Of a DNA stretch of 64,000 nt, positions 1-64,000 are shown piece by piece. How positions within the stretch are numbered: position 1 is the stretch's first letter; every line of letters starts with the position of its first letter. The translations under genes were made by a program, and so were the position numbers. The DNA comes from Candidatus Bathyarchaeota archaeon. Its GTDB lineage: Archaea; Thermoproteota; Bathyarchaeia; Bathyarchaeales; Bathycorpusculaceae. The DNA lies in NCBI GenBank assembly GCA_026014595.1, contig JAOZHY010000048.1:1-64000 (forward strand). The letters are read 5' to 3'. The notes under the pieces were generated by a model. The model worked only from the letters and a program-made list of their open reading frames with translations. It did no database searches and had not been told where the DNA came from.

Positions 1-2
1 AT

Positions 3-107
3 GATGCGGTAAGGTTCCACTTCCGCGATGATGCCTTGCAAGCGCTAGACATGGGTGCAGCAACCCTTGAAAAAGTAATTGCTTGCTTGCAGAAATGCGT
101 AGTATAA
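3..107 (+). CDS. C-terminal fragment of a protein truncated by the window edge (…DAVRFHFRDDALQALDMGAATLEKVIACLQKCVV*)
   Basis: Open frame from window start to TAA at 105-107. Confidence 0.5.
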   Translation, partial: DAVRFHFRDDALQALDMGAATLEKVIACLQKCVV

Positions 108-109
108 AA

Positions 110-600
110 AAGGCGCTCTCTAAAAGTTTCCTGAAAAAAAATAATCTTTTTTTTAAAAAAAAATTCCAGCAACAACAAAAATTTCCAGAAAAAAAGTTGT
201 GACCAGAAAAAATATTTTGAGAAAAAATAGTTTGTAAGAAAAAAATATTTTTTTCGCTTAACAAAAAAATTCTCAAAATTTTCCACAAGAAAATTTTTTC
301 TCCATTAGTTTTTTTCCAGAAACTTTTAGCCCTGCCCCCAAATATTTTTCCATGTGCAGGGGTGAGCGTGTTTAGATTTTTTTTGGGAAATTGGAATTTT
401 TCAACGCTTGTTTAAAATTTCCATAGTTAAAGTTTTTTATCTTTAAAAAAATAAATTATTTTAGAGATTTTTAGGTTTTTCCCATGCAAAAATCGCCGAC
501 ATAATGGACTATTGCCCATAATATAATTTTAGGTAATAGTTGGATGTTTATATGCAAAAAGAAGCCTAAAACAAGCCCCTTTCAATTATGAATAAATCGC
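110..600. other. Extremely A/T-rich non-coding tract with homopolymeric A and T runs
   Basis: Direct reading: many A7-A9/T7-T9 runs, no credible ORF, lies just downstream of the recombinase. Confidence 0.8.
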
Positions 601-604
601 AGCG

Positions 605-1258
605 CTAAGTTTCTTGACCTATTTCCCGTTGGATAATATCCATAGCAAAGCGCCTGACATAATTAAAACCTGTCTGCACGCTTTCTAAGTCGAGCCTTCG
701 CTGCACTTTGAAGGCGCCGATGATTGAAGGGTCGGCTTTCACCACGTCTGACGCCGCGGTTTCTCTGAAAAGGTGGCACCATGCTTTCTCAGTTATTGCC
801 CTAACCAGATTGAATATCTGTCTGCCAGTAATCGCTTTATCGCCTATGATTGTGTAGCCTTGACCCCAGAGGCTCTTAGTTTGTGGAAAATAGTATTTTG
901 GCACAGGGGCTAAACTCTGCAGATAATTAAGGTATTCGAGAACGGGTTTAGTCAACGGGTCGGAGAGTGGAATTGATTTTTGAGAACGTTTGGTTATGAC
1001 GTTTTGCCGTCGCTTCTTGCTCAATGTAAACGTTATATGCAAAAAGTCGTTCTCAACTTTGAAGTCTGACAGCTCCAGCCGTGCTACCTCGCTTCGCCGT
1101 TTTCCTGTCAAGCGGAGGATGCACAGCAAAGCTGAGGTCCTTAGGCGGTAAAAAGTTTCAGGGATCGCCTCGGCCTCTCTTAGCATTTCGGCAAACTCTG
1201 CGTCGCCGATCACGTCTTTTCGGTTCACGCGCTCAGGATTACCACGTACAAACGTCAA
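605..1258 (-). CDS. Tyrosine recombinase / phage-type integrase (catalytic-domain type)
   Basis: Motifs LTGKRRSEVARLEL (Arg I), CHLFRETAA (HxxR), TGFNYVRRF (Tyr nucleophile). TTG start at 1258 overlaps the stop of the upstream zinc-ribbon ORF; the ORF track start at 1333 overlaps that ORF. Confidence 0.8.
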   Translation of the reverse strand: MTFVRGNPERVNRKDVIGDAEFAEMLREAEAIPETFYRLRTSALLCILRLTGKRRSEVARLELSDFKVENDFLHITFTLSKKRRQNVITKRSQKSIPLSDPLTKPVLEYLNYLQSLAPVPKYYFPQTKSLWGQGYTIIGDKAITGRQIFNLVRAITEKAWCHLFRETAASDVVKADPSIIGAFKVQRRLDLESVQTGFNYVRRFAMDIIQREIGQET

Positions 1259-1413
1259 GCTGCCCGCCTCAAAATCTTGCTGTTTTTCCTGTGAAGTCTT
1301 ACCTCGATAACTGCGCAACTTGGGTTCCAGCATTCAAGGCGGCGCTGCCTGTGGTTATAGCGCATTTTTGCGCCGCAGTCTGGGCACGCAAGCGCTAAAC
1401 GTTGACGGCTCAT
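1255..1413 (-). CDS. 52-aa zinc-ribbon mini-protein (MSRQRLALACPDCGAKMRYNHRQRRLECWNPSCAVIEVRLHRKNSKILRRAA)
   Basis: Read from the sequence (below the ORF-track size cut-off). CPDC…C…C pattern; ATG overlaps upstream TGA (ATGA). Confidence 0.7.
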   Translation of the reverse strand: MSRQRLALACPDCGAKMRYNHRQRRLECWNPSCAVIEVRLHRKNSKILRRAA

Positions 1414-1628
1414 TTTTGGAAAACCTGCCTAAGTTTATCCTCTTCCGCCTGCTGCTGCAAGTATTTTTCAGCCAACATGACCGACACGTACAGCCCGAAA
1501 GAAACTAAAACGATGCAAAGTTTCCAGTGCCATTCAAGGCTGCTTTTTAGTGCCAAGCCCCCAACTAAGAGCGCCATGAAACCCAGAGCCAAAGCGGACT
1601 TGGAAAAATTGCCGAATCCAACGGACAT
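1410..1628 (-). CDS. Small membrane protein with two hydrophobic segments
   Basis: ORF; ATG at 1628 directly follows the upstream TAA (TAAATG). Confidence 0.65.
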   Translation of the reverse strand: MSVGFGNFSKSALALGFMALLVGGLALKSSLEWHWKLCIVLVSFGLYVSVMLAEKYLQQQAEEDKLRQVFQK

Positions 1629-3581
1629 TTAGCCCCGCCTCTCGCTCCATTTTCGTGGTTTACTTCCCAACAACACAGCAGCCGCAGCCACAACAATTAC
1701 CGCGGCGACGGCTGCAATTATGAGGAAAAACAACCAGCCCCGGTTAACTGTTTCTTTATTTTGCGGCGGCTGCGATGGCGGGGGCTGTGTTGCAGGTTCT
1801 GCGCCTGGGTTCCCTGGAATCAGATTCCAGACCACAACCGCGGGTGTGGCGGTGAAGTTGACGTTTTGCCCCGTTTCACAGTCATATAAACCCGAGACGC
1901 TGTACGTGTGCACCGCAGGCACCGCCGAGAAATCAGCGAAGCAGGGCAGCGAGGCGTTCTCCAAAAAGAGAACCCCGTCCTTAGTGATGTTTACAACGTA
2001 GTCGGTGTAGCCGTTGCCGTTTTTGGTTACTGCAACGTTAACCTGCACAGCGTCCCCCTGAATAACGGGGATTCTCTCCGACGTGTAAGTCAGGACAACA
2101 TTGTAATCTCCTTGCGTTAAAGTGAAGTTGTATAGGTTACTTGCGGCCCAGTTGTTTGCGGTGTCGTTAGCGTAGATTTTAGCAGAGACTACGTTTCCTA
2201 TGGTTTCATTCCACGTTAAATTTAAAGTGATTGGGTTGGATGTGAATGCTGTTGTTGTTTCGTTTTTCCAACTTCCGGTATTGTTGTGGCTCCAAACGTA
2301 GTGGCTGACCGCTTTATTATCTGAGATGTTCGTTGACAACTGAGCTGCTTTTCCAGCTTTGGTTGTATTGGCTGAAATGGAGCTAAAAGTTGGTGGGTCT
2401 TCGTCTGGTGGGGTAATGTTTAAAAACGCGAATTTCACGTTGTAGGGGCTCTCAGTTTTAGTCATGTAAATTGCTGTTATGTAATTACCATACTGGTCTG
2501 AGCAAGCAACCTTTTCCGATGTTAACACTTCACTTTCCTCACTGACCCAGTCTGTTGCAGCACTCCAAGTACTGCCGCCGTCTACTGATGTTTGATAGTA
2601 AATATGGTTAGCTACTGCTCCTGAAGGTTGTCCACTGGTTTTAGTTGCCCAAAAACAATAAAGTGTCTCGTTGTTTGCTATGCTTATAGATGGATATGTA
2701 GCGGCTGCCACGCCAAGTTTAATTTCTGAGAGCGCGGTAAAGCTGTTTGAGGAGTAAACGTACTGTGTATGAAATAATCCCCAAACTGAACCATTCCATG
2801 TCCGGTAAGCGATATGCACGGTGTCGCCTTGAGCAACAGCGCAAAACTGTTCAGGGTCTTGGATGAATGTTGGAGTTGCCACTTCATCCCCCCATGCTGA
2901 ACCGTTCCAAAGGCGCGTTCTAATGGGGTTGCCGTTTACCGCGTAGATTGTAAGCATCTTCTCCTCCGTTAAAGGCAAAATTGTGAAGTCCCAAAGTCCA
3001 GACTGCGGCGCAAGTTGATATGGAAAGCCGTTGGGTGTGGCACCCCAAGTGCCGTCAGTGTTTCCACTTTTTATTATATACGGATAATAGTTGTCTGAGT
3101 ATGCTATCCATGCATACCCGTTGTTGTCAACGGCGACGTATGGGAAAAAGGTTTGGTTGTATGTGGTTGCAATAACCTGTTCAGCGGCGCTCCAAGTGAT
3201 TGTGCCGTCTATGTTAGGCGTGCCTTGTCGATAATACAGTTGCCCGCCAGACGTATAAGCGTAATTTAAATGTGTTCCGTCGAAGTTTACGGAGAAATCG
3301 TATCCGCTTGCGGCTTCTCTAATAGCTGCTGTGCTTGTCCACGTTCCCCCGTTTAAGCTCGTTGCATAAACTAAATGTGTGCCATTTGCGTAGAAAATCC
3401 AGAAACGGTTTTTCGCGTAAAAGGTTCTGTCTTGGTATGGATAAGCAAATGCGTTTTGCCTTGTGGAAGTCCCTGCAATGTTTGGCTCCTGCGCTTTTGT
3501 AAGGTTCACTTGGTAAAGTCCTAAGAACATTGCCGAAACTAACAAAGCAACGAAAATTGTTGACAAAAATTTAGCTTTCAT
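1629..3581 (-). CDS. Secreted, C-terminally TM-anchored protein with BNR/sialidase-like repeats
   Basis: Signal-like N-terminus MKAKFLSTIFVALLVSAMFLGLYQV; SVDGGSTWSAATDW BNR-like motif; C-terminal TM plus basic tail. Start chosen at MKAKF (3581), coupled to the upstream micro-ORF. Confidence 0.7.
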   Translation of the reverse strand: MKAKFLSTIFVALLVSAMFLGLYQVNLTKAQEPNIAGTSTRQNAFAYPYQDRTFYAKNRFWIFYANGTHLVYATSLNGGTWTSTAAIREAASGYDFSVNFDGTHLNYAYTSGGQLYYRQGTPNIDGTITWSAAEQVIATTYNQTFFPYVAVDNNGYAWIAYSDNYYPYIIKSGNTDGTWGATPNGFPYQLAPQSGLWDFTILPLTEEKMLTIYAVNGNPIRTRLWNGSAWGDEVATPTFIQDPEQFCAVAQGDTVHIAYRTWNGSVWGLFHTQYVYSSNSFTALSEIKLGVAAATYPSISIANNETLYCFWATKTSGQPSGAVANHIYYQTSVDGGSTWSAATDWVSEESEVLTSEKVACSDQYGNYITAIYMTKTESPYNVKFAFLNITPPDEDPPTFSSISANTTKAGKAAQLSTNISDNKAVSHYVWSHNNTGSWKNETTTAFTSNPITLNLTWNETIGNVVSAKIYANDTANNWAASNLYNFTLTQGDYNVVLTYTSERIPVIQGDAVQVNVAVTKNGNGYTDYVVNITKDGVLFLENASLPCFADFSAVPAVHTYSVSGLYDCETGQNVNFTATPAVVVWNLIPGNPGAEPATQPPPSQPPQNKETVNRGWLFFLIIAAVAAVIVVAAAAVLLGSKPRKWSERRG

Positions 3582-3664
3582 TTTTTGCGCCTCTGTTTTT
3601 GCATGCGCCAGTAGCGCCTCAGCTCCGTGTCTGGTTTGCGTGGTCTGCCTCTTTGCTTTGCCAT
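3578..3664 (-). CDS. 28-aa AT-hook micro-protein (MAKQRGRPRKPDTELRRYWRMQKQRRKK)
   Basis: Read from the sequence; RGRPRKP is an AT-hook core; TGA overlaps the next ATG (ATGA at 3581-3578). Confidence 0.5.
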   Translation of the reverse strand: MAKQRGRPRKPDTELRRYWRMQKQRRKK

Positions 3665-3854
3665 GGCTGCTCAAAAAAAACTGTTTTTCCAAGAATTTAA
3701 AATACGTTTAAAATGTTTTAGAATGGAAAAGACTTGAGGTTTTTGCGTGGTTTAGCCTACCCTTTTTTGTTAAAAAACGCTTAGTCGTCTACATGGTGAA
3801 CGCTGTTGCGGCGATATTGTGAAATGTGTAAAAACTGTAAAAGTGTAAACCACA

Positions 3855-4082
3855 TCAGCGTTTCCGTTTCTGAGCAGGGACAACTTGCAGCTCCATGTCT
3901 ATTTTCTCAAGCACAGCAAACAACTCGCTGGTTAAAGTGTTGAACCTTGCTGGGCTGCGCCGCCTGAACTGCGTGAGCTGGTAGCGCCTACGCATGAACG
4001 CGTTATAGTTGCTGCGCTGAGACGTGTCACCATCACATAAAAGCGCTGGCAGCTTCTTGACTACACGTTTAGCGTTCACCAT
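3855..4082 (-). CDS. Small basic hypothetical protein
   Basis: ORF on the same strand as the 605-3664 cassette. Confidence 0.4.
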   Translation of the reverse strand: MVNAKRVVKKLPALLCDGDTSQRSNYNAFMRRRYQLTQFRRRSPARFNTLTSELFAVLEKIDMELQVVPAQKRKR

Positions 4083-4337
4083 GCGCTAAAACTCTCCAAA
4101 AAAAAGAGGGGAAGATTGGGGAGACATCACCAATTTGCGCGGGTTACAGCCAACACACCAGCCTATCCTTGAACCCGCCTTCTCTTAAAGGAACAATATA
4201 CTACAAGAAAAACGAAACCCTGTAGCGAGATTGGCAGCGTCAACACTTGCTAAAAAGAGCCTTATTTTCGCGAGGCAGCTTAAAATAGGTGTGCGTCCAA
4301 TTTTGGGAAAATAACTAACCGGGGAAATATAGGGCGG

Positions 4338-5006
4338 ATGACGACTGCTAAAAAGGCGTTGCTGGCGTTCGCAATTATTATCCTTATAATGTCATCGTCT
4401 TCGATGATTTTGTTCTTGGCGATCGGCAACGTGAACAATACTGGCTTAATTCGCGTGGCCTGTGTAGGAGACAGCATCACAGAAGGGTCAGGATACACCG
4501 TGAACCTACAAGCCATGCTTGGCGCTGACTACATGGTGGGTAACTTCGGAGTTTCCGGCTCAACAGTAATGCTCAACTCGGATAAACCCTACATGAATCA
4601 ATCGGCATTTCACAAGGCGAAGCTGTTCCAACCGTCCATCGTGGTGATTATGCTAGGCACCAATGACGCCAGAGAAAACGTGACCGAATTAGTTGAGAAG
4701 TTTCAAGCTGATTACAAGAGGCTAATTGAGGCATATCAAACGCTTGAAAGCAACCCTCAGATTTGGCTGGTGAAGCCACCTCCAATCTTCGAAAACAACT
4801 TAGACTTGAGCAACGCGAACTTGGAGCAGGATGTAATCCCCTGCATAGACCAAGTGGCAAATGAACTTGACTTATCCACGATTGACGTTAATCGGCTTTT
4901 ATTAGAGCACCCTGAGTATTTCGGCGATGGCGTTCACCCCAACAGCGAAGCTGCATATCTCATTGCTAGTGAAATCAGCCAAGCTGTCACTGTTAACGGT
5001 TCCTAA
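4338..5006 (+). CDS. SGNH/GDSL-family hydrolase
   Basis: Motifs CVGDSITEG, MLGTNDAR, DGVHPN. Confidence 0.85.
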   Translation: MTTAKKALLAFAIIILIMSSSSMILFLAIGNVNNTGLIRVACVGDSITEGSGYTVNLQAMLGADYMVGNFGVSGSTVMLNSDKPYMNQSAFHKAKLFQPSIVVIMLGTNDARENVTELVEKFQADYKRLIEAYQTLESNPQIWLVKPPPIFENNLDLSNANLEQDVIPCIDQVANELDLSTIDVNRLLLEHPEYFGDGVHPNSEAAYLIASEISQAVTVNGS

Positions 5007-5071
5007 ACCAACACCTTTTTAAGCGGCGTGATTTTTTGGACACTGCATTTTGGAAAAGAGAGAATAGACCG

Positions 5072-5686
5072 TTATTGTCTGGTCAGTATAAGGCTGTTAG
5101 TTGCGGTGTAGACTTGCTGCTCGTATGCCATACTCCAGTGATCATTCCAGGTTGCTGTAATTATGTCAGTGGTGAAGTTGCATTCGGCTATGGTGCGGTC
5201 TCCTGTTTTGAGCGTTAAGCGTGTCCCGCTGATTACGCCCTTGAGGAACATAGGCGAAACATCAGGCGTGTATCCTGAATCCGCGACTAACTGGCGGTTG
5301 GAAACCGTGAACCGCGCCTCAACATCTACGACGTTCTCATCGCTTGCCGCAGTGATAATCCAAGTCATCGAGCGGTTTTCTGAACCCACATCTTGGAGTT
5401 CGCCGAAAGTTGCAAAGTCAGTTTTGATGTAGAACGTTACTGGAAACGAGGTTTTCCATGTGCCCTCCAATTTTCTTGCGGGAGTCAGCGATGTAGCGCC
5501 CTGTGTATCCGTGTTTGTTGAGGGCTGAAATTCATCAAAAAAGCCCAAATAATAAAATGAAGCAAAAACAACAACAAAAGCTATGATTATTATCGCTACG
5601 GTCTGCAGTTTTGCCATTTTCTTCGGCGCTTGTTTAGCGGAGTCGGATGCGGTCAACAATTCACCATTTCTTGAATCAGACCGCAT
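5072..5686 (-). CDS. Membrane-anchored hypothetical protein (start may be 5617, MAKLQTVAIII)
   Basis: ORF with N-terminal TM segment. Confidence 0.6.
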   Translation of the reverse strand: MRSDSRNGELLTASDSAKQAPKKMAKLQTVAIIIIAFVVVFASFYYLGFFDEFQPSTNTDTQGATSLTPARKLEGTWKTSFPVTFYIKTDFATFGELQDVGSENRSMTWIITAASDENVVDVEARFTVSNRQLVADSGYTPDVSPMFLKGVISGTRLTLKTGDRTIAECNFTTDIITATWNDHWSMAYEQQVYTATNSLILTRQ

Positions 5687-5933
5687 AAGCAGTTAACTGT
5701 TGCGTCGCCAAAATACTTTTGCTGAATACATAGCTGCTCCCCAGAGTGCTGATACGTTTCTTTTAAATAAGGGGGCTTTTGGCGAAGAAGAGCAGCACCA
5801 AATTGACATAAGATTAGCACAGATTGACAAAAGGTCAGCCATTGAATATTGGCAAGATTCTCTTCTTTCTCCAACTTCTCGTCTTGCACTTCTTCGGATT
5901 CACCGTTTCCTTCCTTCAAGAAATGCAGCACGC

Positions 5934-7634
5934 CTAGCCCAGCTTGGCTTGTTTGTTCTTAATTATTTTCTCCAGGTTAATTTCGAAAGTAGCCGCAGGA
6001 TTCTCCAGTTTCCACGCCTCAAGCACACCCGGATAAACCTCACCAACCACACCCACCTCTTCGTCGTTGACCACAACCGCGCCAACTCTTCCCTCAATAA
6101 AGCTGGGGTGCGCGGTTTCCCGTATTTGCCAGTCCACGCCGAAGTTCATGAAAAACGCGTCCAAAGCGGATTTGATTTCGGTGAAGCCAGCCGCTGAATG
6201 CGACGTGACTGCTGCAAGCCAATCCTCATCGCGTGTCTTTGTCTCCTTCGACTCGTCCAGCAGCGTAACCTTGCCCAGCTCGAAGATTCTCTGCGGAAAC
6301 TCCACCGACTGGTTGCTGCTAAGGAACTCCATTAAGCTGGGCAACAGCCAGTTCCGCAGACACGTCATCGTCACCACCTTAGGATTCGCCACCTCCACAA
6401 CCCGCGTTCTCTCACAGTTCATCCTGTCAAACAGCGTCTCAGGATTCGTCAAGTTATACGTCAAAACCTCCTGATAACCCAGCCCAACCAGCAACTCACG
6501 CGCAACATCCAGCAAACGCTGCTCAGGCTTCACGCAGCCAGTTGTAGGCAACTCACGCCAAACAGGCTTAATGTTGTTGTAACCGTAAGCAACGGCGACA
6601 TCTTCAACCAAATCCACAGGATGCATCACGTCCACACGATAGCAAGGCACCAAAACCCCAACGCTTTCAACGCTGACGCTTTCCACGCCGAACCCTGCGG
6701 TCAGCAGCAGCTCCGCAATTTGCTTCGCGGAGAGCCGCAAGCCCAAAATCTTGTTCGTGTAATCTACGTGTAACTCCATCAATCGGCTTCGAAAGTCAGG
6801 GGTAACCACCCTTAAACCGTCAGACTCGTACTGCATAGTCGCTGCGAAAACCCTGCCGCCCCTGTCAACCAAAGCCAAAGTCACAAGCTTTAAAGTGTTA
6901 AGCACCGTCTCATGCACGGTTCCCGTAACCTCCACAAGCACGTCACGCGTTTCCGCCGTCACGCGTCCCAAATCGTTCGAGTTGATTATGGGCGGAAAAC
7001 TCAGCACCTTGTTCTGCGAGTCCATTATTATCGGGTAAACCTCATGCCGCTTCACGATGCTGCCGTACTCGATTCCCTTCGGATGCTGCTCCAGAATCTC
7101 CGCAAGACTCAGCGAATCGCTGAAGCCCAACGGCACAAACCTCACCGCTTCCGGCTTCACAACTTTGTAACTCAACGGCGGAACAATCAGGCTGTAATCG
7201 TAAAGCCCAATGGAGGTTTTCTGCCGGTTTCTGCCGTAAGTCTGGTCAAGCTTATCCTGCAGGTGCATGAGCCCACGAATCACCGTATCCGACAAAGCAA
7301 CGTTCTTGACGACTGCACATCCCATGAATGGTCGAATGGTTCTGAGCCGCGAATCCACGGAGACATCCACCACAGCCTCGCCGACAATGTACTCCTTAAG
7401 CCCTTTTTCGATGCCAAGGTAGCCGCGAAGCGCTCTAGCTAAGCCTTCAACGCTCCAAAGGTCAGGGCGGTTCGTGTCCTTAATCTCGATGCTCGCAATG
7501 CCCTCTTGCCGGTTGTAGAGTTTCACTTCGCCCTTAACAAACGCCAAATCAGAATCCAGCTTCTCCACGTCACCGCGGTACGCAACGCCCAGAAGCTTCT
7601 TCAACTCGCCTAAGTCAACATCTATCGTGGGCAT
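5934..7634 (-). CDS. pheT: Phenylalanine--tRNA ligase subunit beta (archaeal type)
   Basis: MPTIDVDLGELKKLLG…; B3/B4 and B5 domain sequence; adjacent to pheS. Confidence 0.95.
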   Translation of the reverse strand: MPTIDVDLGELKKLLGVAYRGDVEKLDSDLAFVKGEVKLYNRQEGIASIEIKDTNRPDLWSVEGLARALRGYLGIEKGLKEYIVGEAVVDVSVDSRLRTIRPFMGCAVVKNVALSDTVIRGLMHLQDKLDQTYGRNRQKTSIGLYDYSLIVPPLSYKVVKPEAVRFVPLGFSDSLSLAEILEQHPKGIEYGSIVKRHEVYPIIMDSQNKVLSFPPIINSNDLGRVTAETRDVLVEVTGTVHETVLNTLKLVTLALVDRGGRVFAATMQYESDGLRVVTPDFRSRLMELHVDYTNKILGLRLSAKQIAELLLTAGFGVESVSVESVGVLVPCYRVDVMHPVDLVEDVAVAYGYNNIKPVWRELPTTGCVKPEQRLLDVARELLVGLGYQEVLTYNLTNPETLFDRMNCERTRVVEVANPKVVTMTCLRNWLLPSLMEFLSSNQSVEFPQRIFELGKVTLLDESKETKTRDEDWLAAVTSHSAAGFTEIKSALDAFFMNFGVDWQIRETAHPSFIEGRVGAVVVNDEEVGVVGEVYPGVLEAWKLENPAATFEINLEKIIKNKQAKLG

Positions 7635-7636
7635 GG

Positions 7637-9163
7637 TTAAGCCACCTGTTTCCTCCTGAGCCAATCAAGGTCTTGGCTAAAAATGTAGCGAATATCATCG
7701 ATGCCTGCACGCATCATAAATAGGCGGTCAACACCCAAACCCCAAGCGATGACGGGAACCTGCACGCCCAAAGGCAACGTGACTTCTGGACGGAAAATTC
7801 CGGAGCCGCCGAACTCAATCCAGCCGTAACCTTCCTTGTAAGCGCTTAACTCGACGCTGGGTTCCGTGAACGGGAAGTAATCGGGCTTAAAGCGGACTTT
7901 GTCTGCTCCGGCGATTTCACGGGCGAACTTTTCCAGCACGCCCAGCAAGTCCCTGAGCGTTAAGTGCTCATCGACCACGATGCCTTCAACCTGGTTGAAT
8001 TCGCTGAGGTGTGTTTTGTCGATGACTTCTGGTCTGTAAACGCGTGCAATGGAGAAGTATCGACTTGGCACTTCAAGGTCTTTGCTGAGGAGCGTGCGTG
8101 CGCTGAGGCATGTGCCGTGCCCTCGCAAAATCAGGCGTTCGGCTTCGCGTATGGCGTATGTGCTGTGCCATCCTGTGGAGCCTGTTTTCCAACCGTTCTC
8201 ATGCGTTTCTTTAACGTGTTCCACGGCGGTTTTGTACTTGCTGATGTCGCCGTAAGCTGGGCTTTTGACATAGTAGATGTCGGATGGTTCGCGTGCAGGA
8301 TGGTCTTGGGGCGTGTACAGGGCGTCGAAGTTGAAGAAAGCGGTTTCCACGCTGGTTCCAGTCATTTCTTTGAAGCCGAGTTGGACAAGTTTCATGCGGA
8401 CTTCTTCGAGGAAGCTGAGGTAAGGATGTTTTTTTCCAGGCCAAGTTTTGGCTACTGGGGCCTGGATGTTATACTTTTGGAGATTGACTTTTCGCCATTT
8501 GCCCGTGATTATGTGTTCAGGTGTGAGCTGCGTTATTTCTGCTGCGGCAGCTCTGCGAGTTGCAGCGTGTAAGCCTGCATGTGTGATTTCGAGTTTACGT
8601 TTGGTCTTCGGCTCAACGGTGAGCAGTTTGCGTTTTTTTAGGGTTTCCACGGCTGACTGGAGTTCTGGTGTTAAGTCTTCAAGTGTGGTTTGTTGTCGGG
8701 CGCTGAGGAATGTGAGCAAGGCTTCGTCGTTTTCTTCTGGAATCACGACTTGGTGTAAGCGTGGGTCTGCTATGCGGACTGTGTTGGTTGCTGAATCGTA
8801 AATTGCCCATTTTTTCCTGATTGCCCATCCAAGCGCGATTTGCTTGAACTGCGGTTCCAAGCCTGCTTTTTCTGCGGCTTGGTTTAGGTTTGCGGCTCCG
8901 CCAAGTGCTGCTACAGCTTTGATTAGCCTGCGTTCAGGTAAGCCGTTTTTGGCGTGATGTTCGCCTTCGCTGGTTAACCTGAGTTGGGTTTGCTGTTCCG
9001 CGTAGATTTTTACGAGGTCTTTTTCTTTCAGCGTCAGTGCTACGCGCATTACGGCTGCGTCTGGAAAACCGCATTCGGCGATGAGGTCTTCTACTGTGGC
9101 TGTTCCGCCAAACTTTTCCAGAGCGGAGAGGATTTTTTGTTCGTGCGCTCTAAGCTCGACCAT
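7637..9163 (-). CDS. pheS: Phenylalanine--tRNA ligase subunit alpha
   Basis: Class II motifs: PEVIDKTHLSEFNQVEG, FRPEVTLPLG, WGLGVDRLFM. Confidence 0.95.
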   Translation of the reverse strand: MVELRAHEQKILSALEKFGGTATVEDLIAECGFPDAAVMRVALTLKEKDLVKIYAEQQTQLRLTSEGEHHAKNGLPERRLIKAVAALGGAANLNQAAEKAGLEPQFKQIALGWAIRKKWAIYDSATNTVRIADPRLHQVVIPEENDEALLTFLSARQQTTLEDLTPELQSAVETLKKRKLLTVEPKTKRKLEITHAGLHAATRRAAAAEITQLTPEHIITGKWRKVNLQKYNIQAPVAKTWPGKKHPYLSFLEEVRMKLVQLGFKEMTGTSVETAFFNFDALYTPQDHPAREPSDIYYVKSPAYGDISKYKTAVEHVKETHENGWKTGSTGWHSTYAIREAERLILRGHGTCLSARTLLSKDLEVPSRYFSIARVYRPEVIDKTHLSEFNQVEGIVVDEHLTLRDLLGVLEKFAREIAGADKVRFKPDYFPFTEPSVELSAYKEGYGWIEFGGSGIFRPEVTLPLGVQVPVIAWGLGVDRLFMMRAGIDDIRYIFSQDLDWLRRKQVA

Positions 9164-9392
9164 GCTTCATGTGCCCTTCGTTATCGTGAATTGCTACGTT
9201 CGTTATGCATAGTTCTTACGTCGCAAATAAAAGCATGCTGATGCAATGACGCGTAACTGTCGTGTGAAAAAAGACTATAGCACCTCTATCTATAGCTTGA
9301 AATGCTGAGAGAACCGCGTAGAGAAACTCTGTTTACCGTGGATTGTGTGGTTGGTTCTTAGCCGTCAAGCTTTTTAGTGGGAAGCATCTTAG

Positions 9393-9692
9393 ATGAGTGT
9401 CGGTGTTGTTATGGAGAAGACTGTTCAGAAGTATTTGGTTATGATTAAGTTGAGCCCGAACATGGCTGCGAAACTGTACGAGCCGCTGATGGAGTTCGGT
9501 GAATCGCCCATCAAATGCGTGAAGCTTGAGGAAGCTTACCAAGTGTTTGGTGAGTGGGATTTCGCTATTCTGTTTCAAGCTGACACCAACGCGAACGCTT
9601 TGCATTTTGTCGGAGACAAAATTCGCTTGATTGAGGGGGTCTTGGAGACTTTCACCATACCGCTGGCGCCCATAAAGACCTACCGCAAATAA
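9393..9692 (+). CDS. Small alpha/beta protein resembling a stand-alone Lrp/AsnC ligand-binding or GYD-like domain
   Basis: Pattern KYLVMIKLSPN…VFGEWDFAILFQAD. Confidence 0.4.
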   Translation: MSVGVVMEKTVQKYLVMIKLSPNMAAKLYEPLMEFGESPIKCVKLEEAYQVFGEWDFAILFQADTNANALHFVGDKIRLIEGVLETFTIPLAPIKTYRK

Positions 9693-9708
9693 CTGTGGAT
9701 AAGAGGCA

Positions 9709-10773
9709 TTATCCGATAATCTTCTTCAGAACGGGAACTTTTTTCATGAGGAGGATTAACCCGAGAGTGATGAAGAGCGTAACCACGGTGATTAGTGGCA
9801 CCTCGACTATTGGGTCCAGTATTGTTAGGCTTATTTTGAACCCGAAGTATCCGCGTTGAAGTGATTCCAGAATCATGTAGTGGAACAGGTAAATTGGCAA
9901 AATGTTTGCGCTGATTGCTTGGACGACGCGGTTAACATGAGGGTGATTGTTTCCTGGCCAGTCAGGCTTGTATTTGCTTAAAATGAGGAACAATGCAACG
10001 GTGGAAATTATCATGTTTATGGTCAAAGAGTCGTAGAAGTAATAGTATCGTCCTAAGGAGTTGAAAGGAAAAGTAACCAGAAAGGTGCCAATCATCGTCC
10101 AAGCGAAGCCTAAGATTAAAAGTCCGTATAGAATTGAAGAGCGCAGTTGCACCTTTTGAAGATAAATTCCTAAGATATAGTAGCCTATCCACCCGCCGAA
10201 AACGAACACGTTAACCTGAATCATGGACAAATCGTACACTTTAATCAGTTGAAGAAGGGGCACAACAGCCACGCCTAGAAACCACAGCACCAGAAGGTAC
10301 TTGAGAAGATGCTGCTCGCCGTATGCTGTTATCAAACGCAAAACTGGCGTAATCAAGTACAAGCCAGCAATGAGGTAGAGAAACCACATGTGAATGTACG
10401 CGCCAGACAACAAACCCTGAACTATTGAGTTAAATGTCAAGGCTTCATGGTTGGCGAAGTATCTCCATGCGAAGTACGCCGCGGTCCAGAACATGAATGC
10501 CCAGCCGATGCGGTTAAACCGTTTTTTTAAGAAAACTTTTATGGGCTCGTTAACTTTGGAGGGTTGAAGCAGCAAGGCGCCACTTAAAATAACAAATAAC
10601 GGTACGCAAGTTGCGGCGAAAGAATTGTACGCTGTTGTCGTCAACCAGTACATCATCGCTTGTAAGTCGTTGGCTGGTGGCTCACCGGATGCGTGGAGCA
10701 TAATCACTAACACGATGGCTACGACGCGGATGAGGTTGACTGGAAGGGAGGTTTGACCCGTTTTCGGGTACAA
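9709..10773 (-). CDS. Acyltransferase 3 family membrane protein
   Basis: VNLIRVVAIVLVIMLHASG, multiple TMs, HMWFLYLIAGLYLITPVL. Confidence 0.85.
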   Translation of the reverse strand: MYPKTGQTSLPVNLIRVVAIVLVIMLHASGEPPANDLQAMMYWLTTTAYNSFAATCVPLFVILSGALLLQPSKVNEPIKVFLKKRFNRIGWAFMFWTAAYFAWRYFANHEALTFNSIVQGLLSGAYIHMWFLYLIAGLYLITPVLRLITAYGEQHLLKYLLVLWFLGVAVVPLLQLIKVYDLSMIQVNVFVFGGWIGYYILGIYLQKVQLRSSILYGLLILGFAWTMIGTFLVTFPFNSLGRYYYFYDSLTINMIISTVALFLILSKYKPDWPGNNHPHVNRVVQAISANILPIYLFHYMILESLQRGYFGFKISLTILDPIVEVPLITVVTLFITLGLILLMKKVPVLKKIIG

Positions 10774-10949
10774 ATTCTTGCCTTCAGACTAATTTCTTTT
10801 TAACCCGGTTCAGTTTAATAAAATTTAACATTCTTCTAGCAAATGGAGATGAACGCTTAAGTTTATTGAAAAATTAGAGTAAAGAGAATTTTAAACCACC
10901 ACTTGAAAATAGCGTGATCTTGCAGATATCGCATAAAAAATGATGCTGT

Positions 10950-11354
10950 TTAGGTTTGGCTTTCAGCCTTCCACTTCTTGAATTCCGCGAGCGTTTGCGG
11001 TTTCTTGCGCCCGTCAAACGCATGGTGCAGCGCCAAACTTGGACTGTACAGAAGCATGCGTGGACCAGCGTATCGCATGATTTTTTTCACTTTCTCCCGC
11101 ATGTCAGGCTGATAGCAGTGCACCAGACATTTGCCGCATGTGGATTTGTGCTCTTGGAATGGGCATTTGTCAAGTCTCATGAACGCGTAAGACAAAAATT
11201 CGGTGCATTCGGGGCACAGCGTGTCGCCTTTTGTCTGGTGGTGCCCATGGCAGTATATGTGAACCATGACGTCGATAGTTTTCTTCTCTCTTGTTATCCG
11301 CGGATGTTGCTTGCTCACTTGCCCCTTCCCTCTACTAGAGGAGAGGGTGAACAA
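10950..11354 (-). CDS. Nitrous oxide-stimulated promoter-type family protein (PF11756-like); start probably 11267
   Basis: MVHIYCHGHH…LCPECTEFLSYAFMRLDKCPF…KSTCGKCLVHCYQPDMREKVKKIMRYAGPRM. Confidence 0.75.
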   Translation of the reverse strand: MFTLSSSRGKGQVSKQHPRITREKKTIDVMVHIYCHGHHQTKGDTLCPECTEFLSYAFMRLDKCPFQEHKSTCGKCLVHCYQPDMREKVKKIMRYAGPRMLLYSPSLALHHAFDGRKKPQTLAEFKKWKAESQT

Positions 11355-11468
11355 GAAGATAAGAGTTAACGTTTAAACCTGGATGCTGAAAACGCAGTAG
11401 CATCTACGAAAAAGGGTTCAGATTGAGACTCAACACCCAATAGACCGAGCGAATTTCCAAGTATTTTT

Positions 11469-11870
11469 TCATTTGCTTAAAGACTGACGTGTGTTGCGTC
11501 TGCCTTCAGCTTCCGCATCAATCCGCTCAAGAAGTTTTAGCACTTTCCTGCCTTTCCGCTCCAGCAGTTTCGCGCTGAACTTGCCTTGCGCGCGGCAAAT
11601 CTCGTCCACCACAATCCCCTTCTCCTCATCGTAAATCACTGGGTAAAGGCGGCAACCCAAAGGACGCGATTCATAAATCTTGCACCGTCGAGCTTCGACG
11701 TCGAAGAAAACGCAGTGCCCGTGCTGGTTGCGCAGTTTAGCGTAACCTTCTCTGTCGAACAGCACGAAAAACTCTCGCGGATAGCCTTTCCTTTCTAAAC
11801 GTTCAATGTCCTCGCTGGAAAGCAGCATTTCGGTTTCTGTGCAGCAAGCGCCACAGCGCAAACAACGCAT
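11469..11870 (-). CDS. YkgJ-family cysteine cluster protein
   Basis: MRCLRCGACCTETEM…RRCKIYESRPLGCRLYP. Confidence 0.85.
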   Translation of the reverse strand: MRCLRCGACCTETEMLLSSEDIERLERKGYPREFFVLFDREGYAKLRNQHGHCVFFDVEARRCKIYESRPLGCRLYPVIYDEEKGIVVDEICRAQGKFSAKLLERKGRKVLKLLERIDAEAEGRRNTRQSLSK

Positions 11871-12075
11871 AAGCGTATCCTGTTTCTGCCCCTATTTCAG
11901 TTTTTATCCGAATCCAAACGAGTCTTGATTTGGTATGGCATTCCTTCAAATTCTGTGCAGAGTAGCGCAGGGGTTCCTCAAAAAAATGGAAATAACCAGC
12001 TTCCTGATATTTCACTAGTGACTGCTACGATACAGTCACGAACACATAAAGCCTAGTTTGCACTATTTTCATTAA

Positions 12076-12354
12076 TTGACGTCAGCGATTGAAAAGGCAA
12101 GAAATTTTTTGCTGCTTAAAAAAGCGCACACTTCATGCCCACGTTCCGGAAGCCTTTGCTCCAACATTATCCTGCGCAGCATCGGAGAGAAGGGCGACGC
12201 GGGTTCAGAAGAGTTTGAGCTGCATCTTAAATGGGTTCCTGATGAGCATTCGCGTAATTTTTTGAAAGCTTTCACCATGGAGCACAACTTGGGAATGAGG
12301 GAAAAGGGAAAATCCATAATCATCTATAACCAGCAACCGCAAACGCGTGAATAG
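12076..12354 (+). CDS. Hypothetical protein
   Basis: Intact ORF between annotated genes. Confidence 0.45.
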   Translation: MTSAIEKARNFLLLKKAHTSCPRSGSLCSNIILRSIGEKGDAGSEEFELHLKWVPDEHSRNFLKAFTMEHNLGMREKGKSIIIYNQQPQTRE

Positions 12355-12431
12355 CCTCTGTCCATAGTTACCTACATATGGCTTAACTTGCGCGCCTTGC
12401 AGGTTTTAAATTCGGAGCTACAGATATTCCG

Positions 12432-13721
12432 ATGGTAGTTTTTGGAAGCAGGGGAGAAATGGCTAAGGCAGTGGTGGAAGTCAGCACTTTAGTTAAACAA
12501 TATGGACAGCTGCGGGTTGTTGCCATGCGAAAAGAGATATATGCCTTCACAGATTCTTCCTGTCAAAAAGGTTTGGTGATTCAGATGGTTTCGCCCAACG
12601 CTGGAGAAAACGAGATGGTTGTCACGCCCTGGGAAGTAAAGGGCAAAGTAGACTACGAACGCTTAATCCGCGAGTTCGGCACCCAGCCGCTAACAGAAGA
12701 ATTGCTTGACAAAATCGCCGCACACACGGACAAGCTGCACCTTCAGCTTCAGAGGCGCATCTTCTTCTCCCACCGCGACTTAGACACGGTGCTTGACCTC
12801 TATGATAAGGGAATCAAGTTCGTCTTGTACACGGGCAGAGGACCATCAGGACCCGTACACATTGGACACCTTGTACCTTGGATTTTCACGCTGCACATGC
12901 AGGAAAAATTCGGCACGCGGCTCTATTTCCAGTTGACCGATGACGAAAAGTTCCTGGTGGAAGACGAGGCGAGCCTCGAGCAGACGCGCAGGTACGCTTA
13001 CGAGAACGCCCTTGACCTGATCGCCCTCGGGTTTAAGCCCGAAAACACATTCATCATCTACGACGTGCAGGACATCGACTTGCTTTATGATCTAACGCTG
13101 GAAGTTGCTAAACGCATCACTTACTCCACTGCACGCGCAACTTTTGGGTTCCAAGACAGCACCAACATAGGCTGGGTTTTCTGGCCAGCCCTGCAAGCCG
13201 CGCCATGCTTCATACATGCGAAGTTGACTGGCGAAAACGTGCCTGCACTCATTCCAGCCGCCATAGACCAAGACCCATACTGGCGGGTTACTCGCGACGT
13301 GGCTCAGAAGCTCGGCTATTACAAGCCCGCGCAAATCCACTGCCGTTTTCTTCCAGGCTTGGGAGCTGGCGGGAAAATGAGCGCGTCCATGCCCGAAACA
13401 AGCATATTCACCATGGACCCGCCGGAGTTGGTGAAGCGGAAAATCTGGAACGCTTTTACAGGCGGCAAAGGAACCGCGGCGGAACAGCGAAAGACGGGTG
13501 CCGACCCCACAGTGTGCAGCATCTTCCAGTACTACTTCTACCTCTTCGAGGAAAGCGACAAGAAGCTGGCTGAAAGGGAGCGCAAGTGCAAAACGGGCGA
13601 GTTGCTCTGCGGCGAATGCAAAACCGACTTAGCAGCCAAGCTCAATAAGTTTCTCGAGCAGCATCGGGAACGCCGTGAAAAAGCCAAAGACGTAATCGAC
13701 CAATACCACATAAAGCGCTAG
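12432..13721 (+). CDS. trpS: Tryptophan--tRNA ligase (archaeal type)
   Basis: GRGPSGPVHIGHL (HIGH-like) and GKMSASMP (KMSKS-like). Confidence 0.93.
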   Translation: MVVFGSRGEMAKAVVEVSTLVKQYGQLRVVAMRKEIYAFTDSSCQKGLVIQMVSPNAGENEMVVTPWEVKGKVDYERLIREFGTQPLTEELLDKIAAHTDKLHLQLQRRIFFSHRDLDTVLDLYDKGIKFVLYTGRGPSGPVHIGHLVPWIFTLHMQEKFGTRLYFQLTDDEKFLVEDEASLEQTRRYAYENALDLIALGFKPENTFIIYDVQDIDLLYDLTLEVAKRITYSTARATFGFQDSTNIGWVFWPALQAAPCFIHAKLTGENVPALIPAAIDQDPYWRVTRDVAQKLGYYKPAQIHCRFLPGLGAGGKMSASMPETSIFTMDPPELVKRKIWNAFTGGKGTAAEQRKTGADPTVCSIFQYYFYLFEESDKKLAERERKCKTGELLCGECKTDLAAKLNKFLEQHRERREKAKDVIDQYHIKR

Positions 13722-13900
13722 TTTTTGCTTGACTGAGCGGAGGCAGATCCCCTCCCTTATTTAAAGTAGCTTCTAAGGGCAGTCGAAAAAGATTTTGGCT
13801 AAAGCAGTTATTCAGTTTGGCGGGGCAATACGAGAAAGAAAAATAAGCGTCGAGAGCCATCGCAGTCTTAGAAAACAAAGTTAAGTAGAGATGAAAGGTT

Positions 13901-14452
13901 ATGTCTGGAAAAATTGATGTCAACTCCGAATACGCGTACAGGCTCCTTCATCCCATGCACACCGTCATCGTTTCATGCGTGGGAAAAGCAGGAAAACCGA
14001 ATGCCACAACTCTTGCATGGGCAATGCCCACCTCCAACAATCCGCCGCTGGTCGCAATCAGCGTTTCGCCCAAGCGCCTCTCGCACACGCTCATCGAGGA
14101 GTCCCAAGAGTTCATCATCAACATTCCCACGCTTGAGCTATTGCAGGCGACCTATGCCTGTGGCAGTTTCAGCGGCAGAAGTTTCGATAAATTCAAAAAA
14201 GCAGGCTTAACGCCGATTCCAGCCAAGAAAGTGAAGGCTCCAGCGATAAAAGAATGCGTAGCTCACTTAGAATGCGCCGTGGACAGCCAATTCACCACGG
14301 GAGACCACACCATCTTCGTCGGAAAAATCCTTGCGGCATACGCCAACATGGGCGTCTTCACAGAAAGATATAATCTGGAATCGGCACGGCTCCTGTATCA
14401 CGCAGGTGGCAACAACTTCGCAGTCCTCGACCCCAAAATCTACAAGCCCTAA
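13901..14452 (+). CDS. Flavin reductase-like family protein
   Basis: PMHTVIVSCVGKAGKPNATTLAWAMPTSNNPPLVAISV. Confidence 0.8.
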   Translation: MSGKIDVNSEYAYRLLHPMHTVIVSCVGKAGKPNATTLAWAMPTSNNPPLVAISVSPKRLSHTLIEESQEFIINIPTLELLQATYACGSFSGRSFDKFKKAGLTPIPAKKVKAPAIKECVAHLECAVDSQFTTGDHTIFVGKILAAYANMGVFTERYNLESARLLYHAGGNNFAVLDPKIYKP

Positions 14453-14548
14453 AGCGCATGGACTGCGGAAAACAAGAGTACGCATTTAAGCAGCTTCCTC
14501 TATAGAGGAGACATAAAAAATTTCAAATGAACGGAAACATAAAGGCGA

Positions 14549-15460
14549 TTGTTGATGCCCTCCTATGATAAAGAAGAACTGGAAAAATTTCGATTGTCGG
14601 GAAAGATTCTCCGCGAAGCACGAGAAGAAATGCGTCATTTTGTTCAAGAAAACATGCCAGTAATCGACGTCTGCGAAAAAGCTGAAGCTCTCATACGCGA
14701 GAAAGGCGGCAGACCCGCGTTTCCCTGCAACGTCTCCATAAACGAAGTAGCCGCTCACTACACGTCACCGCCCAACGACGAGCGGAGAATACCTGAAAAA
14801 GCCGTGGTGAAAGTGGACATGGGCGTCCACGTTGACGGCTACGTCACCGACACCGCTTTCACAGCCTGCTTCAACCCAGAATACAGAAGCATGCAGAACA
14901 CGGCGGAACAAGCATTGAAGGCTGCCGTTGACAGTATTCACGGTGAGATGAATGTGTCAAAAATCGGCGAGATAATCGAGCAGATCATAAAAAACCGCGG
15001 GTTTAAACCGATTTCAAACCTGACGGGACACTCTGTTGGGAGATACTTGATTCACGCTGGCACCTCTATCCCCAACGTCCAGCAAATCTCGTTCACTAAA
15101 GTCAGGGCAGGGGAAGTATTCGCTATAGAGCCATTCGTTACGACGCCAGAAGCTGTAGGTCGCGTTGAGGACAGCCCACAAACCACCATCTTCCGTCTGG
15201 TCAAAGCCAAGTCTCAGAAAAATCCTTACGCCAAAGAGATGCTGAAGTACATTGAGGATAATTTTAGAAGCTTGCCCTTTGCTGAGCGCTGGTTGAAAGA
15301 CGTGGTGCCAAAAGACAAGCACCGCGAAGCCTTCAAGCAGCTGCTTGATTCAAAAGCGCTCATGGCCTACCCCGTGTTCGTTGAGGTTAGCAGAAAAACA
15401 GTGACTCAAGCCGAGCACACGGTGCTCATAACCGAGGACGGCTGTGAGGTTTTAACTTAG
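14549..15460 (+). CDS. map: Type II methionine aminopeptidase
   Basis: VKVDMGVHVDGYVTDTAFT, LTGHSVGRYLIHAG, FAIEPFVTT, EHTVLIT. Confidence 0.93.
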   Translation: MLMPSYDKEELEKFRLSGKILREAREEMRHFVQENMPVIDVCEKAEALIREKGGRPAFPCNVSINEVAAHYTSPPNDERRIPEKAVVKVDMGVHVDGYVTDTAFTACFNPEYRSMQNTAEQALKAAVDSIHGEMNVSKIGEIIEQIIKNRGFKPISNLTGHSVGRYLIHAGTSIPNVQQISFTKVRAGEVFAIEPFVTTPEAVGRVEDSPQTTIFRLVKAKSQKNPYAKEMLKYIEDNFRSLPFAERWLKDVVPKDKHREAFKQLLDSKALMAYPVFVEVSRKTVTQAEHTVLITEDGCEVLT

Positions 15461-15873
15461 ACGTTGTAGGTTTTCTCTTTTTCTTTGACTTCTTTGTATA
15501 TGGCGGTTATGGTCATCTTGTCGTCGCATTTTTGGCACTTGTCCAGCTCTTTGTAGACGTAGTCGCCGCGCTGGAACTCTCTGATGCTCTTGAAACCACA
15601 TTTTACGCATTCGATGGTGGTCATAATCTTCGGTGCTTCAATCTTCAAGTTTGCAACGCGCTTTCGCGATTGTAATAGCAAGTAAGCCGACAAGCCCATG
15701 GTTATGAAGCCTATAATCAGTAGGTATCCAGCCACAACTTGGTCGCCTACGATGAATGCGCTGACGGCGAACAGAAGAGCCACTATAGACAGCGCCAAGA
15801 TTATCAGCACTATCGTTAACATGTAGGTTGAAATTCTGCTAGCTGCTGTGGACGATTGATTGTTTTCAGTCAT
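15457..15873 (-). CDS. Membrane protein with C-terminal zinc ribbon
   Basis: Two TMs, then CVKCGF…CQKCDD. Confidence 0.65.
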   Translation of the reverse strand: MTENNQSSTAASRISTYMLTIVLIILALSIVALLFAVSAFIVGDQVVAGYLLIIGFITMGLSAYLLLQSRKRVANLKIEAPKIMTTIECVKCGFKSIREFQRGDYVYKELDKCQKCDDKMTITAIYKEVKEKEKTYNV

Positions 15874-15886
15874 TTTTTCTCCTCTC

Positions 15887-16990
15887 CTATTGCCCGATTC
15901 CTATGGTGTTTCCAACGCCGACTATGATGATTTTGTCGCCTTCCTTTGTCCTTTCAAGGATAACGTTTTTCACTCGCTCGATGACTTTGTCAACTGAGTC
16001 TGAAATTTCCTTGCGCATGGGAGAAACCGCGTCGCCTATGTCCTCTTTAATGATGACCGCGTTGATTGGAATGTGATATTTCACGAGGGCCTCTTCAATC
16101 TTGAACTGGTCAACGCCTGGTCCCCCGATTGCTGCGCCTATTCCCTCGGCAACTTCGCCGACTTCCTCACCTTCAAGCTTCAGACCAGCGTCAATCATTA
16201 TAACGTTGGCGATTTTTCCTTCGTTTTCCTCGATGACAGCTTGTACCGCGTCGCCTGGCTTGCCTACGTTGCCGCCTGGACCTTCAGCCTTTATGATGAA
16301 GGCGGTGCGCCCTTCTATGGGCACGGTTGCCACCACGCAGTCTTTAGGCAGTTTACGCGTTTCATAGCCATGCATGAGTTTTGCAGCTACCAATGGACCA
16401 GCGCCGTCGCCTATTGGTTGACCGTAAGCGAACGCTTTAAGCGCGCTTGCATACGCTTCGGCTTCTTTCATAACGAGAGGCAATATCATTTGTAGCTGCA
16501 TTATGACGTAGAGGCTTAGCGTTTTTTTGCCTTGGATATAGTAGTGACGCACAACTTTGTAGATGAAGTTAAGCGCCATAGCCGCTTCCAATGTGTTCTC
16601 GAGATTGTTCACTTGGACTTCGTCGCTGGCGGGCGCCATGATTTTTACTTCATCCTTAAGACGGGTATCTCTTACGTCGAGTATGTGGTCCAGCTTGTAA
16701 ACTATGCCTGCTGGGTCCATGCTCTGCGGGGAGATTGTGAAATACTCCAGGTAACGGTCAACTCTTGGGGTGGGGTCGGTTTGTGGCTTGCCGATTTCTT
16801 TTATGGTTTCTATAGTGATTTTTCGCCCTTCTTCTTTTATGAACTTTAACTTGTAGAGAGACGCTTCAACTTCCCTGATCATCACGTACATTTGGATTCG
16901 TTGCCCGTACAGCATGAACACTACGAATAACAGTATGCTTGCTGCGTAGATTATTTGCGATATTATGTCGCCGCTAGGAACAAAGGCCAC
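15887..16990 (-). CDS. DUF1512 family protein
   Basis: N-terminal TM and conserved GAGPLVAAKLMHGYET…IIVGVGNTIGIGQ archaeal sequence. Confidence 0.85.
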   Translation of the reverse strand: MAFVPSGDIISQIIYAASILLFVVFMLYGQRIQMYVMIREVEASLYKLKFIKEEGRKITIETIKEIGKPQTDPTPRVDRYLEYFTISPQSMDPAGIVYKLDHILDVRDTRLKDEVKIMAPASDEVQVNNLENTLEAAMALNFIYKVVRHYYIQGKKTLSLYVIMQLQMILPLVMKEAEAYASALKAFAYGQPIGDGAGPLVAAKLMHGYETRKLPKDCVVATVPIEGRTAFIIKAEGPGGNVGKPGDAVQAVIEENEGKIANVIMIDAGLKLEGEEVGEVAEGIGAAIGGPGVDQFKIEEALVKYHIPINAVIIKEDIGDAVSPMRKEISDSVDKVIERVKNVILERTKEGDKIIIVGVGNTIGIGQ

Positions 16991-17070
16991 TTTTTCACCA
17001 CTTCACCAAAAACTATTAGCACTTAGTTATAAATCTTAGCTAACTTCACTCTATATTATCTGCTGTCAAA

Positions 17071-17195
17071 GTGGGCTGCCAGCTTTCCCAGGTTCACGTG
17101 GCCGAAGACCACACTACAGCTGGGAACGGAACGCGGTTTAACTTCTGAGTTCGGAATGGGATCAGGTGGGACCCGCGCCCTTTGGCCGGCAAACC
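17071..17195 (-). rRNA. 5S ribosomal RNA
   Basis: Reverse strand reads GGGTCCCACCTGATCCCATTCCGAACTCAGAAGTTAAACC…; complementary ends (TGCCGGC/GCTGGCA) form the terminal helix. Confidence 0.9.
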
Positions 17196-17339
17196 CAGCA
17201 TATTTCATAAGCTTCCCTTCATTAACCTTTCGCTTGTTGTGTTTGTTTATAGTTGCAGATAGCTGTGGTTGTTAGCGTTTGGGATTACGGATATATTTTT
17301 ATGTCTGCAGTTTCCATTTAGGTGTTCGTACCTGTTGGT

Positions 17340-17513
17340 GGGGCTGTAGTCTAGGCAGGCATGACGACGGGCTCCAGAAAGCAAGCAACGGGTTTGCTGA
17401 CCTCGCCCAGAGGAATGACGAAATTCTGGAGCGGTCTTAGAGAAACCCGTAGGAACGGCCAAGCGACTGTTTCCGGGTAAAGGTCGTCGGTTCAAATCCG
17501 GCCAGCCCCACCA
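17340..17513 (+). tRNA. tRNA-Trp (anticodon CCA at 17374-17376), CCA-encoded, with two apparent introns
   Basis: Acceptor GGGGCTG/CAGCCCC + A + CCA; anticodon stem ACGGG/CCCGT interrupted after G37 by about 67 nt (17378-17444); about 28-30 nt insertion between CCCGT (17446-17450) and the T arm GTCGG-TTCAAAT-CCGGC. Confidence 0.9.
17378..17444 (+). ncRNA. Candidate box C/D guide RNA in the tRNA-Trp 37/38 intron
   Basis: CTGA (D'-like, 17397-17400) preceded by AACGGGTTT complementary to AAACCCG(T) of the 3' exon; ATGACGA (C'-like, 17415-17421) followed by TTCTGGAGC complementary to GCTCCAGAA across the anticodon. Confidence 0.6.
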
Positions 17514-17574
17514 AACGCCACACCAGAACCTTAACGTGGAAACTTTAAAAGACGCGAACTTTTTCTTTATACGT

Positions 17575-18642
17575 ATGAAGTATTCTTTTAAAATTGGCTC
17601 GGTTTGGGGTATCCCCATTGAACTGCACATCACGTTCATACTGCTGATTGGTGCCGTGTTCGTTCTTTTTTATCCAGACCTCTACTTTTTTCTCCTCGTC
17701 GTCTTTCTTTTCGTGTTTGTGGTTTTCCATGAGCTTGCGCATTCGGTTGTGGCGAGGCATTACGGCATCAGAGTTCGCAAAATCGTTCTTTACCCGATAG
17801 GTGGAGTTTCAGAAATTGAGGAGGTTCCGGAAAAGCCGAGCATTGAATGGCGGTTGGCGATTGCTGGTCCGCTCATGAGTTTCGCCGTCGGCGCTGTTCT
17901 TTTAGGCTTGAACCAAATCATTGTGGTGGAGGTGCCTGTGGCGACGCTGGCGCCTTCGATTGCCACTGCTGGAAGCCTAATCTTGGACTTGGCGATTTTG
18001 AACTTTATTCTCGGCGCGTTCAACCTGATTCCGGCTTTTCCCATGGACGGCGGGAGAGTTTTCAGGGCTTTGCTGGCTGAACGGATGAAGTTTTCAGACG
18101 CCACCAAATACGCTGCTTACATCGGCAGGCTCTTCGGCATAGCCATGGTCGTGGTAGGCGTCTTCTACGATTTTTGGCTTATTTTAATCGGCGTGTTCAT
18201 CTACATCGGCGCAAGCGAGGAGGCAGAGCAAACCATAGTCTCAACCAATCTGGCGATGGTGCGAGTTAAGGATGTCATGCAGTCTGAAGCGGGCGCGGTG
18301 CAGCCTGAAACCACTCTTGCGGAAGCGGTGGAAGTGATGTTTAAGGCGCGGTACCACGACGCGCTTGTGGAAAAAGAAGGCGTCTTCCAAGGAGTCGTAA
18401 GCTGGGATGAGATAATGAAAGTCAAGCCTGAGGAAAGAGCCAATTTAACCGTGGGGCAGATGCCGTTGAAATGCATCCGAGTTTTTCAAGATGAATCCAT
18501 CCTTGAAGCCTACAAGGTGATGAACCGAGAAAAAACCGACCTGCTACCCGCCGTTGACCGCGAAGCACCCGATAAAGTTGTCGGAGTCCTGACCAGTGAA
18601 GGCGTGGCGAAAGCCTACGAAAAAGCGAAGAGTCTGCGCTGA
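17575..18642 (+). CDS. Site-2 protease-like M50 metalloprotease with C-terminal CBS domains
   Basis: FHELAHSVVARHYG (HExxH), NLIPAFPMDGGRV, CBS pair. Confidence 0.93.
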   Translation: MKYSFKIGSVWGIPIELHITFILLIGAVFVLFYPDLYFFLLVVFLFVFVVFHELAHSVVARHYGIRVRKIVLYPIGGVSEIEEVPEKPSIEWRLAIAGPLMSFAVGAVLLGLNQIIVVEVPVATLAPSIATAGSLILDLAILNFILGAFNLIPAFPMDGGRVFRALLAERMKFSDATKYAAYIGRLFGIAMVVVGVFYDFWLILIGVFIYIGASEEAEQTIVSTNLAMVRVKDVMQSEAGAVQPETTLAEAVEVMFKARYHDALVEKEGVFQGVVSWDEIMKVKPEERANLTVGQMPLKCIRVFQDESILEAYKVMNREKTDLLPAVDREAPDKVVGVLTSEGVAKAYEKAKSLR

Positions 18643-18658
18643 AACATGCTTCTGCGCC

Positions 18659-19453
18659 TTAGCTGCTTGCCAAGTATGTGACGGTGAAGCTTGACCCGCC
18701 GGCGCTAATAGATGAGACAGACGCGAGTTGCACGTTCTGCCGGTTGTTCATCACGACCTGAGAGAACGGAAAGCTGCTTATGGCGCCATCACTCTGGTTA
18801 ACGGTATGGTTAACGGTAACGGTTGTGTCTCTGAAAGTTATGCTTCCAAAGTCAGCCAAGGTGCTGATCCGATTGTTCACAGTTGGTCTTTCAACTATCC
18901 ACTCCGCTGAGAGCCGTGAAGAATTGTAAACGAAGTTCTGGTTAAAGCTCTGGCCATTGGTGACATCGAATATCTGTATGAACCACTCATTAGTATCTGA
19001 ATCTACCAGGCGTATTGACGCTGAAACCACGTCGCCTGGAGAAACATTTATGGCGTTTATCGTAATGGAATCGTTAGGTAACATTTCATACCAGACAGAA
19101 TACGTGGGCTGACCATTCATGAAATCGTGCTCTGTCCCAACTTGGATCAATGATCTGTCTAAGAAACCGCCGATGCCTATCCACGCCGCAGAAAAAGTGT
19201 CACCTGCTGAAGCTGCCACTGCAGGCACAGTCCACGAGGCGCTGACACCGGTTACTTCTTGCTGAGGACTTGAAGCGCTTCCAGCTACGACGTACCCTGC
19301 CCAGTCAAGGCTTTCGACACTTGAAACCTGCGAAGTTCTAAGAAAGGTTTCCAGAAGGAACTGGAGCAATGCGAGTGAAACCGCAAATAATAGTATCCAG
19401 AGCAGGATTAGAGAAATCGCTCGAGTTCTCAGTTTTCTCCTGGTCTTATGCAA
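18659..19453 (-). CDS. Secreted/membrane-anchored G1 (eqolisin)-like peptidase
   Basis: WAGYV…SASWTVP…AAWIGIGG…LIQVGTEHDF…YSVWYEMLP…SAEWIVERP, resembling the eqolisin WxGY, Q and E (AEWIVE) catalytic motifs. Confidence 0.75.
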   Translation of the reverse strand: MHKTRRKLRTRAISLILLWILLFAVSLALLQFLLETFLRTSQVSSVESLDWAGYVVAGSASSPQQEVTGVSASWTVPAVAASAGDTFSAAWIGIGGFLDRSLIQVGTEHDFMNGQPTYSVWYEMLPNDSITINAINVSPGDVVSASIRLVDSDTNEWFIQIFDVTNGQSFNQNFVYNSSRLSAEWIVERPTVNNRISTLADFGSITFRDTTVTVNHTVNQSDGAISSFPFSQVVMNNRQNVQLASVSSISAGGSSFTVTYLASS

Positions 19454-19595
19454 GCTTTTTCACCTTTCAAACTCCATGAACTGCAGGGATTGTGCGCTCA
19501 AAAATCTCATATTTTTCTACTCGGATACTGAGGAATAAACATTGCGGCGTTTCTGAGTGGTATAGGCTTATGTTCTAGCGCGCGAGTGTATTTGT

Positions 19596-20435
19596 ATGTT
19601 TCGTGTGGAAACAATGAATCGGAAGGATTTTACTTTTGCGGTCCAGCTCTCTAACACCATGAACTGGAACATGACAATTGACGACTTCGAGTTGGCAACG
19701 GCGCTTGAGCCTGAAGGATGCTTCATACTTCTGCAGGACTCTGAGCGGTTGGGTATAGCCACGACGGTGAGTTTTGGTAAAGTCGGCTGGTTCGGCAACC
19801 TGATTGTGAGAGAAGAATACAGAAAAAGGGGCGCGGGAAGTTTTCTGTTAAGGCATGCGTTGGATTACTTGAAGGGTGCGGGCGTTGAAACGGTTGGGCT
19901 TTATGCTTACCCGCACCTGATTAAGTTCTATGAGAGTTTCGGTTTCAAGGTTGACGAGGAATTTCTTGAGTTGCATGGCAAACCATTGCCCCGCACAGCG
20001 TCTGAAACATCGAGGAAAATTCAAAGGCAGGATGTCGATGCCGTAATTGATTTTGACAGCCAGTGCTTTGGAGCATGCAGAACCAAACTGTTGGAGCACA
20101 TCTTTCGAGAAAAGAAGAACCTGTGCTACTTCTCTGCTGATGAGGGCGGCGTCAAGGGATACGTTGCAGCGAAGGTTTTTGACGGAATGGCTGAGGTCGG
20201 TCCACTGGTGTGCCACAGAAAACATGTTGATGCCGCTGTGATGCTTCTAGAGGCCGTGTTGAGCAGGTTGGGGGAGCTTAACGTTTTCATGTGCGTGCCG
20301 GCGAAAGAGACCGCGCTTCTCGACTGGCTGTCTGAAGCGGGGTTTCGCAGTGATTTTCATGTGGCAAGAATGTTTTTAGGTCCCGCCGTTGCATCAAACT
20401 GCTTATACGTGGCAGAATCTCTGGAGCGAGGATGA
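19596..20435 (+). CDS. GNAT N-acetyltransferase with tandem GNAT-like halves
   Basis: GWFGNLIVREEYRKRGAGSFLLRHALDYLKGAGVETVGLYAYPHLIKFYESFGFK. Confidence 0.8.
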   Translation: MFRVETMNRKDFTFAVQLSNTMNWNMTIDDFELATALEPEGCFILLQDSERLGIATTVSFGKVGWFGNLIVREEYRKRGAGSFLLRHALDYLKGAGVETVGLYAYPHLIKFYESFGFKVDEEFLELHGKPLPRTASETSRKIQRQDVDAVIDFDSQCFGACRTKLLEHIFREKKNLCYFSADEGGVKGYVAAKVFDGMAEVGPLVCHRKHVDAAVMLLEAVLSRLGELNVFMCVPAKETALLDWLSEAGFRSDFHVARMFLGPAVASNCLYVAESLERG

Positions 20436-20441
20436 TGGCGC

Positions 20442-21794
20442 ATGCCTGACGATCTATGCCGCAAACTCTTGGAGGATTTTCTCAGAAACTCTTGGACATG
20501 TGTGAAGGACACTGTTGAAGCGCTTGCTGGCTTCAGCGACGTTAGAAAAGTGGTTTTCTTCTGGTTCAAGAATGGAAGGAAAACTGAGCAAACTTTTGAG
20601 GGAACGCATTTCTTTCTGAGGAGTTCAGTTGAGTACTCAAACCCGCAGCTGACCGTAGAGGAAGTGCAAGGCATCATAGGCGCACGCATGCTCGAAGCCT
20701 GCGGAAACCACTTTCACGCTTACGGCTTGAAAGAGCCGGACACCGCTGATTTTGACGAAATATGCGAGGCGCTGAAAAAACCGCCGGAGGGTCTTATTGT
20801 GCCATTTCTGCTTAACACTGACGATATAGAGCCAGACCGTTACTCCATGAACCCGATGAGAAAGTCAATCGTTGCCAGCGGGCAGAGCGCTTTTCCAGTC
20901 GCTTACGTGAAGCCAGAGCCGTTAGTCATGGACAAGCAGTTCTTGAGCAAGTATGAAGGAAAATTGCTTGCGAAAAGCGAAGCCGAACTCATAAACAGCT
21001 ATCATGCAAGCGCTAAAGACTCTTACTTGGACTTCGTGGATTCTGTGAAGTACGCCGAGATGGATGAGTTCTCGCAAACCTTCGGGATTAACTTGTCGCT
21101 TCCTGCTTTGCGGATGCCGTTAGCCACATTGCAAGCCGAAGACAAGAGCGGTTTGCTGCATCACATAATCCGCGAGACCCACAGGGACTATGAGGCGGTC
21201 AGCCAAGCGTACTCGTGCATGGGAAGGAGCATGGCGAAGAGAACAACGTTGCTGACGGTGCCGCACTCGAAGAAGGGTTACGGTTCCAAACGCGCCGCCC
21301 GAGGCAGACTCCACTTCAACGAGGCAAACCTGGAAAGTGTTCATGTCAAATACGAAACCACGCCGCTTTACCCGAACTCGGTTGACCCAGACGACGTTAG
21401 CATCGCAGAGGCTGAAGACGACTTCACCGTGGCAGGCGAAAAACTCGCCCAGTACAACTTCAAGGAAACGCCTTCGTCCCCGCAGTTCTTCCTCTACTCT
21501 TTAGGGTCGCCTGAAAATGGCGTGGTATGGCATGGCATAGGAGCGTACGCTGCGCCGCAGCTGCTGCACAGTTACGTTTCCGTGCACAACGCCTGCATGA
21601 AACAGCTGACCAAGGATTTGAAGGATATGTACGGAGTGAAAACGAGTGTGCCGATGCAGTTTAACCTTGCACCAGAAGGCATGTGGGTTCACCCTCTATA
21701 CCACAACATCGACGCCGGCATAGGCACCGTGGGAAACCCGTCGGAACTGGTTCGCAGGGGCATGAAAATCGAGCACCTTTCAGCGTTCAAGTAG
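20442..21794 (+). CDS. Conserved-looking protein of unknown function (450 aa)
   Basis: Long intact ORF immediately after the GNAT gene. Confidence 0.7.
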   Translation: MPDDLCRKLLEDFLRNSWTCVKDTVEALAGFSDVRKVVFFWFKNGRKTEQTFEGTHFFLRSSVEYSNPQLTVEEVQGIIGARMLEACGNHFHAYGLKEPDTADFDEICEALKKPPEGLIVPFLLNTDDIEPDRYSMNPMRKSIVASGQSAFPVAYVKPEPLVMDKQFLSKYEGKLLAKSEAELINSYHASAKDSYLDFVDSVKYAEMDEFSQTFGINLSLPALRMPLATLQAEDKSGLLHHIIRETHRDYEAVSQAYSCMGRSMAKRTTLLTVPHSKKGYGSKRAARGRLHFNEANLESVHVKYETTPLYPNSVDPDDVSIAEAEDDFTVAGEKLAQYNFKETPSSPQFFLYSLGSPENGVVWHGIGAYAAPQLLHSYVSVHNACMKQLTKDLKDMYGVKTSVPMQFNLAPEGMWVHPLYHNIDAGIGTVGNPSELVRRGMKIEHLSAFK

Positions 21795-21808
21795 GAGCAG
21801 CAAGGGCG

Positions 21809-22339
21809 ATGAACTGGCTGGATTACGCAGTGTTTAGGACGTTGCGTTTGTTCGGCAGGCTGCCTTTAAACAAGATAGTAGGATTCGGAGCTTCCACCCG
21901 AACATTCGCGGATTACTTCAAGGGCTTCGAAAAAGTGCCTGCAGTGCGCAGCATTTTCGGCGATAAAACAGAAGAAGTTCTGCGCAACCTCAAAGTGGAT
22001 ATCACGTGGTTCAGCGGGTACATGTTCGTCAACAACGCCAACGGTCACCTCGTCATAAGCGCGCGGTACCTGCACGACGGCGACAAGGTGGACATTTACT
22101 TGGACCTAATTCATGAGCTATACCATGTCAAGCAGCACATGGAAGGGAAAGAGCTCTTCGACAACCGCTACAACTACGTGGATAGACCCACGGAAGTTGA
22201 AGCCTACCGTTACACCGTGCAAGAGGCTCGGCGCATCGGTCTCAGCGACAAGAGAATATGCGATTACCTCAAAACCGAGTGGATGAGCGACCAAGACCTG
22301 AAACGGCTTGCGAACGCCGTCGGCGTCACATGCTGCTAA
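21809..22339 (+). CDS. Putative HExxH metallopeptidase-like protein
   Basis: YLDLIHELYHVKQHMEGKELFDNRYNYVDRPTEVEAYRYTVQEARR; start chosen at MNWLDYAVF after the upstream stop. Confidence 0.65.
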   Translation: MNWLDYAVFRTLRLFGRLPLNKIVGFGASTRTFADYFKGFEKVPAVRSIFGDKTEEVLRNLKVDITWFSGYMFVNNANGHLVISARYLHDGDKVDIYLDLIHELYHVKQHMEGKELFDNRYNYVDRPTEVEAYRYTVQEARRIGLSDKRICDYLKTEWMSDQDLKRLANAVGVTCC

Positions 22340-23427
22340 ACACCGAGTGCTTCATGGTAAACCCGCAGCATCTTCTGTGCACAGATGTCCCATGTAAAAT
22401 TGTTCGAAACAAACTCGCGCCCCTTGTGCCCCATCTGCTCTCGCAAAGAGTAGCTGGACAGCAACTTAATGAGGACATCGGCTAGTTCACGGCTGCTGGG
22501 CTTTACAAGCAACCCGGTCTCTCCGTCTAACATTGCTTCGGGGACTCCGCCCACATTAAAGGCGACAACGGGTTTGGCGGTTGCCTGCGCTTCCAACAAC
22601 GCGATGCCCTGACCCTCTTGGATTGATGGGAGAGCAAACACGTCGGCGCAGTTGTACACGGCGGGAAGCACGTTTTCTTTCACGTCGCCCAAGAACACGA
22701 AATTCCGTGACAGGTCGATTTTTTCCAGGTACGTTTCAAGATGTCCCCTCAGAGGCCCGTTTCCAACTATTACAAAGATTACGTTGAATTCTTTAACCAC
22801 GCGTTTGGCGGCTTCAACAAGATACGGCAAGCCTTTCCGGGGAATTAGTCTTCCCACGAAGAGGACGCAGAGCTTGTTGTCTATTCCAATTTGGCGCTTG
22901 ATTTTCTCCAAGCCGCCGAACGGCTTGTATCTTTGGGGGTCCACGCCGTTTGGCACCACCCTTATCTTCGCGGGGTCTGCGCCGTAGAACTGGTGTATCT
23001 TCTTGGCTGAGTATTGGCTCACAGTTACGATTAGGGTGGCGTTTCGGGCTGTTTCTCCTTCGATTCTTGCAAGCCGATACATCATGAGGTTAGCAAGCTT
23101 ATCCCTGACCGTCATGGAGCCGCTTTGGAAGGACTGAGCGTACTCATCCGCTAAAACGCCGTGAACCGTGTGTATGAACGGCTTCTGGACGCCCCGCTTC
23201 TTGAGAGCAGTCTGGAATCCGTAGCCGCTGACGGTGTGCGCCTCGTAGACATCCGCTTCAATGGCGTCGGCTGCTTGGGCGAGTGACCTGTTGAAAAACC
23301 AGTTGTCCACTGGGTAGAGCGCGTCTGTGGAGAAGCAGGGAACAAGATGCAGTCCGTTCACCGTGGTGGGCTTTTTGAAGCCTGCTTTTGTGCCGCTGTA
23401 AACTGTCATGTCAACTTCGCCGAGCAA
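22336..23427 (-). CDS. Glycosyltransferase family 4/1
   Basis: VVPNGVDPQRYKP, LFVGRLIPRKGLPYLVEAAKR, PSIQEGQGIALLEAQATAKPVVAFNVGGVPEAM. Confidence 0.92.
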   Translation of the reverse strand: MLGEVDMTVYSGTKAGFKKPTTVNGLHLVPCFSTDALYPVDNWFFNRSLAQAADAIEADVYEAHTVSGYGFQTALKKRGVQKPFIHTVHGVLADEYAQSFQSGSMTVRDKLANLMMYRLARIEGETARNATLIVTVSQYSAKKIHQFYGADPAKIRVVPNGVDPQRYKPFGGLEKIKRQIGIDNKLCVLFVGRLIPRKGLPYLVEAAKRVVKEFNVIFVIVGNGPLRGHLETYLEKIDLSRNFVFLGDVKENVLPAVYNCADVFALPSIQEGQGIALLEAQATAKPVVAFNVGGVPEAMLDGETGLLVKPSSRELADVLIKLLSSYSLREQMGHKGREFVSNNFTWDICAQKMLRVYHEALGV

Positions 23428-23611
23428 GCGGTGGGCTGTTTCAACTATGCGGCGTTCGACGCCTCCAAAGTAAAGGTGCGGAGGTTGCGTGTTAAAGATG
23501 GCTAAGTGAATCTTGCTCGAACGGGACCCTCCCTTGGTGACGGGCGTTATTATGTTTCAGACTCTTTCAACTTGCCTTATTAATCTGGTGCCGTCCAGTG
23601 TCTGCTGGGTT

Positions 23612-23644
23612 TTACTACGTACATACGCCTTATGTACGTAGTAA
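23612..23644. repeat. Perfect 14-bp inverted repeat TTACTACGTACATA-CGCCT-TATGTACGTAGTAA upstream of ileS
   Basis: Arms 23612-23625 and 23631-23644, direct reading. Confidence 0.9.
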
Positions 23645-23748
23645 CGCTGATCTGCTTTTAAGTGTGACACGACTTCGCCCAACTGCATGCGGAAGCTTAA
23701 TGCTTTTATATGCAGTTTCGATGTATTTGCGGTGTACTGGGATGCAAG

Positions 23749-26700
23749 GTGACTGCCAAATCAAAAACCGAACCCGACTCTAACCTCAGCTTATCTGGAG
23801 ATTACCGACCGCTTGAGCTTGAACAGGAAATCCGTGAGTTCTGGGAGAAAAACAGGATCCGCGACAAGCTGGAGCACCGAGAAAACGGCGCCAAGGGCTT
23901 GCTGGGCTACGTTGAGGGACCACCCACGCTCAACGGGATTCCGCACATCGGTCACGCACGTGGGCGCGTGATGAAGGACATCCGCTACCGCTGGAAGACC
24001 ATGCAGGGTTACTACGTACCTTTCTGGGCGGGGTGGGACTGCCAAGGCTTGCCCGTGGAGCTGGAGGTCGAGAAACTCTTAGGCGTGAAGAACAAGCGGG
24101 AACTGCTGGAACGCGTGGGCGAAGAACGCTTCATAGCGGAATGCAAGAAAGTCATCATGAAGTACCATCGCGAGTGGGCTGAATCCGACAGGCGCCTGGG
24201 CATATTCATCAACCAGGATAAAGCTTACTGGACGTACCGCGACGAGTACATCGAACGCGAGTGGCAGTACCTCAAACGCGCATGGGACCAGAACCTACTT
24301 GAGGAGGGGCATTACGTGGTGGCTTACTGCCCAGGCTGCCAAACCTCGCTTAGCAGCGCCGAAGTGGGCTACGAGGGTAGCTATAAAGAGGTGGAAGACC
24401 CGTCACTGTACTTTAAATTCAAGGTGGCGGGCAGCGAGAACACGTTTTTCCTCATCTGGACAACCATGCCCTTTACGATTATAACGGACACGATGCTGGC
24501 AGTCAAACCCGACGCCGAGTACGTCAAGGTGCGAGTCGGCGAAGAATTCTGGATAATGGTGCGGCAGCGCGTGGAGCCAGTCATGCAGGAGCTCGGCATA
24601 ACCAAGTACGAAGTCACTGAGACAATGCTGGGCAAAAGCCTCGAAGGCACGCGCTATGATTACCCGCTTAAAGACCTAATCCCAAAACAGGCGGAGTTGG
24701 AGAAACAGAACCCGCTGGTGCACACGGTAATCGGCGAAGACTTCGTGGACGTAGACACGGCGACGGGCGTGGTCCACCTGTCACCTGGAAACGGCGAGGA
24801 AGACTTCTGGGCGGCGCAGAAGCGCAAGGTGCCGGTGTTCGCGCCTTTCGACGACGAGGTCAAATTCACTGCAGACGCTGGCGTGTTCAGCGGCGTTTTC
24901 GCAAGAGACGCCGACTACTTAATAGTGGAAGAGCTGCGCAGCCACAACGCCTTCGTCGAAGTCAAGAAGACGAAGCATGAGTACCCGACTTGCTGGCGTT
25001 CGCACCACAAGCTCGTGTGGCTGGCACGGAAAGAGTACTTCCTCAGAACCGACAAGATAAACAGCAAAGTCCTCGAAGCCGCCGAGAAAGTCCAGTACTA
25101 CTTCGAAGAGCCAAAAAACCGCTTCCTCTCATTCCTAAAAGAGGGCAAACCATGGTGCATCTCCCGAGAGCGCGTCTGGGGCACGCCCCTACCCATATGG
25201 ACCTGCGAGAAATGCGGCGAGAAACGGCTTGTCGCAAGTAAGAAAGAGCTTGTGGAATCCGCTTTGGAGCCTGTTCCAGCCGATTTCGAGTTGCATAAGC
25301 CATGGGTAGACCGCGTCACGCTCAAATGCCCCAAATGCGGCGGCACCATGCAAAGAGAGGATTACGTATTGGACACGTGGCATAACAGCGGCGCCTCGCC
25401 ATACGCGAGGTTCACGGACGCCGAGTTCGCCAAGTTTGTGCCCGTTGATTTCCTCACGGAGGGCATAGACCAGACACGGGGCTGGGCAAACTCGCTGCTG
25501 CTGGAATACGTCATACTCACGGGCAAGCCAGAAGCGCCTTACCGCGCGTTCCTGTTCCAAGGTTTGACACAGGATGCGAGAGGCAGGAAGATGAGCAAAA
25601 GCCTCGGCAACGTGGTAGAAACCAACAAGCTTCTGGACAAGTATTCGGCGGACGTGTGCCGGTTCTACATGATGCGCAAATGCTCACCGATAGACTTTAT
25701 GAACTTTGACCTGCAGGAGCTTAACCGACGCCCGTATCAGGTGCTGTCCACGCTTTATCACCTGAGCAGGTTTTTCCTCCAGAACGCCGAGTTCGACAAG
25801 TTCAGCCCAGCAAAGTTCAGTTTAGACTGGGCTTTCAACGCAGGGCAACTTAAGGACGCGGACAGATGGCTGCTGTCGAAGCTGCAGGCGATCATCGAGG
25901 AGTATACGCTTGGGCTGGAGCGGTGCGAGTTTAACGCTGCTGTGGCGGTCTTGGAGGACTTTGTTATCGAAACGTTGAGCAGGCTCTACGTGCCCATGAT
26001 AAGGAAAGAGCTTTGGACGGACGACCCGGAAACCCTTGAGAGACGACAGACAATCTACGCTGTGCTGCACCACACGCTGCGGACAATTACGTTGCTGTTC
26101 AACCCAGTCACGCCCTACCTCAGCGAGGCGCTCCACCAAAAAGTCTACAGGCGCCTAGACCCGAAACTGGCTGAGTCCATAAACCTCGAAGGCTGGCCTG
26201 TCCCAGACGAGAAAATGCGCAACAAAACGCTGGAAGAACAGTTCGAAACCTTGTTCAAATGCGTGTCTCTGGTCTACGCCGCAAGGCAGCAAGCGAAGCT
26301 GAAGCGAAGATGGCCACTGTCGAAGGTTGTTGTGGTTGCGCCCAAGAAAACGACTGAAGCCCTGAAAAAAGCCGAGGAACTTTTCTTAGAGCTAACCAAC
26401 GTTAAAGCGGCGGAGTACGCTGAGCAAGCGCCCGAATACGTTGGCGGTGAGAACTGGGTGTCCGCCACTGAAGGCGACGTTCTCGTGTTCGTGAGCGGAC
26501 AGCGCGACGAAACCCTGCTCGGGGAAGGACTCATGCGCGATTTAGCGCGCCGTGTTCAGGCTCTGCGGAAGGAGATGGGTTTCGTGCCAACGGATGTTCT
26601 AGACGCAGCGCACATCGCCGAGCTAGACGAAGAGAGCATGGGGCTTTTGGAATCGTACCTTGAGGAGATGGCGGAGCTGGTGCGCGCCCGAAAAGTGTAC

Positions 26701-26784
26701 CTGCACGGCAGCCGCAGCGAAGTGGAAGCAGACTGGCACGAGTCGGAACTGGACGGAAAACGCATATACATCAACATCCACTAG
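23749..26784 (+). CDS. ileS: Isoleucine--tRNA ligase (GTG start proposed)
   Basis: PPTLNGIPHIGHARGRVMKDI (HIGH), GRKMSKSLGN (KMSKS). A TATA-like TTTTATA near 23704 makes the ORF-track ATG at 23710 unlikely. Confidence 0.93.
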   Translation: MTAKSKTEPDSNLSLSGDYRPLELEQEIREFWEKNRIRDKLEHRENGAKGLLGYVEGPPTLNGIPHIGHARGRVMKDIRYRWKTMQGYYVPFWAGWDCQGLPVELEVEKLLGVKNKRELLERVGEERFIAECKKVIMKYHREWAESDRRLGIFINQDKAYWTYRDEYIEREWQYLKRAWDQNLLEEGHYVVAYCPGCQTSLSSAEVGYEGSYKEVEDPSLYFKFKVAGSENTFFLIWTTMPFTIITDTMLAVKPDAEYVKVRVGEEFWIMVRQRVEPVMQELGITKYEVTETMLGKSLEGTRYDYPLKDLIPKQAELEKQNPLVHTVIGEDFVDVDTATGVVHLSPGNGEEDFWAAQKRKVPVFAPFDDEVKFTADAGVFSGVFARDADYLIVEELRSHNAFVEVKKTKHEYPTCWRSHHKLVWLARKEYFLRTDKINSKVLEAAEKVQYYFEEPKNRFLSFLKEGKPWCISRERVWGTPLPIWTCEKCGEKRLVASKKELVESALEPVPADFELHKPWVDRVTLKCPKCGGTMQREDYVLDTWHNSGASPYARFTDAEFAKFVPVDFLTEGIDQTRGWANSLLLEYVILTGKPEAPYRAFLFQGLTQDARGRKMSKSLGNVVETNKLLDKYSADVCRFYMMRKCSPIDFMNFDLQELNRRPYQVLSTLYHLSRFFLQNAEFDKFSPAKFSLDWAFNAGQLKDADRWLLSKLQAIIEEYTLGLERCEFNAAVAVLEDFVIETLSRLYVPMIRKELWTDDPETLERRQTIYAVLHHTLRTITLLFNPVTPYLSEALHQKVYRRLDPKLAESINLEGWPVPDEKMRNKTLEEQFETLFKCVSLVYAARQQAKLKRRWPLSKVVVVAPKKTTEALKKAEELFLELTNVKAAEYAEQAPEYVGGENWVSATEGDVLVFVSGQRDETLLGEGLMRDLARRVQALRKEMGFVPTDVLDAAHIAELDEESMGLLESYLEEMAELVRARKVYLHGSRSEVEADWHESELDGKRIYINIH

Positions 26785-26797
26785 GAGACGTGCGCAC

Positions 26798-26974
26798 TTG
26801 ACTGAAGAACAAAACTCAAACCAACACTTCAAATGCCCCTACTGCGCCTGCGTATTCCTGACCAAAGCGGATTTGCAGAGGCACCTGAACTGCTTCGGCG
26901 ACTTCAAAGAAGCGCACGCGGAATCTTACAGGAGAACCCACGGCAGGGTAGAACACGGATTCGGCGAAGAATAG
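26798..26974 (+). CDS. Small C2H2-like zinc-finger protein
   Basis: TTG start; HFKCPYCACVFLTKADLQRHLNCFGD, CxxC-x12-H…. Confidence 0.6.
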   Translation: MTEEQNSNQHFKCPYCACVFLTKADLQRHLNCFGDFKEAHAESYRRTHGRVEHGFGEE

Positions 26975-27041
26975 GCGGATTTCGACTTAACCGAAAGCTC
27001 TAAATTCCCTCGCTGAAGTTTCTTTTCAGACGTGAGTGAAT

Positions 27042-27116
27042 GGGCTGGTAGATCAGTCTGGTATGATCGCCGCCTTCGCAAGGCGGAAGCCGCGGGTTCA
27101 AATCCCGCCCAGTCCA
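27042..27116 (+). tRNA. tRNA-Ala (anticodon CGC)
   Basis: GGGCTGG/CCAGTCC acceptor with G3:U70; CCGCC-TTCGCAA-GGCGG anticodon arm; CGGGTTCAAATCCCG T arm. Confidence 0.93.
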
Positions 27117-27184
27117 CTCAAAATTGTGTTCAAATTTCTGATTAGTCCCAACTCACTCTGCGCGTTTTTGAGAGGTTTATAAGT

Positions 27185-27628
27185 GTGCAAACCAAAGCTA
27201 TTACTATGTACGCTGGATACGTTTTTATCTGCAACAACACCTCGCAGGAACAATGCCTCCACCGCAAGCTCTACGTCTGCACAGACAAGAAAATCGCGCC
27301 CCAGGAGAAAATCAAGAGAGGCGCAACCATATTCCTCTACAACACCGACACCAAAGCCCTTCTGGGACCCTTCACAGCGCTGAGCGAAGGCGGACAAGAA
27401 CTCGAAAAAGGCTCGTGGGCAATCGACATCGACGAGCACAGCGCCTCGGAGAACGTGAAACTCGAATGGGAGGAACTGCACCTCCTCCAAAACGCGTCGG
27501 AAGTGCTACCGTTCCTGAAAAACCCAGAGACCTGCACGTTGTCTGAAACAGACACCCAACGTGCGCTGGACTTGCTCAAAGAGGCACCGCGGTACGTTCA
27601 TGACGCAAAACACGAAAAGTCTACTTGA
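27185..27628 (+). CDS. DCD (development and cell death)-like domain protein
   Basis: AGYVFICNNTSQEQCLHRKLYVC…IKRGATIFLYNTDTKALLGPFTALSEGG follows the DCD pattern. Confidence 0.55.
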   Translation: MQTKAITMYAGYVFICNNTSQEQCLHRKLYVCTDKKIAPQEKIKRGATIFLYNTDTKALLGPFTALSEGGQELEKGSWAIDIDEHSASENVKLEWEELHLLQNASEVLPFLKNPETCTLSETDTQRALDLLKEAPRYVHDAKHEKST

Positions 27629-27922
27629 TTTTCTTAACTTCGATAGCGAGAATCTTGTGGCAGTTTATGCACCTTGTCAAGACAAGTTCAAACCCGTTCA
27701 GCACATCAAACCGCGTCTGCGTGTACCGCCTCTGCTTTGCATGCTCACAAGTCGCTTGACTGATAGAAATCAGCCTATCCTCTCGCGTCTCCTTTCCCTC
27801 ACCTGATGGTTGCGCTGGGTTTCCAAATAACCCTTGTGAAAGAATCTTCTAGAAGCAAGTAACTTGGCAGCGCGATGTAGATGGGTGTGCACCCAGAAAA
27901 TGTCACTTAGGTGACGGCGGCG

Positions 27923-28189
27923 TTATACATGGTCAAAATAAAAGGCGGTAGCCTTCACTGTGCTCCGATTTTTTCGTGGCGCCTTTTGCGGTTTGGGCGG
28001 CGCAATCTTTTGCGAGCGTTTGCTGGTGATAAAGACCGAACCGCCTCGGTTCAGGTGCTCTTGGATTCGCAGGAAGTCAACTTGTTCGCTTTCCTCAACT
28101 TCAACGTCTTGGCCTGCGTCGTTGCCCAACAGCAGCACTTGGAAAACCAGCGGGGTTGTCCTTTTTACTTCAAGTATTTCCTTCAACAT
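27923..28189 (-). CDS. Hypothetical protein
   Basis: ORF only. Confidence 0.3.
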   Translation of the reverse strand: MLKEILEVKRTTPLVFQVLLLGNDAGQDVEVEESEQVDFLRIQEHLNRGGSVFITSKRSQKIAPPKPQKAPRKNRSTVKATAFYFDHV

Positions 28190-28292
28190 GTCTCTTTTTC
28201 ATCCCTGATATTTTTGGAACAATATCTTTGTGTTGAAGAAAATTTTTAAAACTATGTGACTGTACGGACACAGCAACAGCGACAACTTCGAA

Positions 28293-28952
28293 TTAAGCAA
28301 GGACAAAATTGACGATGCGGCTTTTCTCCGTTAACGACTTCACGATTAGGTCGGGCTTCGCCTTCTCTAACTCCGCTTCACCGTAGACTCCCGTCAGCAC
28401 CGCGATGCACTTCATTCCTGCAGCTTTGGCGGCTTCAACACCGAAAATCGAGTCCTCCACGACCACGCACCTGTCTGGCGTGCTCTTGAGCTGGACAGCG
28501 CACTTCAGAAAGATTTCAGGGTTAGGCTTTGAGTGGGCGACGTCGTCGGCTGTGAGCACAGCGTCGAAATACTTTCGGATGCTTCTCTTGTTGAGAAGGT
28601 GGTTGATGACTTGGCGGTTGTTCATGGAAGCCAAGCCCAGCTTGACATTGCCCTGCAACGCCTCCAGAAGCGCCAGCGCGCCAGGGAACAGCTTGATCCC
28701 GCTGGATAGTTCGATTTCAGTTTGCACCTTCCTTTCCACAAGACGCTTGATTAACGCCTCGTCGAAAGGTGTTTGTGTGGAGCGCAGGATTTCCCTGAAG
28801 GTTTCTGCTGAGCCTGTTCCGATGCGGCGCTCGATGAACCCGTCGCTTATGGTGCAGTTGATTTCTCTGAGGGCTTTTTGGAACGACGCCACGACTACCT
28901 GTCTGGCGTCGGCGAGGGTTCCGTCCCAGTCGAATATGACTGCTTCAAACAT
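28293..28952 (-). CDS. HAD-superfamily hydrolase (phosphoglycolate phosphatase-like)
   Basis: MFEAVIFDWDGTLADAR, VVEDSIFGVEAAKAAGM. Confidence 0.9.
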   Translation of the reverse strand: MFEAVIFDWDGTLADARQVVVASFQKALREINCTISDGFIERRIGTGSAETFREILRSTQTPFDEALIKRLVERKVQTEIELSSGIKLFPGALALLEALQGNVKLGLASMNNRQVINHLLNKRSIRKYFDAVLTADDVAHSKPNPEIFLKCAVQLKSTPDRCVVVEDSIFGVEAAKAAGMKCIAVLTGVYGEAELEKAKPDLIVKSLTEKSRIVNFVLA

Positions 28953-28968
28953 TTCGGCTGAACCTTCG

Positions 28969-29781
28969 CTATTCTGCGTTGAAGCCGAGCTTTTCGCGGA
29001 TTTGTTGGCTTTTTTTGGCGGCTTCCTCAACAGCGCGCATGAGCGACTGCCTGATTTGGCTGCCCTCGAGCTCGTATATGGCTTCGATGGTTGTTCCGCC
29101 CGGCGTGGTAACCATGTCTTTTATCTTGGCCGGGTGCTCTTGCAGCTCGATGACAAGCTTTCCAGTTCCGAGAACGGTCTGCGCTGAACTAGACAGGGCG
29201 ATGTTTCTGGGTAAGCCAACCTTTAGTCCCGCGTACATGAGGGCTTCGATGATTATGGAGAGGTATCCTGGTCCGCTGCCGCTCAGGGCAGTTATGGCAT
29301 CCATGTACTTCTCCTCCACTTCCTCGCATATACCCATCATGTTCAGCAAAGCCTTAACTTTCTCCTTGTCTTTGGCGGTTACGTTCTGGTCGCATGAATA
29401 CGCCGTGTAGGATGCTTGCACCAGTGCGCCGACGTTGGGCATGATGCGAACGGCTTTGGCTTCGGGTATGAATTTTTTCACAAATTTGAGCGGAACCGTG
29501 GCTGCTACGGAGATTACCAGCTTGCCTTTGGTCTCGTGGTTGATGTTTTTCAGGACTTTTTCCATGTCGTTGGGTTTGACGACGATGAACATGATGTCGG
29601 AGTCGGCGGCGGCTTTCCGTGCGTCCGTAGTCACGGCTACGCCGAGTTTTTCTTGTTCCTGTAGCCTTTCGGGCTGGATGTCGACTGCCGTAATCTTGCC
29701 TGCGTATCCGCTTTTGAGGAGGCTTTTGATTATGGCGCCGCCCATCATTCCTGCGCCTATTACGGCGATTTTGTCGTTCAT
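28969..29781 (-). CDS. proC: Pyrroline-5-carboxylate reductase
   Basis: IAVIGAGMMGGAI, ALSGSGPGYLSIIIEAL, TTPGGTTIEAI. Confidence 0.93.
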   Translation of the reverse strand: MNDKIAVIGAGMMGGAIIKSLLKSGYAGKITAVDIQPERLQEQEKLGVAVTTDARKAAADSDIMFIVVKPNDMEKVLKNINHETKGKLVISVAATVPLKFVKKFIPEAKAVRIMPNVGALVQASYTAYSCDQNVTAKDKEKVKALLNMMGICEEVEEKYMDAITALSGSGPGYLSIIIEALMYAGLKVGLPRNIALSSSAQTVLGTGKLVIELQEHPAKIKDMVTTPGGTTIEAIYELEGSQIRQSLMRAVEEAAKKSQQIREKLGFNAE

Positions 29782-29905
29782 GAGGCAGTCACTCTTTGCT
29801 TTAACTACATTGTATATGCTCTTAACCTTTATTGTCCAACCTTTTATCTCTTAGTCCAGAAACCAATTAAATAAGACGTAGTCTCTTGGTTATGAGGCTA
29901 TTGAA

Positions 29906-30442
29906 ATGAGAGTTCTTGGCTTAGTCGGAAGTCCCAGAAAAAACGGTAACACAGATTTGTTGGTGAGCAGCGTACTGGACGGCGCCAGTGCAAGTGGTCA
30001 TATAGCTGAAAAATTGTATCTGTACGACTTGGATATTTCTCCTTGCGTTGATTGCAGGAGATGCAAGAAGGATGACTTCCGCTGCGCTGTTGATGATGAC
30101 ATGACGACGCTTTACTCAAAACTGGAAGGTGCAGATGTGATTGTCTTTGGAACACCGTTGTATTGGTATGGACCTACTGGAAAGATGAAACTAATGATTG
30201 ACAGACTTCGTCCATTCGTAGCCTCGAAAAAACTGAAGGGAAAAAAGGCTATTTTGGTTACGCCGTCCGAAGAGGGTCCCGGCGCCTGTGATTGCTTAGT
30301 CAGAATGTTTGAACTTTCATTCAAGTATCTGGGGATCGACCTTACAAACAAGATTCTGGTCACCGCTTACGATAAGGCTGAAGTGAGAGAACAGCTTGAA
30401 ACTCTAAACGGCGCATTTGAAGTCGGCAAAGCGCTGAAATAA
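29906..30442 (+). CDS. NADPH-dependent FMN reductase / flavodoxin-family protein
   Basis: VLGLVGSPRKNGNTDLLV, CVDCRRCKK, FGTPLYWYGPTGKMKLMIDR. Confidence 0.88.
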   Translation: MRVLGLVGSPRKNGNTDLLVSSVLDGASASGHIAEKLYLYDLDISPCVDCRRCKKDDFRCAVDDDMTTLYSKLEGADVIVFGTPLYWYGPTGKMKLMIDRLRPFVASKKLKGKKAILVTPSEEGPGACDCLVRMFELSFKYLGIDLTNKILVTAYDKAEVREQLETLNGAFEVGKALK

Positions 30443-30499
30443 CGCGCTAATTAAGGCATAAATAGGCACGTTGAATTTGTTTAGTGTTTGTGTGTTTAG

Positions 30500-31177
30500 A
30501 TGCTGGGCTCTGGTATAGAAGTCGCTGCTGACGTCAAGCAAAAGTTTCCCGATTTGAGAGTTTTGTTGCGTGAAGTTCGGGGAGTAAGGATTTCTGACGT
30601 TGACCCCCGGCTTGAAGAATTTAAAGAGGCGGTCTGTGCCGATGTGAAACGCAGGTTTACTCTTGAAGGCTTGAAGGATGAACCAGTGTTCAGAGCGTAT
30701 CGTGACTTCTTTTGGAGAATAGGTATAGATCCAACTAAAACAAGACCTGCGGCTGAGGCTTTGATTAGACGGGTTTTGGGTGGGCGCTCGTTACCTCGCA
30801 TAAACACGGCTGTAGACGCTTACAATTTAGCGTCAATAAAGACATGCGTAGCTTTAGCTGCTTTTGACATTGACAAGCTTGAAGGACAACTAAACATGAG
30901 ATTTGCTGAGGCGGGCGAGGCGTTTTTTGGGATAGGCATGGACAAACCTGTAACCACAGCGGGCGGAGAAATCGTCATGGCTGATGCCTCTAGGCTTGTG
31001 GCAATTTATCCACATCGAGACGCCAACCACTCACGTTTGACTTTGCAGACCAAAAATGTGCTACTTGTCTCTTGTGGGGCACCAGGCATATCGTATGCTC
31101 AACTTGAAGAGGCGAGTAACACGGCTTCCGAGTTTGTCGTAAGGTTTTGTGGCGGAGTGACAACGTGTGTTTTTTAG
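30500..31177 (+). CDS. B3/B4 tRNA-binding domain protein
   Basis: FWRIGIDPTKTRPAAEALIRRVLGGRSLPRINTAVDAYNLAS. Confidence 0.85.
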   Translation: MLGSGIEVAADVKQKFPDLRVLLREVRGVRISDVDPRLEEFKEAVCADVKRRFTLEGLKDEPVFRAYRDFFWRIGIDPTKTRPAAEALIRRVLGGRSLPRINTAVDAYNLASIKTCVALAAFDIDKLEGQLNMRFAEAGEAFFGIGMDKPVTTAGGEIVMADASRLVAIYPHRDANHSRLTLQTKNVLLVSCGAPGISYAQLEEASNTASEFVVRFCGGVTTCVF

Positions 31178-32394
31178 GAAAGGTTGCGTGCCACTATTTT
31201 CTGTAGTAGCTTTTGCATGACAAGAGCAGGGGCATCTGTTCTCACGCCTCTGGAATTAAAGTGAGTTGGAACCGCCAAGAAACCATTATCTTGCAGGATT
31301 CTCAGCATTGCCGTCACAGAAGGCACAGGTGACGACAGCTTGTTGCTGATTTTGTCGATAACATAGTATGTCGCGGGCGCTTCAGCCTCATCACTGACTA
31401 ACGCTAAGAGGTTGGCGATTCGAGCGCCGTTCCGCAACGCCACCCGCCTGTTTTCCTCCGCCACCAACTCACAAAACTTTGCATCGAAGATTTTTCCCAG
31501 CCAAAGCGGTCCAGCCCAATCCATAGCGGCGCCGCATTCAGGGCACTTCGCTGTCACGAAGGCGGTCCGTGCGGTTTCTCGATGCATACAGTTGAAGCAA
31601 TGCAGCACGAAGCCCATTTGTCGCAGGCTTTCATCTGCTTTTCTGGCGCCGTACGCTATCTCCACGTAGATTCGAATGTAGTGGTCAGCGGAGTGACTGA
31701 ACAGGATGCGGGTGCCCATGTCTTGCCGCGCCGCGGTCGCCACCACACATCCAGCCAACAGCCTGACGGCAAGTTCATGGCAGTACTCGGTGCGCAATGG
31801 TTTTCCGCCGTACTTGCGGATACAAGCTTTTGGGTGAACTCCGCACAGCGGCGCCATGTCGGTTGCGGTTGCCGCCAAAATGCCGTGGTTACGGAGCGCG
31901 CGGACTGCCGAGTCCAAGTAGGGCACGGGCGAACCGAACGGGTCAACATCCACCGCATCGAATCGCTGATGGGGAGCGCCATGGCAGCTTAAAAGGCAGT
32001 TAGCGTCCATGTGCTCCAGCGCCACGCGTTCTTCAAGCCCGTTTAGGCGTATGTTGTGTTTTGCGAGCTGGTAGGCGCGTTCGTTAATGTCAGCTGCCAC
32101 CACTTGTTGGAGGCCGTGGACTTCGGTGGCGAGGCGGACGGCTCTGACGCCGCTGCTGGTCAAGGGTTCGCAGATGGTGATATTGCGGTTCGCGTTGCGC
32201 TGGTAAGCCTGAAACGCCAAAACAGCCAAGTCACGGTTCAGCTCCATGACAGGGTTGTAGAACACAGGCGCTTTGGACGGCGCATAGTCGGAAGGCTCCT
32301 CCCTGTACGCCTCGAGCCGCGGCACTAAGACGCGCACCCTACCTTCCGTAACCATTTCTGTCGGATAATCTGCTGTGAACTCCGTGTCCGCCAT
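31174..32394 (-). CDS. trm1: tRNA (guanine26-N2)-dimethyltransferase
   Basis: EGRVRVLVPR, FYNPVMELNRDLAV, DVDPFGSPVPYLDSA, ATDMAPLCG. Confidence 0.93.
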   Translation of the reverse strand: MADTEFTADYPTEMVTEGRVRVLVPRLEAYREEPSDYAPSKAPVFYNPVMELNRDLAVLAFQAYQRNANRNITICEPLTSSGVRAVRLATEVHGLQQVVAADINERAYQLAKHNIRLNGLEERVALEHMDANCLLSCHGAPHQRFDAVDVDPFGSPVPYLDSAVRALRNHGILAATATDMAPLCGVHPKACIRKYGGKPLRTEYCHELAVRLLAGCVVATAARQDMGTRILFSHSADHYIRIYVEIAYGARKADESLRQMGFVLHCFNCMHRETARTAFVTAKCPECGAAMDWAGPLWLGKIFDAKFCELVAEENRRVALRNGARIANLLALVSDEAEAPATYYVIDKISNKLSSPVPSVTAMLRILQDNGFLAVPTHFNSRGVRTDAPALVMQKLLQKIVARNLS

Positions 32395-32470
32395 GGTTCT
32401 GCGCCTTTCCGTCGCTGGGTTAGAGAGAAGAAATTTATGGACATATTAGACTTCTGGTCTATCAGGTGCA

Positions 32471-33016
32471 TTGGCTTTGCGGAAGCGTGTGCTGCTCTTG
32501 ACGGGCAATCCCGGCGTGGGGAAAACCACAGTCTTAGCGAAGGCGGTTAACGCTCTGAAAGAGAAAGGGTACAGTGTGGGCGGCATGATAAGCCGTGAAG
32601 TGCGAGAAGGCGGAACACGAGTAGGCTTCGAGATTCTTGACCTGAACAGTGGCAAACGCGGCTGGCTTGCACATGTTAACCAGCAAGCAGGTCCGCAAGT
32701 CGGCAAATATCACGTGAACATAGAAGACCTCAACGCTGTCGGCGCGAAGGCAATTGTGGACGCTGTGGAAAAATGTGACATTATCGCCATAGACGAAATC
32801 GGACCCATGGAACTGTTCTCAGAAAAGTTCAAGGAAGCCACGCGAAAAGCCCTAAACAGCCGCAAACCCGTCTTAGCCGTCATCCACTGGAAAGCTAGGG
32901 AGCTGATAAGCGAAGCAAAAAATCGCGAAGACTCGGAGATGTTCACGGTCACGCACGAAAACAGAGATGAACTGCCTGAAACAATTGCTGAAAAAACAGC
33001 CGAATCCCTAAAATGA
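32471..33016 (+). CDS. THEP1-type nucleoside-triphosphatase
   Basis: LLTGNPGVGKTTVL Walker A; GGMISREVREGGTRVGFEI; IAIDEIGPMELFS. Confidence 0.92.
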   Translation: MALRKRVLLLTGNPGVGKTTVLAKAVNALKEKGYSVGGMISREVREGGTRVGFEILDLNSGKRGWLAHVNQQAGPQVGKYHVNIEDLNAVGAKAIVDAVEKCDIIAIDEIGPMELFSEKFKEATRKALNSRKPVLAVIHWKARELISEAKNREDSEMFTVTHENRDELPETIAEKTAESLK

Positions 33017-33193
33017 GCCGAATCAGAGAGAATTGGCGAATCAGCATTTTTCGTCACAGTTCAAATATCTCGAAGCGCGCACCAACACTGCGAAAGCCCG
33101 AACCATGCAAACTGCCGAAGAAGAAGGAGGGTCATGTAAAAAGACAAAAACCCGCAAGCGCCCATTTCACGTGCACCTCACGTCCAGCCGCGG

Positions 33194-33288
33194 CATATTT
33201 GGCGCCTAATAGTGGTTCGTTGCAGAAACCTATAGAGGGGAGGGGTCGCTATTCGCGCAGAAAACCGCCAAAACAATGCAGAAAAGGT
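33194..33288 (+). repeat. Dispersed intergenic repeat, copy A
   Basis: catatttggcgcctaatagtggttcgttgcagaaacctatagaggggaggggtcgctattcgcgcagaaaaccgcc…, matches copies B and C. Confidence 0.85.
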
Positions 33289-33336
33289 TTGAAAGAACTA
33301 TAATAGCCCGCTGCAGAAAATAATGGTTGAAACGGC

Positions 33337-33924
33337 ATGTCCGTAGTCGGTTTGGACTTGGCAGGGGTCGAAAAAAGACCCACAGGACTCTGCATTCTCA
33401 ACGGCATGGCAGCAGAGACTCTGCTTGTCTACACGGACCAAGAAATACTGCGGGCAATCGAGGCTGCCAAACCCCGCGTAGTCGCCATCGACGCGCCGTT
33501 AAGTCTTCCGTCCGGGAGAAAGTCAATAGAAGAACGAGCAAACGTTCATCTGCGAGAATGCGACAGGGAGCTTCTGAGGCGGGGGATAAAGTTTTTCCCG
33601 ATAACACTGGGTCCCATGAGAAAACTAGCCGACCGCGGCATAAGGCTAAGAAAAACCCTTGAAAACAGGCACTTCACAGTAATCGAGGTTTATCCTGGAG
33701 GCGCCCAAGACATTTTAGGTATTCCCAGAAAGCAGCGTGGACTCGACAAGCTGAGAGAGGGCTTGGAAAAAGCAGGCGTAAAGGGGTTAAACAGTCAAAT
33801 GAGCGACCATGAACTTGACGCCGTGACCTGCGCACTCGTGGGGAAGCTGTTTCTCGAAGGAAAAAGCGTCATTTATGGAACTCCGAGCCAAGCGATAATA
33901 ATGCCGAAAGCGTCACGCGGTTAA
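33337..33924 (+). CDS. DUF429-family protein
   Basis: VGLDLAGVEKRPTG, VVAIDAPLSLP, HELDAVTCALVGKL. Confidence 0.85.
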   Translation: MSVVGLDLAGVEKRPTGLCILNGMAAETLLVYTDQEILRAIEAAKPRVVAIDAPLSLPSGRKSIEERANVHLRECDRELLRRGIKFFPITLGPMRKLADRGIRLRKTLENRHFTVIEVYPGGAQDILGIPRKQRGLDKLREGLEKAGVKGLNSQMSDHELDAVTCALVGKLFLEGKSVIYGTPSQAIIMPKASRG

Positions 33925-33949
33925 AGTCAGAAAACTAACCGGCGCTTTC

Positions 33950-35572
33950 CTAAACCGTTTTTCTTTTGAATTTTCTTCTATGTTTCAGGAACAGGTAGCT
34001 ACCTGCAGAGGCAATGATGACTATGGCGATTATGGCTATCACGAGAACTGTTGGGAAAAGCTGTATGGTAAAGTAGACTGTTTCAGATGCCCCGATGTTT
34101 CCATAGTTATCTTCAGCGAAAAACGTCAGGCTATGCGAACCCTCAGACAGTGCAGGCAAGGTTACGTTTCCAGTGACGTTTACTTTTTCTTTTCCATCCA
34201 AGCTGTACGCCATCCACTTCACGGGCTCATCCACGGTGAAAACTGATTTGATGTCGGTCGTGTCGTAGGTTTTGTTCTCTGGAAAAAGAATCAAAATGCT
34301 AGGGGGCAGGGAGTCCACGGAAAATTGGACAGTTTCAGACTTACCGACGTTCCCGCGGGAGTCGTTGGCGTAGACGGTTATGGCGTGAGCGCCTTGAGAC
34401 AGCCCCGACAAAGTCACATTGCCCGTAATCGTTACGTTAGCGTGGTTGTCTAAGCTGTAGCCCATCCAATCTGTCGCCTTGTTCGTGGTGAAAACCAATT
34501 GAACCGAGCTGTATGTTTTATTTTCCGGATACAGCACATGCAGTTCTGGCGGCACGGTTCCGTAGCCAGGCGGCGTGTACTGCTCGTTTGTGTTTAGCCA
34601 AGTATTGTTATAGAACCCGCCCATGGCATACAATAAATCGTTCACGGCGACCAAGCCAAGGTAAAGGCGGGGGGTCGGCATGGGCGTGCTGGTGCCCCAA
34701 GTGTTGTGTCCCGCGTCATACACGTAGGTGGTGTTGCTGTAGTCAGATAAGACAAATCCCCCTACGACGTAAATTCTCTTGGGTGCGTCGATTCCGCTGG
34801 TTGCCGCGGCAGCCATGTAGCTACCAGGAGGGCTGAACATGGCCACGTTGCTCCACGTGTCGTTTGCAGGGTCGTAAACTTGGTTGGCGTTTACATATGT
34901 TAAGTCGAATTTCTGCCAGAATTGGGTTCCGCCGCCGATGATGTATATTTTGTTGTCAACCACTGCGGAGGCGTAACCGAAGGTGGCGGTTGGCAACGCG
35001 GTTTTGTTGGTCCAGGTGTCTGTGACTGGGTCGTAAACTTCGTTGGCGTCACTTTCCTGGTAGTAGGGGTCGAAGGCTAAGTATTTTTTTCCGCCTATGA
35101 GGTAAATTTTTCCATCCACAACCTCTGCGGAAAGGTCCGCTCTAGGCGTGGGCATTGACGTCTTAGTTTTCCACGTGTTAGTTTCGGGGTCATAAACTTC
35201 GACTGCTCCTGTGAATCCAGAGGAGCTGGAGTTGCTGTCGCCTGTTGTGCCACCTATGACGTATATTTTCCTGTCATAGACTGCGACGGCAAAACCGCTT
35301 CGGGCAGTCGGCATCGGCGCCTTAGTCGCCCACGTGTTTGTAGCTGGGTCGTATTCTTCGTTGACGTTGAGGTAGGTGTTATTGTTTAAGCCTCCAATCG
35401 CGTATATCTTTCCGCTGACAACCGCCAAGCCAAGTCCTGCCCGGGCAGTCGGCATCGGCGCGCGCGCAGTCCAAAAGTCTTCTTGTGCCGTGGCGCTGGG
35501 AAACTGAAATATCGTTGCCAGAAGCAGGAAAGATAGAGCTACGATTGTCACAGGTTTGATTCGCTTTTTCAT
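33950..35572 (-). CDS. Kelch-repeat secreted surface protein with Ig-like C-terminal repeats and TM anchor
   Basis: Repeated KIYAIGG/VYDPxTNTWxTKxxMPTPR; two PENKTY…GYSLD…NVT…LSxGxH repeats; C-terminal TM + KHRRKFKRK. Confidence 0.9.
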   Translation of the reverse strand: MKKRIKPVTIVALSFLLLATIFQFPSATAQEDFWTARAPMPTARAGLGLAVVSGKIYAIGGLNNNTYLNVNEEYDPATNTWATKAPMPTARSGFAVAVYDRKIYVIGGTTGDSNSSSSGFTGAVEVYDPETNTWKTKTSMPTPRADLSAEVVDGKIYLIGGKKYLAFDPYYQESDANEVYDPVTDTWTNKTALPTATFGYASAVVDNKIYIIGGGTQFWQKFDLTYVNANQVYDPANDTWSNVAMFSPPGSYMAAAATSGIDAPKRIYVVGGFVLSDYSNTTYVYDAGHNTWGTSTPMPTPRLYLGLVAVNDLLYAMGGFYNNTWLNTNEQYTPPGYGTVPPELHVLYPENKTYSSVQLVFTTNKATDWMGYSLDNHANVTITGNVTLSGLSQGAHAITVYANDSRGNVGKSETVQFSVDSLPPSILILFPENKTYDTTDIKSVFTVDEPVKWMAYSLDGKEKVNVTGNVTLPALSEGSHSLTFFAEDNYGNIGASETVYFTIQLFPTVLVIAIIAIVIIASAGSYLFLKHRRKFKRKTV

Positions 35573-35679
35573 CAGTGAGGAAGCCTCTGATACGCCTTTA
35601 GTAGTATGGTGCAGTCTACCTTTATATTTTTGAAGGTTATCAGCCGAGTTAAACGCCCGTGGGTAGCTCAGCCGTTTGA

Positions 35680-37044
35680 TTAATTCACCATGCTTTTAGG
35701 TGATGCAAATAGCGCTTCTAGTCTGCCTCGGTTAGCCCACAGAAGGCTGAATTGAATTAGCAGGAACGCGGAGAACTGAACTGTCCAAATGTGGCTGCTG
35801 CTCAGGACAGGGGAAAGCTTGTCGAATGAATAGCTCAGTCCGCCAGGAACATCGAAAGACAGCCACTCGTAACCTGACGTCACAACTATCGTTAAAAAGT
35901 TGAAAATCATCGACATCAAAAGCAGATAAGGACCTATTGCGGCAACAAACAATACCAGTTCACGGCGTTTTGCGCTGGGGATTCTCTGCCGCGACAGCAG
36001 AGAGCATTTCTTGGCAGAAGAAGCCGCAATTAAGCAGAACAAGGGCAAAGTAAGGTAGTCATATTTTATCGAGTTAACGTATGGCACCAGCAGACTATTG
36101 CCCAGAACCAGGTAAGTGTTAAAGCCGATGACACCTACGATGGAGGCGAAAAAGGCAACGTCAAAAACCCAAGTCTTTGCGAAATGTTTTTTCTGCAGGA
36201 ACGAAAGCGCGACTGAGAAGAAAAATCCCAAGATGAAGAAAATGCCTAAGGATTCGCTGAGAAAATTCAAACTAAAAACGGGCGAAGGAACAAAACCGCT
36301 TGGTAGGAATGAGCCGAAATCGTCGTGGTTAAGCAGAGAAATTAATTTGCGTCCTGAAATTGGTTCATACCACAAATACTGGATAAAGACAGCAGGCAAA
36401 ACGAAGAGAAGTAACGCCGTCAAAACGCGAGTTCGGCTTTTCGGCTTCGAGTAAACGTAAAAAAGAACGAGTGGAATCAGCATAAACACGGCGAAAAGCT
36501 TTGTCAGAAGCGCAAGCCCGAAAATGACGCCAGCAGCAAAAAAGAGTTTGTTGGAATCTCTCCGTATTGCCCAAATTCCCACCAGCAGGTAAAGCAGGCT
36601 GAAAAAGAGGCACTGCACATCTATGAGGAAAACTCTCGACATTATCACGTGCCATGGAGTAAGAGCAAAAAGTGCAGCCGCGAATAACCCGGTGCGTCGC
36701 CCATAAAGCATGTCGCCTATCTTGTAGGTGAGAAAAACGCATCCAACCGCAAACAAGGTCGTCACCGCCACCGCTGTTTCGTATGACACGCCAAAAATCT
36801 TCAAGAAAACCGCGTCAACGTAGAACCCGAACGGCTGCATGTTAATCAGGTTACCGTAAGTGAGATATGGGAAACCCCATTTGACCACGCCTGAGGCCGC
36901 GGCAAACTCCGTCAGCGAATCCCAACTGGAGTAAGGTCCCAGAGAAATCGACAGCAACGCCGAGCCCAGAAGAATTCCAATAAGCGGAGAATGTTTTGCG
37001 ATGAAACTCTTAAACGCTTGCCATTTGCGGCCACTAAACAGCAC
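35680..37044 (-). CDS. GT39/ArnT-like polytopic glycosyltransferase
   Basis: GRRTGLFAAALFALTPWHVIMSRVFLIDVQCLFF and multiple TMs. Confidence 0.75.
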   Translation of the reverse strand: MLFSGRKWQAFKSFIAKHSPLIGILLGSALLSISLGPYSSWDSLTEFAAASGVVKWGFPYLTYGNLINMQPFGFYVDAVFLKIFGVSYETAVAVTTLFAVGCVFLTYKIGDMLYGRRTGLFAAALFALTPWHVIMSRVFLIDVQCLFFSLLYLLVGIWAIRRDSNKLFFAAGVIFGLALLTKLFAVFMLIPLVLFYVYSKPKSRTRVLTALLLFVLPAVFIQYLWYEPISGRKLISLLNHDDFGSFLPSGFVPSPVFSLNFLSESLGIFFILGFFFSVALSFLQKKHFAKTWVFDVAFFASIVGVIGFNTYLVLGNSLLVPYVNSIKYDYLTLPLFCLIAASSAKKCSLLSRQRIPSAKRRELVLFVAAIGPYLLLMSMIFNFLTIVVTSGYEWLSFDVPGGLSYSFDKLSPVLSSSHIWTVQFSAFLLIQFSLLWANRGRLEALFASPKSMVN

Positions 37045-37357
37045 AGAACCTTCACATTCTTTGTCCGGTGACTGCGACGCCTTCCAACTCCCAAACAGCG
37101 GATTCTCGCCTTAATAGCAGAATTCGTTATTATATCTTCCGAACAACAAAGTAAAATATCACCATTGACAACATGACCTTGATGGCTAACTGAGAAAACA
37201 AGTGCTTTAACAAAGCGCTTGGCTTCTCGCCAAGAAATTTTTGACAACCAGCATAACTGGCGCTTCGCTGAAACGACGCGGATGGAAGCACCCTCAGAGC
37301 AGAGACAGCTTCAGAACTTGCAACAATCCCAACTGCATATACCAATCGGAGAAGGCG

Positions 37358-38704
37358 CTACGTAACTGTTCCGTAAACGCTGATTTTGACAGTTGCATCT
37401 GTTGAAGCTACGCTTGCTTTTGCGTCGACAAGGATTGCCCAGATTATACTCTGCGACGGAAACAGCCTCAGAATGTCATCGTCACTCAGCCAAACCGTGG
37501 TGCTGTTGGTGAAGGTCTTTTCCACGCTCGGCGAGATTGTGTTGTCGACAAACTCCAAGCGGAACCTGACGGTGATGGTTTCGTTGCTTGCGAAACTGCC
37601 TTGAACCTGTATCTTAGGCTTAAGACTTGTAATCGTTTGCGGACGCATCTGAATATCCACCGTTGACCCATACTGCCCGCTAACGCCGACAGGAACATTC
37701 AAATTCTCTTGCCGGAAAACGCTGCCTGCTCCGGCAATCCATTTGCCGTGCGGGTTGTGAATTCGGGCTGTCCAGTTGCCTAAGAAACTTATACCGCCCG
37801 CGAGAATTGGCGGCGTAATGGAGGTTTCTCCCAGTGCTATGGCGTACAAGTCCTCAGGATAATCTGCGAACGATTCAAAGACCATGCCAAACAGCAGTGT
37901 TTGATGCATCGAACCGTCCAGCAAGAGACCGGTCTGGTTTTTCACGAACCCGTTTTCACCCATCCACATCCGCACATCCTGTAGCTGGCTGTCAGACAGC
38001 TCCGCTAGTCGTTGCACAGATATGCCCACCGAATTGTCAAGAAGGTTGAAAAAGCAACGTCTGATTTCGGTGCTGGCGTAAGAGCCTGTAGCGTTGCCTG
38101 TTGGCGTCCTGAAAACGATTGCCACAGTGCAGTTGATGAACCGTGAATCCTCGATTTTCGTGCCTTCGCTCCAAGTTGCTGTGTTAGCGAACTCAAGTGC
38201 GGTTCCGCAGTTTTCAAACTGCATATTGGATAGGGTTGTTCCGAAAGAATTCTCAATTCTAACCGTGCCGTTGATGACTGTTAGCCCTGAAATCAGGTTA
38301 TTCTGCGACCGAGTGTAATCGTCGCCTTTCAAGGTTAAGGTTTTGCCGTTGCCGATTATGCACGCACCATCGCCCGTTATCTTCGCGTTTTTCTTGTTAA
38401 GCACTTGAACGTCTGAGCTCAGCGTGTAATTGCCAGGTTTGATGTAAACCGTGTTGCCCTTGGCTAATGCTTGCGCTAACACTTGCGAAGCGTTGTCTGA
38501 AGCAATGTCCACAGAACCAGTCAGCTGGTTTTTTGCTTTGTACGTGCCGCCATCCTGGAAAACCACGTAGTCAAACGCTGAATCGTGGGCAGCGTCTTGC
38601 AATGCAATGTTCAAGGTGAATATAAAGTAGGTATTGACGGCTGCCAGAACCAGCGCAGCAACGCAGATTACGGCGAGAACACGCTTAGACAGAGTTATTC
38701 TCAT
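37358..38704 (-). CDS. N-terminally anchored right-handed beta-helix protein
   Basis: N-terminal TM; ISGLTVINGTVRIENSFGTTLSNMQFENCGTALEF. Confidence 0.65.
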   Translation of the reverse strand: MRITLSKRVLAVICVAALVLAAVNTYFIFTLNIALQDAAHDSAFDYVVFQDGGTYKAKNQLTGSVDIASDNASQVLAQALAKGNTVYIKPGNYTLSSDVQVLNKKNAKITGDGACIIGNGKTLTLKGDDYTRSQNNLISGLTVINGTVRIENSFGTTLSNMQFENCGTALEFANTATWSEGTKIEDSRFINCTVAIVFRTPTGNATGSYASTEIRRCFFNLLDNSVGISVQRLAELSDSQLQDVRMWMGENGFVKNQTGLLLDGSMHQTLLFGMVFESFADYPEDLYAIALGETSITPPILAGGISFLGNWTARIHNPHGKWIAGAGSVFRQENLNVPVGVSGQYGSTVDIQMRPQTITSLKPKIQVQGSFASNETITVRFRLEFVDNTISPSVEKTFTNSTTVWLSDDDILRLFPSQSIIWAILVDAKASVASTDATVKISVYGTVT

Positions 38705-38829
38705 CGCTTATTTTCTTCCTACAGCGCCCCGAACGCGACACAGAAGTAGATTTAGATAACCAACCGTTAAAAAAGGTTTATCATAACACGCAGTCTGCCC
38801 AGTCACGTACCAGGTGACGCTGTATCAAC

Positions 38830-39144
38830 TTAGAGTTTGACGATCTGCGCGTGAGGAACGCCTTCGATGTGCAGCACCGCTTCTGGATGCACGTAGCCTT
38901 TTGATATGGCTTTTTCAACGCAGTTTTTTCCCACCATGTTCACTATCGTTGAGTTCTCAATCATGCCTAATGCCTCGTCAACGCTGACTTTTCCGCCGTT
39001 GTAAAACTCGTCTTTAACGTGGAAAACGATTTTTCCCTCTTTCAGGGTTCTGCCAAGTAGCTCGCAATCGCATATAGCCAAAAGTACGTTCCTGCCGACT
39101 TTCTTCAGATTAACGTACACTTCCAAATTTAAAGGCACTCTCAT
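38830..39144 (-). CDS. DUF424 family protein
   Basis: FYNGGKVSVDEALGMIENSTIVNMVGKNCVEKAI…HPEAVLHIEGVPHAQIV; ATGA overlap with aIF2-beta. Confidence 0.88.
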   Translation of the reverse strand: MRVPLNLEVYVNLKKVGRNVLLAICDCELLGRTLKEGKIVFHVKDEFYNGGKVSVDEALGMIENSTIVNMVGKNCVEKAISKGYVHPEAVLHIEGVPHAQIVKL

Positions 39145-39551
39145 AGCTGCTTTATAGACGACCTTGCGCCACACGCGTTGCAAACAAGGAAAGACAAGCG
39201 TTTCTCCTTAACTATATTGGTGTCTGGACGCTTGCAGACTGGACAAATCACGAAGCTCTCCATATACCGCTGCAACAAGCGTTCAAAACTGTCGCGTTGA
39301 AACTTGCCTTGAAAAATGGCTCTGCCCTCATGATAAGTTGCTGCCGTCGCCATTTCCCGAGTTAAAAACTTCAGGATGTGCTGTGGGTCACGGTCTAACA
39401 TGTCAGCTACTTCCTTGAAGTTAGAGATTATGGTGCGCATGCCGACCGTGTTAATTTGCAATCTCGGCAACTCCAGTCGCTCCTGTTTCAGCGAAACTTC
39501 TGGCAGTTGCGAAGTGGCTCGTTTCAGCAGTTCATCATAGTTGTACTTCAT
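39141..39551 (-). CDS. Translation initiation factor aIF2 subunit beta
   Basis: NFKEVADMLDRDPQHILKFLTREM, CPVCKRPDT…CNACGA. Confidence 0.93.
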   Translation of the reverse strand: MKYNYDELLKRATSQLPEVSLKQERLELPRLQINTVGMRTIISNFKEVADMLDRDPQHILKFLTREMATAATYHEGRAIFQGKFQRDSFERLLQRYMESFVICPVCKRPDTNIVKEKRLSFLVCNACGARSSIKQL

Positions 39552-39706
39552 GTTTTGTCTCTCGCTAAAACATTAATCAACATACTATTAAAACTTATAA
39601 TGCTAAAAAAAGGAAAATGCACCATTAATATGCATAAACATGTCTGAAACCAATATTAATTTGAAAATCGCAATGCTATTATGATAAACCGTGCAGAGGA
39701 AAACTG

Positions 39707-40591
39707 TTGGCAACGCAACGAAAAGCAGACGAAATCGCAGCAATCGACCAGCAACTCGCCACGCTAAAAGAAAAACTCGCGCAAGCAGACCTTGAAGCGA
39801 AAGGGCACATCGAAAAACGGGATAAACTTAATGAACAATTCAGAAAACTACGTAACGAAACAAGTGAGCTAAAAGCCGAACGCGACAGCCTAAACGAGAA
39901 AGTTAAAGCGCTAAAACAGCAGCGGGACAACGCACGAGACAGAAACGGCAAAATAATCGAGGAAATAAAAGCGCACAGCCAAAAAATCAATGAACTGAAA
40001 AAGAAGACACCTAAAAAAAGCCGTGCACAACTGGAAAAAGAGCTGCAAGCCATAGAATGGAAAATTCAAACAACAACGCTTGACCTGCAAGAAGAAAAAA
40101 TGCTTGTGGACGAAGTCAAGCATCTCGAAATGCAGTTAAGCGCCTACAGGAAAATCGACCTTCAACACAAGAAAATCGCGGAATTGCGGAAAGAACTGAA
40201 GTCCCTGGAAACCAGCGCAGACGCAGCACATCAAGAACTCATGGAAGCCGCCCAGAAAAGCCAAGAGCTACACGCAAAAATGCTTGCCAAAATCGACCAA
40301 GCAAAAAACATCAAAGCCGAAGCTGACAGCATCCATGCAAGGTACGTTCAAGCAAGAGAACAAGCAAAGCCCATCCGTGAAGAAGTAAAGAGGCTACTTG
40401 CCCAGAAACGAATGCTTCAAGAAGCCATGCGCAAAGAAGATGAAGCTAAAAGGAAGATGGCGGAACAGGCTCTCAAAGAAAACCTCGAGTCCCAAGCAAG
40501 AAACAAGCTTCAACGAGGCGAAAAACTAAGCTGGCACGAGTTCCAACTGCTCGCAGAAGAAAACGAGCCGGACTCAGAAACGCAAAATTAA
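39707..40591 (+). CDS. Archaeal coiled-coil protein
   Basis: Extended charged heptad-like sequence. Confidence 0.75.
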   Translation: MATQRKADEIAAIDQQLATLKEKLAQADLEAKGHIEKRDKLNEQFRKLRNETSELKAERDSLNEKVKALKQQRDNARDRNGKIIEEIKAHSQKINELKKKTPKKSRAQLEKELQAIEWKIQTTTLDLQEEKMLVDEVKHLEMQLSAYRKIDLQHKKIAELRKELKSLETSADAAHQELMEAAQKSQELHAKMLAKIDQAKNIKAEADSIHARYVQAREQAKPIREEVKRLLAQKRMLQEAMRKEDEAKRKMAEQALKENLESQARNKLQRGEKLSWHEFQLLAEENEPDSETQN

Positions 40592-40626
40592 AGTTGCCCT
40601 ATTAGACAAATAGGAACAGAAAATGA

Positions 40627-41871
40627 ATGATTGAAAAACCGAGTGAGCAGCAAACGCAGAAGCGTATCCTAATTTTATGCGTTGACAGAGACGGTGATAT
40701 CGAGGTAAAAGCAGGGATAAAAACGCCTCTCCTCGGCAGAACCGCAAACTTGGACGCTGCTGTATCCTTAGCTCTGCGTGACCCTGAAGAGCCAGACGCC
40801 AACGCAATGTTCGAAGCGGTTCGCTTGTATGACCGCCTGCAAGGTGAAAGGAAGACAGAAGAAATCTTTGAGGTCGCAACGATTTCCGGCTCGGAACTTG
40901 GAGGAGTTGGCGCAGACAGGAAACTGGTTGCTGAACTTGGCAATCTGCTAAGCTCATTCAACGCCACTGAAGTCATCCTGGTCACCGATGGCTACTCAGA
41001 CGAAGCAGTTTTGCCGCTTGTGCAGTCTAGAGTGCCCGTTTCATCTGTTAGAAGAATAGTTGTTAAGCACAGCGAATCCATCGAGGAAACCGCAGCGCTT
41101 TTTTCACGTTACCTGAAACTCATCTGGGAAAATCCCCGATACGCACGCATAGCTCTGGGCATACCGGGACTGCTCTTTTTCCTTTACGCGATTCTTTCCA
41201 TAGTCGGAGTATCAAGCGGCACTTATCTTTTAGCCATAATTCTCATTCTAGGCTGCGGTTTGCTCATCAAAGGCTTCGGAGTTGACAGAGGAGTGAGAAA
41301 CCTGTACAAGTGGGCTAAAGAATATTCGCCCCCGCCGCTACCAGTGCAGATCTCCAACTACGCCATCATCGCCGGAATCCTTTGCGTAGCCATAAGCGTT
41401 TACCTCGGTGTCGCCAATGCAAGCGCCAATGCGCCTGTGCTAAATAACACTGCGGAATGGGTTGCTGCTCTCCCGACAATAGCGGGTTTCTTCATTAAAG
41501 GTGTCGAAGACCTCCTAATCGTGGGAATAATTATCGGACTTTTTGGCAGGAGCATACGCTTGTACTTCGAACGGGACGTGCGACTTTTGCGAAACGTAGC
41601 CTTAATTGTGTCTGTAGCGTGGTTCCGCTGGATTCTCAACGGCACAGCAGACATCCTTTTCAAACCTGGGATCGGCTTCAGCGACCCAATCTTCTCCAAC
41701 CTAGTCTATGAAATAATCGTCGGCATACTCATAGCCATAGCATCGGTTCTGGTCATATTCATCGTCCACAGGTCAGCTAAAGACTTCTTCTTGGAAAACA
41801 AAGAAAAAGAAGACGAGTTCCGAGAGGGAAAACTAGCCGTCGCCAAAAAGGAAAACTCGAAAGGGACATAA
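40627..41871 (+). CDS. DUF373 family membrane protein
   Basis: LILCVDRDGDIEVKAGIKTPLLGR…, C-terminal multi-TM. Confidence 0.9.
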   Translation: MIEKPSEQQTQKRILILCVDRDGDIEVKAGIKTPLLGRTANLDAAVSLALRDPEEPDANAMFEAVRLYDRLQGERKTEEIFEVATISGSELGGVGADRKLVAELGNLLSSFNATEVILVTDGYSDEAVLPLVQSRVPVSSVRRIVVKHSESIEETAALFSRYLKLIWENPRYARIALGIPGLLFFLYAILSIVGVSSGTYLLAIILILGCGLLIKGFGVDRGVRNLYKWAKEYSPPPLPVQISNYAIIAGILCVAISVYLGVANASANAPVLNNTAEWVAALPTIAGFFIKGVEDLLIVGIIIGLFGRSIRLYFERDVRLLRNVALIVSVAWFRWILNGTADILFKPGIGFSDPIFSNLVYEIIVGILIAIASVLVIFIVHRSAKDFFLENKEKEDEFREGKLAVAKKENSKGT

Positions 41872-42001
41872 AAAACTTTGAACAATGAAGAACAGTTTTA
41901 ACTTTAGGTACAGCAAACTTTAATTGAAACAATTAGAGTTTCTAACTCTGATATGGCAACCAAACCGTGCTATTGCACCCTGAGAGTGCGAGGTTCACTC
42001 A

Positions 42002-42784
42002 TTGCTTAAGAAACTTCTCTCCATCCTCGGCGTTTACAAACTGTATGAAAAATGGCTTTGGATTCAGGTAAAGAACGGCGCGAAACTGGAGCACATCGCC
42101 ATAATCTTAGACGGAAACAGGCGGTGGGCTTCGGAACAAGAACTTAACCCTTGGCTGGGTCACAAAAAAGGCGCAGAAACCGTTGAGCAACTTCTGGATT
42201 GGTGCCAGAAACTCGACGTCAAATTCATGACGCTCTACACGTTTTCAACGGAGAATTTCAAGCGTCCTCCAGAGGAAATCGAGGAGATTATGCGAATTGC
42301 TGAAGAAAAGTTTCGGAAACTCTTGACTGACGAGCGCATCCACCGGAACAAAGTCCATGTTAAAGTCATCGGCAGAGTAAACCTGCTGCCAGAGAGCCTG
42401 CAACAACTAATCGCGGAAGTGGAGAAAGCCACAGAAAATTACGACAATCAATTTTTGAATTTCGCTTTCGCATACGGCGGCAGAGCCGAAATCGTGGACG
42501 CCACAAAGATGATTGCACAGAAAGTGAGAGACGGCGAACTCAAAATCGAAGACGTGGACGAAAACACGTTCGAAAAGTACCTGTACACCTCACACATGCC
42601 AAAACAGGAACCTGACTTAATCATCCGAACCTCAGGCGAGGAAAGACTCAGCGGCTTCCTCCTCTGGCAGTCAGCGTACAGCGAACTGGCGTTTCTGGAT
42701 GTTTACTGGCCTGACTTCCGCTTAATCGACCTTTTAAGAACCATCAGGACTTTCCAAAAGCGCAAACGCAGGTATGGCGCATAG
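42002..42784 (+). CDS. uppS: cis-prenyltransferase (UppS-like); TTG start
   Basis: HIAIILDGNRRWA, LYTFSTENFKRP, DLIIRTSGEERLSGFLLWQSAYSELAF. Confidence 0.92.
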   Translation: MLKKLLSILGVYKLYEKWLWIQVKNGAKLEHIAIILDGNRRWASEQELNPWLGHKKGAETVEQLLDWCQKLDVKFMTLYTFSTENFKRPPEEIEEIMRIAEEKFRKLLTDERIHRNKVHVKVIGRVNLLPESLQQLIAEVEKATENYDNQFLNFAFAYGGRAEIVDATKMIAQKVRDGELKIEDVDENTFEKYLYTSHMPKQEPDLIIRTSGEERLSGFLLWQSAYSELAFLDVYWPDFRLIDLLRTIRTFQKRKRRYGA

Positions 42785-42792
42785 ACGCTTTT

Positions 42793-44016
42793 TCAGGCGC
42801 GTTTTTTGGCGCTTACGATGGATATGACGTCTCTGTCCTTCAACACAGCGTTTTCGCCTATCCGCTTTTTCTCACGCGCGTCCACAGCGTAGATGAAACT
42901 TTCACCGAGTTCCGTGTGGATTAGGTAGGCGAACTGGCGTGCGGTTATTCCGTAAGGTACGAGGTAAGCGTCTGGCAGCACTTTGCCGTTGTGGTCAGCT
43001 AAATGCTCCACGTCTTCCACTGGGTAGACAGTTATCATGTTTAGGAGTTTGAAGTAGGCCATGTTTATGGCGTCTTGGACTCCTGTGGAGCCGTTTTTGA
43101 GGAGTACACGTTCGCGTATGGTTTCTAACGCTTTTATTTGGCTTGGGGACAGTTTGCTTTGTTCGAGGATTTTGAAGTTGCAGTCGCCTGGCTTGTAGTC
43201 GATTAGTTGCTTTTCCGCGGCACGCCTCAGCGCTAGTTCAGCTTCTGCACTGCAGGGTATAACGGTGTAGCCGAGCTTTCTTAGGCGTTCGACGTTTGCC
43301 TCGGCGTTTGGCAGGTCTATTTTGTTGGCGACTATGAGCATCGGTTTCGAAGCTCGCCTGAGTGCGTCCACGAATTTCAGGAGGTCTTCTTCGCTCCATG
43401 AGGTAGGTTTGTCAGCGTTCAAGCCCGTGTTTCTGATAGCCTCGAAGATGTGGCTGCGTTTTATGCCTAAACCGCTTAAGCGCTCTTCCAGCATGCTGTA
43501 GATGTCTTTGGATTCGGCTTCAGCTGTCCGTGCGAGTTTTTGCCAGTCTTTTTTGAGTATGGTTGCCATCCACATAGTTATCTCCCGTTCGAGGAACTGC
43601 ACGTCTTCCAGCGGGTCGTGTTCACCAGGCTTGCACAGGCGTCCTTCGCAGTCGGTTCCACCTGAGGCGTCTACTATGTGGATGAGGGCGTCTGCTCGGC
43701 GGATTTCGTCGAGAAACTGGTTTCCCAATCCGCGTCCTTCCCAAGCGCCTGGGACGATGCCGGCCACGTCGATGAGTTCGACTGGGATGAGGCGTATGCC
43801 GTTTAGGCAGATGCTGTTTTTTGGGTTGTCGTTGACTTGGAATTCTTGGTGGACGCATGGTGTTCTGACGTAGCCAACGCCGCGGTTGGGTTTTATCGTG
43901 GTGAAGGGGTAGTTTGCGATTTCAACTGGCACCAGAGTTGCGGCGCTGAAGAAAGTGGATTTGCCCGTGTTGGGCTTGCCGATTATGCCTAATAAGCGCG
44001 AGTATGACCTTTGCAT
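42793..44016 (-). CDS. ychF: YchF/Ygr210-type GTPase with TGS-like C-terminus
   Basis: GIIGKPNTGKSTFFSAAT, VELIDVAGIVPGAWEGRGLGNQFLD, C-terminal DRDVISIVSA. Confidence 0.92.
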   Translation of the reverse strand: MQRSYSRLLGIIGKPNTGKSTFFSAATLVPVEIANYPFTTIKPNRGVGYVRTPCVHQEFQVNDNPKNSICLNGIRLIPVELIDVAGIVPGAWEGRGLGNQFLDEIRRADALIHIVDASGGTDCEGRLCKPGEHDPLEDVQFLEREITMWMATILKKDWQKLARTAEAESKDIYSMLEERLSGLGIKRSHIFEAIRNTGLNADKPTSWSEEDLLKFVDALRRASKPMLIVANKIDLPNAEANVERLRKLGYTVIPCSAEAELALRRAAEKQLIDYKPGDCNFKILEQSKLSPSQIKALETIRERVLLKNGSTGVQDAINMAYFKLLNMITVYPVEDVEHLADHNGKVLPDAYLVPYGITARQFAYLIHTELGESFIYAVDAREKKRIGENAVLKDRDVISIVSAKKRA

Positions 44017-44271
44017 TTGTCAGCGTTCACCATTTCCGCGTTACTATTTGGATTCGTGGTGCTATATGATTTGTGCCTGTGGCTTTTTGTTTGGCGCGCC
44101 GGTGTGATGATGCTGACTGAAATTACTCTTTGTCATTTGTCAAGGTTTTATAGCCATTATCTATTCTAACGTGTACGAATGTTCTATTTTTATGGAGGAA
44201 TGTTTAAATAACTTCCTAAATGCTTGAACAATAGTTTAACGCTAAACCTTGAAACATGAAGGGAAGTTACC

Positions 44272-44721
44272 ATGGAAAACCTTGACGACATCGACATCCG
44301 AATCCTCAATCTGCTGCAAGAAGACAGCCGGTTAAGCTACAACAAGATAGCAATGAAACTCCGATTGTCCGTTGGCACAGTGTTCAACCACATCAAAAAC
44401 CTGCAGAAAAAGGGCGTGCTACAGGGTTACACGGTAATTCTCGACTGGACTAAACTCGGTTACAGCTTAACCGCGCTTGTGCTGGTCCAAACTGAGGGCA
44501 AACACATCATGGAAGTGGAGACCGAAATCGCCAAAGCATCAAACGTTATCGCCGTTTATGATGTCACTGGCGACTATGACGCTGTTGTGGTTAGCAAGTT
44601 CAAGGACAGGAACAGCTTGAACGTTTTCATCAAAGGCTTGCTGGCTATGCCGTTCGTCAGGAGAACGGTCACTAACGTTGCATTCAGCGCAGTTAAAGAG
44701 GACTTCAGAGTAAAACTATAG
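44272..44721 (+). CDS. Lrp/AsnC family transcriptional regulator
   Basis: DDIDIRILNLLQEDSRLSYNKIAMKLRLSVGTVFNHI. Confidence 0.93.
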   Translation: MENLDDIDIRILNLLQEDSRLSYNKIAMKLRLSVGTVFNHIKNLQKKGVLQGYTVILDWTKLGYSLTALVLVQTEGKHIMEVETEIAKASNVIAVYDVTGDYDAVVVSKFKDRNSLNVFIKGLLAMPFVRRTVTNVAFSAVKEDFRVKL

Positions 44722-44744
44722 AACGTGTTTAGGAGAAAAACCTG

Positions 44745-45287
44745 ATGAACCCAACAAGAATAACAGTTGCTTTTGACCAGTCAACAGCCAGCCTTCTGGA
44801 AAAACTCAGCGGAGAAACCGAGCTTTCTCAGAGCGAACTCATGCGGCGTGCGCTGCGTTTCTACAACGAGAACAAAATGCTCTGGGATTCTGCTCAGAGA
44901 AAAAAGACGTTCGACTACTTGGATTTGCTTTCCAGCGGCGAGCATGTTATTTTGGATGTTGACCACTGGCTTCTCTTTCTGAGCCTAGTTGAATCCTGCA
45001 CTGAAGAGGACAAGTTTTGGCGCAGTCACAGAGAAGTGGCTCGTTCTCACGCGGAGCAGTTGAGGAGTAAGGTGCATACTGCAGAGGAACTCTTATCCCG
45101 TCTTGAGACCTGCAACTTGTTTAGAATGACCAAGAACTCGGAAACCGATTTCACGTTGATTTTGGGTTCGGAGCTTCCGAAGAAATTCGTAAAAATCTTC
45201 ATTGAAGAGTATTTTTCAGCGATGGGCATTAAGGCTGAGATTAAGGAGCACTTGGCTAAGCTAATTGTCACTGTGAATCGTCGTTAA
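44745..45287 (+). CDS. Ribbon-helix-helix transcriptional regulator with C-terminal ligand-like domain
   Basis: MNPTRITVAFDQSTASLLEKLSGETELSQSELMRRALRFYNE. Confidence 0.75.
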   Translation: MNPTRITVAFDQSTASLLEKLSGETELSQSELMRRALRFYNENKMLWDSAQRKKTFDYLDLLSSGEHVILDVDHWLLFLSLVESCTEEDKFWRSHREVARSHAEQLRSKVHTAEELLSRLETCNLFRMTKNSETDFTLILGSELPKKFVKIFIEEYFSAMGIKAEIKEHLAKLIVTVNRR

Positions 45288-45387
45288 GGCTTTGCATCGA
45301 ACTTGTTTCAAGCGTTCCATAGAATGAGCGTTATGTTAGAAAAGAGGATGGGAAGAATTGGTGCGTGCAACAACTTGGATAAGGGCG

Positions 45388-45621
45388 CTATTCTTCCATC
45401 ATTATCAACGTCAGTGTTGACCGCACTTTGGCGAGTGCCCGGATTCGGCGGGTCACCATATCCTTCAGTTTTTCCATGGTGTCGGCTCTGATTTTGGTGA
45501 TTATGTCGTACACGCCGTAGGAAAAGTAGGCTTCCTCCACGCCTTCTATTATTTTCAGTTCTTTCAGGACTTCGTCTTCGGAACCTGACTCTACGTTTAT
45601 TAGCACAAAAGCTCTCGGCAT
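45388..45621 (-). CDS. Stand-alone Lrp/AsnC ligand-binding (RAM) domain protein
   Basis: AFVLINVESGSEDEVLKELKIIEGVEEAYFSYGVYDIITKIRA. Confidence 0.85.
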   Translation of the reverse strand: MPRAFVLINVESGSEDEVLKELKIIEGVEEAYFSYGVYDIITKIRADTMEKLKDMVTRRIRALAKVRSTLTLIMMEE

Positions 45622-45772
45622 TCTGTTCTCCTCAGTTATTCTAACGACGCTAATGATTAAAATGTTTTGCCGTTATGCGGTTGTAAAGGGTCAGCGTGAC
45701 GGATAATATGTCGCGGGGCTGATGATAGCCTCTCTGCAGGGTATTTCTATTAGGCTCAAAGGGGTTAGATGT

Positions 45773-47752
45773 TTAGTGTTTGTGTTTCTTGAAATACATC
45801 AACAAGCCCGCAGCAGCCACAGCACTTATTGAAGCGGTGGAGACCGCTGCCACCGGCAAGAGTGGGAAAGATTCAGGTGCATTTACGCTGAAGAGCACAG
45901 TTTCAGAAGCCGCAAAAACTCCTTCAGTTGTGTTTCCGTAGACCGTTAAGCTGTGCGTGCCTTGCGAGAGGCTGGTTAGCGTAGTGTTTTGGAGAATTGT
46001 GACGTTTGACTGGTAATCGAGGCTATAACCTAACCAGCTGACTGGCTGGGTCACGACTAAGTCCAGTGGAACATCAGAAGCGCTGTAGGTTATGTTTTCC
46101 GGCGAAAGAATAATTATGCGTAATCCGCCGGTTGGAGGGGCAGGTTGGTCGGGCTGCGCTGTTGGAACCCACTCTGCGAACTCAACTGTTACGCTGCTAA
46201 TATCGAAAGGTGATGTGAGGGGATACTGGTCTGTGAAATTTTCGTAGACGACATAGGGGGTTTCGCCTATTCCGTCGCCGTTGGTGTCTGAACCTGTATA
46301 GTCATCCCAGTAGTTGCCTTCTTTGCCGTTGTCGAAGGTGTTTCCTTCTGAATAGTACGTGTCGTTCTGGACGAACCACCAATAAACCTGATGTTCCTCG
46401 TAAGCTTGTGCTGCGTTATCTAGAAAGTTGTTGTGGTAGAAGGTGTTGTAGTTTGAGATGGAGAGATAAATGGCGTATTCGGTGGAACCTGACAAGGTGT
46501 TTCCCAGAATGGAGTTTTGGTGAGCACCACTCAGCATTATTGCATACTTGCATCCAGAGATCAGGTTTTTGAAAACTACTGAATTTTTGGAATTCCTAAG
46601 AGAGATTCCGCTCTCTGGGCAAGTTATGTTGTTTTCATATATGTAATTGTGGTCTGGGATAACCTGTTGTTCCGATACGGAAGTGTACTGTACCGTGTCA
46701 ACCTTGACCGCGGCTTGTCCGGTTGAGGAAATATCGTTTCCCTGTACTTTGTTGTAGGATGAGGCGGTGAGGCTGACTCCGAACCCGTTGGTTGCCTTTA
46801 TTGAATTACCCGCTATGGTGTTGTTGTGAGAGGCTGAGAGTTCGATGGCGGCGCTGTTGTATGAAGCCATGGAGCCTGTTACTGCGAGTTGGTTGTCCAC
46901 GATGATGTTGCTATGCGAGTTCCTAAGTACAATGTTGCCTCTGCAATTGGTTATTCTGGTATTACTTGTTCCGGAAAGCTCTATAGTTGTTCTCAGGTTT
47001 GCGGTTGAGCCAGCATTTTGGACCACCATGTTCTTGCATCCTATGAGAATTACTTGCGCTGCGCCGTCTATGACTTGACCTGATTGGTGTTCAAGGTAAA
47101 CAAGAGGTTTGCCGTTGATGGTGTTGCCACTAAAAACGTTCAGGGAGGAGGGCTCGTTTAAAATTAAGCCGCCATCAATGAATACGTTGTTGGAGAATAC
47201 TGTGTTGTTGCAACGGAACAGCACGCCGTATTGGCTGTTTTTAGAGACGATGGTGTTGCCGGAGACAAAAGCATCGGTTGTGTCAAGAGTCATGCCAAAA
47301 TACGCGGTTTCCAGGTAGTTGTCGAGGACTCGGTTGTTGGATGCGGTTGAATTGCTCTCAAAATCTATGGAGCGCAGTTCAATACCTGTTCCGAAATTGA
47401 TGATGCGGATATTTTTTATTGTTATGTCTTTTCTTCCATGCGCCGCTATTGCCACGCCTGTTCCAGTTCCTTGAATTGTTCTGCCTGAACCATCAAAAAC
47501 GACTCCGTCTTTCTCGATAGTGATAAAAATCTGCCCGTTATCCACGCTACCGCTTAATTCCCCAACTAAAGTGTACAAGTTGCCGCTTCTCGTTATCATA
47601 TCAGTTCCCTGAACTGCGCCGTCAGGTGCTATTCTAATCTCTCCCGTCCATGGACCGGGTGCGGCCTGAACGCTGGATCTTATAGAAACAGCGAAACATG
47701 ACACTGCCAAGATTACAAGGAGAATTGTCATTGTAACCGCTGTTTTCCTCAT
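45773..47752 (-). CDS. NosD-like right-handed beta-helix surface protein with C-terminal anchor
   Basis: Repeated NNTIAGNSI/NVFSGNTI motifs; GNYWDDYTGSDTNGDGIGETPYV; C-term ESFPLLPVAAVST…LLMYFKKHKH. Confidence 0.9.
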   Translation of the reverse strand: MRKTAVTMTILLVILAVSCFAVSIRSSVQAAPGPWTGEIRIAPDGAVQGTDMITRSGNLYTLVGELSGSVDNGQIFITIEKDGVVFDGSGRTIQGTGTGVAIAAHGRKDITIKNIRIINFGTGIELRSIDFESNSTASNNRVLDNYLETAYFGMTLDTTDAFVSGNTIVSKNSQYGVLFRCNNTVFSNNVFIDGGLILNEPSSLNVFSGNTINGKPLVYLEHQSGQVIDGAAQVILIGCKNMVVQNAGSTANLRTTIELSGTSNTRITNCRGNIVLRNSHSNIIVDNQLAVTGSMASYNSAAIELSASHNNTIAGNSIKATNGFGVSLTASSYNKVQGNDISSTGQAAVKVDTVQYTSVSEQQVIPDHNYIYENNITCPESGISLRNSKNSVVFKNLISGCKYAIMLSGAHQNSILGNTLSGSTEYAIYLSISNYNTFYHNNFLDNAAQAYEEHQVYWWFVQNDTYYSEGNTFDNGKEGNYWDDYTGSDTNGDGIGETPYVVYENFTDQYPLTSPFDISSVTVEFAEWVPTAQPDQPAPPTGGLRIIILSPENITYSASDVPLDLVVTQPVSWLGYSLDYQSNVTILQNTTLTSLSQGTHSLTVYGNTTEGVFAASETVLFSVNAPESFPLLPVAAVSTASISAVAAAGLLMYFKKHKH

Positions 47753-47854
47753 TCCGTGATCCCAAAAATTTGGGGGATTTGGCGCTAAAAAAGGTTTTTG
47801 TCAAGGTTTCTTGACTAACCACACCTCTCTTAGTTAAGTTTTCTTGACTGAAGA

Positions 47855-47946
47855 CGTATTTGCTGCCTATTAGTGGTTGGTTGCAGGAATCTATAGAGGG
47901 GAGAGGTCGCTATTGGTGCAGAAAACCGCCAAACCATGTTGAAAAC
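47855..47946 (+). repeat. Dispersed intergenic repeat, copy B
   Basis: cgtatttgctgcctattagtggttggttgcaggaatctatagaggggagaggtcgctattggtgcagaaaaccgcc…. Confidence 0.85.
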
Positions 47947-48113
47947 AGCAGAAGAGCAGCGTCGCCCGCAGAGCAAACCCGTTGCAAAAAGCACAGATCA
48001 GTAACCAAAAATAAGCCATCCGCAACCAAACACCATCCTAATTCTCCACGGAAACTTTAAGAGCATAATCACTCAGCAATCAATGCAGAACAAACATACA
48101 AGGAAGATCCACG

Positions 48114-48992
48114 TTGAAAATCGGAATCGCAACCAGAAACATGGAAGCCTGGAGCAGCACCCAACTCCGCGAAGCGCTTACGAAACGCGGAATCCCATAC
48201 GAATGCTTCACCTTCCCCAAACTAGTCGCCCAACTCGGAGCCAAACCAGCCTTCCGCGTAAACAACACCAAACTCATCGAAGACCTGGACGCACTCATAA
48301 TCCGCCCCATCGGACGCGGCTCCCTCGAAGAACTCATCTTCCGCATGGACATGCTCTACAAGCTGGAACGCCTCGGCTTCTACGTCATAAACCCCGCTGA
48401 AGCCATCGAACACTGCGCCGACAAATACGACATCCTCGCCATCCTCGAAGATAACAACATCCCAGTCCCGCGCACCGTCGCAACCGAAAGCGTCGCTGAG
48501 GCTCTGAAAGCCTTCACCGAGCTCGGCGGAGATGTCGTGGTCAAACCCATATTCGGCTCCAGAGGCATCGGCGCCACACGGCTAGTCGACCCTGAAATCG
48601 CCGCCACAGTCTTCAAAGCCATAACCTTCCACCACGGCGTAATCTACCTCCAAGAATTCGTACCCCACGGAACCTCAGACATCCGCGCATTCGTCATCAA
48701 CAACCACGTCATAGCCTCAATGCGCCGCGTGGCAAAAAGCTGGAAAACAAACTACAGCCAAGGAGCAAAACCAGAGCCCACAGAACCCAGCCCCGAATAC
48801 GCGGAATTAGCCATAAAAGCCTCAAAAGCCGTCGGCTGCAAAATCGCAGGCGTTGACATCCTCGAAGGCCCAGATGGACCAAAAATCGTGGACGTAAACA
48901 GTCAACCAGGATGGAAAGGTCTCCAAACAGTCACCAAAGTCAACATCGCCGAAGAAATCGTAAACTTCGTCCTATCCGAACTCAAAAAATAG
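48114..48992 (+). CDS. RimK-family ATP-grasp (alpha-L-glutamate ligase-like)
   Basis: VVVKPIFGSRGIGATRL…AGVDILEGPDGPKIVDVNSQPGWKGLQ. Confidence 0.9.
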   Translation: MKIGIATRNMEAWSSTQLREALTKRGIPYECFTFPKLVAQLGAKPAFRVNNTKLIEDLDALIIRPIGRGSLEELIFRMDMLYKLERLGFYVINPAEAIEHCADKYDILAILEDNNIPVPRTVATESVAEALKAFTELGGDVVVKPIFGSRGIGATRLVDPEIAATVFKAITFHHGVIYLQEFVPHGTSDIRAFVINNHVIASMRRVAKSWKTNYSQGAKPEPTEPSPEYAELAIKASKAVGCKIAGVDILEGPDGPKIVDVNSQPGWKGLQTVTKVNIAEEIVNFVLSELKK

Positions 48993-49005
48993 AAGTGAAT
49001 TAGTC

Positions 49006-49785
49006 ATGCAGCAAGTTGAAATCACAAAATACGACCTTTCAACGAAAACATCCAAAAAAATAACCGACTACATAGCAGAAGAAAAGCCCCTCCACCTTTT
49101 CGTGAACAACATGCACTGGGCAACCATCCTCTGCACGCCTTCGAACCTGAAAGAGATGGCAGTTGGGCACTTGCTCTCCGAAGGAATCCTAAAATCCACC
49201 ACAGAAATCGAAGGAATCGCCCTCAAAGAAAACACCTGCACCGTGAAACTGAAACCAGGCATAGATGTCGAAGACCGCATAAAACTCTCCAGACTCCACG
49301 CACGCGTCATTGCATCCGCTTGCGGAAGCGACCAACCATACCAGTACACGGGCAAGGTGCCCACCGTCAAATCAGGATTAACCGTGAAAGCAGAAGTCGT
49401 CTTTAACTGCGTGAATCAGCTGAACTTCAGGGCTGAAGTTTTCAGGAAAACAGGTGGAGTACACGCAGCCGCCATCTACAAAGCCGATGGTGCATTGGTC
49501 GCCATCGCCGAGGATGTCGGCAGACACAACGCGGTTGACAAGGCTATTGGAATGGCAGCCTTGAACAAAGTGGATTTCGGCGAGTGTTTTCTGGCTTCGA
49601 CTGGAAGATTATCAGGTGACGTGGCATTCAAAGCCGCCAAGGTCGGCTTACCAATAGTCGCATCGCTTGCGGCTGCACTTTCTTCGGGCATCGAAACGGC
49701 TAAGGCGGCAAACCTCACGTTGGCAGGTTTTGTGCGGGGAAAACGCATGAACATCTACACTTTCGACAATAGAATCTTGTTGTAG
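49006..49785 (+). CDS. fdhD: Formate dehydrogenase accessory sulfurtransferase
   Basis: FRKTGGVHAAAIY, EDVGRHNAVDKAIG, STGRLSGDVAFKAAKVGLPIVASLAAALSSGIETA. Confidence 0.9.
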   Translation: MQQVEITKYDLSTKTSKKITDYIAEEKPLHLFVNNMHWATILCTPSNLKEMAVGHLLSEGILKSTTEIEGIALKENTCTVKLKPGIDVEDRIKLSRLHARVIASACGSDQPYQYTGKVPTVKSGLTVKAEVVFNCVNQLNFRAEVFRKTGGVHAAAIYKADGALVAIAEDVGRHNAVDKAIGMAALNKVDFGECFLASTGRLSGDVAFKAAKVGLPIVASLAAALSSGIETAKAANLTLAGFVRGKRMNIYTFDNRILL

Positions 49786-50756
49786 GGGTCATCAGCGACA
49801 CGCGGAAAAAGCGTAGCCTTTTTGTTCTTTCTGAGAATGCGGTCTTTGTTTTTCGTGAAAGTGCCCAGATAGCACGCTGAAATTTCCTGCTTTTGAAGTG
49901 TTTCTTCTACTTTCTCTTTAGCCCCGGAATCCACGGCTGCCAGAATGGTGCCCGTTGAAGACATGGATAACACCTGCTTCTCGGAAAGTCTGAAGGTATC
50001 CCACAGTATTTGTTCTTCGTTGCTTATGGGCATACTTTCGATTTCCACGCTGAACCCAACGCCAGAAGCATCAGCCATCTCGTTAAGAGCCGCCACCAAA
50101 CCGCCTTCGGTAGCGTCATGCATCGCGTGGACGCCGTCTATTTGCGAAAGCTGCAACGCTTCCCTAACGCAACTTTGCATGCGCACAAGCCGCGCTAATC
50201 TTGCCGCTTGCTCGACGCCGAATAACCGCTGGGCAAGCGCTTTATGCGTCAACGAGAAGTTGACAAGCGTCTCTAAACCCAACGCTTTCGTGCATAGAAT
50301 AAGGTCTCCGGGCTTGGCGTTTCCAGGCGTAATTAACTTTTCAGGTTCCACGGTGCCGTATGCAGTACATACGCCTGCCATCGTTGACAGCCCATCATAG
50401 GTGCCCGTGTGCCCCGTAACGATTGCCATGCCGAGTTCTTCAGCGGCGCCGCAAGCTTGCGACATGGCTGATTGGAATTTTTGAGGCTCAGTTGCTACTG
50501 GTCCAAGTAAGGTTATGGTGCAGAATTCTGGTTTTGCCCCGAACAACGCCACATCTGAGGCGGCGTAATGAATTAGTAGCCACCCGAACCACTCCTCTGG
50601 GACGCCGATGCATGGGTCTGTGGAGATTACTACGTACTTGTCGCCTAGACGGTGGACGCCTGAATCGTAACCCGGCATTGGCGGTATTATGACTCGTGCG
50701 TCTTTCTTTATGCAGTTTAAGAGTTTTTGGAGTTCTTCAGTGGCGAGTTTTCCCAT
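49755..50756 (-). CDS. AIR synthase-related (HypE/PurM-like) protein
   Basis: VVISTDPCIGVPEEWFGWLLIHYAASDVALFGAKP, HAMHDATEGGLVAALNEMADAS. Confidence 0.87.
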   Translation of the reverse strand: MGKLATEELQKLLNCIKKDARVIIPPMPGYDSGVHRLGDKYVVISTDPCIGVPEEWFGWLLIHYAASDVALFGAKPEFCTITLLGPVATEPQKFQSAMSQACGAAEELGMAIVTGHTGTYDGLSTMAGVCTAYGTVEPEKLITPGNAKPGDLILCTKALGLETLVNFSLTHKALAQRLFGVEQAARLARLVRMQSCVREALQLSQIDGVHAMHDATEGGLVAALNEMADASGVGFSVEIESMPISNEEQILWDTFRLSEKQVLSMSSTGTILAAVDSGAKEKVEETLQKQEISACYLGTFTKNKDRILRKNKKATLFPRVADDPYNKILLSKV

Positions 50757-50776
50757 GTTCTCCTCAAATCCTGTGT

Positions 50777-51484
50777 TTATTCTTCAAGTTCTATGCCTCT
50801 GCTGGTTATTTTGAAAGGAATCCATCCGAGAGGATGTTCACAGCCTTCCATTTTGACGATTCGCAGTTCTCTTTGAAGCTTCTCTTCGTTGAATCGAAAA
50901 TAGATGATGTTATGCGCTTTGTTAAAGTCCAAGTCTGTAGCTTTTTGTGTTGCCAAGTCCTTTTGGGCTGCAGCGGTCATTATGTCGATGTTGACTATGT
51001 TATCGTAATGAGACCAGTTTATGGTCCAGTCTTCAACGGTTTCCATGTATTTCAAATCGTAAAGGGCGAAAAGTTGTTCGCTGAAGTCTCCAGCTGCAAA
51101 CCGCGTCACGTGTTTGGCAGAGATTAGGAACTTGTCGATGCGTTTCATCTCTTCGAAATCGTCTAGGCTGAAGTACGTTACCCGTGGGTCTTGCGGGAAG
51201 GGGCTGAAATGCGGGAAAGCTTGGATGGGGATGAATTTGCCCTTGTCAATGTATGGTTCAATGTTCCATCCGAAGGATTTGAAATAGGCTATTAGACGCG
51301 GAAAAGGTTTGTCCATGACGTCGTACGCTACTGTTTCGCCTTGCTGCAGACCTTGCCAGAGAAACTGCATTGTAAAAACGGTTTTCCCTGTTCCTGGGGG
51401 TCCGTAGAGAATGTTGCGAGAGCCCTGCTCTATTCCGCCGCCTATCAATTCATCGAGGCGTTTGATTCCTGTTTTGAGTTTCAT
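50777..51484 (-). CDS. KaiC/RAD55-family ATPase
   Basis: TGIKRLDELIGGGIEQGSRNILYGPPGTGKTVFTMQFL. Confidence 0.88.
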   Translation of the reverse strand: MKLKTGIKRLDELIGGGIEQGSRNILYGPPGTGKTVFTMQFLWQGLQQGETVAYDVMDKPFPRLIAYFKSFGWNIEPYIDKGKFIPIQAFPHFSPFPQDPRVTYFSLDDFEEMKRIDKFLISAKHVTRFAAGDFSEQLFALYDLKYMETVEDWTINWSHYDNIVNIDIMTAAAQKDLATQKATDLDFNKAHNIIYFRFNEEKLQRELRIVKMEGCEHPLGWIPFKITSRGIELEE

Positions 51485-51499
51485 CTCTATCCCTTCAGG

Positions 51500-52051
51500 T
51501 CAAAGATAAATGTTAAGCGCTTTGCTTTTCTGGAGTAGGTAGATTATGACCACGCTTATCACCATCTCAGGAAGCATATAGCTTGCATTGTATCCAACTG
51601 AGTAAACGAAGGGGTTCAGGTCTGGCGCAAACATCGGAGCAAACCAGACTACGCCAGATATGAAGTGCATCACGAAGCGTCCCGTTGTGCCCACAACCAC
51701 GCCGAAAGCGGGCCATTTTTTGAAGAAACCTGCCAAGCCGAGACAGCCGAAAGCGAACGGGTAGTCAAACAGAACTTGAGCAGGGTTATACGCGTAAGGC
51801 ATAACAACTAGCTGTACCACGCCGTACAGTGCGCCTGTGAACAAGCCGATTTTGGCTCCTCTTCTCAGCGATAGCCACAGGATAGGAACCATCGACCCCG
51901 CGGTGACTGAGCCGCCCTGCGGTAAGATTGTGAATGTCACGAAACTTAACGCCGTCGCCAAGGCAACAAAGGTTATGATTTCGGCGAGTATTTTGGTTGA
52001 AAAAGCTTTTCTGAGTCTGGTCAATAAGGTAGGTTTGTTTGTTTGGTTCAT
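51500..52051 (-). CDS. thiT: ThiT-like thiamine transporter (start corrected to 52051)
   Basis: ATALSFVTF…GGSVTAGSMVPILWLSLRRGAKIGLFTGALYGVVQL; preceded by a TPP riboswitch; the ORF-track start lies inside the aptamer. Confidence 0.88.
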   Translation of the reverse strand: MNQTNKPTLLTRLRKAFSTKILAEIITFVALATALSFVTFTILPQGGSVTAGSMVPILWLSLRRGAKIGLFTGALYGVVQLVVMPYAYNPAQVLFDYPFAFGCLGLAGFFKKWPAFGVVVGTTGRFVMHFISGVVWFAPMFAPDLNPFVYSVGYNASYMLPEMVISVVIIYLLQKSKALNIYL

Positions 52052-52059
52052 TGTTTTTC

Positions 52060-52152
52060 CCTCCGCCAGTATTATCTGGTTCAGGTTCAAAGGGTCGACA
52101 ACAGCGTCGGTTGTCCTCTCAGCCGGGTTCGCTCCCAGCTCCCCGAAACCTT
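52060..52152 (-). promoter_or_regulatory. TPP (THI-box) riboswitch
   Basis: Minus strand: CGGGGAGCTGGGAGCGAACCCGGCTGAGAGGACAACCGACGCTGTTGTCGACCCTTTGAACCTGAACCAGATAATACTGGCGGAGGGA; conserved GCTGAGA and ACCCTTTGAACCTGA…GATAATACTGGCG…GGGA. Confidence 0.95.
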
Positions 52153-52222
52153 AAAGGGGATAATGTTTTTAGGTGGTATTTTAATTTTCCTAAGCAAACA
52201 AGCTAACGAGGAACCGTGAAGC

Positions 52223-54703
52223 ATGCAGCCCCTGCCTAAAGAATACAAATTCGCCGAGATTGAACGGAAATGGCAGCAGAAATGGGAAGAACTGGGCGTT
52301 TACCGCTTCGACTGGAACGACACCAAACGCGTTCCGTTCACCATCGACACTCCACCGCCTTACCCGTCTGGCGAGTTGCACATGGGCAACGTTCTCAACT
52401 GGACATACTTCGACATTGTGGCGCGTTACAAGCGCATGCGTGGCTACAACGTGCTTTTCCCGCAGGGCTGGGACTGCCACGGCTTAAGCATCGAAATCCA
52501 AGTGGAGAAAGAAAACAAAATCCGAAAACGAGATGTGCCGCCTGACCAGTTCCGCAAATGGTGCGAGCAACTCGTGGAAAGATACATCGCCATGATGAAG
52601 GAAGGCATCCTGAAACTCGGCTGCAGCATCGACTGGACAACAGAGTACCGCACAATGGATCCTGACTACTGGCGCCGGACGCAGCTAAGCTTCATTCTCC
52701 TGCACAAGAAGGGCTACATGTACCAAGGCACGCACCCGGTGAATTGGTGTCCCCGCTGCGAAACCGCCATTGCAGACGCAGAAGTCGACTACGAGAAACG
52801 AGAGGGCACACTGTATTACATCCGTTTTCCTTTAGAAGGCAGCAACGAGTACCTGCTGGTTGCCACGTCACGTCCAGAGTTCATTCCCGCCTGCGTCGCG
52901 GTTGAAGTAAACCCCGAAGATGAGCGGTTCAAGATGTACATCGGCAGGAAAATCATCGTGCCTGTAGTCAACCGCACGGTGGCGATTATCGGCGATGAAG
53001 CAGTTGACCCATGCTTCGGCACAGGCGTGGTTCAGATTTGCACGTACGGCGACAAGGAAGATGTAAAGACCGTGATGAAGCACAAGCTTCCCGTCATAAC
53101 GCTTCTCACGGAGAACGGAAGGATAACTGAGAACGGCGGCAAATACGCAGGGTTAACCGTGAACCAAGCCCGAAAAGCCATAGTTGAAGACCTTGCCGCG
53201 GCTGGGCTGCTGGAGAAAAGCGAGAAGATAACGCAGGAGGTCGGCGTGTGCGACCGCTGCAAGTCACACGTGGAGATTCTGGAGCGCAAGCAGTGGTTCA
53301 TGAAAACGCGCGTTTTGACAGACTTGGTCGAGAAAACCGCCAACGAAGTGGTCTGGTATCCAGATTACATGAAGGCGCGTTTGATTGACTGGGCAAAATC
53401 GCTCGACTGGGACTGGGTGATAAGCCGCCAACGCGTGTTCGCCACACCCGTCCCCGTCTGGTACTGCAAAAACTGCAACGAAATCATCCTCGCCCAGGAA
53501 GACTGGGTTCCCATAGACCCGAAACTTGAAAGCCCACGCATTGACAAGTGCCCGAAATGTGGCAGCCGAGGGTTCACACCAGAAAGCGACGTTTTCGACA
53601 CGTGGATGGACTCGTCAATAACATGCGCGGTGCATGCTGGCTGGCCTGACCGAGAAGACTGGCGAAGACTTTTCCCCGCTGACATACACCCTTCAGGCAT
53701 CGACATAATCAGGACCTGGGCTTACTACCTCATGGTCAGGCACTTGGCATTGTTCAACGAGACACCTTACAAGAGCTGCCTCATCAACGGCATGGTTCTG
53801 GGCTCAGACGGCAGAAAAATGAGCAAGTCGCTCAAAAACTACGTTGCAGCACCCGAAGTTCTGGACAAGTACGGCTCAGACGCCACACGCCAATGGGCTG
53901 CGGGCGGCGGCGCCACGGGTTCCGACATTCCTTTCCGCTGGCCAGATGTGGAGTACGGCAGGCGCTTTCTGGTTAAGCTGTGGAACGTTTCAAGCTTCGC
54001 GAGCAAGCTCCTGACAGACTACGTGCCTGCGGAATCGGGTGCGCCTGGGCTTCAGGTGCTGGACAGGTGGATTCTGAGCAAGGCTGAGAAGCTGACAAGA
54101 ACGGTTACAGAAGCCATGGAGAAATGCCAATTCAACATTGCAGTAGAGGCAATTCGCAACTTCACCTGGCACGTCTTCTGCGACTCATACGTCGAAGCAG
54201 TTAAAGACAGGCTTTACAAGCCGGAAGCGCACGGCGACAGCAAGCGGTTGGCGGCGCAGCAGACCCTTTACGATGTGCTGTACAGGATTCTGCAGCTTCT
54301 GGCGCCCATAACGCCGCACTTGACAGAGGAAATTTACCAAGCCATGTACGCTGAACACAAGGGCTTCAAGAGTCTGCAGGTGTCGCCGTGGCCAGAGTTC
54401 AATGCAGCAGTGGTGGATGAACACGCGGAAAAGCGCGGTGACCTTATCGTCGCGTTGATTGGCGAAGTTAGACGGGAAAAGGCTGAGAAACGCATGCCAT
54501 TGAACACGCAGATAAAGCGGTTAACGGTTTACGCGGGTGACCACTCAGCCGCGGAAGCGATTGCTGACGCCGAAAGCGATATCATCGGCGCATGCAAAGT
54601 CGAGAGTCTCACAGTGCTGCCTGAAGAGGGCGTGGGCAGGGACATCGCTCAATATCCAAGCGTGCACTTCATAGCAGAATATGCAGAGGAAGCGAAAAAA
54701 TGA
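52223..54703 (+). CDS. valS: Valine--tRNA ligase
   Basis: PPYPSGELHMGNVLNWTYFDIVARY, GRKMSKSLKN, archaeal ValS N-terminus. Confidence 0.92.
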   Translation: MQPLPKEYKFAEIERKWQQKWEELGVYRFDWNDTKRVPFTIDTPPPYPSGELHMGNVLNWTYFDIVARYKRMRGYNVLFPQGWDCHGLSIEIQVEKENKIRKRDVPPDQFRKWCEQLVERYIAMMKEGILKLGCSIDWTTEYRTMDPDYWRRTQLSFILLHKKGYMYQGTHPVNWCPRCETAIADAEVDYEKREGTLYYIRFPLEGSNEYLLVATSRPEFIPACVAVEVNPEDERFKMYIGRKIIVPVVNRTVAIIGDEAVDPCFGTGVVQICTYGDKEDVKTVMKHKLPVITLLTENGRITENGGKYAGLTVNQARKAIVEDLAAAGLLEKSEKITQEVGVCDRCKSHVEILERKQWFMKTRVLTDLVEKTANEVVWYPDYMKARLIDWAKSLDWDWVISRQRVFATPVPVWYCKNCNEIILAQEDWVPIDPKLESPRIDKCPKCGSRGFTPESDVFDTWMDSSITCAVHAGWPDREDWRRLFPADIHPSGIDIIRTWAYYLMVRHLALFNETPYKSCLINGMVLGSDGRKMSKSLKNYVAAPEVLDKYGSDATRQWAAGGGATGSDIPFRWPDVEYGRRFLVKLWNVSSFASKLLTDYVPAESGAPGLQVLDRWILSKAEKLTRTVTEAMEKCQFNIAVEAIRNFTWHVFCDSYVEAVKDRLYKPEAHGDSKRLAAQQTLYDVLYRILQLLAPITPHLTEEIYQAMYAEHKGFKSLQVSPWPEFNAAVVDEHAEKRGDLIVALIGEVRREKAEKRMPLNTQIKRLTVYAGDHSAAEAIADAESDIIGACKVESLTVLPEEGVGRDIAQYPSVHFIAEYAEEAKK

Positions 54704-55434
54704 AGGCAGTCGGCTTAATCGGTTGCGGCGCAATCGGCACCGTGCTCGCTGAGGCTGTCGAGCGGAAACTGGTAGTTTGCGACGAGCTTATCCTCTACGA
54801 CGTTGACACGGCGAAAGCTGAGCATCTCAAAAACGCGCTGAAGTTCCCTGTAACGGTCGTGCGTAGCTTGGACGAGATGCTTCAGTGCAAGCCAAAAGTC
54901 ATCGTGGAAGCAGCGTCGCAGCAAGCAGCCAAAGACTACATTGGCAGAATCGTAGCCGAAAACATCGAGCTAATCGTTTTAAGCAGCGGCGCCCTGCTGG
55001 AATCGGATGTTGACCTGAGCAGAGTACATGTGCCTTCCGGCGCCATAGGCGGACTTGACGCTCTTTCCAGCGCCGCTTTGGCTGGGATTGACGAGGTGAT
55101 TTTGACTTCGCGGAAAAATCCTCGTGCCTTCGACTTGAACAATAAGGGACCGAAAGTCATGTACGAAGGCAGCGCTGAAGATGCTGCTAGGCTTTTTCCA
55201 CGGGAAATGAACGTTGCCGCCACGCTGGCGTTAACTGTCAAACCTGCCAAGGTTCGGGTGCGGGTGATTTCTGACCCTGCGGTGCAGCGGAACACGCATG
55301 AGATTCAGGTAAAGTGGCGGTTTGGCGAGATGCTCCTAAGGTTTGCGAATGATCCGCATCCAGAGAATCCTCGAACGAGCGCGTTAGCTGCTTGGTCAGC
55401 GATTAGACTGCTTCAAGAACTTTTGAAAGAATGA
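54700..55434 (+). CDS. nadX: L-aspartate dehydrogenase (NadX-type)
   Basis: VGLIGCGAIGTVLAEAV, VEAASQQAAKDY, PSGAIGGLDALSSAALAGIDEVILTSRKNP. Confidence 0.88.
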   Translation: MKAVGLIGCGAIGTVLAEAVERKLVVCDELILYDVDTAKAEHLKNALKFPVTVVRSLDEMLQCKPKVIVEAASQQAAKDYIGRIVAENIELIVLSSGALLESDVDLSRVHVPSGAIGGLDALSSAALAGIDEVILTSRKNPRAFDLNNKGPKVMYEGSAEDAARLFPREMNVAATLALTVKPAKVRVRVISDPAVQRNTHEIQVKWRFGEMLLRFANDPHPENPRTSALAAWSAIRLLQELLKE

Positions 55435-55513
55435 AGCTTTTTTCAGTTCCAAAAAAGGGTTGTGTCGCAAGATATAAGTATGGACTTGCTCATATAGCGT
55501 TTAATCAAGAGAG

Positions 55514-55852
55514 GTGACGTTTGGGTTGGGTTTATTGGATGATTTGTTTGGTTTCATTGCTTCTGGGAACATTGCGGGGATACCGACGATTGTGATAATG
55601 ATTATTCCGTTCATAATCGGCTTGGTCATAGGCTTCTTCATCAAAAAAATGCTGAAAATTGCCATTATCGCTGCGATTATAGTCGTAATCGCGAGTTACT
55701 TGGGCTTTTTCGGCTTAAGCCTTGGCGCGTTGGCAAGTGTTGCGGAGCAGTATGGTCCAGTGGTGTTTCATTACGCTGTGCTGTTGATGGGCATGTTGCC
55801 GTTGGGCTTGGGGTTTGTGGTGGGCTTGATTCTGGGCTTCCTGTTCGGTTGA
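55514..55852 (+). CDS. Small hydrophobic membrane protein
   Basis: Three hydrophobic segments. Confidence 0.6.
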   Translation: MTFGLGLLDDLFGFIASGNIAGIPTIVIMIIPFIIGLVIGFFIKKMLKIAIIAAIIVVIASYLGFFGLSLGALASVAEQYGPVVFHYAVLLMGMLPLGLGFVVGLILGFLFG

Positions 55853-55907
55853 GCTTGCAGCGGTTACCTGCGCAAAGTCTTTATGTTCAAAGCGGAATAC
55901 GAAGCGG

Positions 55908-56879
55908 TTGAGGCTGGAATGGATGACGACTGTGAAGGCCAGTTTGCGGAATCGTGGCAGCGGCAGATTAGAGTTTGCGAATGGCACGCTGAGGTTTTAT
56001 GTGGAGAGAGGACGTTTCAGAAAAACATCCGAACTGGTCAGGGAAGTTCCCATAGCTGATGTTGAGGTTGCCGCGGTGGCTGGGAAGGAGTTTAGCATCA
56101 CATGGAAGGGTGTGGCTGACGTGTTTGATGTGGAAACGGCAGAATCAGCCAAGGCGATTTGCGATGAAGTGAATGCCTCATTGGAGAAACCGGCAGAGAC
56201 GGCGGAACTGGCGGAACCTATGGAAGCGGCAGAGGCAGAAGTCGCGGAGGAAAAGGCGCCTCAACAAAAGCCTATTGCACTTGGCAAGATGGTTGGGGTG
56301 GCTTTGGGCGTGGTTGATTCGCTGTTTGATGTTTTGCAGGGTTTGCAGGGTCGTGTTGACTGGAAGCGGGTGGAAGATGCTTTGAAGCGTTCTGAGGAAG
56401 GTGCAGGAGCTTTGGCGGGAGAAGCAGGGATGGCGGTGAGCCTAGATTTTGCGGGTTTGTCTTCAGCGGTGAAGCTGCATCGTGCTGGCGAGGTTTCGAA
56501 AGAGACGTTCGGTATTTTGAAGTCGTTGTTTGGACACTTCGCGGGGTTGGCGATCGCCGATGAGGATCTGCTGAAAACTCGGCTGAGCGTTGAAGACGCA
56601 AGGCGTGTTGTGTTGACGTCGTATCTGCTGAACGATATTATCTTGGGTGTTGTGGTTGGGGATGCTGAGGTTGCGAAGGAACGCGTTGAGCTTGCGGCGG
56701 TTCTGGAGGAGTTGTCGAAGCAGACAGGTGTGAAAATGGATGTGGACGCGGTTAACGAGGTTGTCAACCGTTTGATTGCGGAGAAAGCTGGGGAAAACGT
56801 GGTTGAGGAAAGCAGGACATTGCTTCGGAAGCAGGTGGAGTGTCATAAATATTTGACTGCCGTTGGGTGCACCTTGTAA
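55908..56879 (+). CDS. Hypothetical protein with possible PH-like N-terminal domain
   Basis: Long intact ORF; LRFYVERGRFRKTSELVREVPIADVEVAAVAGKEFSITWKG. Confidence 0.6.
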   Translation: MRLEWMTTVKASLRNRGSGRLEFANGTLRFYVERGRFRKTSELVREVPIADVEVAAVAGKEFSITWKGVADVFDVETAESAKAICDEVNASLEKPAETAELAEPMEAAEAEVAEEKAPQQKPIALGKMVGVALGVVDSLFDVLQGLQGRVDWKRVEDALKRSEEGAGALAGEAGMAVSLDFAGLSSAVKLHRAGEVSKETFGILKSLFGHFAGLAIADEDLLKTRLSVEDARRVVLTSYLLNDIILGVVVGDAEVAKERVELAAVLEELSKQTGVKMDVDAVNEVVNRLIAEKAGENVVEESRTLLRKQVECHKYLTAVGCTL

Positions 56880-57093
56880 TTGTTGTTCGGGCTTAGTGAT
56901 GCTCTGCTTGGTCATAATTCCCCTATTAGACTTAGAGACAAAAAGGTTAAGACACAAAACTTTGCTAAACCAGCTTACACGACAGTCCTAAACCTGCTGC
57001 CTCGAATTTTTTGCCCGCCTTTCGAAAACATAAATTAATTAGCATTGAAAAGGCAATGTAGCATCAAATGCGCACGCGGAGACAGTTGAAAGC

Positions 57094-57915
57094 TTGAAGT
57101 CTGATTTGCCAGCAACCAGCGTCGAGCGGATTCATGAGGCGAACATTGCAGTGCACCGTTTCGAAGCCGCATACTACGAGCTTTTCCACCCAGAAGTTTA
57201 CAGCAAGCAGGAGCAGAAACGCGTGAAATCCACGCTAAACATGGTCAACGCCCTCGTGGACGATAACAAGCATAAGGCGCTGGACTTCGGCGCGGGCACG
57301 GGAAACCTGACGGACAAGCTTCTCGCCATGGGCTACACGGTGACCGCCATCGACATCTCAGCCGAAATGTGCCAGATTCTACGACGCAAACACGAGCAAT
57401 CCCTGCAAACCAAACGATTGGCAGTCATTAACGCACCTATAGAAGATGCACGTTTCAGCACGGGCGAATTCGACCTAATCTGTGGCTACTCGGTGCTGCA
57501 CCACCTCCCAGACTACGAAGACACAATCCGCAAGCTGTCGGTGTTCCTGAAAAAGGGCGGTGTCATGTACCTCGACCATGAGGCGTCGCCGTTTTACTGG
57601 AAGGACGAGCCCAGCAGCATAGCGAACTTCGTGAAAGGCGCTTACTTCCACTCCAACCCGATGATTAACAGCCTACACTTCCAAGTCATCGGCGTCAAGT
57701 TCCCTTCGCTTGATTACACGCTTTCGGATTACTGGCACAAAAAAGAGCATCCGCTGGACCACCAGAAAATCGAGCAGGTCTTCAAAACTGAGAACTTCCA
57801 ATTCTTCAAACGAACAGACTACTATCTCACGGGAACGTGGATTTTCAACCCGCTCTACCCCGTGTACAGGCGCATTTGCCGTCCTGAAATGAGCTATTGG
57901 ATAGCCAAAAAATAG
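57094..57915 (+). CDS. Class I SAM-dependent methyltransferase
   Basis: ALDFGAGTGNLTDKLLAMGYTVTAIDIS, GYSVLHHLPDYEDTIRKLSVFLKKGGVMYLD. Confidence 0.9.
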   Translation: MKSDLPATSVERIHEANIAVHRFEAAYYELFHPEVYSKQEQKRVKSTLNMVNALVDDNKHKALDFGAGTGNLTDKLLAMGYTVTAIDISAEMCQILRRKHEQSLQTKRLAVINAPIEDARFSTGEFDLICGYSVLHHLPDYEDTIRKLSVFLKKGGVMYLDHEASPFYWKDEPSSIANFVKGAYFHSNPMINSLHFQVIGVKFPSLDYTLSDYWHKKEHPLDHQKIEQVFKTENFQFFKRTDYYLTGTWIFNPLYPVYRRICRPEMSYWIAKK

Positions 57916-58008
57916 CGCTCTTCTTAAGCCTTGCGCTTCATAGAGGGCAAGTGTCTTGCAAACGAATTTAAATACGCCGAAAAAGCTACACTAACCATAG
58001 GTAAAACC

Positions 58009-59493
58009 ATGAAAGTGCTCCTCATCAACCCGCCGCAGACTTTCTATCCCGGCTCAGACCCGCCCGCAGGCAACCTCCCACTCGGGTTGATGTACATCGC
58101 CGCCGTGCTGGAAAAAGCCGGCTACAAACCAGAGATTCTGGACGCTTTCATGACCGAGCCTCACTTCCATAAAGTCGGCGACACACTCGAAGTCGGCATG
58201 CCCTACCCGAAGATACGCGAAGAAATCAGAAGGAGAAAGCCCGACATCGTAGGCATCGCTAACCCGTTCACGTGCCAAGCCGAGAACGCTGTTAAAGTTG
58301 CCGACATCGCCAAAGAAGTAGACCCAGACATTCTGACTGTTGTGGGCGGTCCGCACACTACCGTGGTGCCGCTGAAATTCTTAGCGGAAGCCCCGAACGT
58401 TGACGTCGCCGTGGTCGGCGAAGGCGAATACACCATGCTCGGTATCGCCGCGTGTCATGAGGGAAAAAAGAAGCTTAGCGATGTGCGGGGAATCGCCTAC
58501 CGCGAAAACGGCACGCCGACGCTGACCGCGCCCAGACCTTTCATTGAAGATTTGGATGAGCTTCCTTACCCTGCTTACCACTTGGTGGACATGGAGCAGT
58601 ACCTCAGTCCAGAGAAGATCGAGTACCGCAGCTTCAAAGACCGCGCCATATCCATGATAACCAGCCGCGGCTGCCCCTTCAACTGCAACTTCTGCTCGGT
58701 GCATCTGCACATGGGCAAAATGTTCAGGGCGCACTCCCCAGAATACGTCATCGGGCACATCGAGTACGTGATAGGCAAGTACCGCGTCAAGACCATTTTC
58801 TTCGAGGACGACAACCTCACGCTGGACCGGAAGCGGTTCGAAACCATATGCGACAAAATAATCGAAAGGGGCATCCGGTTCAAGTGGGAGACGCCTAACG
58901 GCATAAGAGCCGACCACCTCACTCGCGAGCTTCTGCTGAAGATGAAGCGGTCAGGGTGCCAAAGCATAATATTCGCCATCGAATCCGGCGACCAATACGT
59001 CCTGGACAATATCATCCAAAAAAGCCTCAAACTGGAAGACGCCGTCAAAGTCGCCAAAACCTGCAGAGAAATAGGCTTACCCGCATCCGCCTTCTACATC
59101 ATCGGGTTCCCAGGCGAGAAACGGGTGAACATGATGAAAACCGTGAACCTCGCTCTTCGCCTCAAGAGGGAATACGACTTGGGCATGCTTCTGCACGTTG
59201 CCACGCCCCTGTATGGCACCAGACTCTACGAGGAATGCAGGGATAAGGGCTTCATACGGGAGAACTTGACCTCGCGGGACTTCGCCACGGTAAGGCAGAC
59301 GCACGGCATGCCACTGATTAGGACGGATGACTTCACGCCTGCTGAGGTGAAGGAAATCGCTATCCAAGCGTTCAAGGCATACAAGCGGCTGTCGCTCATC
59401 AACTACATCAAGAACCCGGGGAAAACGGTGAAAGCAGCGCTGAGCTACCCCAAAATCGTGACTAAATTCATCACTGACTATTTAGGCCATTAA
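58009..59493 (+). CDS. B12-binding-domain radical SAM protein
   Basis: MKVLLINPPQ; SRGCPFNCNFCSVH (CxxxCxxC); B12-binding-like N-terminal region. Confidence 0.92.
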   Translation: MKVLLINPPQTFYPGSDPPAGNLPLGLMYIAAVLEKAGYKPEILDAFMTEPHFHKVGDTLEVGMPYPKIREEIRRRKPDIVGIANPFTCQAENAVKVADIAKEVDPDILTVVGGPHTTVVPLKFLAEAPNVDVAVVGEGEYTMLGIAACHEGKKKLSDVRGIAYRENGTPTLTAPRPFIEDLDELPYPAYHLVDMEQYLSPEKIEYRSFKDRAISMITSRGCPFNCNFCSVHLHMGKMFRAHSPEYVIGHIEYVIGKYRVKTIFFEDDNLTLDRKRFETICDKIIERGIRFKWETPNGIRADHLTRELLLKMKRSGCQSIIFAIESGDQYVLDNIIQKSLKLEDAVKVAKTCREIGLPASAFYIIGFPGEKRVNMMKTVNLALRLKREYDLGMLLHVATPLYGTRLYEECRDKGFIRENLTSRDFATVRQTHGMPLIRTDDFTPAEVKEIAIQAFKAYKRLSLINYIKNPGKTVKAALSYPKIVTKFITDYLGH

Positions 59494-59532
59494 TGAAATA
59501 AAGGAAAAATAACGTCGTGTTTGATGTTGAAA

Positions 59533-60054
59533 CTATAGGCTGCTAGAAAGCAGCCGGGTTGTCTCTTCTTCGCTTCTGCGTCTCCTTCTTGCGTGAATAT
59601 CGATGCCAATCATCACCAAGTAGGGTATAATCAGGTATATCACCGCTAGCGCTGGATGGTTTAGGAACGTGGCTACGGAGAACAGTTGTTGAGCCTGAAC
59701 GCCTCCGTAAGCCAGAAGCAAGCCCTGAACTGAAAATGCCAAAAACGCCAGCAGCAGACAGACGAAGTATTGAATGAGGACGCTTCTCTCTTTTCCAAGA
59801 AGCGCCTGAGGTATAACAGAGGACAAGACGAAAATCCATGTAAAAGCATAAATGAAAACTATCATACTCATGTTTGCATTCAACCATGCGGCTGCAGCGG
59901 GCCAGAATGACCCTATAGAAACGCTGACTGCCCTGACGGCTGTGTCAGTGAACAACTGGTAGCTAACAGTCAGAACCCATGAAACAGATAAGTACAGGGG
60001 CGTTAACAGCGCAGTTTTCATACTTTTCTTCCTCTGTCTGCCAGTTAATTCCAA
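59533..60054 (-). CDS. Integral membrane hypothetical protein
   Basis: Multiple hydrophobic segments. Confidence 0.6.
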   Translation of the reverse strand: MELTGRQRKKSMKTALLTPLYLSVSWVLTVSYQLFTDTAVRAVSVSIGSFWPAAAAWLNANMSMIVFIYAFTWIFVLSSVIPQALLGKERSVLIQYFVCLLLAFLAFSVQGLLLAYGGVQAQQLFSVATFLNHPALAVIYLIIPYLVMIGIDIHARRRRRSEEETTRLLSSSL

Positions 60055-60216
60055 GTTTAAATTTTAAATTTTATGTCAAATTCAAAGTACGCTTCGGTTA
60101 ATTAAAACACCCTTTCCAACATGCCTTGCAGACCTGCAGAAGCAGGTGCGCTTATCCCATCACCTGTTTAAAAGAGGTTTGAAAAAGAGTAATATCCACG
60201 AACAAAACATGTCAAA

Positions 60217-60984
60217 ATGGCGAAGCAATTGAAGTTAAGTCTTTCCAACGGAGTCTTCTCCAAACATAGTTTAGAAGAGAATATGGCTGGTGTCAAACGG
60301 CTGGGTTTCGAGAACGTAGAGTTTAACATGAAAGCCGTGGCGGAGAACGATGAAGACGCCGTTTACCTAGCAAAGGAACTTGTTGACTCTCTCGGGCTGC
60401 GCTGCTTGACGCTGCACGCCGCCACGTTGCACGTGAAAAACGAGAGCGAAATCCCGAAAGCCATCTACTACGGGCGGGTGTCGGCGGATTTTGCCAGCAA
60501 ACTCTCAGCACCCGTGCTCGTGGTCCACTCCAACGTCTCGCGCAAGCTGCCGGAAAATCTTCGGAACAGGTTTATGGCAGAGATTCTCAGGAAGGTGGTT
60601 TCCTATGCGGAAAGCTTAGGCCTCAGACTTGCTTTGGAGAATCTTTCTTACGCGTCGAGCGGTTTCGGCAAGAACGTTGCTGAACTCGAAGAAGTCCTGA
60701 GCGTGATAGATGACGGGACAGTGGGCATAACATTGGATTTTTGCCATGCTGAAGCTTCTGGACAGACACAGCGGCTTCTTGAAAAATACCACGATAAGCT
60801 CTTGAATATCCACATTAGCAACAGAGCACACAAACCCTTTCTCATGGAAACTCCAAGCCTGAAAACTTTCCTCACAAAACTTCAAGATTACGGCTACAGT
60901 GGACCATTAACCATAGAGCTCAGCAGCAAATGCACAGTTGAAGAAATTCAGGTAACCAAATCAGTTCTGGAAAAGCTGGTTTAA
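60217..60984 (+). CDS. Sugar phosphate isomerase/epimerase (xylose isomerase-like TIM barrel)
   Basis: LALENLSY…GITLDFCHAEASG…NIHISNR…GPLTIELSS. Confidence 0.87.
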   Translation: MAKQLKLSLSNGVFSKHSLEENMAGVKRLGFENVEFNMKAVAENDEDAVYLAKELVDSLGLRCLTLHAATLHVKNESEIPKAIYYGRVSADFASKLSAPVLVVHSNVSRKLPENLRNRFMAEILRKVVSYAESLGLRLALENLSYASSGFGKNVAELEEVLSVIDDGTVGITLDFCHAEASGQTQRLLEKYHDKLLNIHISNRAHKPFLMETPSLKTFLTKLQDYGYSGPLTIELSSKCTVEEIQVTKSVLEKLV

Positions 60985-61009
60985 TAAGGCAAAAAGATTA
61001 TTCAGTAGT

Positions 61010-61228
61010 ATGCGGTTGGCAACACTTATTGTGGGAGAAATAATTCTGCTGTTCGCTTCGATACTGGTGTTCAGAAGCGCGTGGACGCTGCTTGACCAGT
61101 ACTATGGTCAGTCGAATCTTTGGGCGATGTTGATAATAGGCGTAATATTATCGGTGATAGCGCTTGTCTTGATTAATTACGAGGTCAAGTGCGAACTATA
61201 CAAGAAAAACCACAAAGCAAGTAAATAA
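61010..61228 (+). CDS. Small two-TM membrane protein
   Basis: ORF with two hydrophobic segments. Confidence 0.5.
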   Translation: MRLATLIVGEIILLFASILVFRSAWTLLDQYYGQSNLWAMLIIGVILSVIALVLINYEVKCELYKKNHKASK

Positions 61229-61255
61229 TCGAAAAAAGGTTGTGGAGGTGACCAG

Positions 61256-61399
61256 ATGACTCAAGTTGGAGAAATATACCTTTGCAAAATCTGTGGGAAC
61301 TCGGTGGAGGTTGTTGCGGCTGGCGCTGGCAAGCTTGTGTGCTGCGGGCAACCTATGGAGCTGATAGGCAACATAGATGACGACGCGGATGAGGCTTAG
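61256..61399 (+). CDS. Desulforedoxin/desulfoferrodoxin N-terminal-type mini-protein (47 aa)
   Basis: [39 protein letters not shown]; CxxC…CCGxPM signature; upstream GGAGGTG; missed by the ORF track on size. Confidence 0.85.
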
Positions 61400-61453
61400 C
61401 CAAGCCCGTCCCGCAAAGTTAAAAACAGTCAACGAGCGTTATTACGGAGGCGA

Positions 61454-61720
61454 TTGAAAATGAAGCCCAAAGTCAAGAAACCGACCTCTCAAGAGCGGCG
61501 AGAAGCTGAATCGTGGCCCATCTGGGAGAAAGAAGAATCAACGTTCCCATGGGAATACGATGAGCAGGAAACATGCCTGATTCTCGAAGGCAAAGCTGTC
61601 GTGAAATGCCCTGAAGGAACCGTGGAGTTCGGTGCAGGCGACTACGTCGTTTTCCCGCAAGGACTCAAATGTATGTGGGATATAAAAGAGAAAATCAAGA
61701 AGCACTACAAGTTCGGGTGA
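61454..61720 (+). CDS. Cupin-domain protein
   Basis: CLILEGKAVVKCPEGTVEFGAGDYVVFPQGLKCMWDI. Confidence 0.87.
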   Translation: MKMKPKVKKPTSQERREAESWPIWEKEESTFPWEYDEQETCLILEGKAVVKCPEGTVEFGAGDYVVFPQGLKCMWDIKEKIKKHYKFG

Positions 61721-61727
61721 GTAGCGT

Positions 61728-62639
61728 TCACGAGCGAAGAATTTCACCCAGTTTTTCCAAATAGTCAAACATGACGCAATGTCCCTTTCCCTCGAAAACT
61801 TCCAAGCGTGCGCCGGGAACGTCTCGGGCAATCCTGAAGGCGTTCTCAACGCGGCAGGTTTTATCTTCAGCGCCTTGCCAAACGAAAACTTTGTCCGGCG
61901 GAATCCTTGACAGCGGTATGTCCCATGTTTTCGTGAAAAGCTGGTGCTCCTGCAGTACGGCTTTGACTCCTTTGTCGCCTTGCCGAAAAGCCTCAGCCAT
62001 CGACCGATACAGCAAAGATAGCCAGGTTCTGTTGGAAAAGAATTTCACGTCTTCTTTGGAACAGCCTTTCAGCATCTTTTCCCATTCCTTCGACCCTAAA
62101 AAGGCGTCTATATTTTCGTTCGCTTTCAGCACTTGAGCCCTCATCTGCCTCAGCGCGAGCATTCCAATATAGGGGACTTTCATGGCGTAGCGTGCAAGAG
62201 GGTTGTTGTGCGCTGTTGACACGTCGAAGGGCAAGGCTGGTGCTCCAACAACCACTGCGTTGGTGACGCGCTCTGGGAAAAGGGCGGCGTAAGCAAGCGC
62301 GAAGACGCCTCCGCCGGACCAGCCGAGAACCGCGGCGCTTTCAAGCCCCAAGTGCTTAGTTAACAAGTTAACGTCGCAGGCAAAGTCGCTAAGGTTCCTT
62401 CTGGGCGCGTACGTTGAAAGTCCGTAGCCTGGCCTGTCTATGCCGATTATCTGCAGCTTCGCGGTGAAAGCAAGCTCTTTCAGCAGCAGGGTTTCTAGGC
62501 GGCTGCTTGCTGTGCCGTGAAAGTAGAGCACGGGTTTTCCTTCGCCGACCGTGCAATATGCAAGTTGGCGTCCGTCTGGCAAAGAGAAGGCTTGCTCTCG
62601 CTGTTGCGCTTCTTCATTTTTTGTGTCCGTGGCAACCAC
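61728..62639 (-). CDS. Alpha/beta hydrolase
   Basis: PVLYFHGTASSR, VLGWSGGGVFALAYAALFPERV, GHCVMFD. Confidence 0.92.
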   Translation of the reverse strand: MVATDTKNEEAQQREQAFSLPDGRQLAYCTVGEGKPVLYFHGTASSRLETLLLKELAFTAKLQIIGIDRPGYGLSTYAPRRNLSDFACDVNLLTKHLGLESAAVLGWSGGGVFALAYAALFPERVTNAVVVGAPALPFDVSTAHNNPLARYAMKVPYIGMLALRQMRAQVLKANENIDAFLGSKEWEKMLKGCSKEDVKFFSNRTWLSLLYRSMAEAFRQGDKGVKAVLQEHQLFTKTWDIPLSRIPPDKVFVWQGAEDKTCRVENAFRIARDVPGARLEVFEGKGHCVMFDYLEKLGEILRS

Positions 62640-62789
62640 CTGAATACTGGTAAAGTGGCGGTGTATTTGTGTTTATTGACACTTCAACGGTGTTCCTTTG
62701 CCCGCGTCTTCCGTGTTACCGAGGTTAACTGAAACGAAGGAATCTGCGCACGTTGTAATGGTAAAACGTTCATGCTATAATTAACATGT

Positions 62790-62870
62790 TATTGGGCTTG
62801 AAAATCGCCAATACGGACCTACCCCCTCTATAGTTTCTGCAATGAACCACTATTAGGCTCCAAATATGAC
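62790..62870 (-). repeat. Dispersed intergenic repeat, copy C
   Basis: Minus strand: catatttggagcctaatagtggttcattgcagaaactatagagggggtaggtccgtattggcg…. Confidence 0.8.
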
Positions 62871-62922
62871 CTTGATAAAAATCCTTTTTTGCATGAAATA
62901 GCGTAATGATTCTGGTGCTAAA

Positions 62923-63858
62923 GTGAAGAAAAAACCAATTACAGTAGCCCTAATCGCGATTTGCCTTGCTGTCACATATCTCCAAACCGCCGATTCCGCG
63001 GAGGCATATCCCATTTTGGAAATGTCACCAAAGGTCAACGTGCCAGAAACGAACGTTAACGCAACAATCTACAAAGTCAACGGAACCCTTTGGGCAAGAA
63101 TTGACGCAGAATACACGATGCACGCAGTCTATGCGTATGGGGACAGTTATCTGGCAGAAAACTATGGAATGGGGCTGATATTATATCCAGACTCTCCGTA
63201 TGTGATGGTCACGGTTACGCAAGATGTGCTGGAAGCCCATTATCCAGTTCCGCGTGGTGCAAGAAACATTTCTGTAAGCTTGAACGGCGAAGAAGTTGAA
63301 GTGCAGCAGGATGCGCACGGATTTTTCCATATCTTCGATGTTGATTTGGCGGAAATTAACTGGACGGTTTCACCTGTTCCAGATGACTTCGTCGTGACAG
63401 TTCATTATGAGCAACCGATTCCGGAGATAACCGAGACGTATGCTTATCTTGGAGATTATGCGGTCACACTGCCTTTGTATGGGCGCTATGGATGCAGCAA
63501 CATCTCGTATCCTCTGTACTCGTGGTACGGGTATCCTTCCAACGATTACAGAATTCAAATTGAATCCCGAACCGCACTCGCTCAAGTGCAAGTTTACTCT
63601 GTAGACGCTCAAGGAACGCTGACCCCATTAAACCCAACTTTGACTGATGATAATGTGCGATGGGTGATTGCATTTTGCAGAGAGAACGAATCATCCTTCG
63701 TTCACGGCGCCGTCTTGGTCTTCAGCGCCCCTCCAGAGGAAAGTTTTCCCTTTCCTTTCGTGCCGTTAGTTGCTGCAACAACCGTGATTAGCGTTGCTGC
63801 CATGGCTGGCTTGTTGGTTTACTTCAAGAAACGTCATGTTAAGAGCATTGCGACATGA
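62923..63858 (+). CDS. Secreted surface protein with C-terminal ESFP-TM-KKRH anchor
   Basis: Signal-like N-terminus; C-term PPEESFPFPFVPLVAATTVISVAAMAGLLVYFKKRHVKSIAT. Confidence 0.7.
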   Translation: MKKKPITVALIAICLAVTYLQTADSAEAYPILEMSPKVNVPETNVNATIYKVNGTLWARIDAEYTMHAVYAYGDSYLAENYGMGLILYPDSPYVMVTVTQDVLEAHYPVPRGARNISVSLNGEEVEVQQDAHGFFHIFDVDLAEINWTVSPVPDDFVVTVHYEQPIPEITETYAYLGDYAVTLPLYGRYGCSNISYPLYSWYGYPSNDYRIQIESRTALAQVQVYSVDAQGTLTPLNPTLTDDNVRWVIAFCRENESSFVHGAVLVFSAPPEESFPFPFVPLVAATTVISVAAMAGLLVYFKKRHVKSIAT

Positions 63859-64000
63859 ATCTGAACGTTGATTCGAACAGGAAACGCGAGAGGAAAACTC
63901 GACAGCACTGCAAATAAAAAACTGAAATTAAATGCAACAGAACCACAAAACAGAGTTACTTGTCAAGCGTTTTCCTAAAACAAGCAGAATGGCGCATATT

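Follow-up and report, generated by a model that had tools for sequence, protein, structure and literature searches.

The window analyzed here, 64,000 nucleotides in all, begins at the end of a contig from a Candidatus Bathyarchaeota genome (G000; 51 contigs, 89% complete). Between positions 605 and 3664, five closely packed genes run along its minus strand. In order of transcription, these encode a 28-amino-acid AT-hook protein (GRPRKP...ELRRYWR; positions 3578 to 3664), a 650-amino-acid surface protein (1629 to 3581), a 72-amino-acid protein with two hydrophobic, transmembrane-like segments (1410 to 1628), a 52-amino-acid zinc-ribbon mini-protein (CPDCG...CWNPSC; 1255 to 1413), and a 217-amino-acid catalytic-domain tyrosine recombinase (605 to 1258; PF00589, E value of 5.7e-8). 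"AT-hook," "zinc-ribbon," and "BNR," the last used for the surface protein, are motif-level names, and a Pfam search with the zinc-ribbon mini-protein returned sub-threshold zinc-ribbon matches only. The AT-hook and surface genes overlap by 4 nucleotides in an ATGA, the surface and transmembrane genes abut with no gap (TAAATG), and the two remaining junctions read ATGA (transmembrane to zinc ribbon) and TTGA (zinc ribbon to recombinase). Re-reading of the sequence confirmed all five frames and four junctions as an earlier note on this DNA had placed them. The TTG start of the recombinase at 1258 is supported because the same junction reads ATGA in a second copy of the gene set, located on contig C8 of the same genome.

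The operon is longer than the earlier note had it: its five genes do belong together, but the list was incomplete. Alignment adds a sixth member upstream of the AT-hook gene, also on the minus strand, that encodes a basic protein of 75 amino acids (3855 to 4082). Between the two lies a minus-strand leader or promoter region (3665 to 3854) with a conserved TAAAACATTTTA core, which could be aligned in five elements and is 95 to 100% identical between the window and C8. Downstream of the recombinase, an AT-rich convergent spacer (108 to 604) is 83 to 100% identical to C8 over 356 to 604 and is gapped and AT-rich below 356. It is followed by the 3' end of a plus-strand gene related to HTH regulators (3 to 107), of which 34 codons remain before the contig end. 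Of 25 aligned residues, 13 are identical to the C terminus of an HTH protein in G003a, one of two complete elements (G003a, locus L027, and G003b, locus L058) carried by Ca. Bathyarchaeota archaeon A05DMB-2 (G003), a member of the same genus. Elsewhere in the window, a 171-bp Rfam tRNA match at 17340 to 17510, adjoining the 5S rRNA at 17074 to 17193, is probably a tRNA with an intron that ARAGORN did not call, and a TPP riboswitch lies on the minus strand at 52041 to 52155 (Rfam, 68 bits; archaeal genome).

C8 repeats the gene order of the operon with an equal gap at each junction. Together with dN/dS ratios of 0.06 to 0.22 for the AT-hook, transmembrane, zinc-ribbon, and recombinase genes, this indicates that the five-gene arrangement reflects more than chance. 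Those ratios compare the window with C8 or G003a and include only non-saturated dS values, dS being saturated in several of the more distant comparisons. Against C8, values across the small genes and the recombinase were 0.08 to 0.22; the zinc-ribbon gene gave 0.12 to 0.17 and the basic-protein gene approximately 0.1 to 0.2. The mini-ORFs are real genes under purifying selection (dN/dS mostly 0.05 to 0.3), and their conservation at the protein level bears out the earlier reading of them as genes. The basic protein is the commonest of the element family, present in 9 of 257 Bathyarchaeia genomes. Strong matches to the transmembrane protein, which is 49 to 72% identical to its counterparts in three sister elements, are confined to this genus, and weak matches outside the genus had no cassette neighbors within ~1.5 kb.

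The boundaries of the mobile unit lie outside the five genes. Positions 4139 to 4164 are a 26-bp remnant of the 3' end of an RNase P RNA gene, 100% identical to the end of the intact gene that G000 carries on contig C49 (C49:84794-85101). Directly after that intact gene, C49 encodes a 381-amino-acid zinc-ribbon tyrosine integrase (PF00589, E value of 1.4e-17), and the contig ends inside a gene with 77% DNA identity to the PrimPol gene of G003a. On C49, the genes that precede the RNase P RNA correspond to those at an uninterrupted RNase P RNA gene in G003 (contig C76; RF00373, E value of 6.5e-53). The end of this gene matches window positions 4139 to 4163 over 25 bp, and host similarity between the window and that contig ends at 4272. 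The shared attachment repeat, the integrase and PrimPol genes on C49, and the matching host genes indicate that the window and C49 flank a single insertion. The five ORFs therefore belong to the operon at the right end of a ~9-kb integrative element whose insertion point is the 3' end of the RNase P RNA gene. Its right half occupies 1 to 4164 of the window, its left half is C49:85082-87417, and its middle is unassembled, so that the full gene content of the window's own element is inferred from G003a. End repeats, an uninterrupted site in a relative, and an integrase just inside one end are all present, and the putative circular form would carry the end-to-end junction GCGGGTTACAGCCAACACACCAGCCT. 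The search for boundaries in related genomes proposed in the earlier note thus did yield direct repeats and uninterrupted sites. "Mobile" stands, but the unit is the ~9-kb element with its own integrase and right attachment site rather than a 3-kb cassette, and "compact" is not supported. In the open-access literature searched, we found no paper that describes RNase P RNA as a site of integration in archaea and none on such elements in Bathyarchaeia.

The break at window position 1, which is a contig end, and the missing middle of the element might raise the suspicion of an assembly or annotation artifact, or of an ordinary host operon. We consider this extremely improbable, since independent complete copies with target-site repeats and uninterrupted sites exist in another genome, the copies in G003 already contradict it, and the genes are under purifying selection. 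G003a spans 9,354 bp between two copies of GGTTTAAAT (a 9-bp repeat), for which C8 is the empty site, and G003b is 8,522 bp long and bounded by 14-bp repeats that lie at a tRNA-Phe gene (5' end). A further element of 8,016 bp, in genome G017, sits at tRNA-His. PrimPol (PF09250) was recognized in G003a (E value of 4.7e-11) and G003b (5.2e-10); Pfam identified no helicase part of the replication protein. G003a also has a weak RHH_1 match (E value of 0.0019, below the Pfam cutoff), in place of which G003b has a MazE/AbrB-like protein.

Besides the elements of the window and C8, G000 carries a third on contig C35 (L013, 4225 to 9123), with a zinc-ribbon integrase, a D5_N/DUF5906 primase, and more distant relatives of the basic and AT-hook genes. 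The C35 and G017 elements both have a D5-type primase instead of PrimPol. The C35 element also encodes a possibly capsid-like protein of 90 amino acids, which has two hydrophobic helices; its PHROG matches are marginal only. The operon of G003a includes two extra small genes (L027, 8418 to 8603 and 7846 to 8145), which encode an LSM-like protein (E value of 2e-4) and a 99-amino-acid Cys/His-rich protein with no Pfam match and, by eye, a resemblance to HNH endonucleases.

Comparison of these elements shows a fixed operon frame consisting of the basic protein, the leader, the AT-hook gene, a slot for a surface-protein gene, the small transmembrane protein, the zinc ribbon, and the short recombinase. 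The AT-hook gene is kept in C8, G003a, G003b, and C35. The window and C8 are 93 to 100% identical from 3995 to 3640, unrelated across the surface gene, and similar again from ~1640. Identity changes sharply at the slot edges, with flanks 94 to 100% identical on either side of the non-homologous gene. In C8 and G003a, the slot holds an unrelated CarboxypepD_reg-like protein of 134 and 144 amino acids, respectively, and in G003b it is empty, the AT-hook ORF running directly into the transmembrane gene. The ATGA overlap of the AT-hook and surface genes is preserved in the window, C8, and G003a. Whole surface-protein genes have thus been exchanged in the slot with the start/stop overlaps unbroken, and this exchangeable surface slot is a new feature.

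For all their differences, the surface proteins of the window, C8, and G003a share a signal-like N terminus and a C-terminal transmembrane segment, and direct reading of the sequences reveals a KPRKW tail common to those of the window and G003a. In the 650-amino-acid protein, the transmembrane-like segments are at residues 5 to 23 and 620 to 638. Its N-terminal region is BNR-like and the protein contains a single Asp-box-like motif (SVDGGSTWS), while Pfam gave no BNR match at an E value of ≤1. The predicted structure is unreliable (mean pLDDT of 36). Residues ~30 to 430 have relatives in large Bathyarchaeia surface proteins, and 33 other genomes match some part of the protein; no cassette genes were seen within ~1.5 kb on each side of the BNR relatives at the eleven loci examined. 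The presence of these N-terminal relatives suggests that this part of the protein was probably captured from a host pool.

The short recombinase and all other full-length members of its family retain the catalytic Arg, HxxR, and Tyr, as seen in an alignment with four integrases; the window's copy is 94% identical over 217 amino acids to the C8 copy and 87% identical to that of G003a. It shares these residues with XerA, XerC, XerD, and the Fim-type recombinases. It differs from them in consisting of little besides the catalytic domain, in having Leu at the usual His/Trp position, and in having the zinc ribbon encoded separately upstream. The best structural neighbors of its predicted fold were XerH chains, weakly, and an NCBIfam invertase match was weak as well (E value of 0.028); a PDB sequence search returned nothing useful. 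It is not the integrase of the element, which is encoded separately. The recombinase occurs in 7 of 257 genomes and within the cassette only in G000 and G003; the five other genomes have it without a detected cassette, the copy in G074 being truncated by the contig end and lying beside a PrimPol-integrase element. A copy in G031 (L030, 7719 to 8604, contig C3) is broken and adjoins tRNA-Asn. Among relatives, that of G004 overlaps a small ORF of 69 amino acids, that of G016 has other neighbors, and a distant one in G014 (L028, 6726 to 8580, contig C128), with a zinc-finger insert, overlaps a Zot/terminase-like ATPase gene by 14 nucleotides. The co-occurrence expected by the earlier note therefore holds for three copies of the set but not for the relatives in G014, G004, and G016, which lie beside unrelated genes. 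G003b retains the zinc-ribbon gene and has a different, 281-amino-acid recombinase in place of the short one. That replacement, and the relatives with other neighbors, indicate that the short recombinase is an accessory gene and not what defines the unit.

The earlier note had gone further and suggested a mobile or phase-switching cassette; as a stand-alone unit, this would have the recombinase move or invert the surface gene. The two genes do share one operon, and the catalytic-only recombinase is near the Fim-type invertases in size. In addition, the coding region contains just one long inverted repeat, a perfect 16-bp pair with one arm in the zinc-ribbon gene (1368 to 1383) and the other in the surface gene (2998 to 3013), of a length reached in 1 of 300 shuffled sequences. 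We rejected this repeat as an invertible switch because it lies within two coding regions and inversion would break both genes; it also has no counterpart among the repeats reported for C8. No conserved pair of inverted repeats bounds a segment or surrounds a promoter or gene, as it would in a Fim-type switch, and the analysis revealed no invertible segment. We likewise discarded the leader preceding the AT-hook gene as a recombinase site, because it is conserved across five elements of which two lack this recombinase, which would suit a promoter or operator better. With the slot of G003b empty beside a different recombinase, and with the insertion boundaries outside the cassette, phase switching is very unlikely.

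A related idea is that the short recombinase acts at fixed sites to trade surface genes from one element to another. The edges of non-homology at the slot are sharp, and the recombinase accompanies all three filled slots and is missing beside the empty one. Nevertheless, we recognized no short site common to both edges of the slot. What is conserved there are long coding blocks, as in homologous recombination, and five other genomes have the recombinase with no detected cassette, one of these copies, in G074, being truncated at a contig end. We consider exchange driven by this enzyme to be improbable. The pattern of identity instead suggests homologous exchange between elements, which is possible given that two elements and a more distant third reside in one genome.

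Archaeal plasmids of the pRN type are small and carry PrimPol and CopG genes. The element resembles these plasmids and their integrated relatives in its PrimPol with a neighboring small candidate ribbon-helix-helix protein, its small size, its tyrosine integrase, and its insertion in an RNA gene. It differs from them in the zinc ribbon fused to the integrase, in the RNase P RNA target, and in the added operon with an exchangeable surface slot and a second recombinase. The assignment draws on G003a and on weak domain scores, the window's own element being seen only in part. A likeness to the pR1SE-like plasmid-vesicle elements (apHPVs) lies in plasmid-borne membrane proteins and in one of their core proteins, ORF6, which varies in its N-terminal part and is conserved in its C-terminal part (PMC10818511). 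Their core regions span 18 to 44 kb, with ten core genes in two clusters, and are reported only from haloarchaea (PMC10818511). Our comparison with apHPVs covers size and host range only. Among viruses of Bathyarchaeia, the spindle-shaped Huangdivirus (PMC10848311), for example, likewise encodes a tyrosine integrase and integrates in hosts of this class, but no capsid protein was recognized in the element, the two-helix hydrophobic protein of C35 having marginal PHROG matches.

The element could also be proviral, the small integrated genome of a pleomorphic virus with a membrane envelope, with the surface protein as spike, the two-transmembrane-segment protein as membrane protein, and the AT-hook, basic, and zinc-ribbon proteins binding the genome. 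Like the Pleolipoviridae and AvPV1-like viruses (PMC10919331), it is a small integrating element in which an anchored surface protein adjoins a small membrane protein; its size is within 7 to 17 kb, and a pleomorphic provirus with attachment sites at a tRNA gene is already known (PMC10919331). The overlap of the distant G014 recombinase relative with a Zot/terminase-like ATPase gene is in keeping with this as well. The hallmark of the Pleolipoviridae, however, is a VP4-like spike, accompanied by a conserved NTPase in the morphogenesis block. In our family, the surface protein is variable, encoded by a gene of just 134 to 144 codons in two copies and absent from G003b, and the genes called for the complete G003a element included no NTPase. 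Furthermore, the recombinase, basic, transmembrane, and PrimPol proteins had no match in IMG/VR at the sensitivity used. Annotated phage records gave none for the recombinase or for the protein TM90, and for the 72-amino-acid transmembrane protein a single 21-residue match at chance level (E value of about 1). Plasmid records gave recombinase matches at chance level only. On balance, a provirus seems unlikely.

The explanation we favor as probable is an integrative, plasmid-like element of the PrimPol type that has a slot for exchangeable surface-protein genes. Such an element would excise, replicate, and move as a PrimPol/CopG-type plasmid. The surface protein would use its C-terminal anchor for display on the cell surface or on a vesicle derived from the element, with the two-transmembrane-segment protein as its putative membrane partner, and may serve to contact other cells or to exclude them. 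Slot swapping would for the most part be homologous exchange, through their near-identical flanks, among elements that reside in one cell, and the short recombinase may be an accessory enzyme for multimer resolution or a helper in excision. The anatomy of the element is well supported; the purposes of the surface protein and second recombinase are those we infer, and one element, G003b, has no slot gene. In a bolder version, to which we attach little probability, this would be a new class of Bathyarchaeia transfer elements. They would spread in cell-derived vesicles or by contact and trade entire proteins for adhesion or receptor binding in a slot locked by translational coupling, a task to which the short recombinase and its separate zinc-ribbon subunit would be dedicated.

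The mobile elements of the abundant Bathyarchaeia have been little described. The present analysis bounds one family of them to the base, names RNase P RNA as its target, and identifies a slot in which a surface-protein gene is replaced whole while the overlapping operon around it is kept. It thereby offers a testable system for how archaeal elements alter surface specificity.
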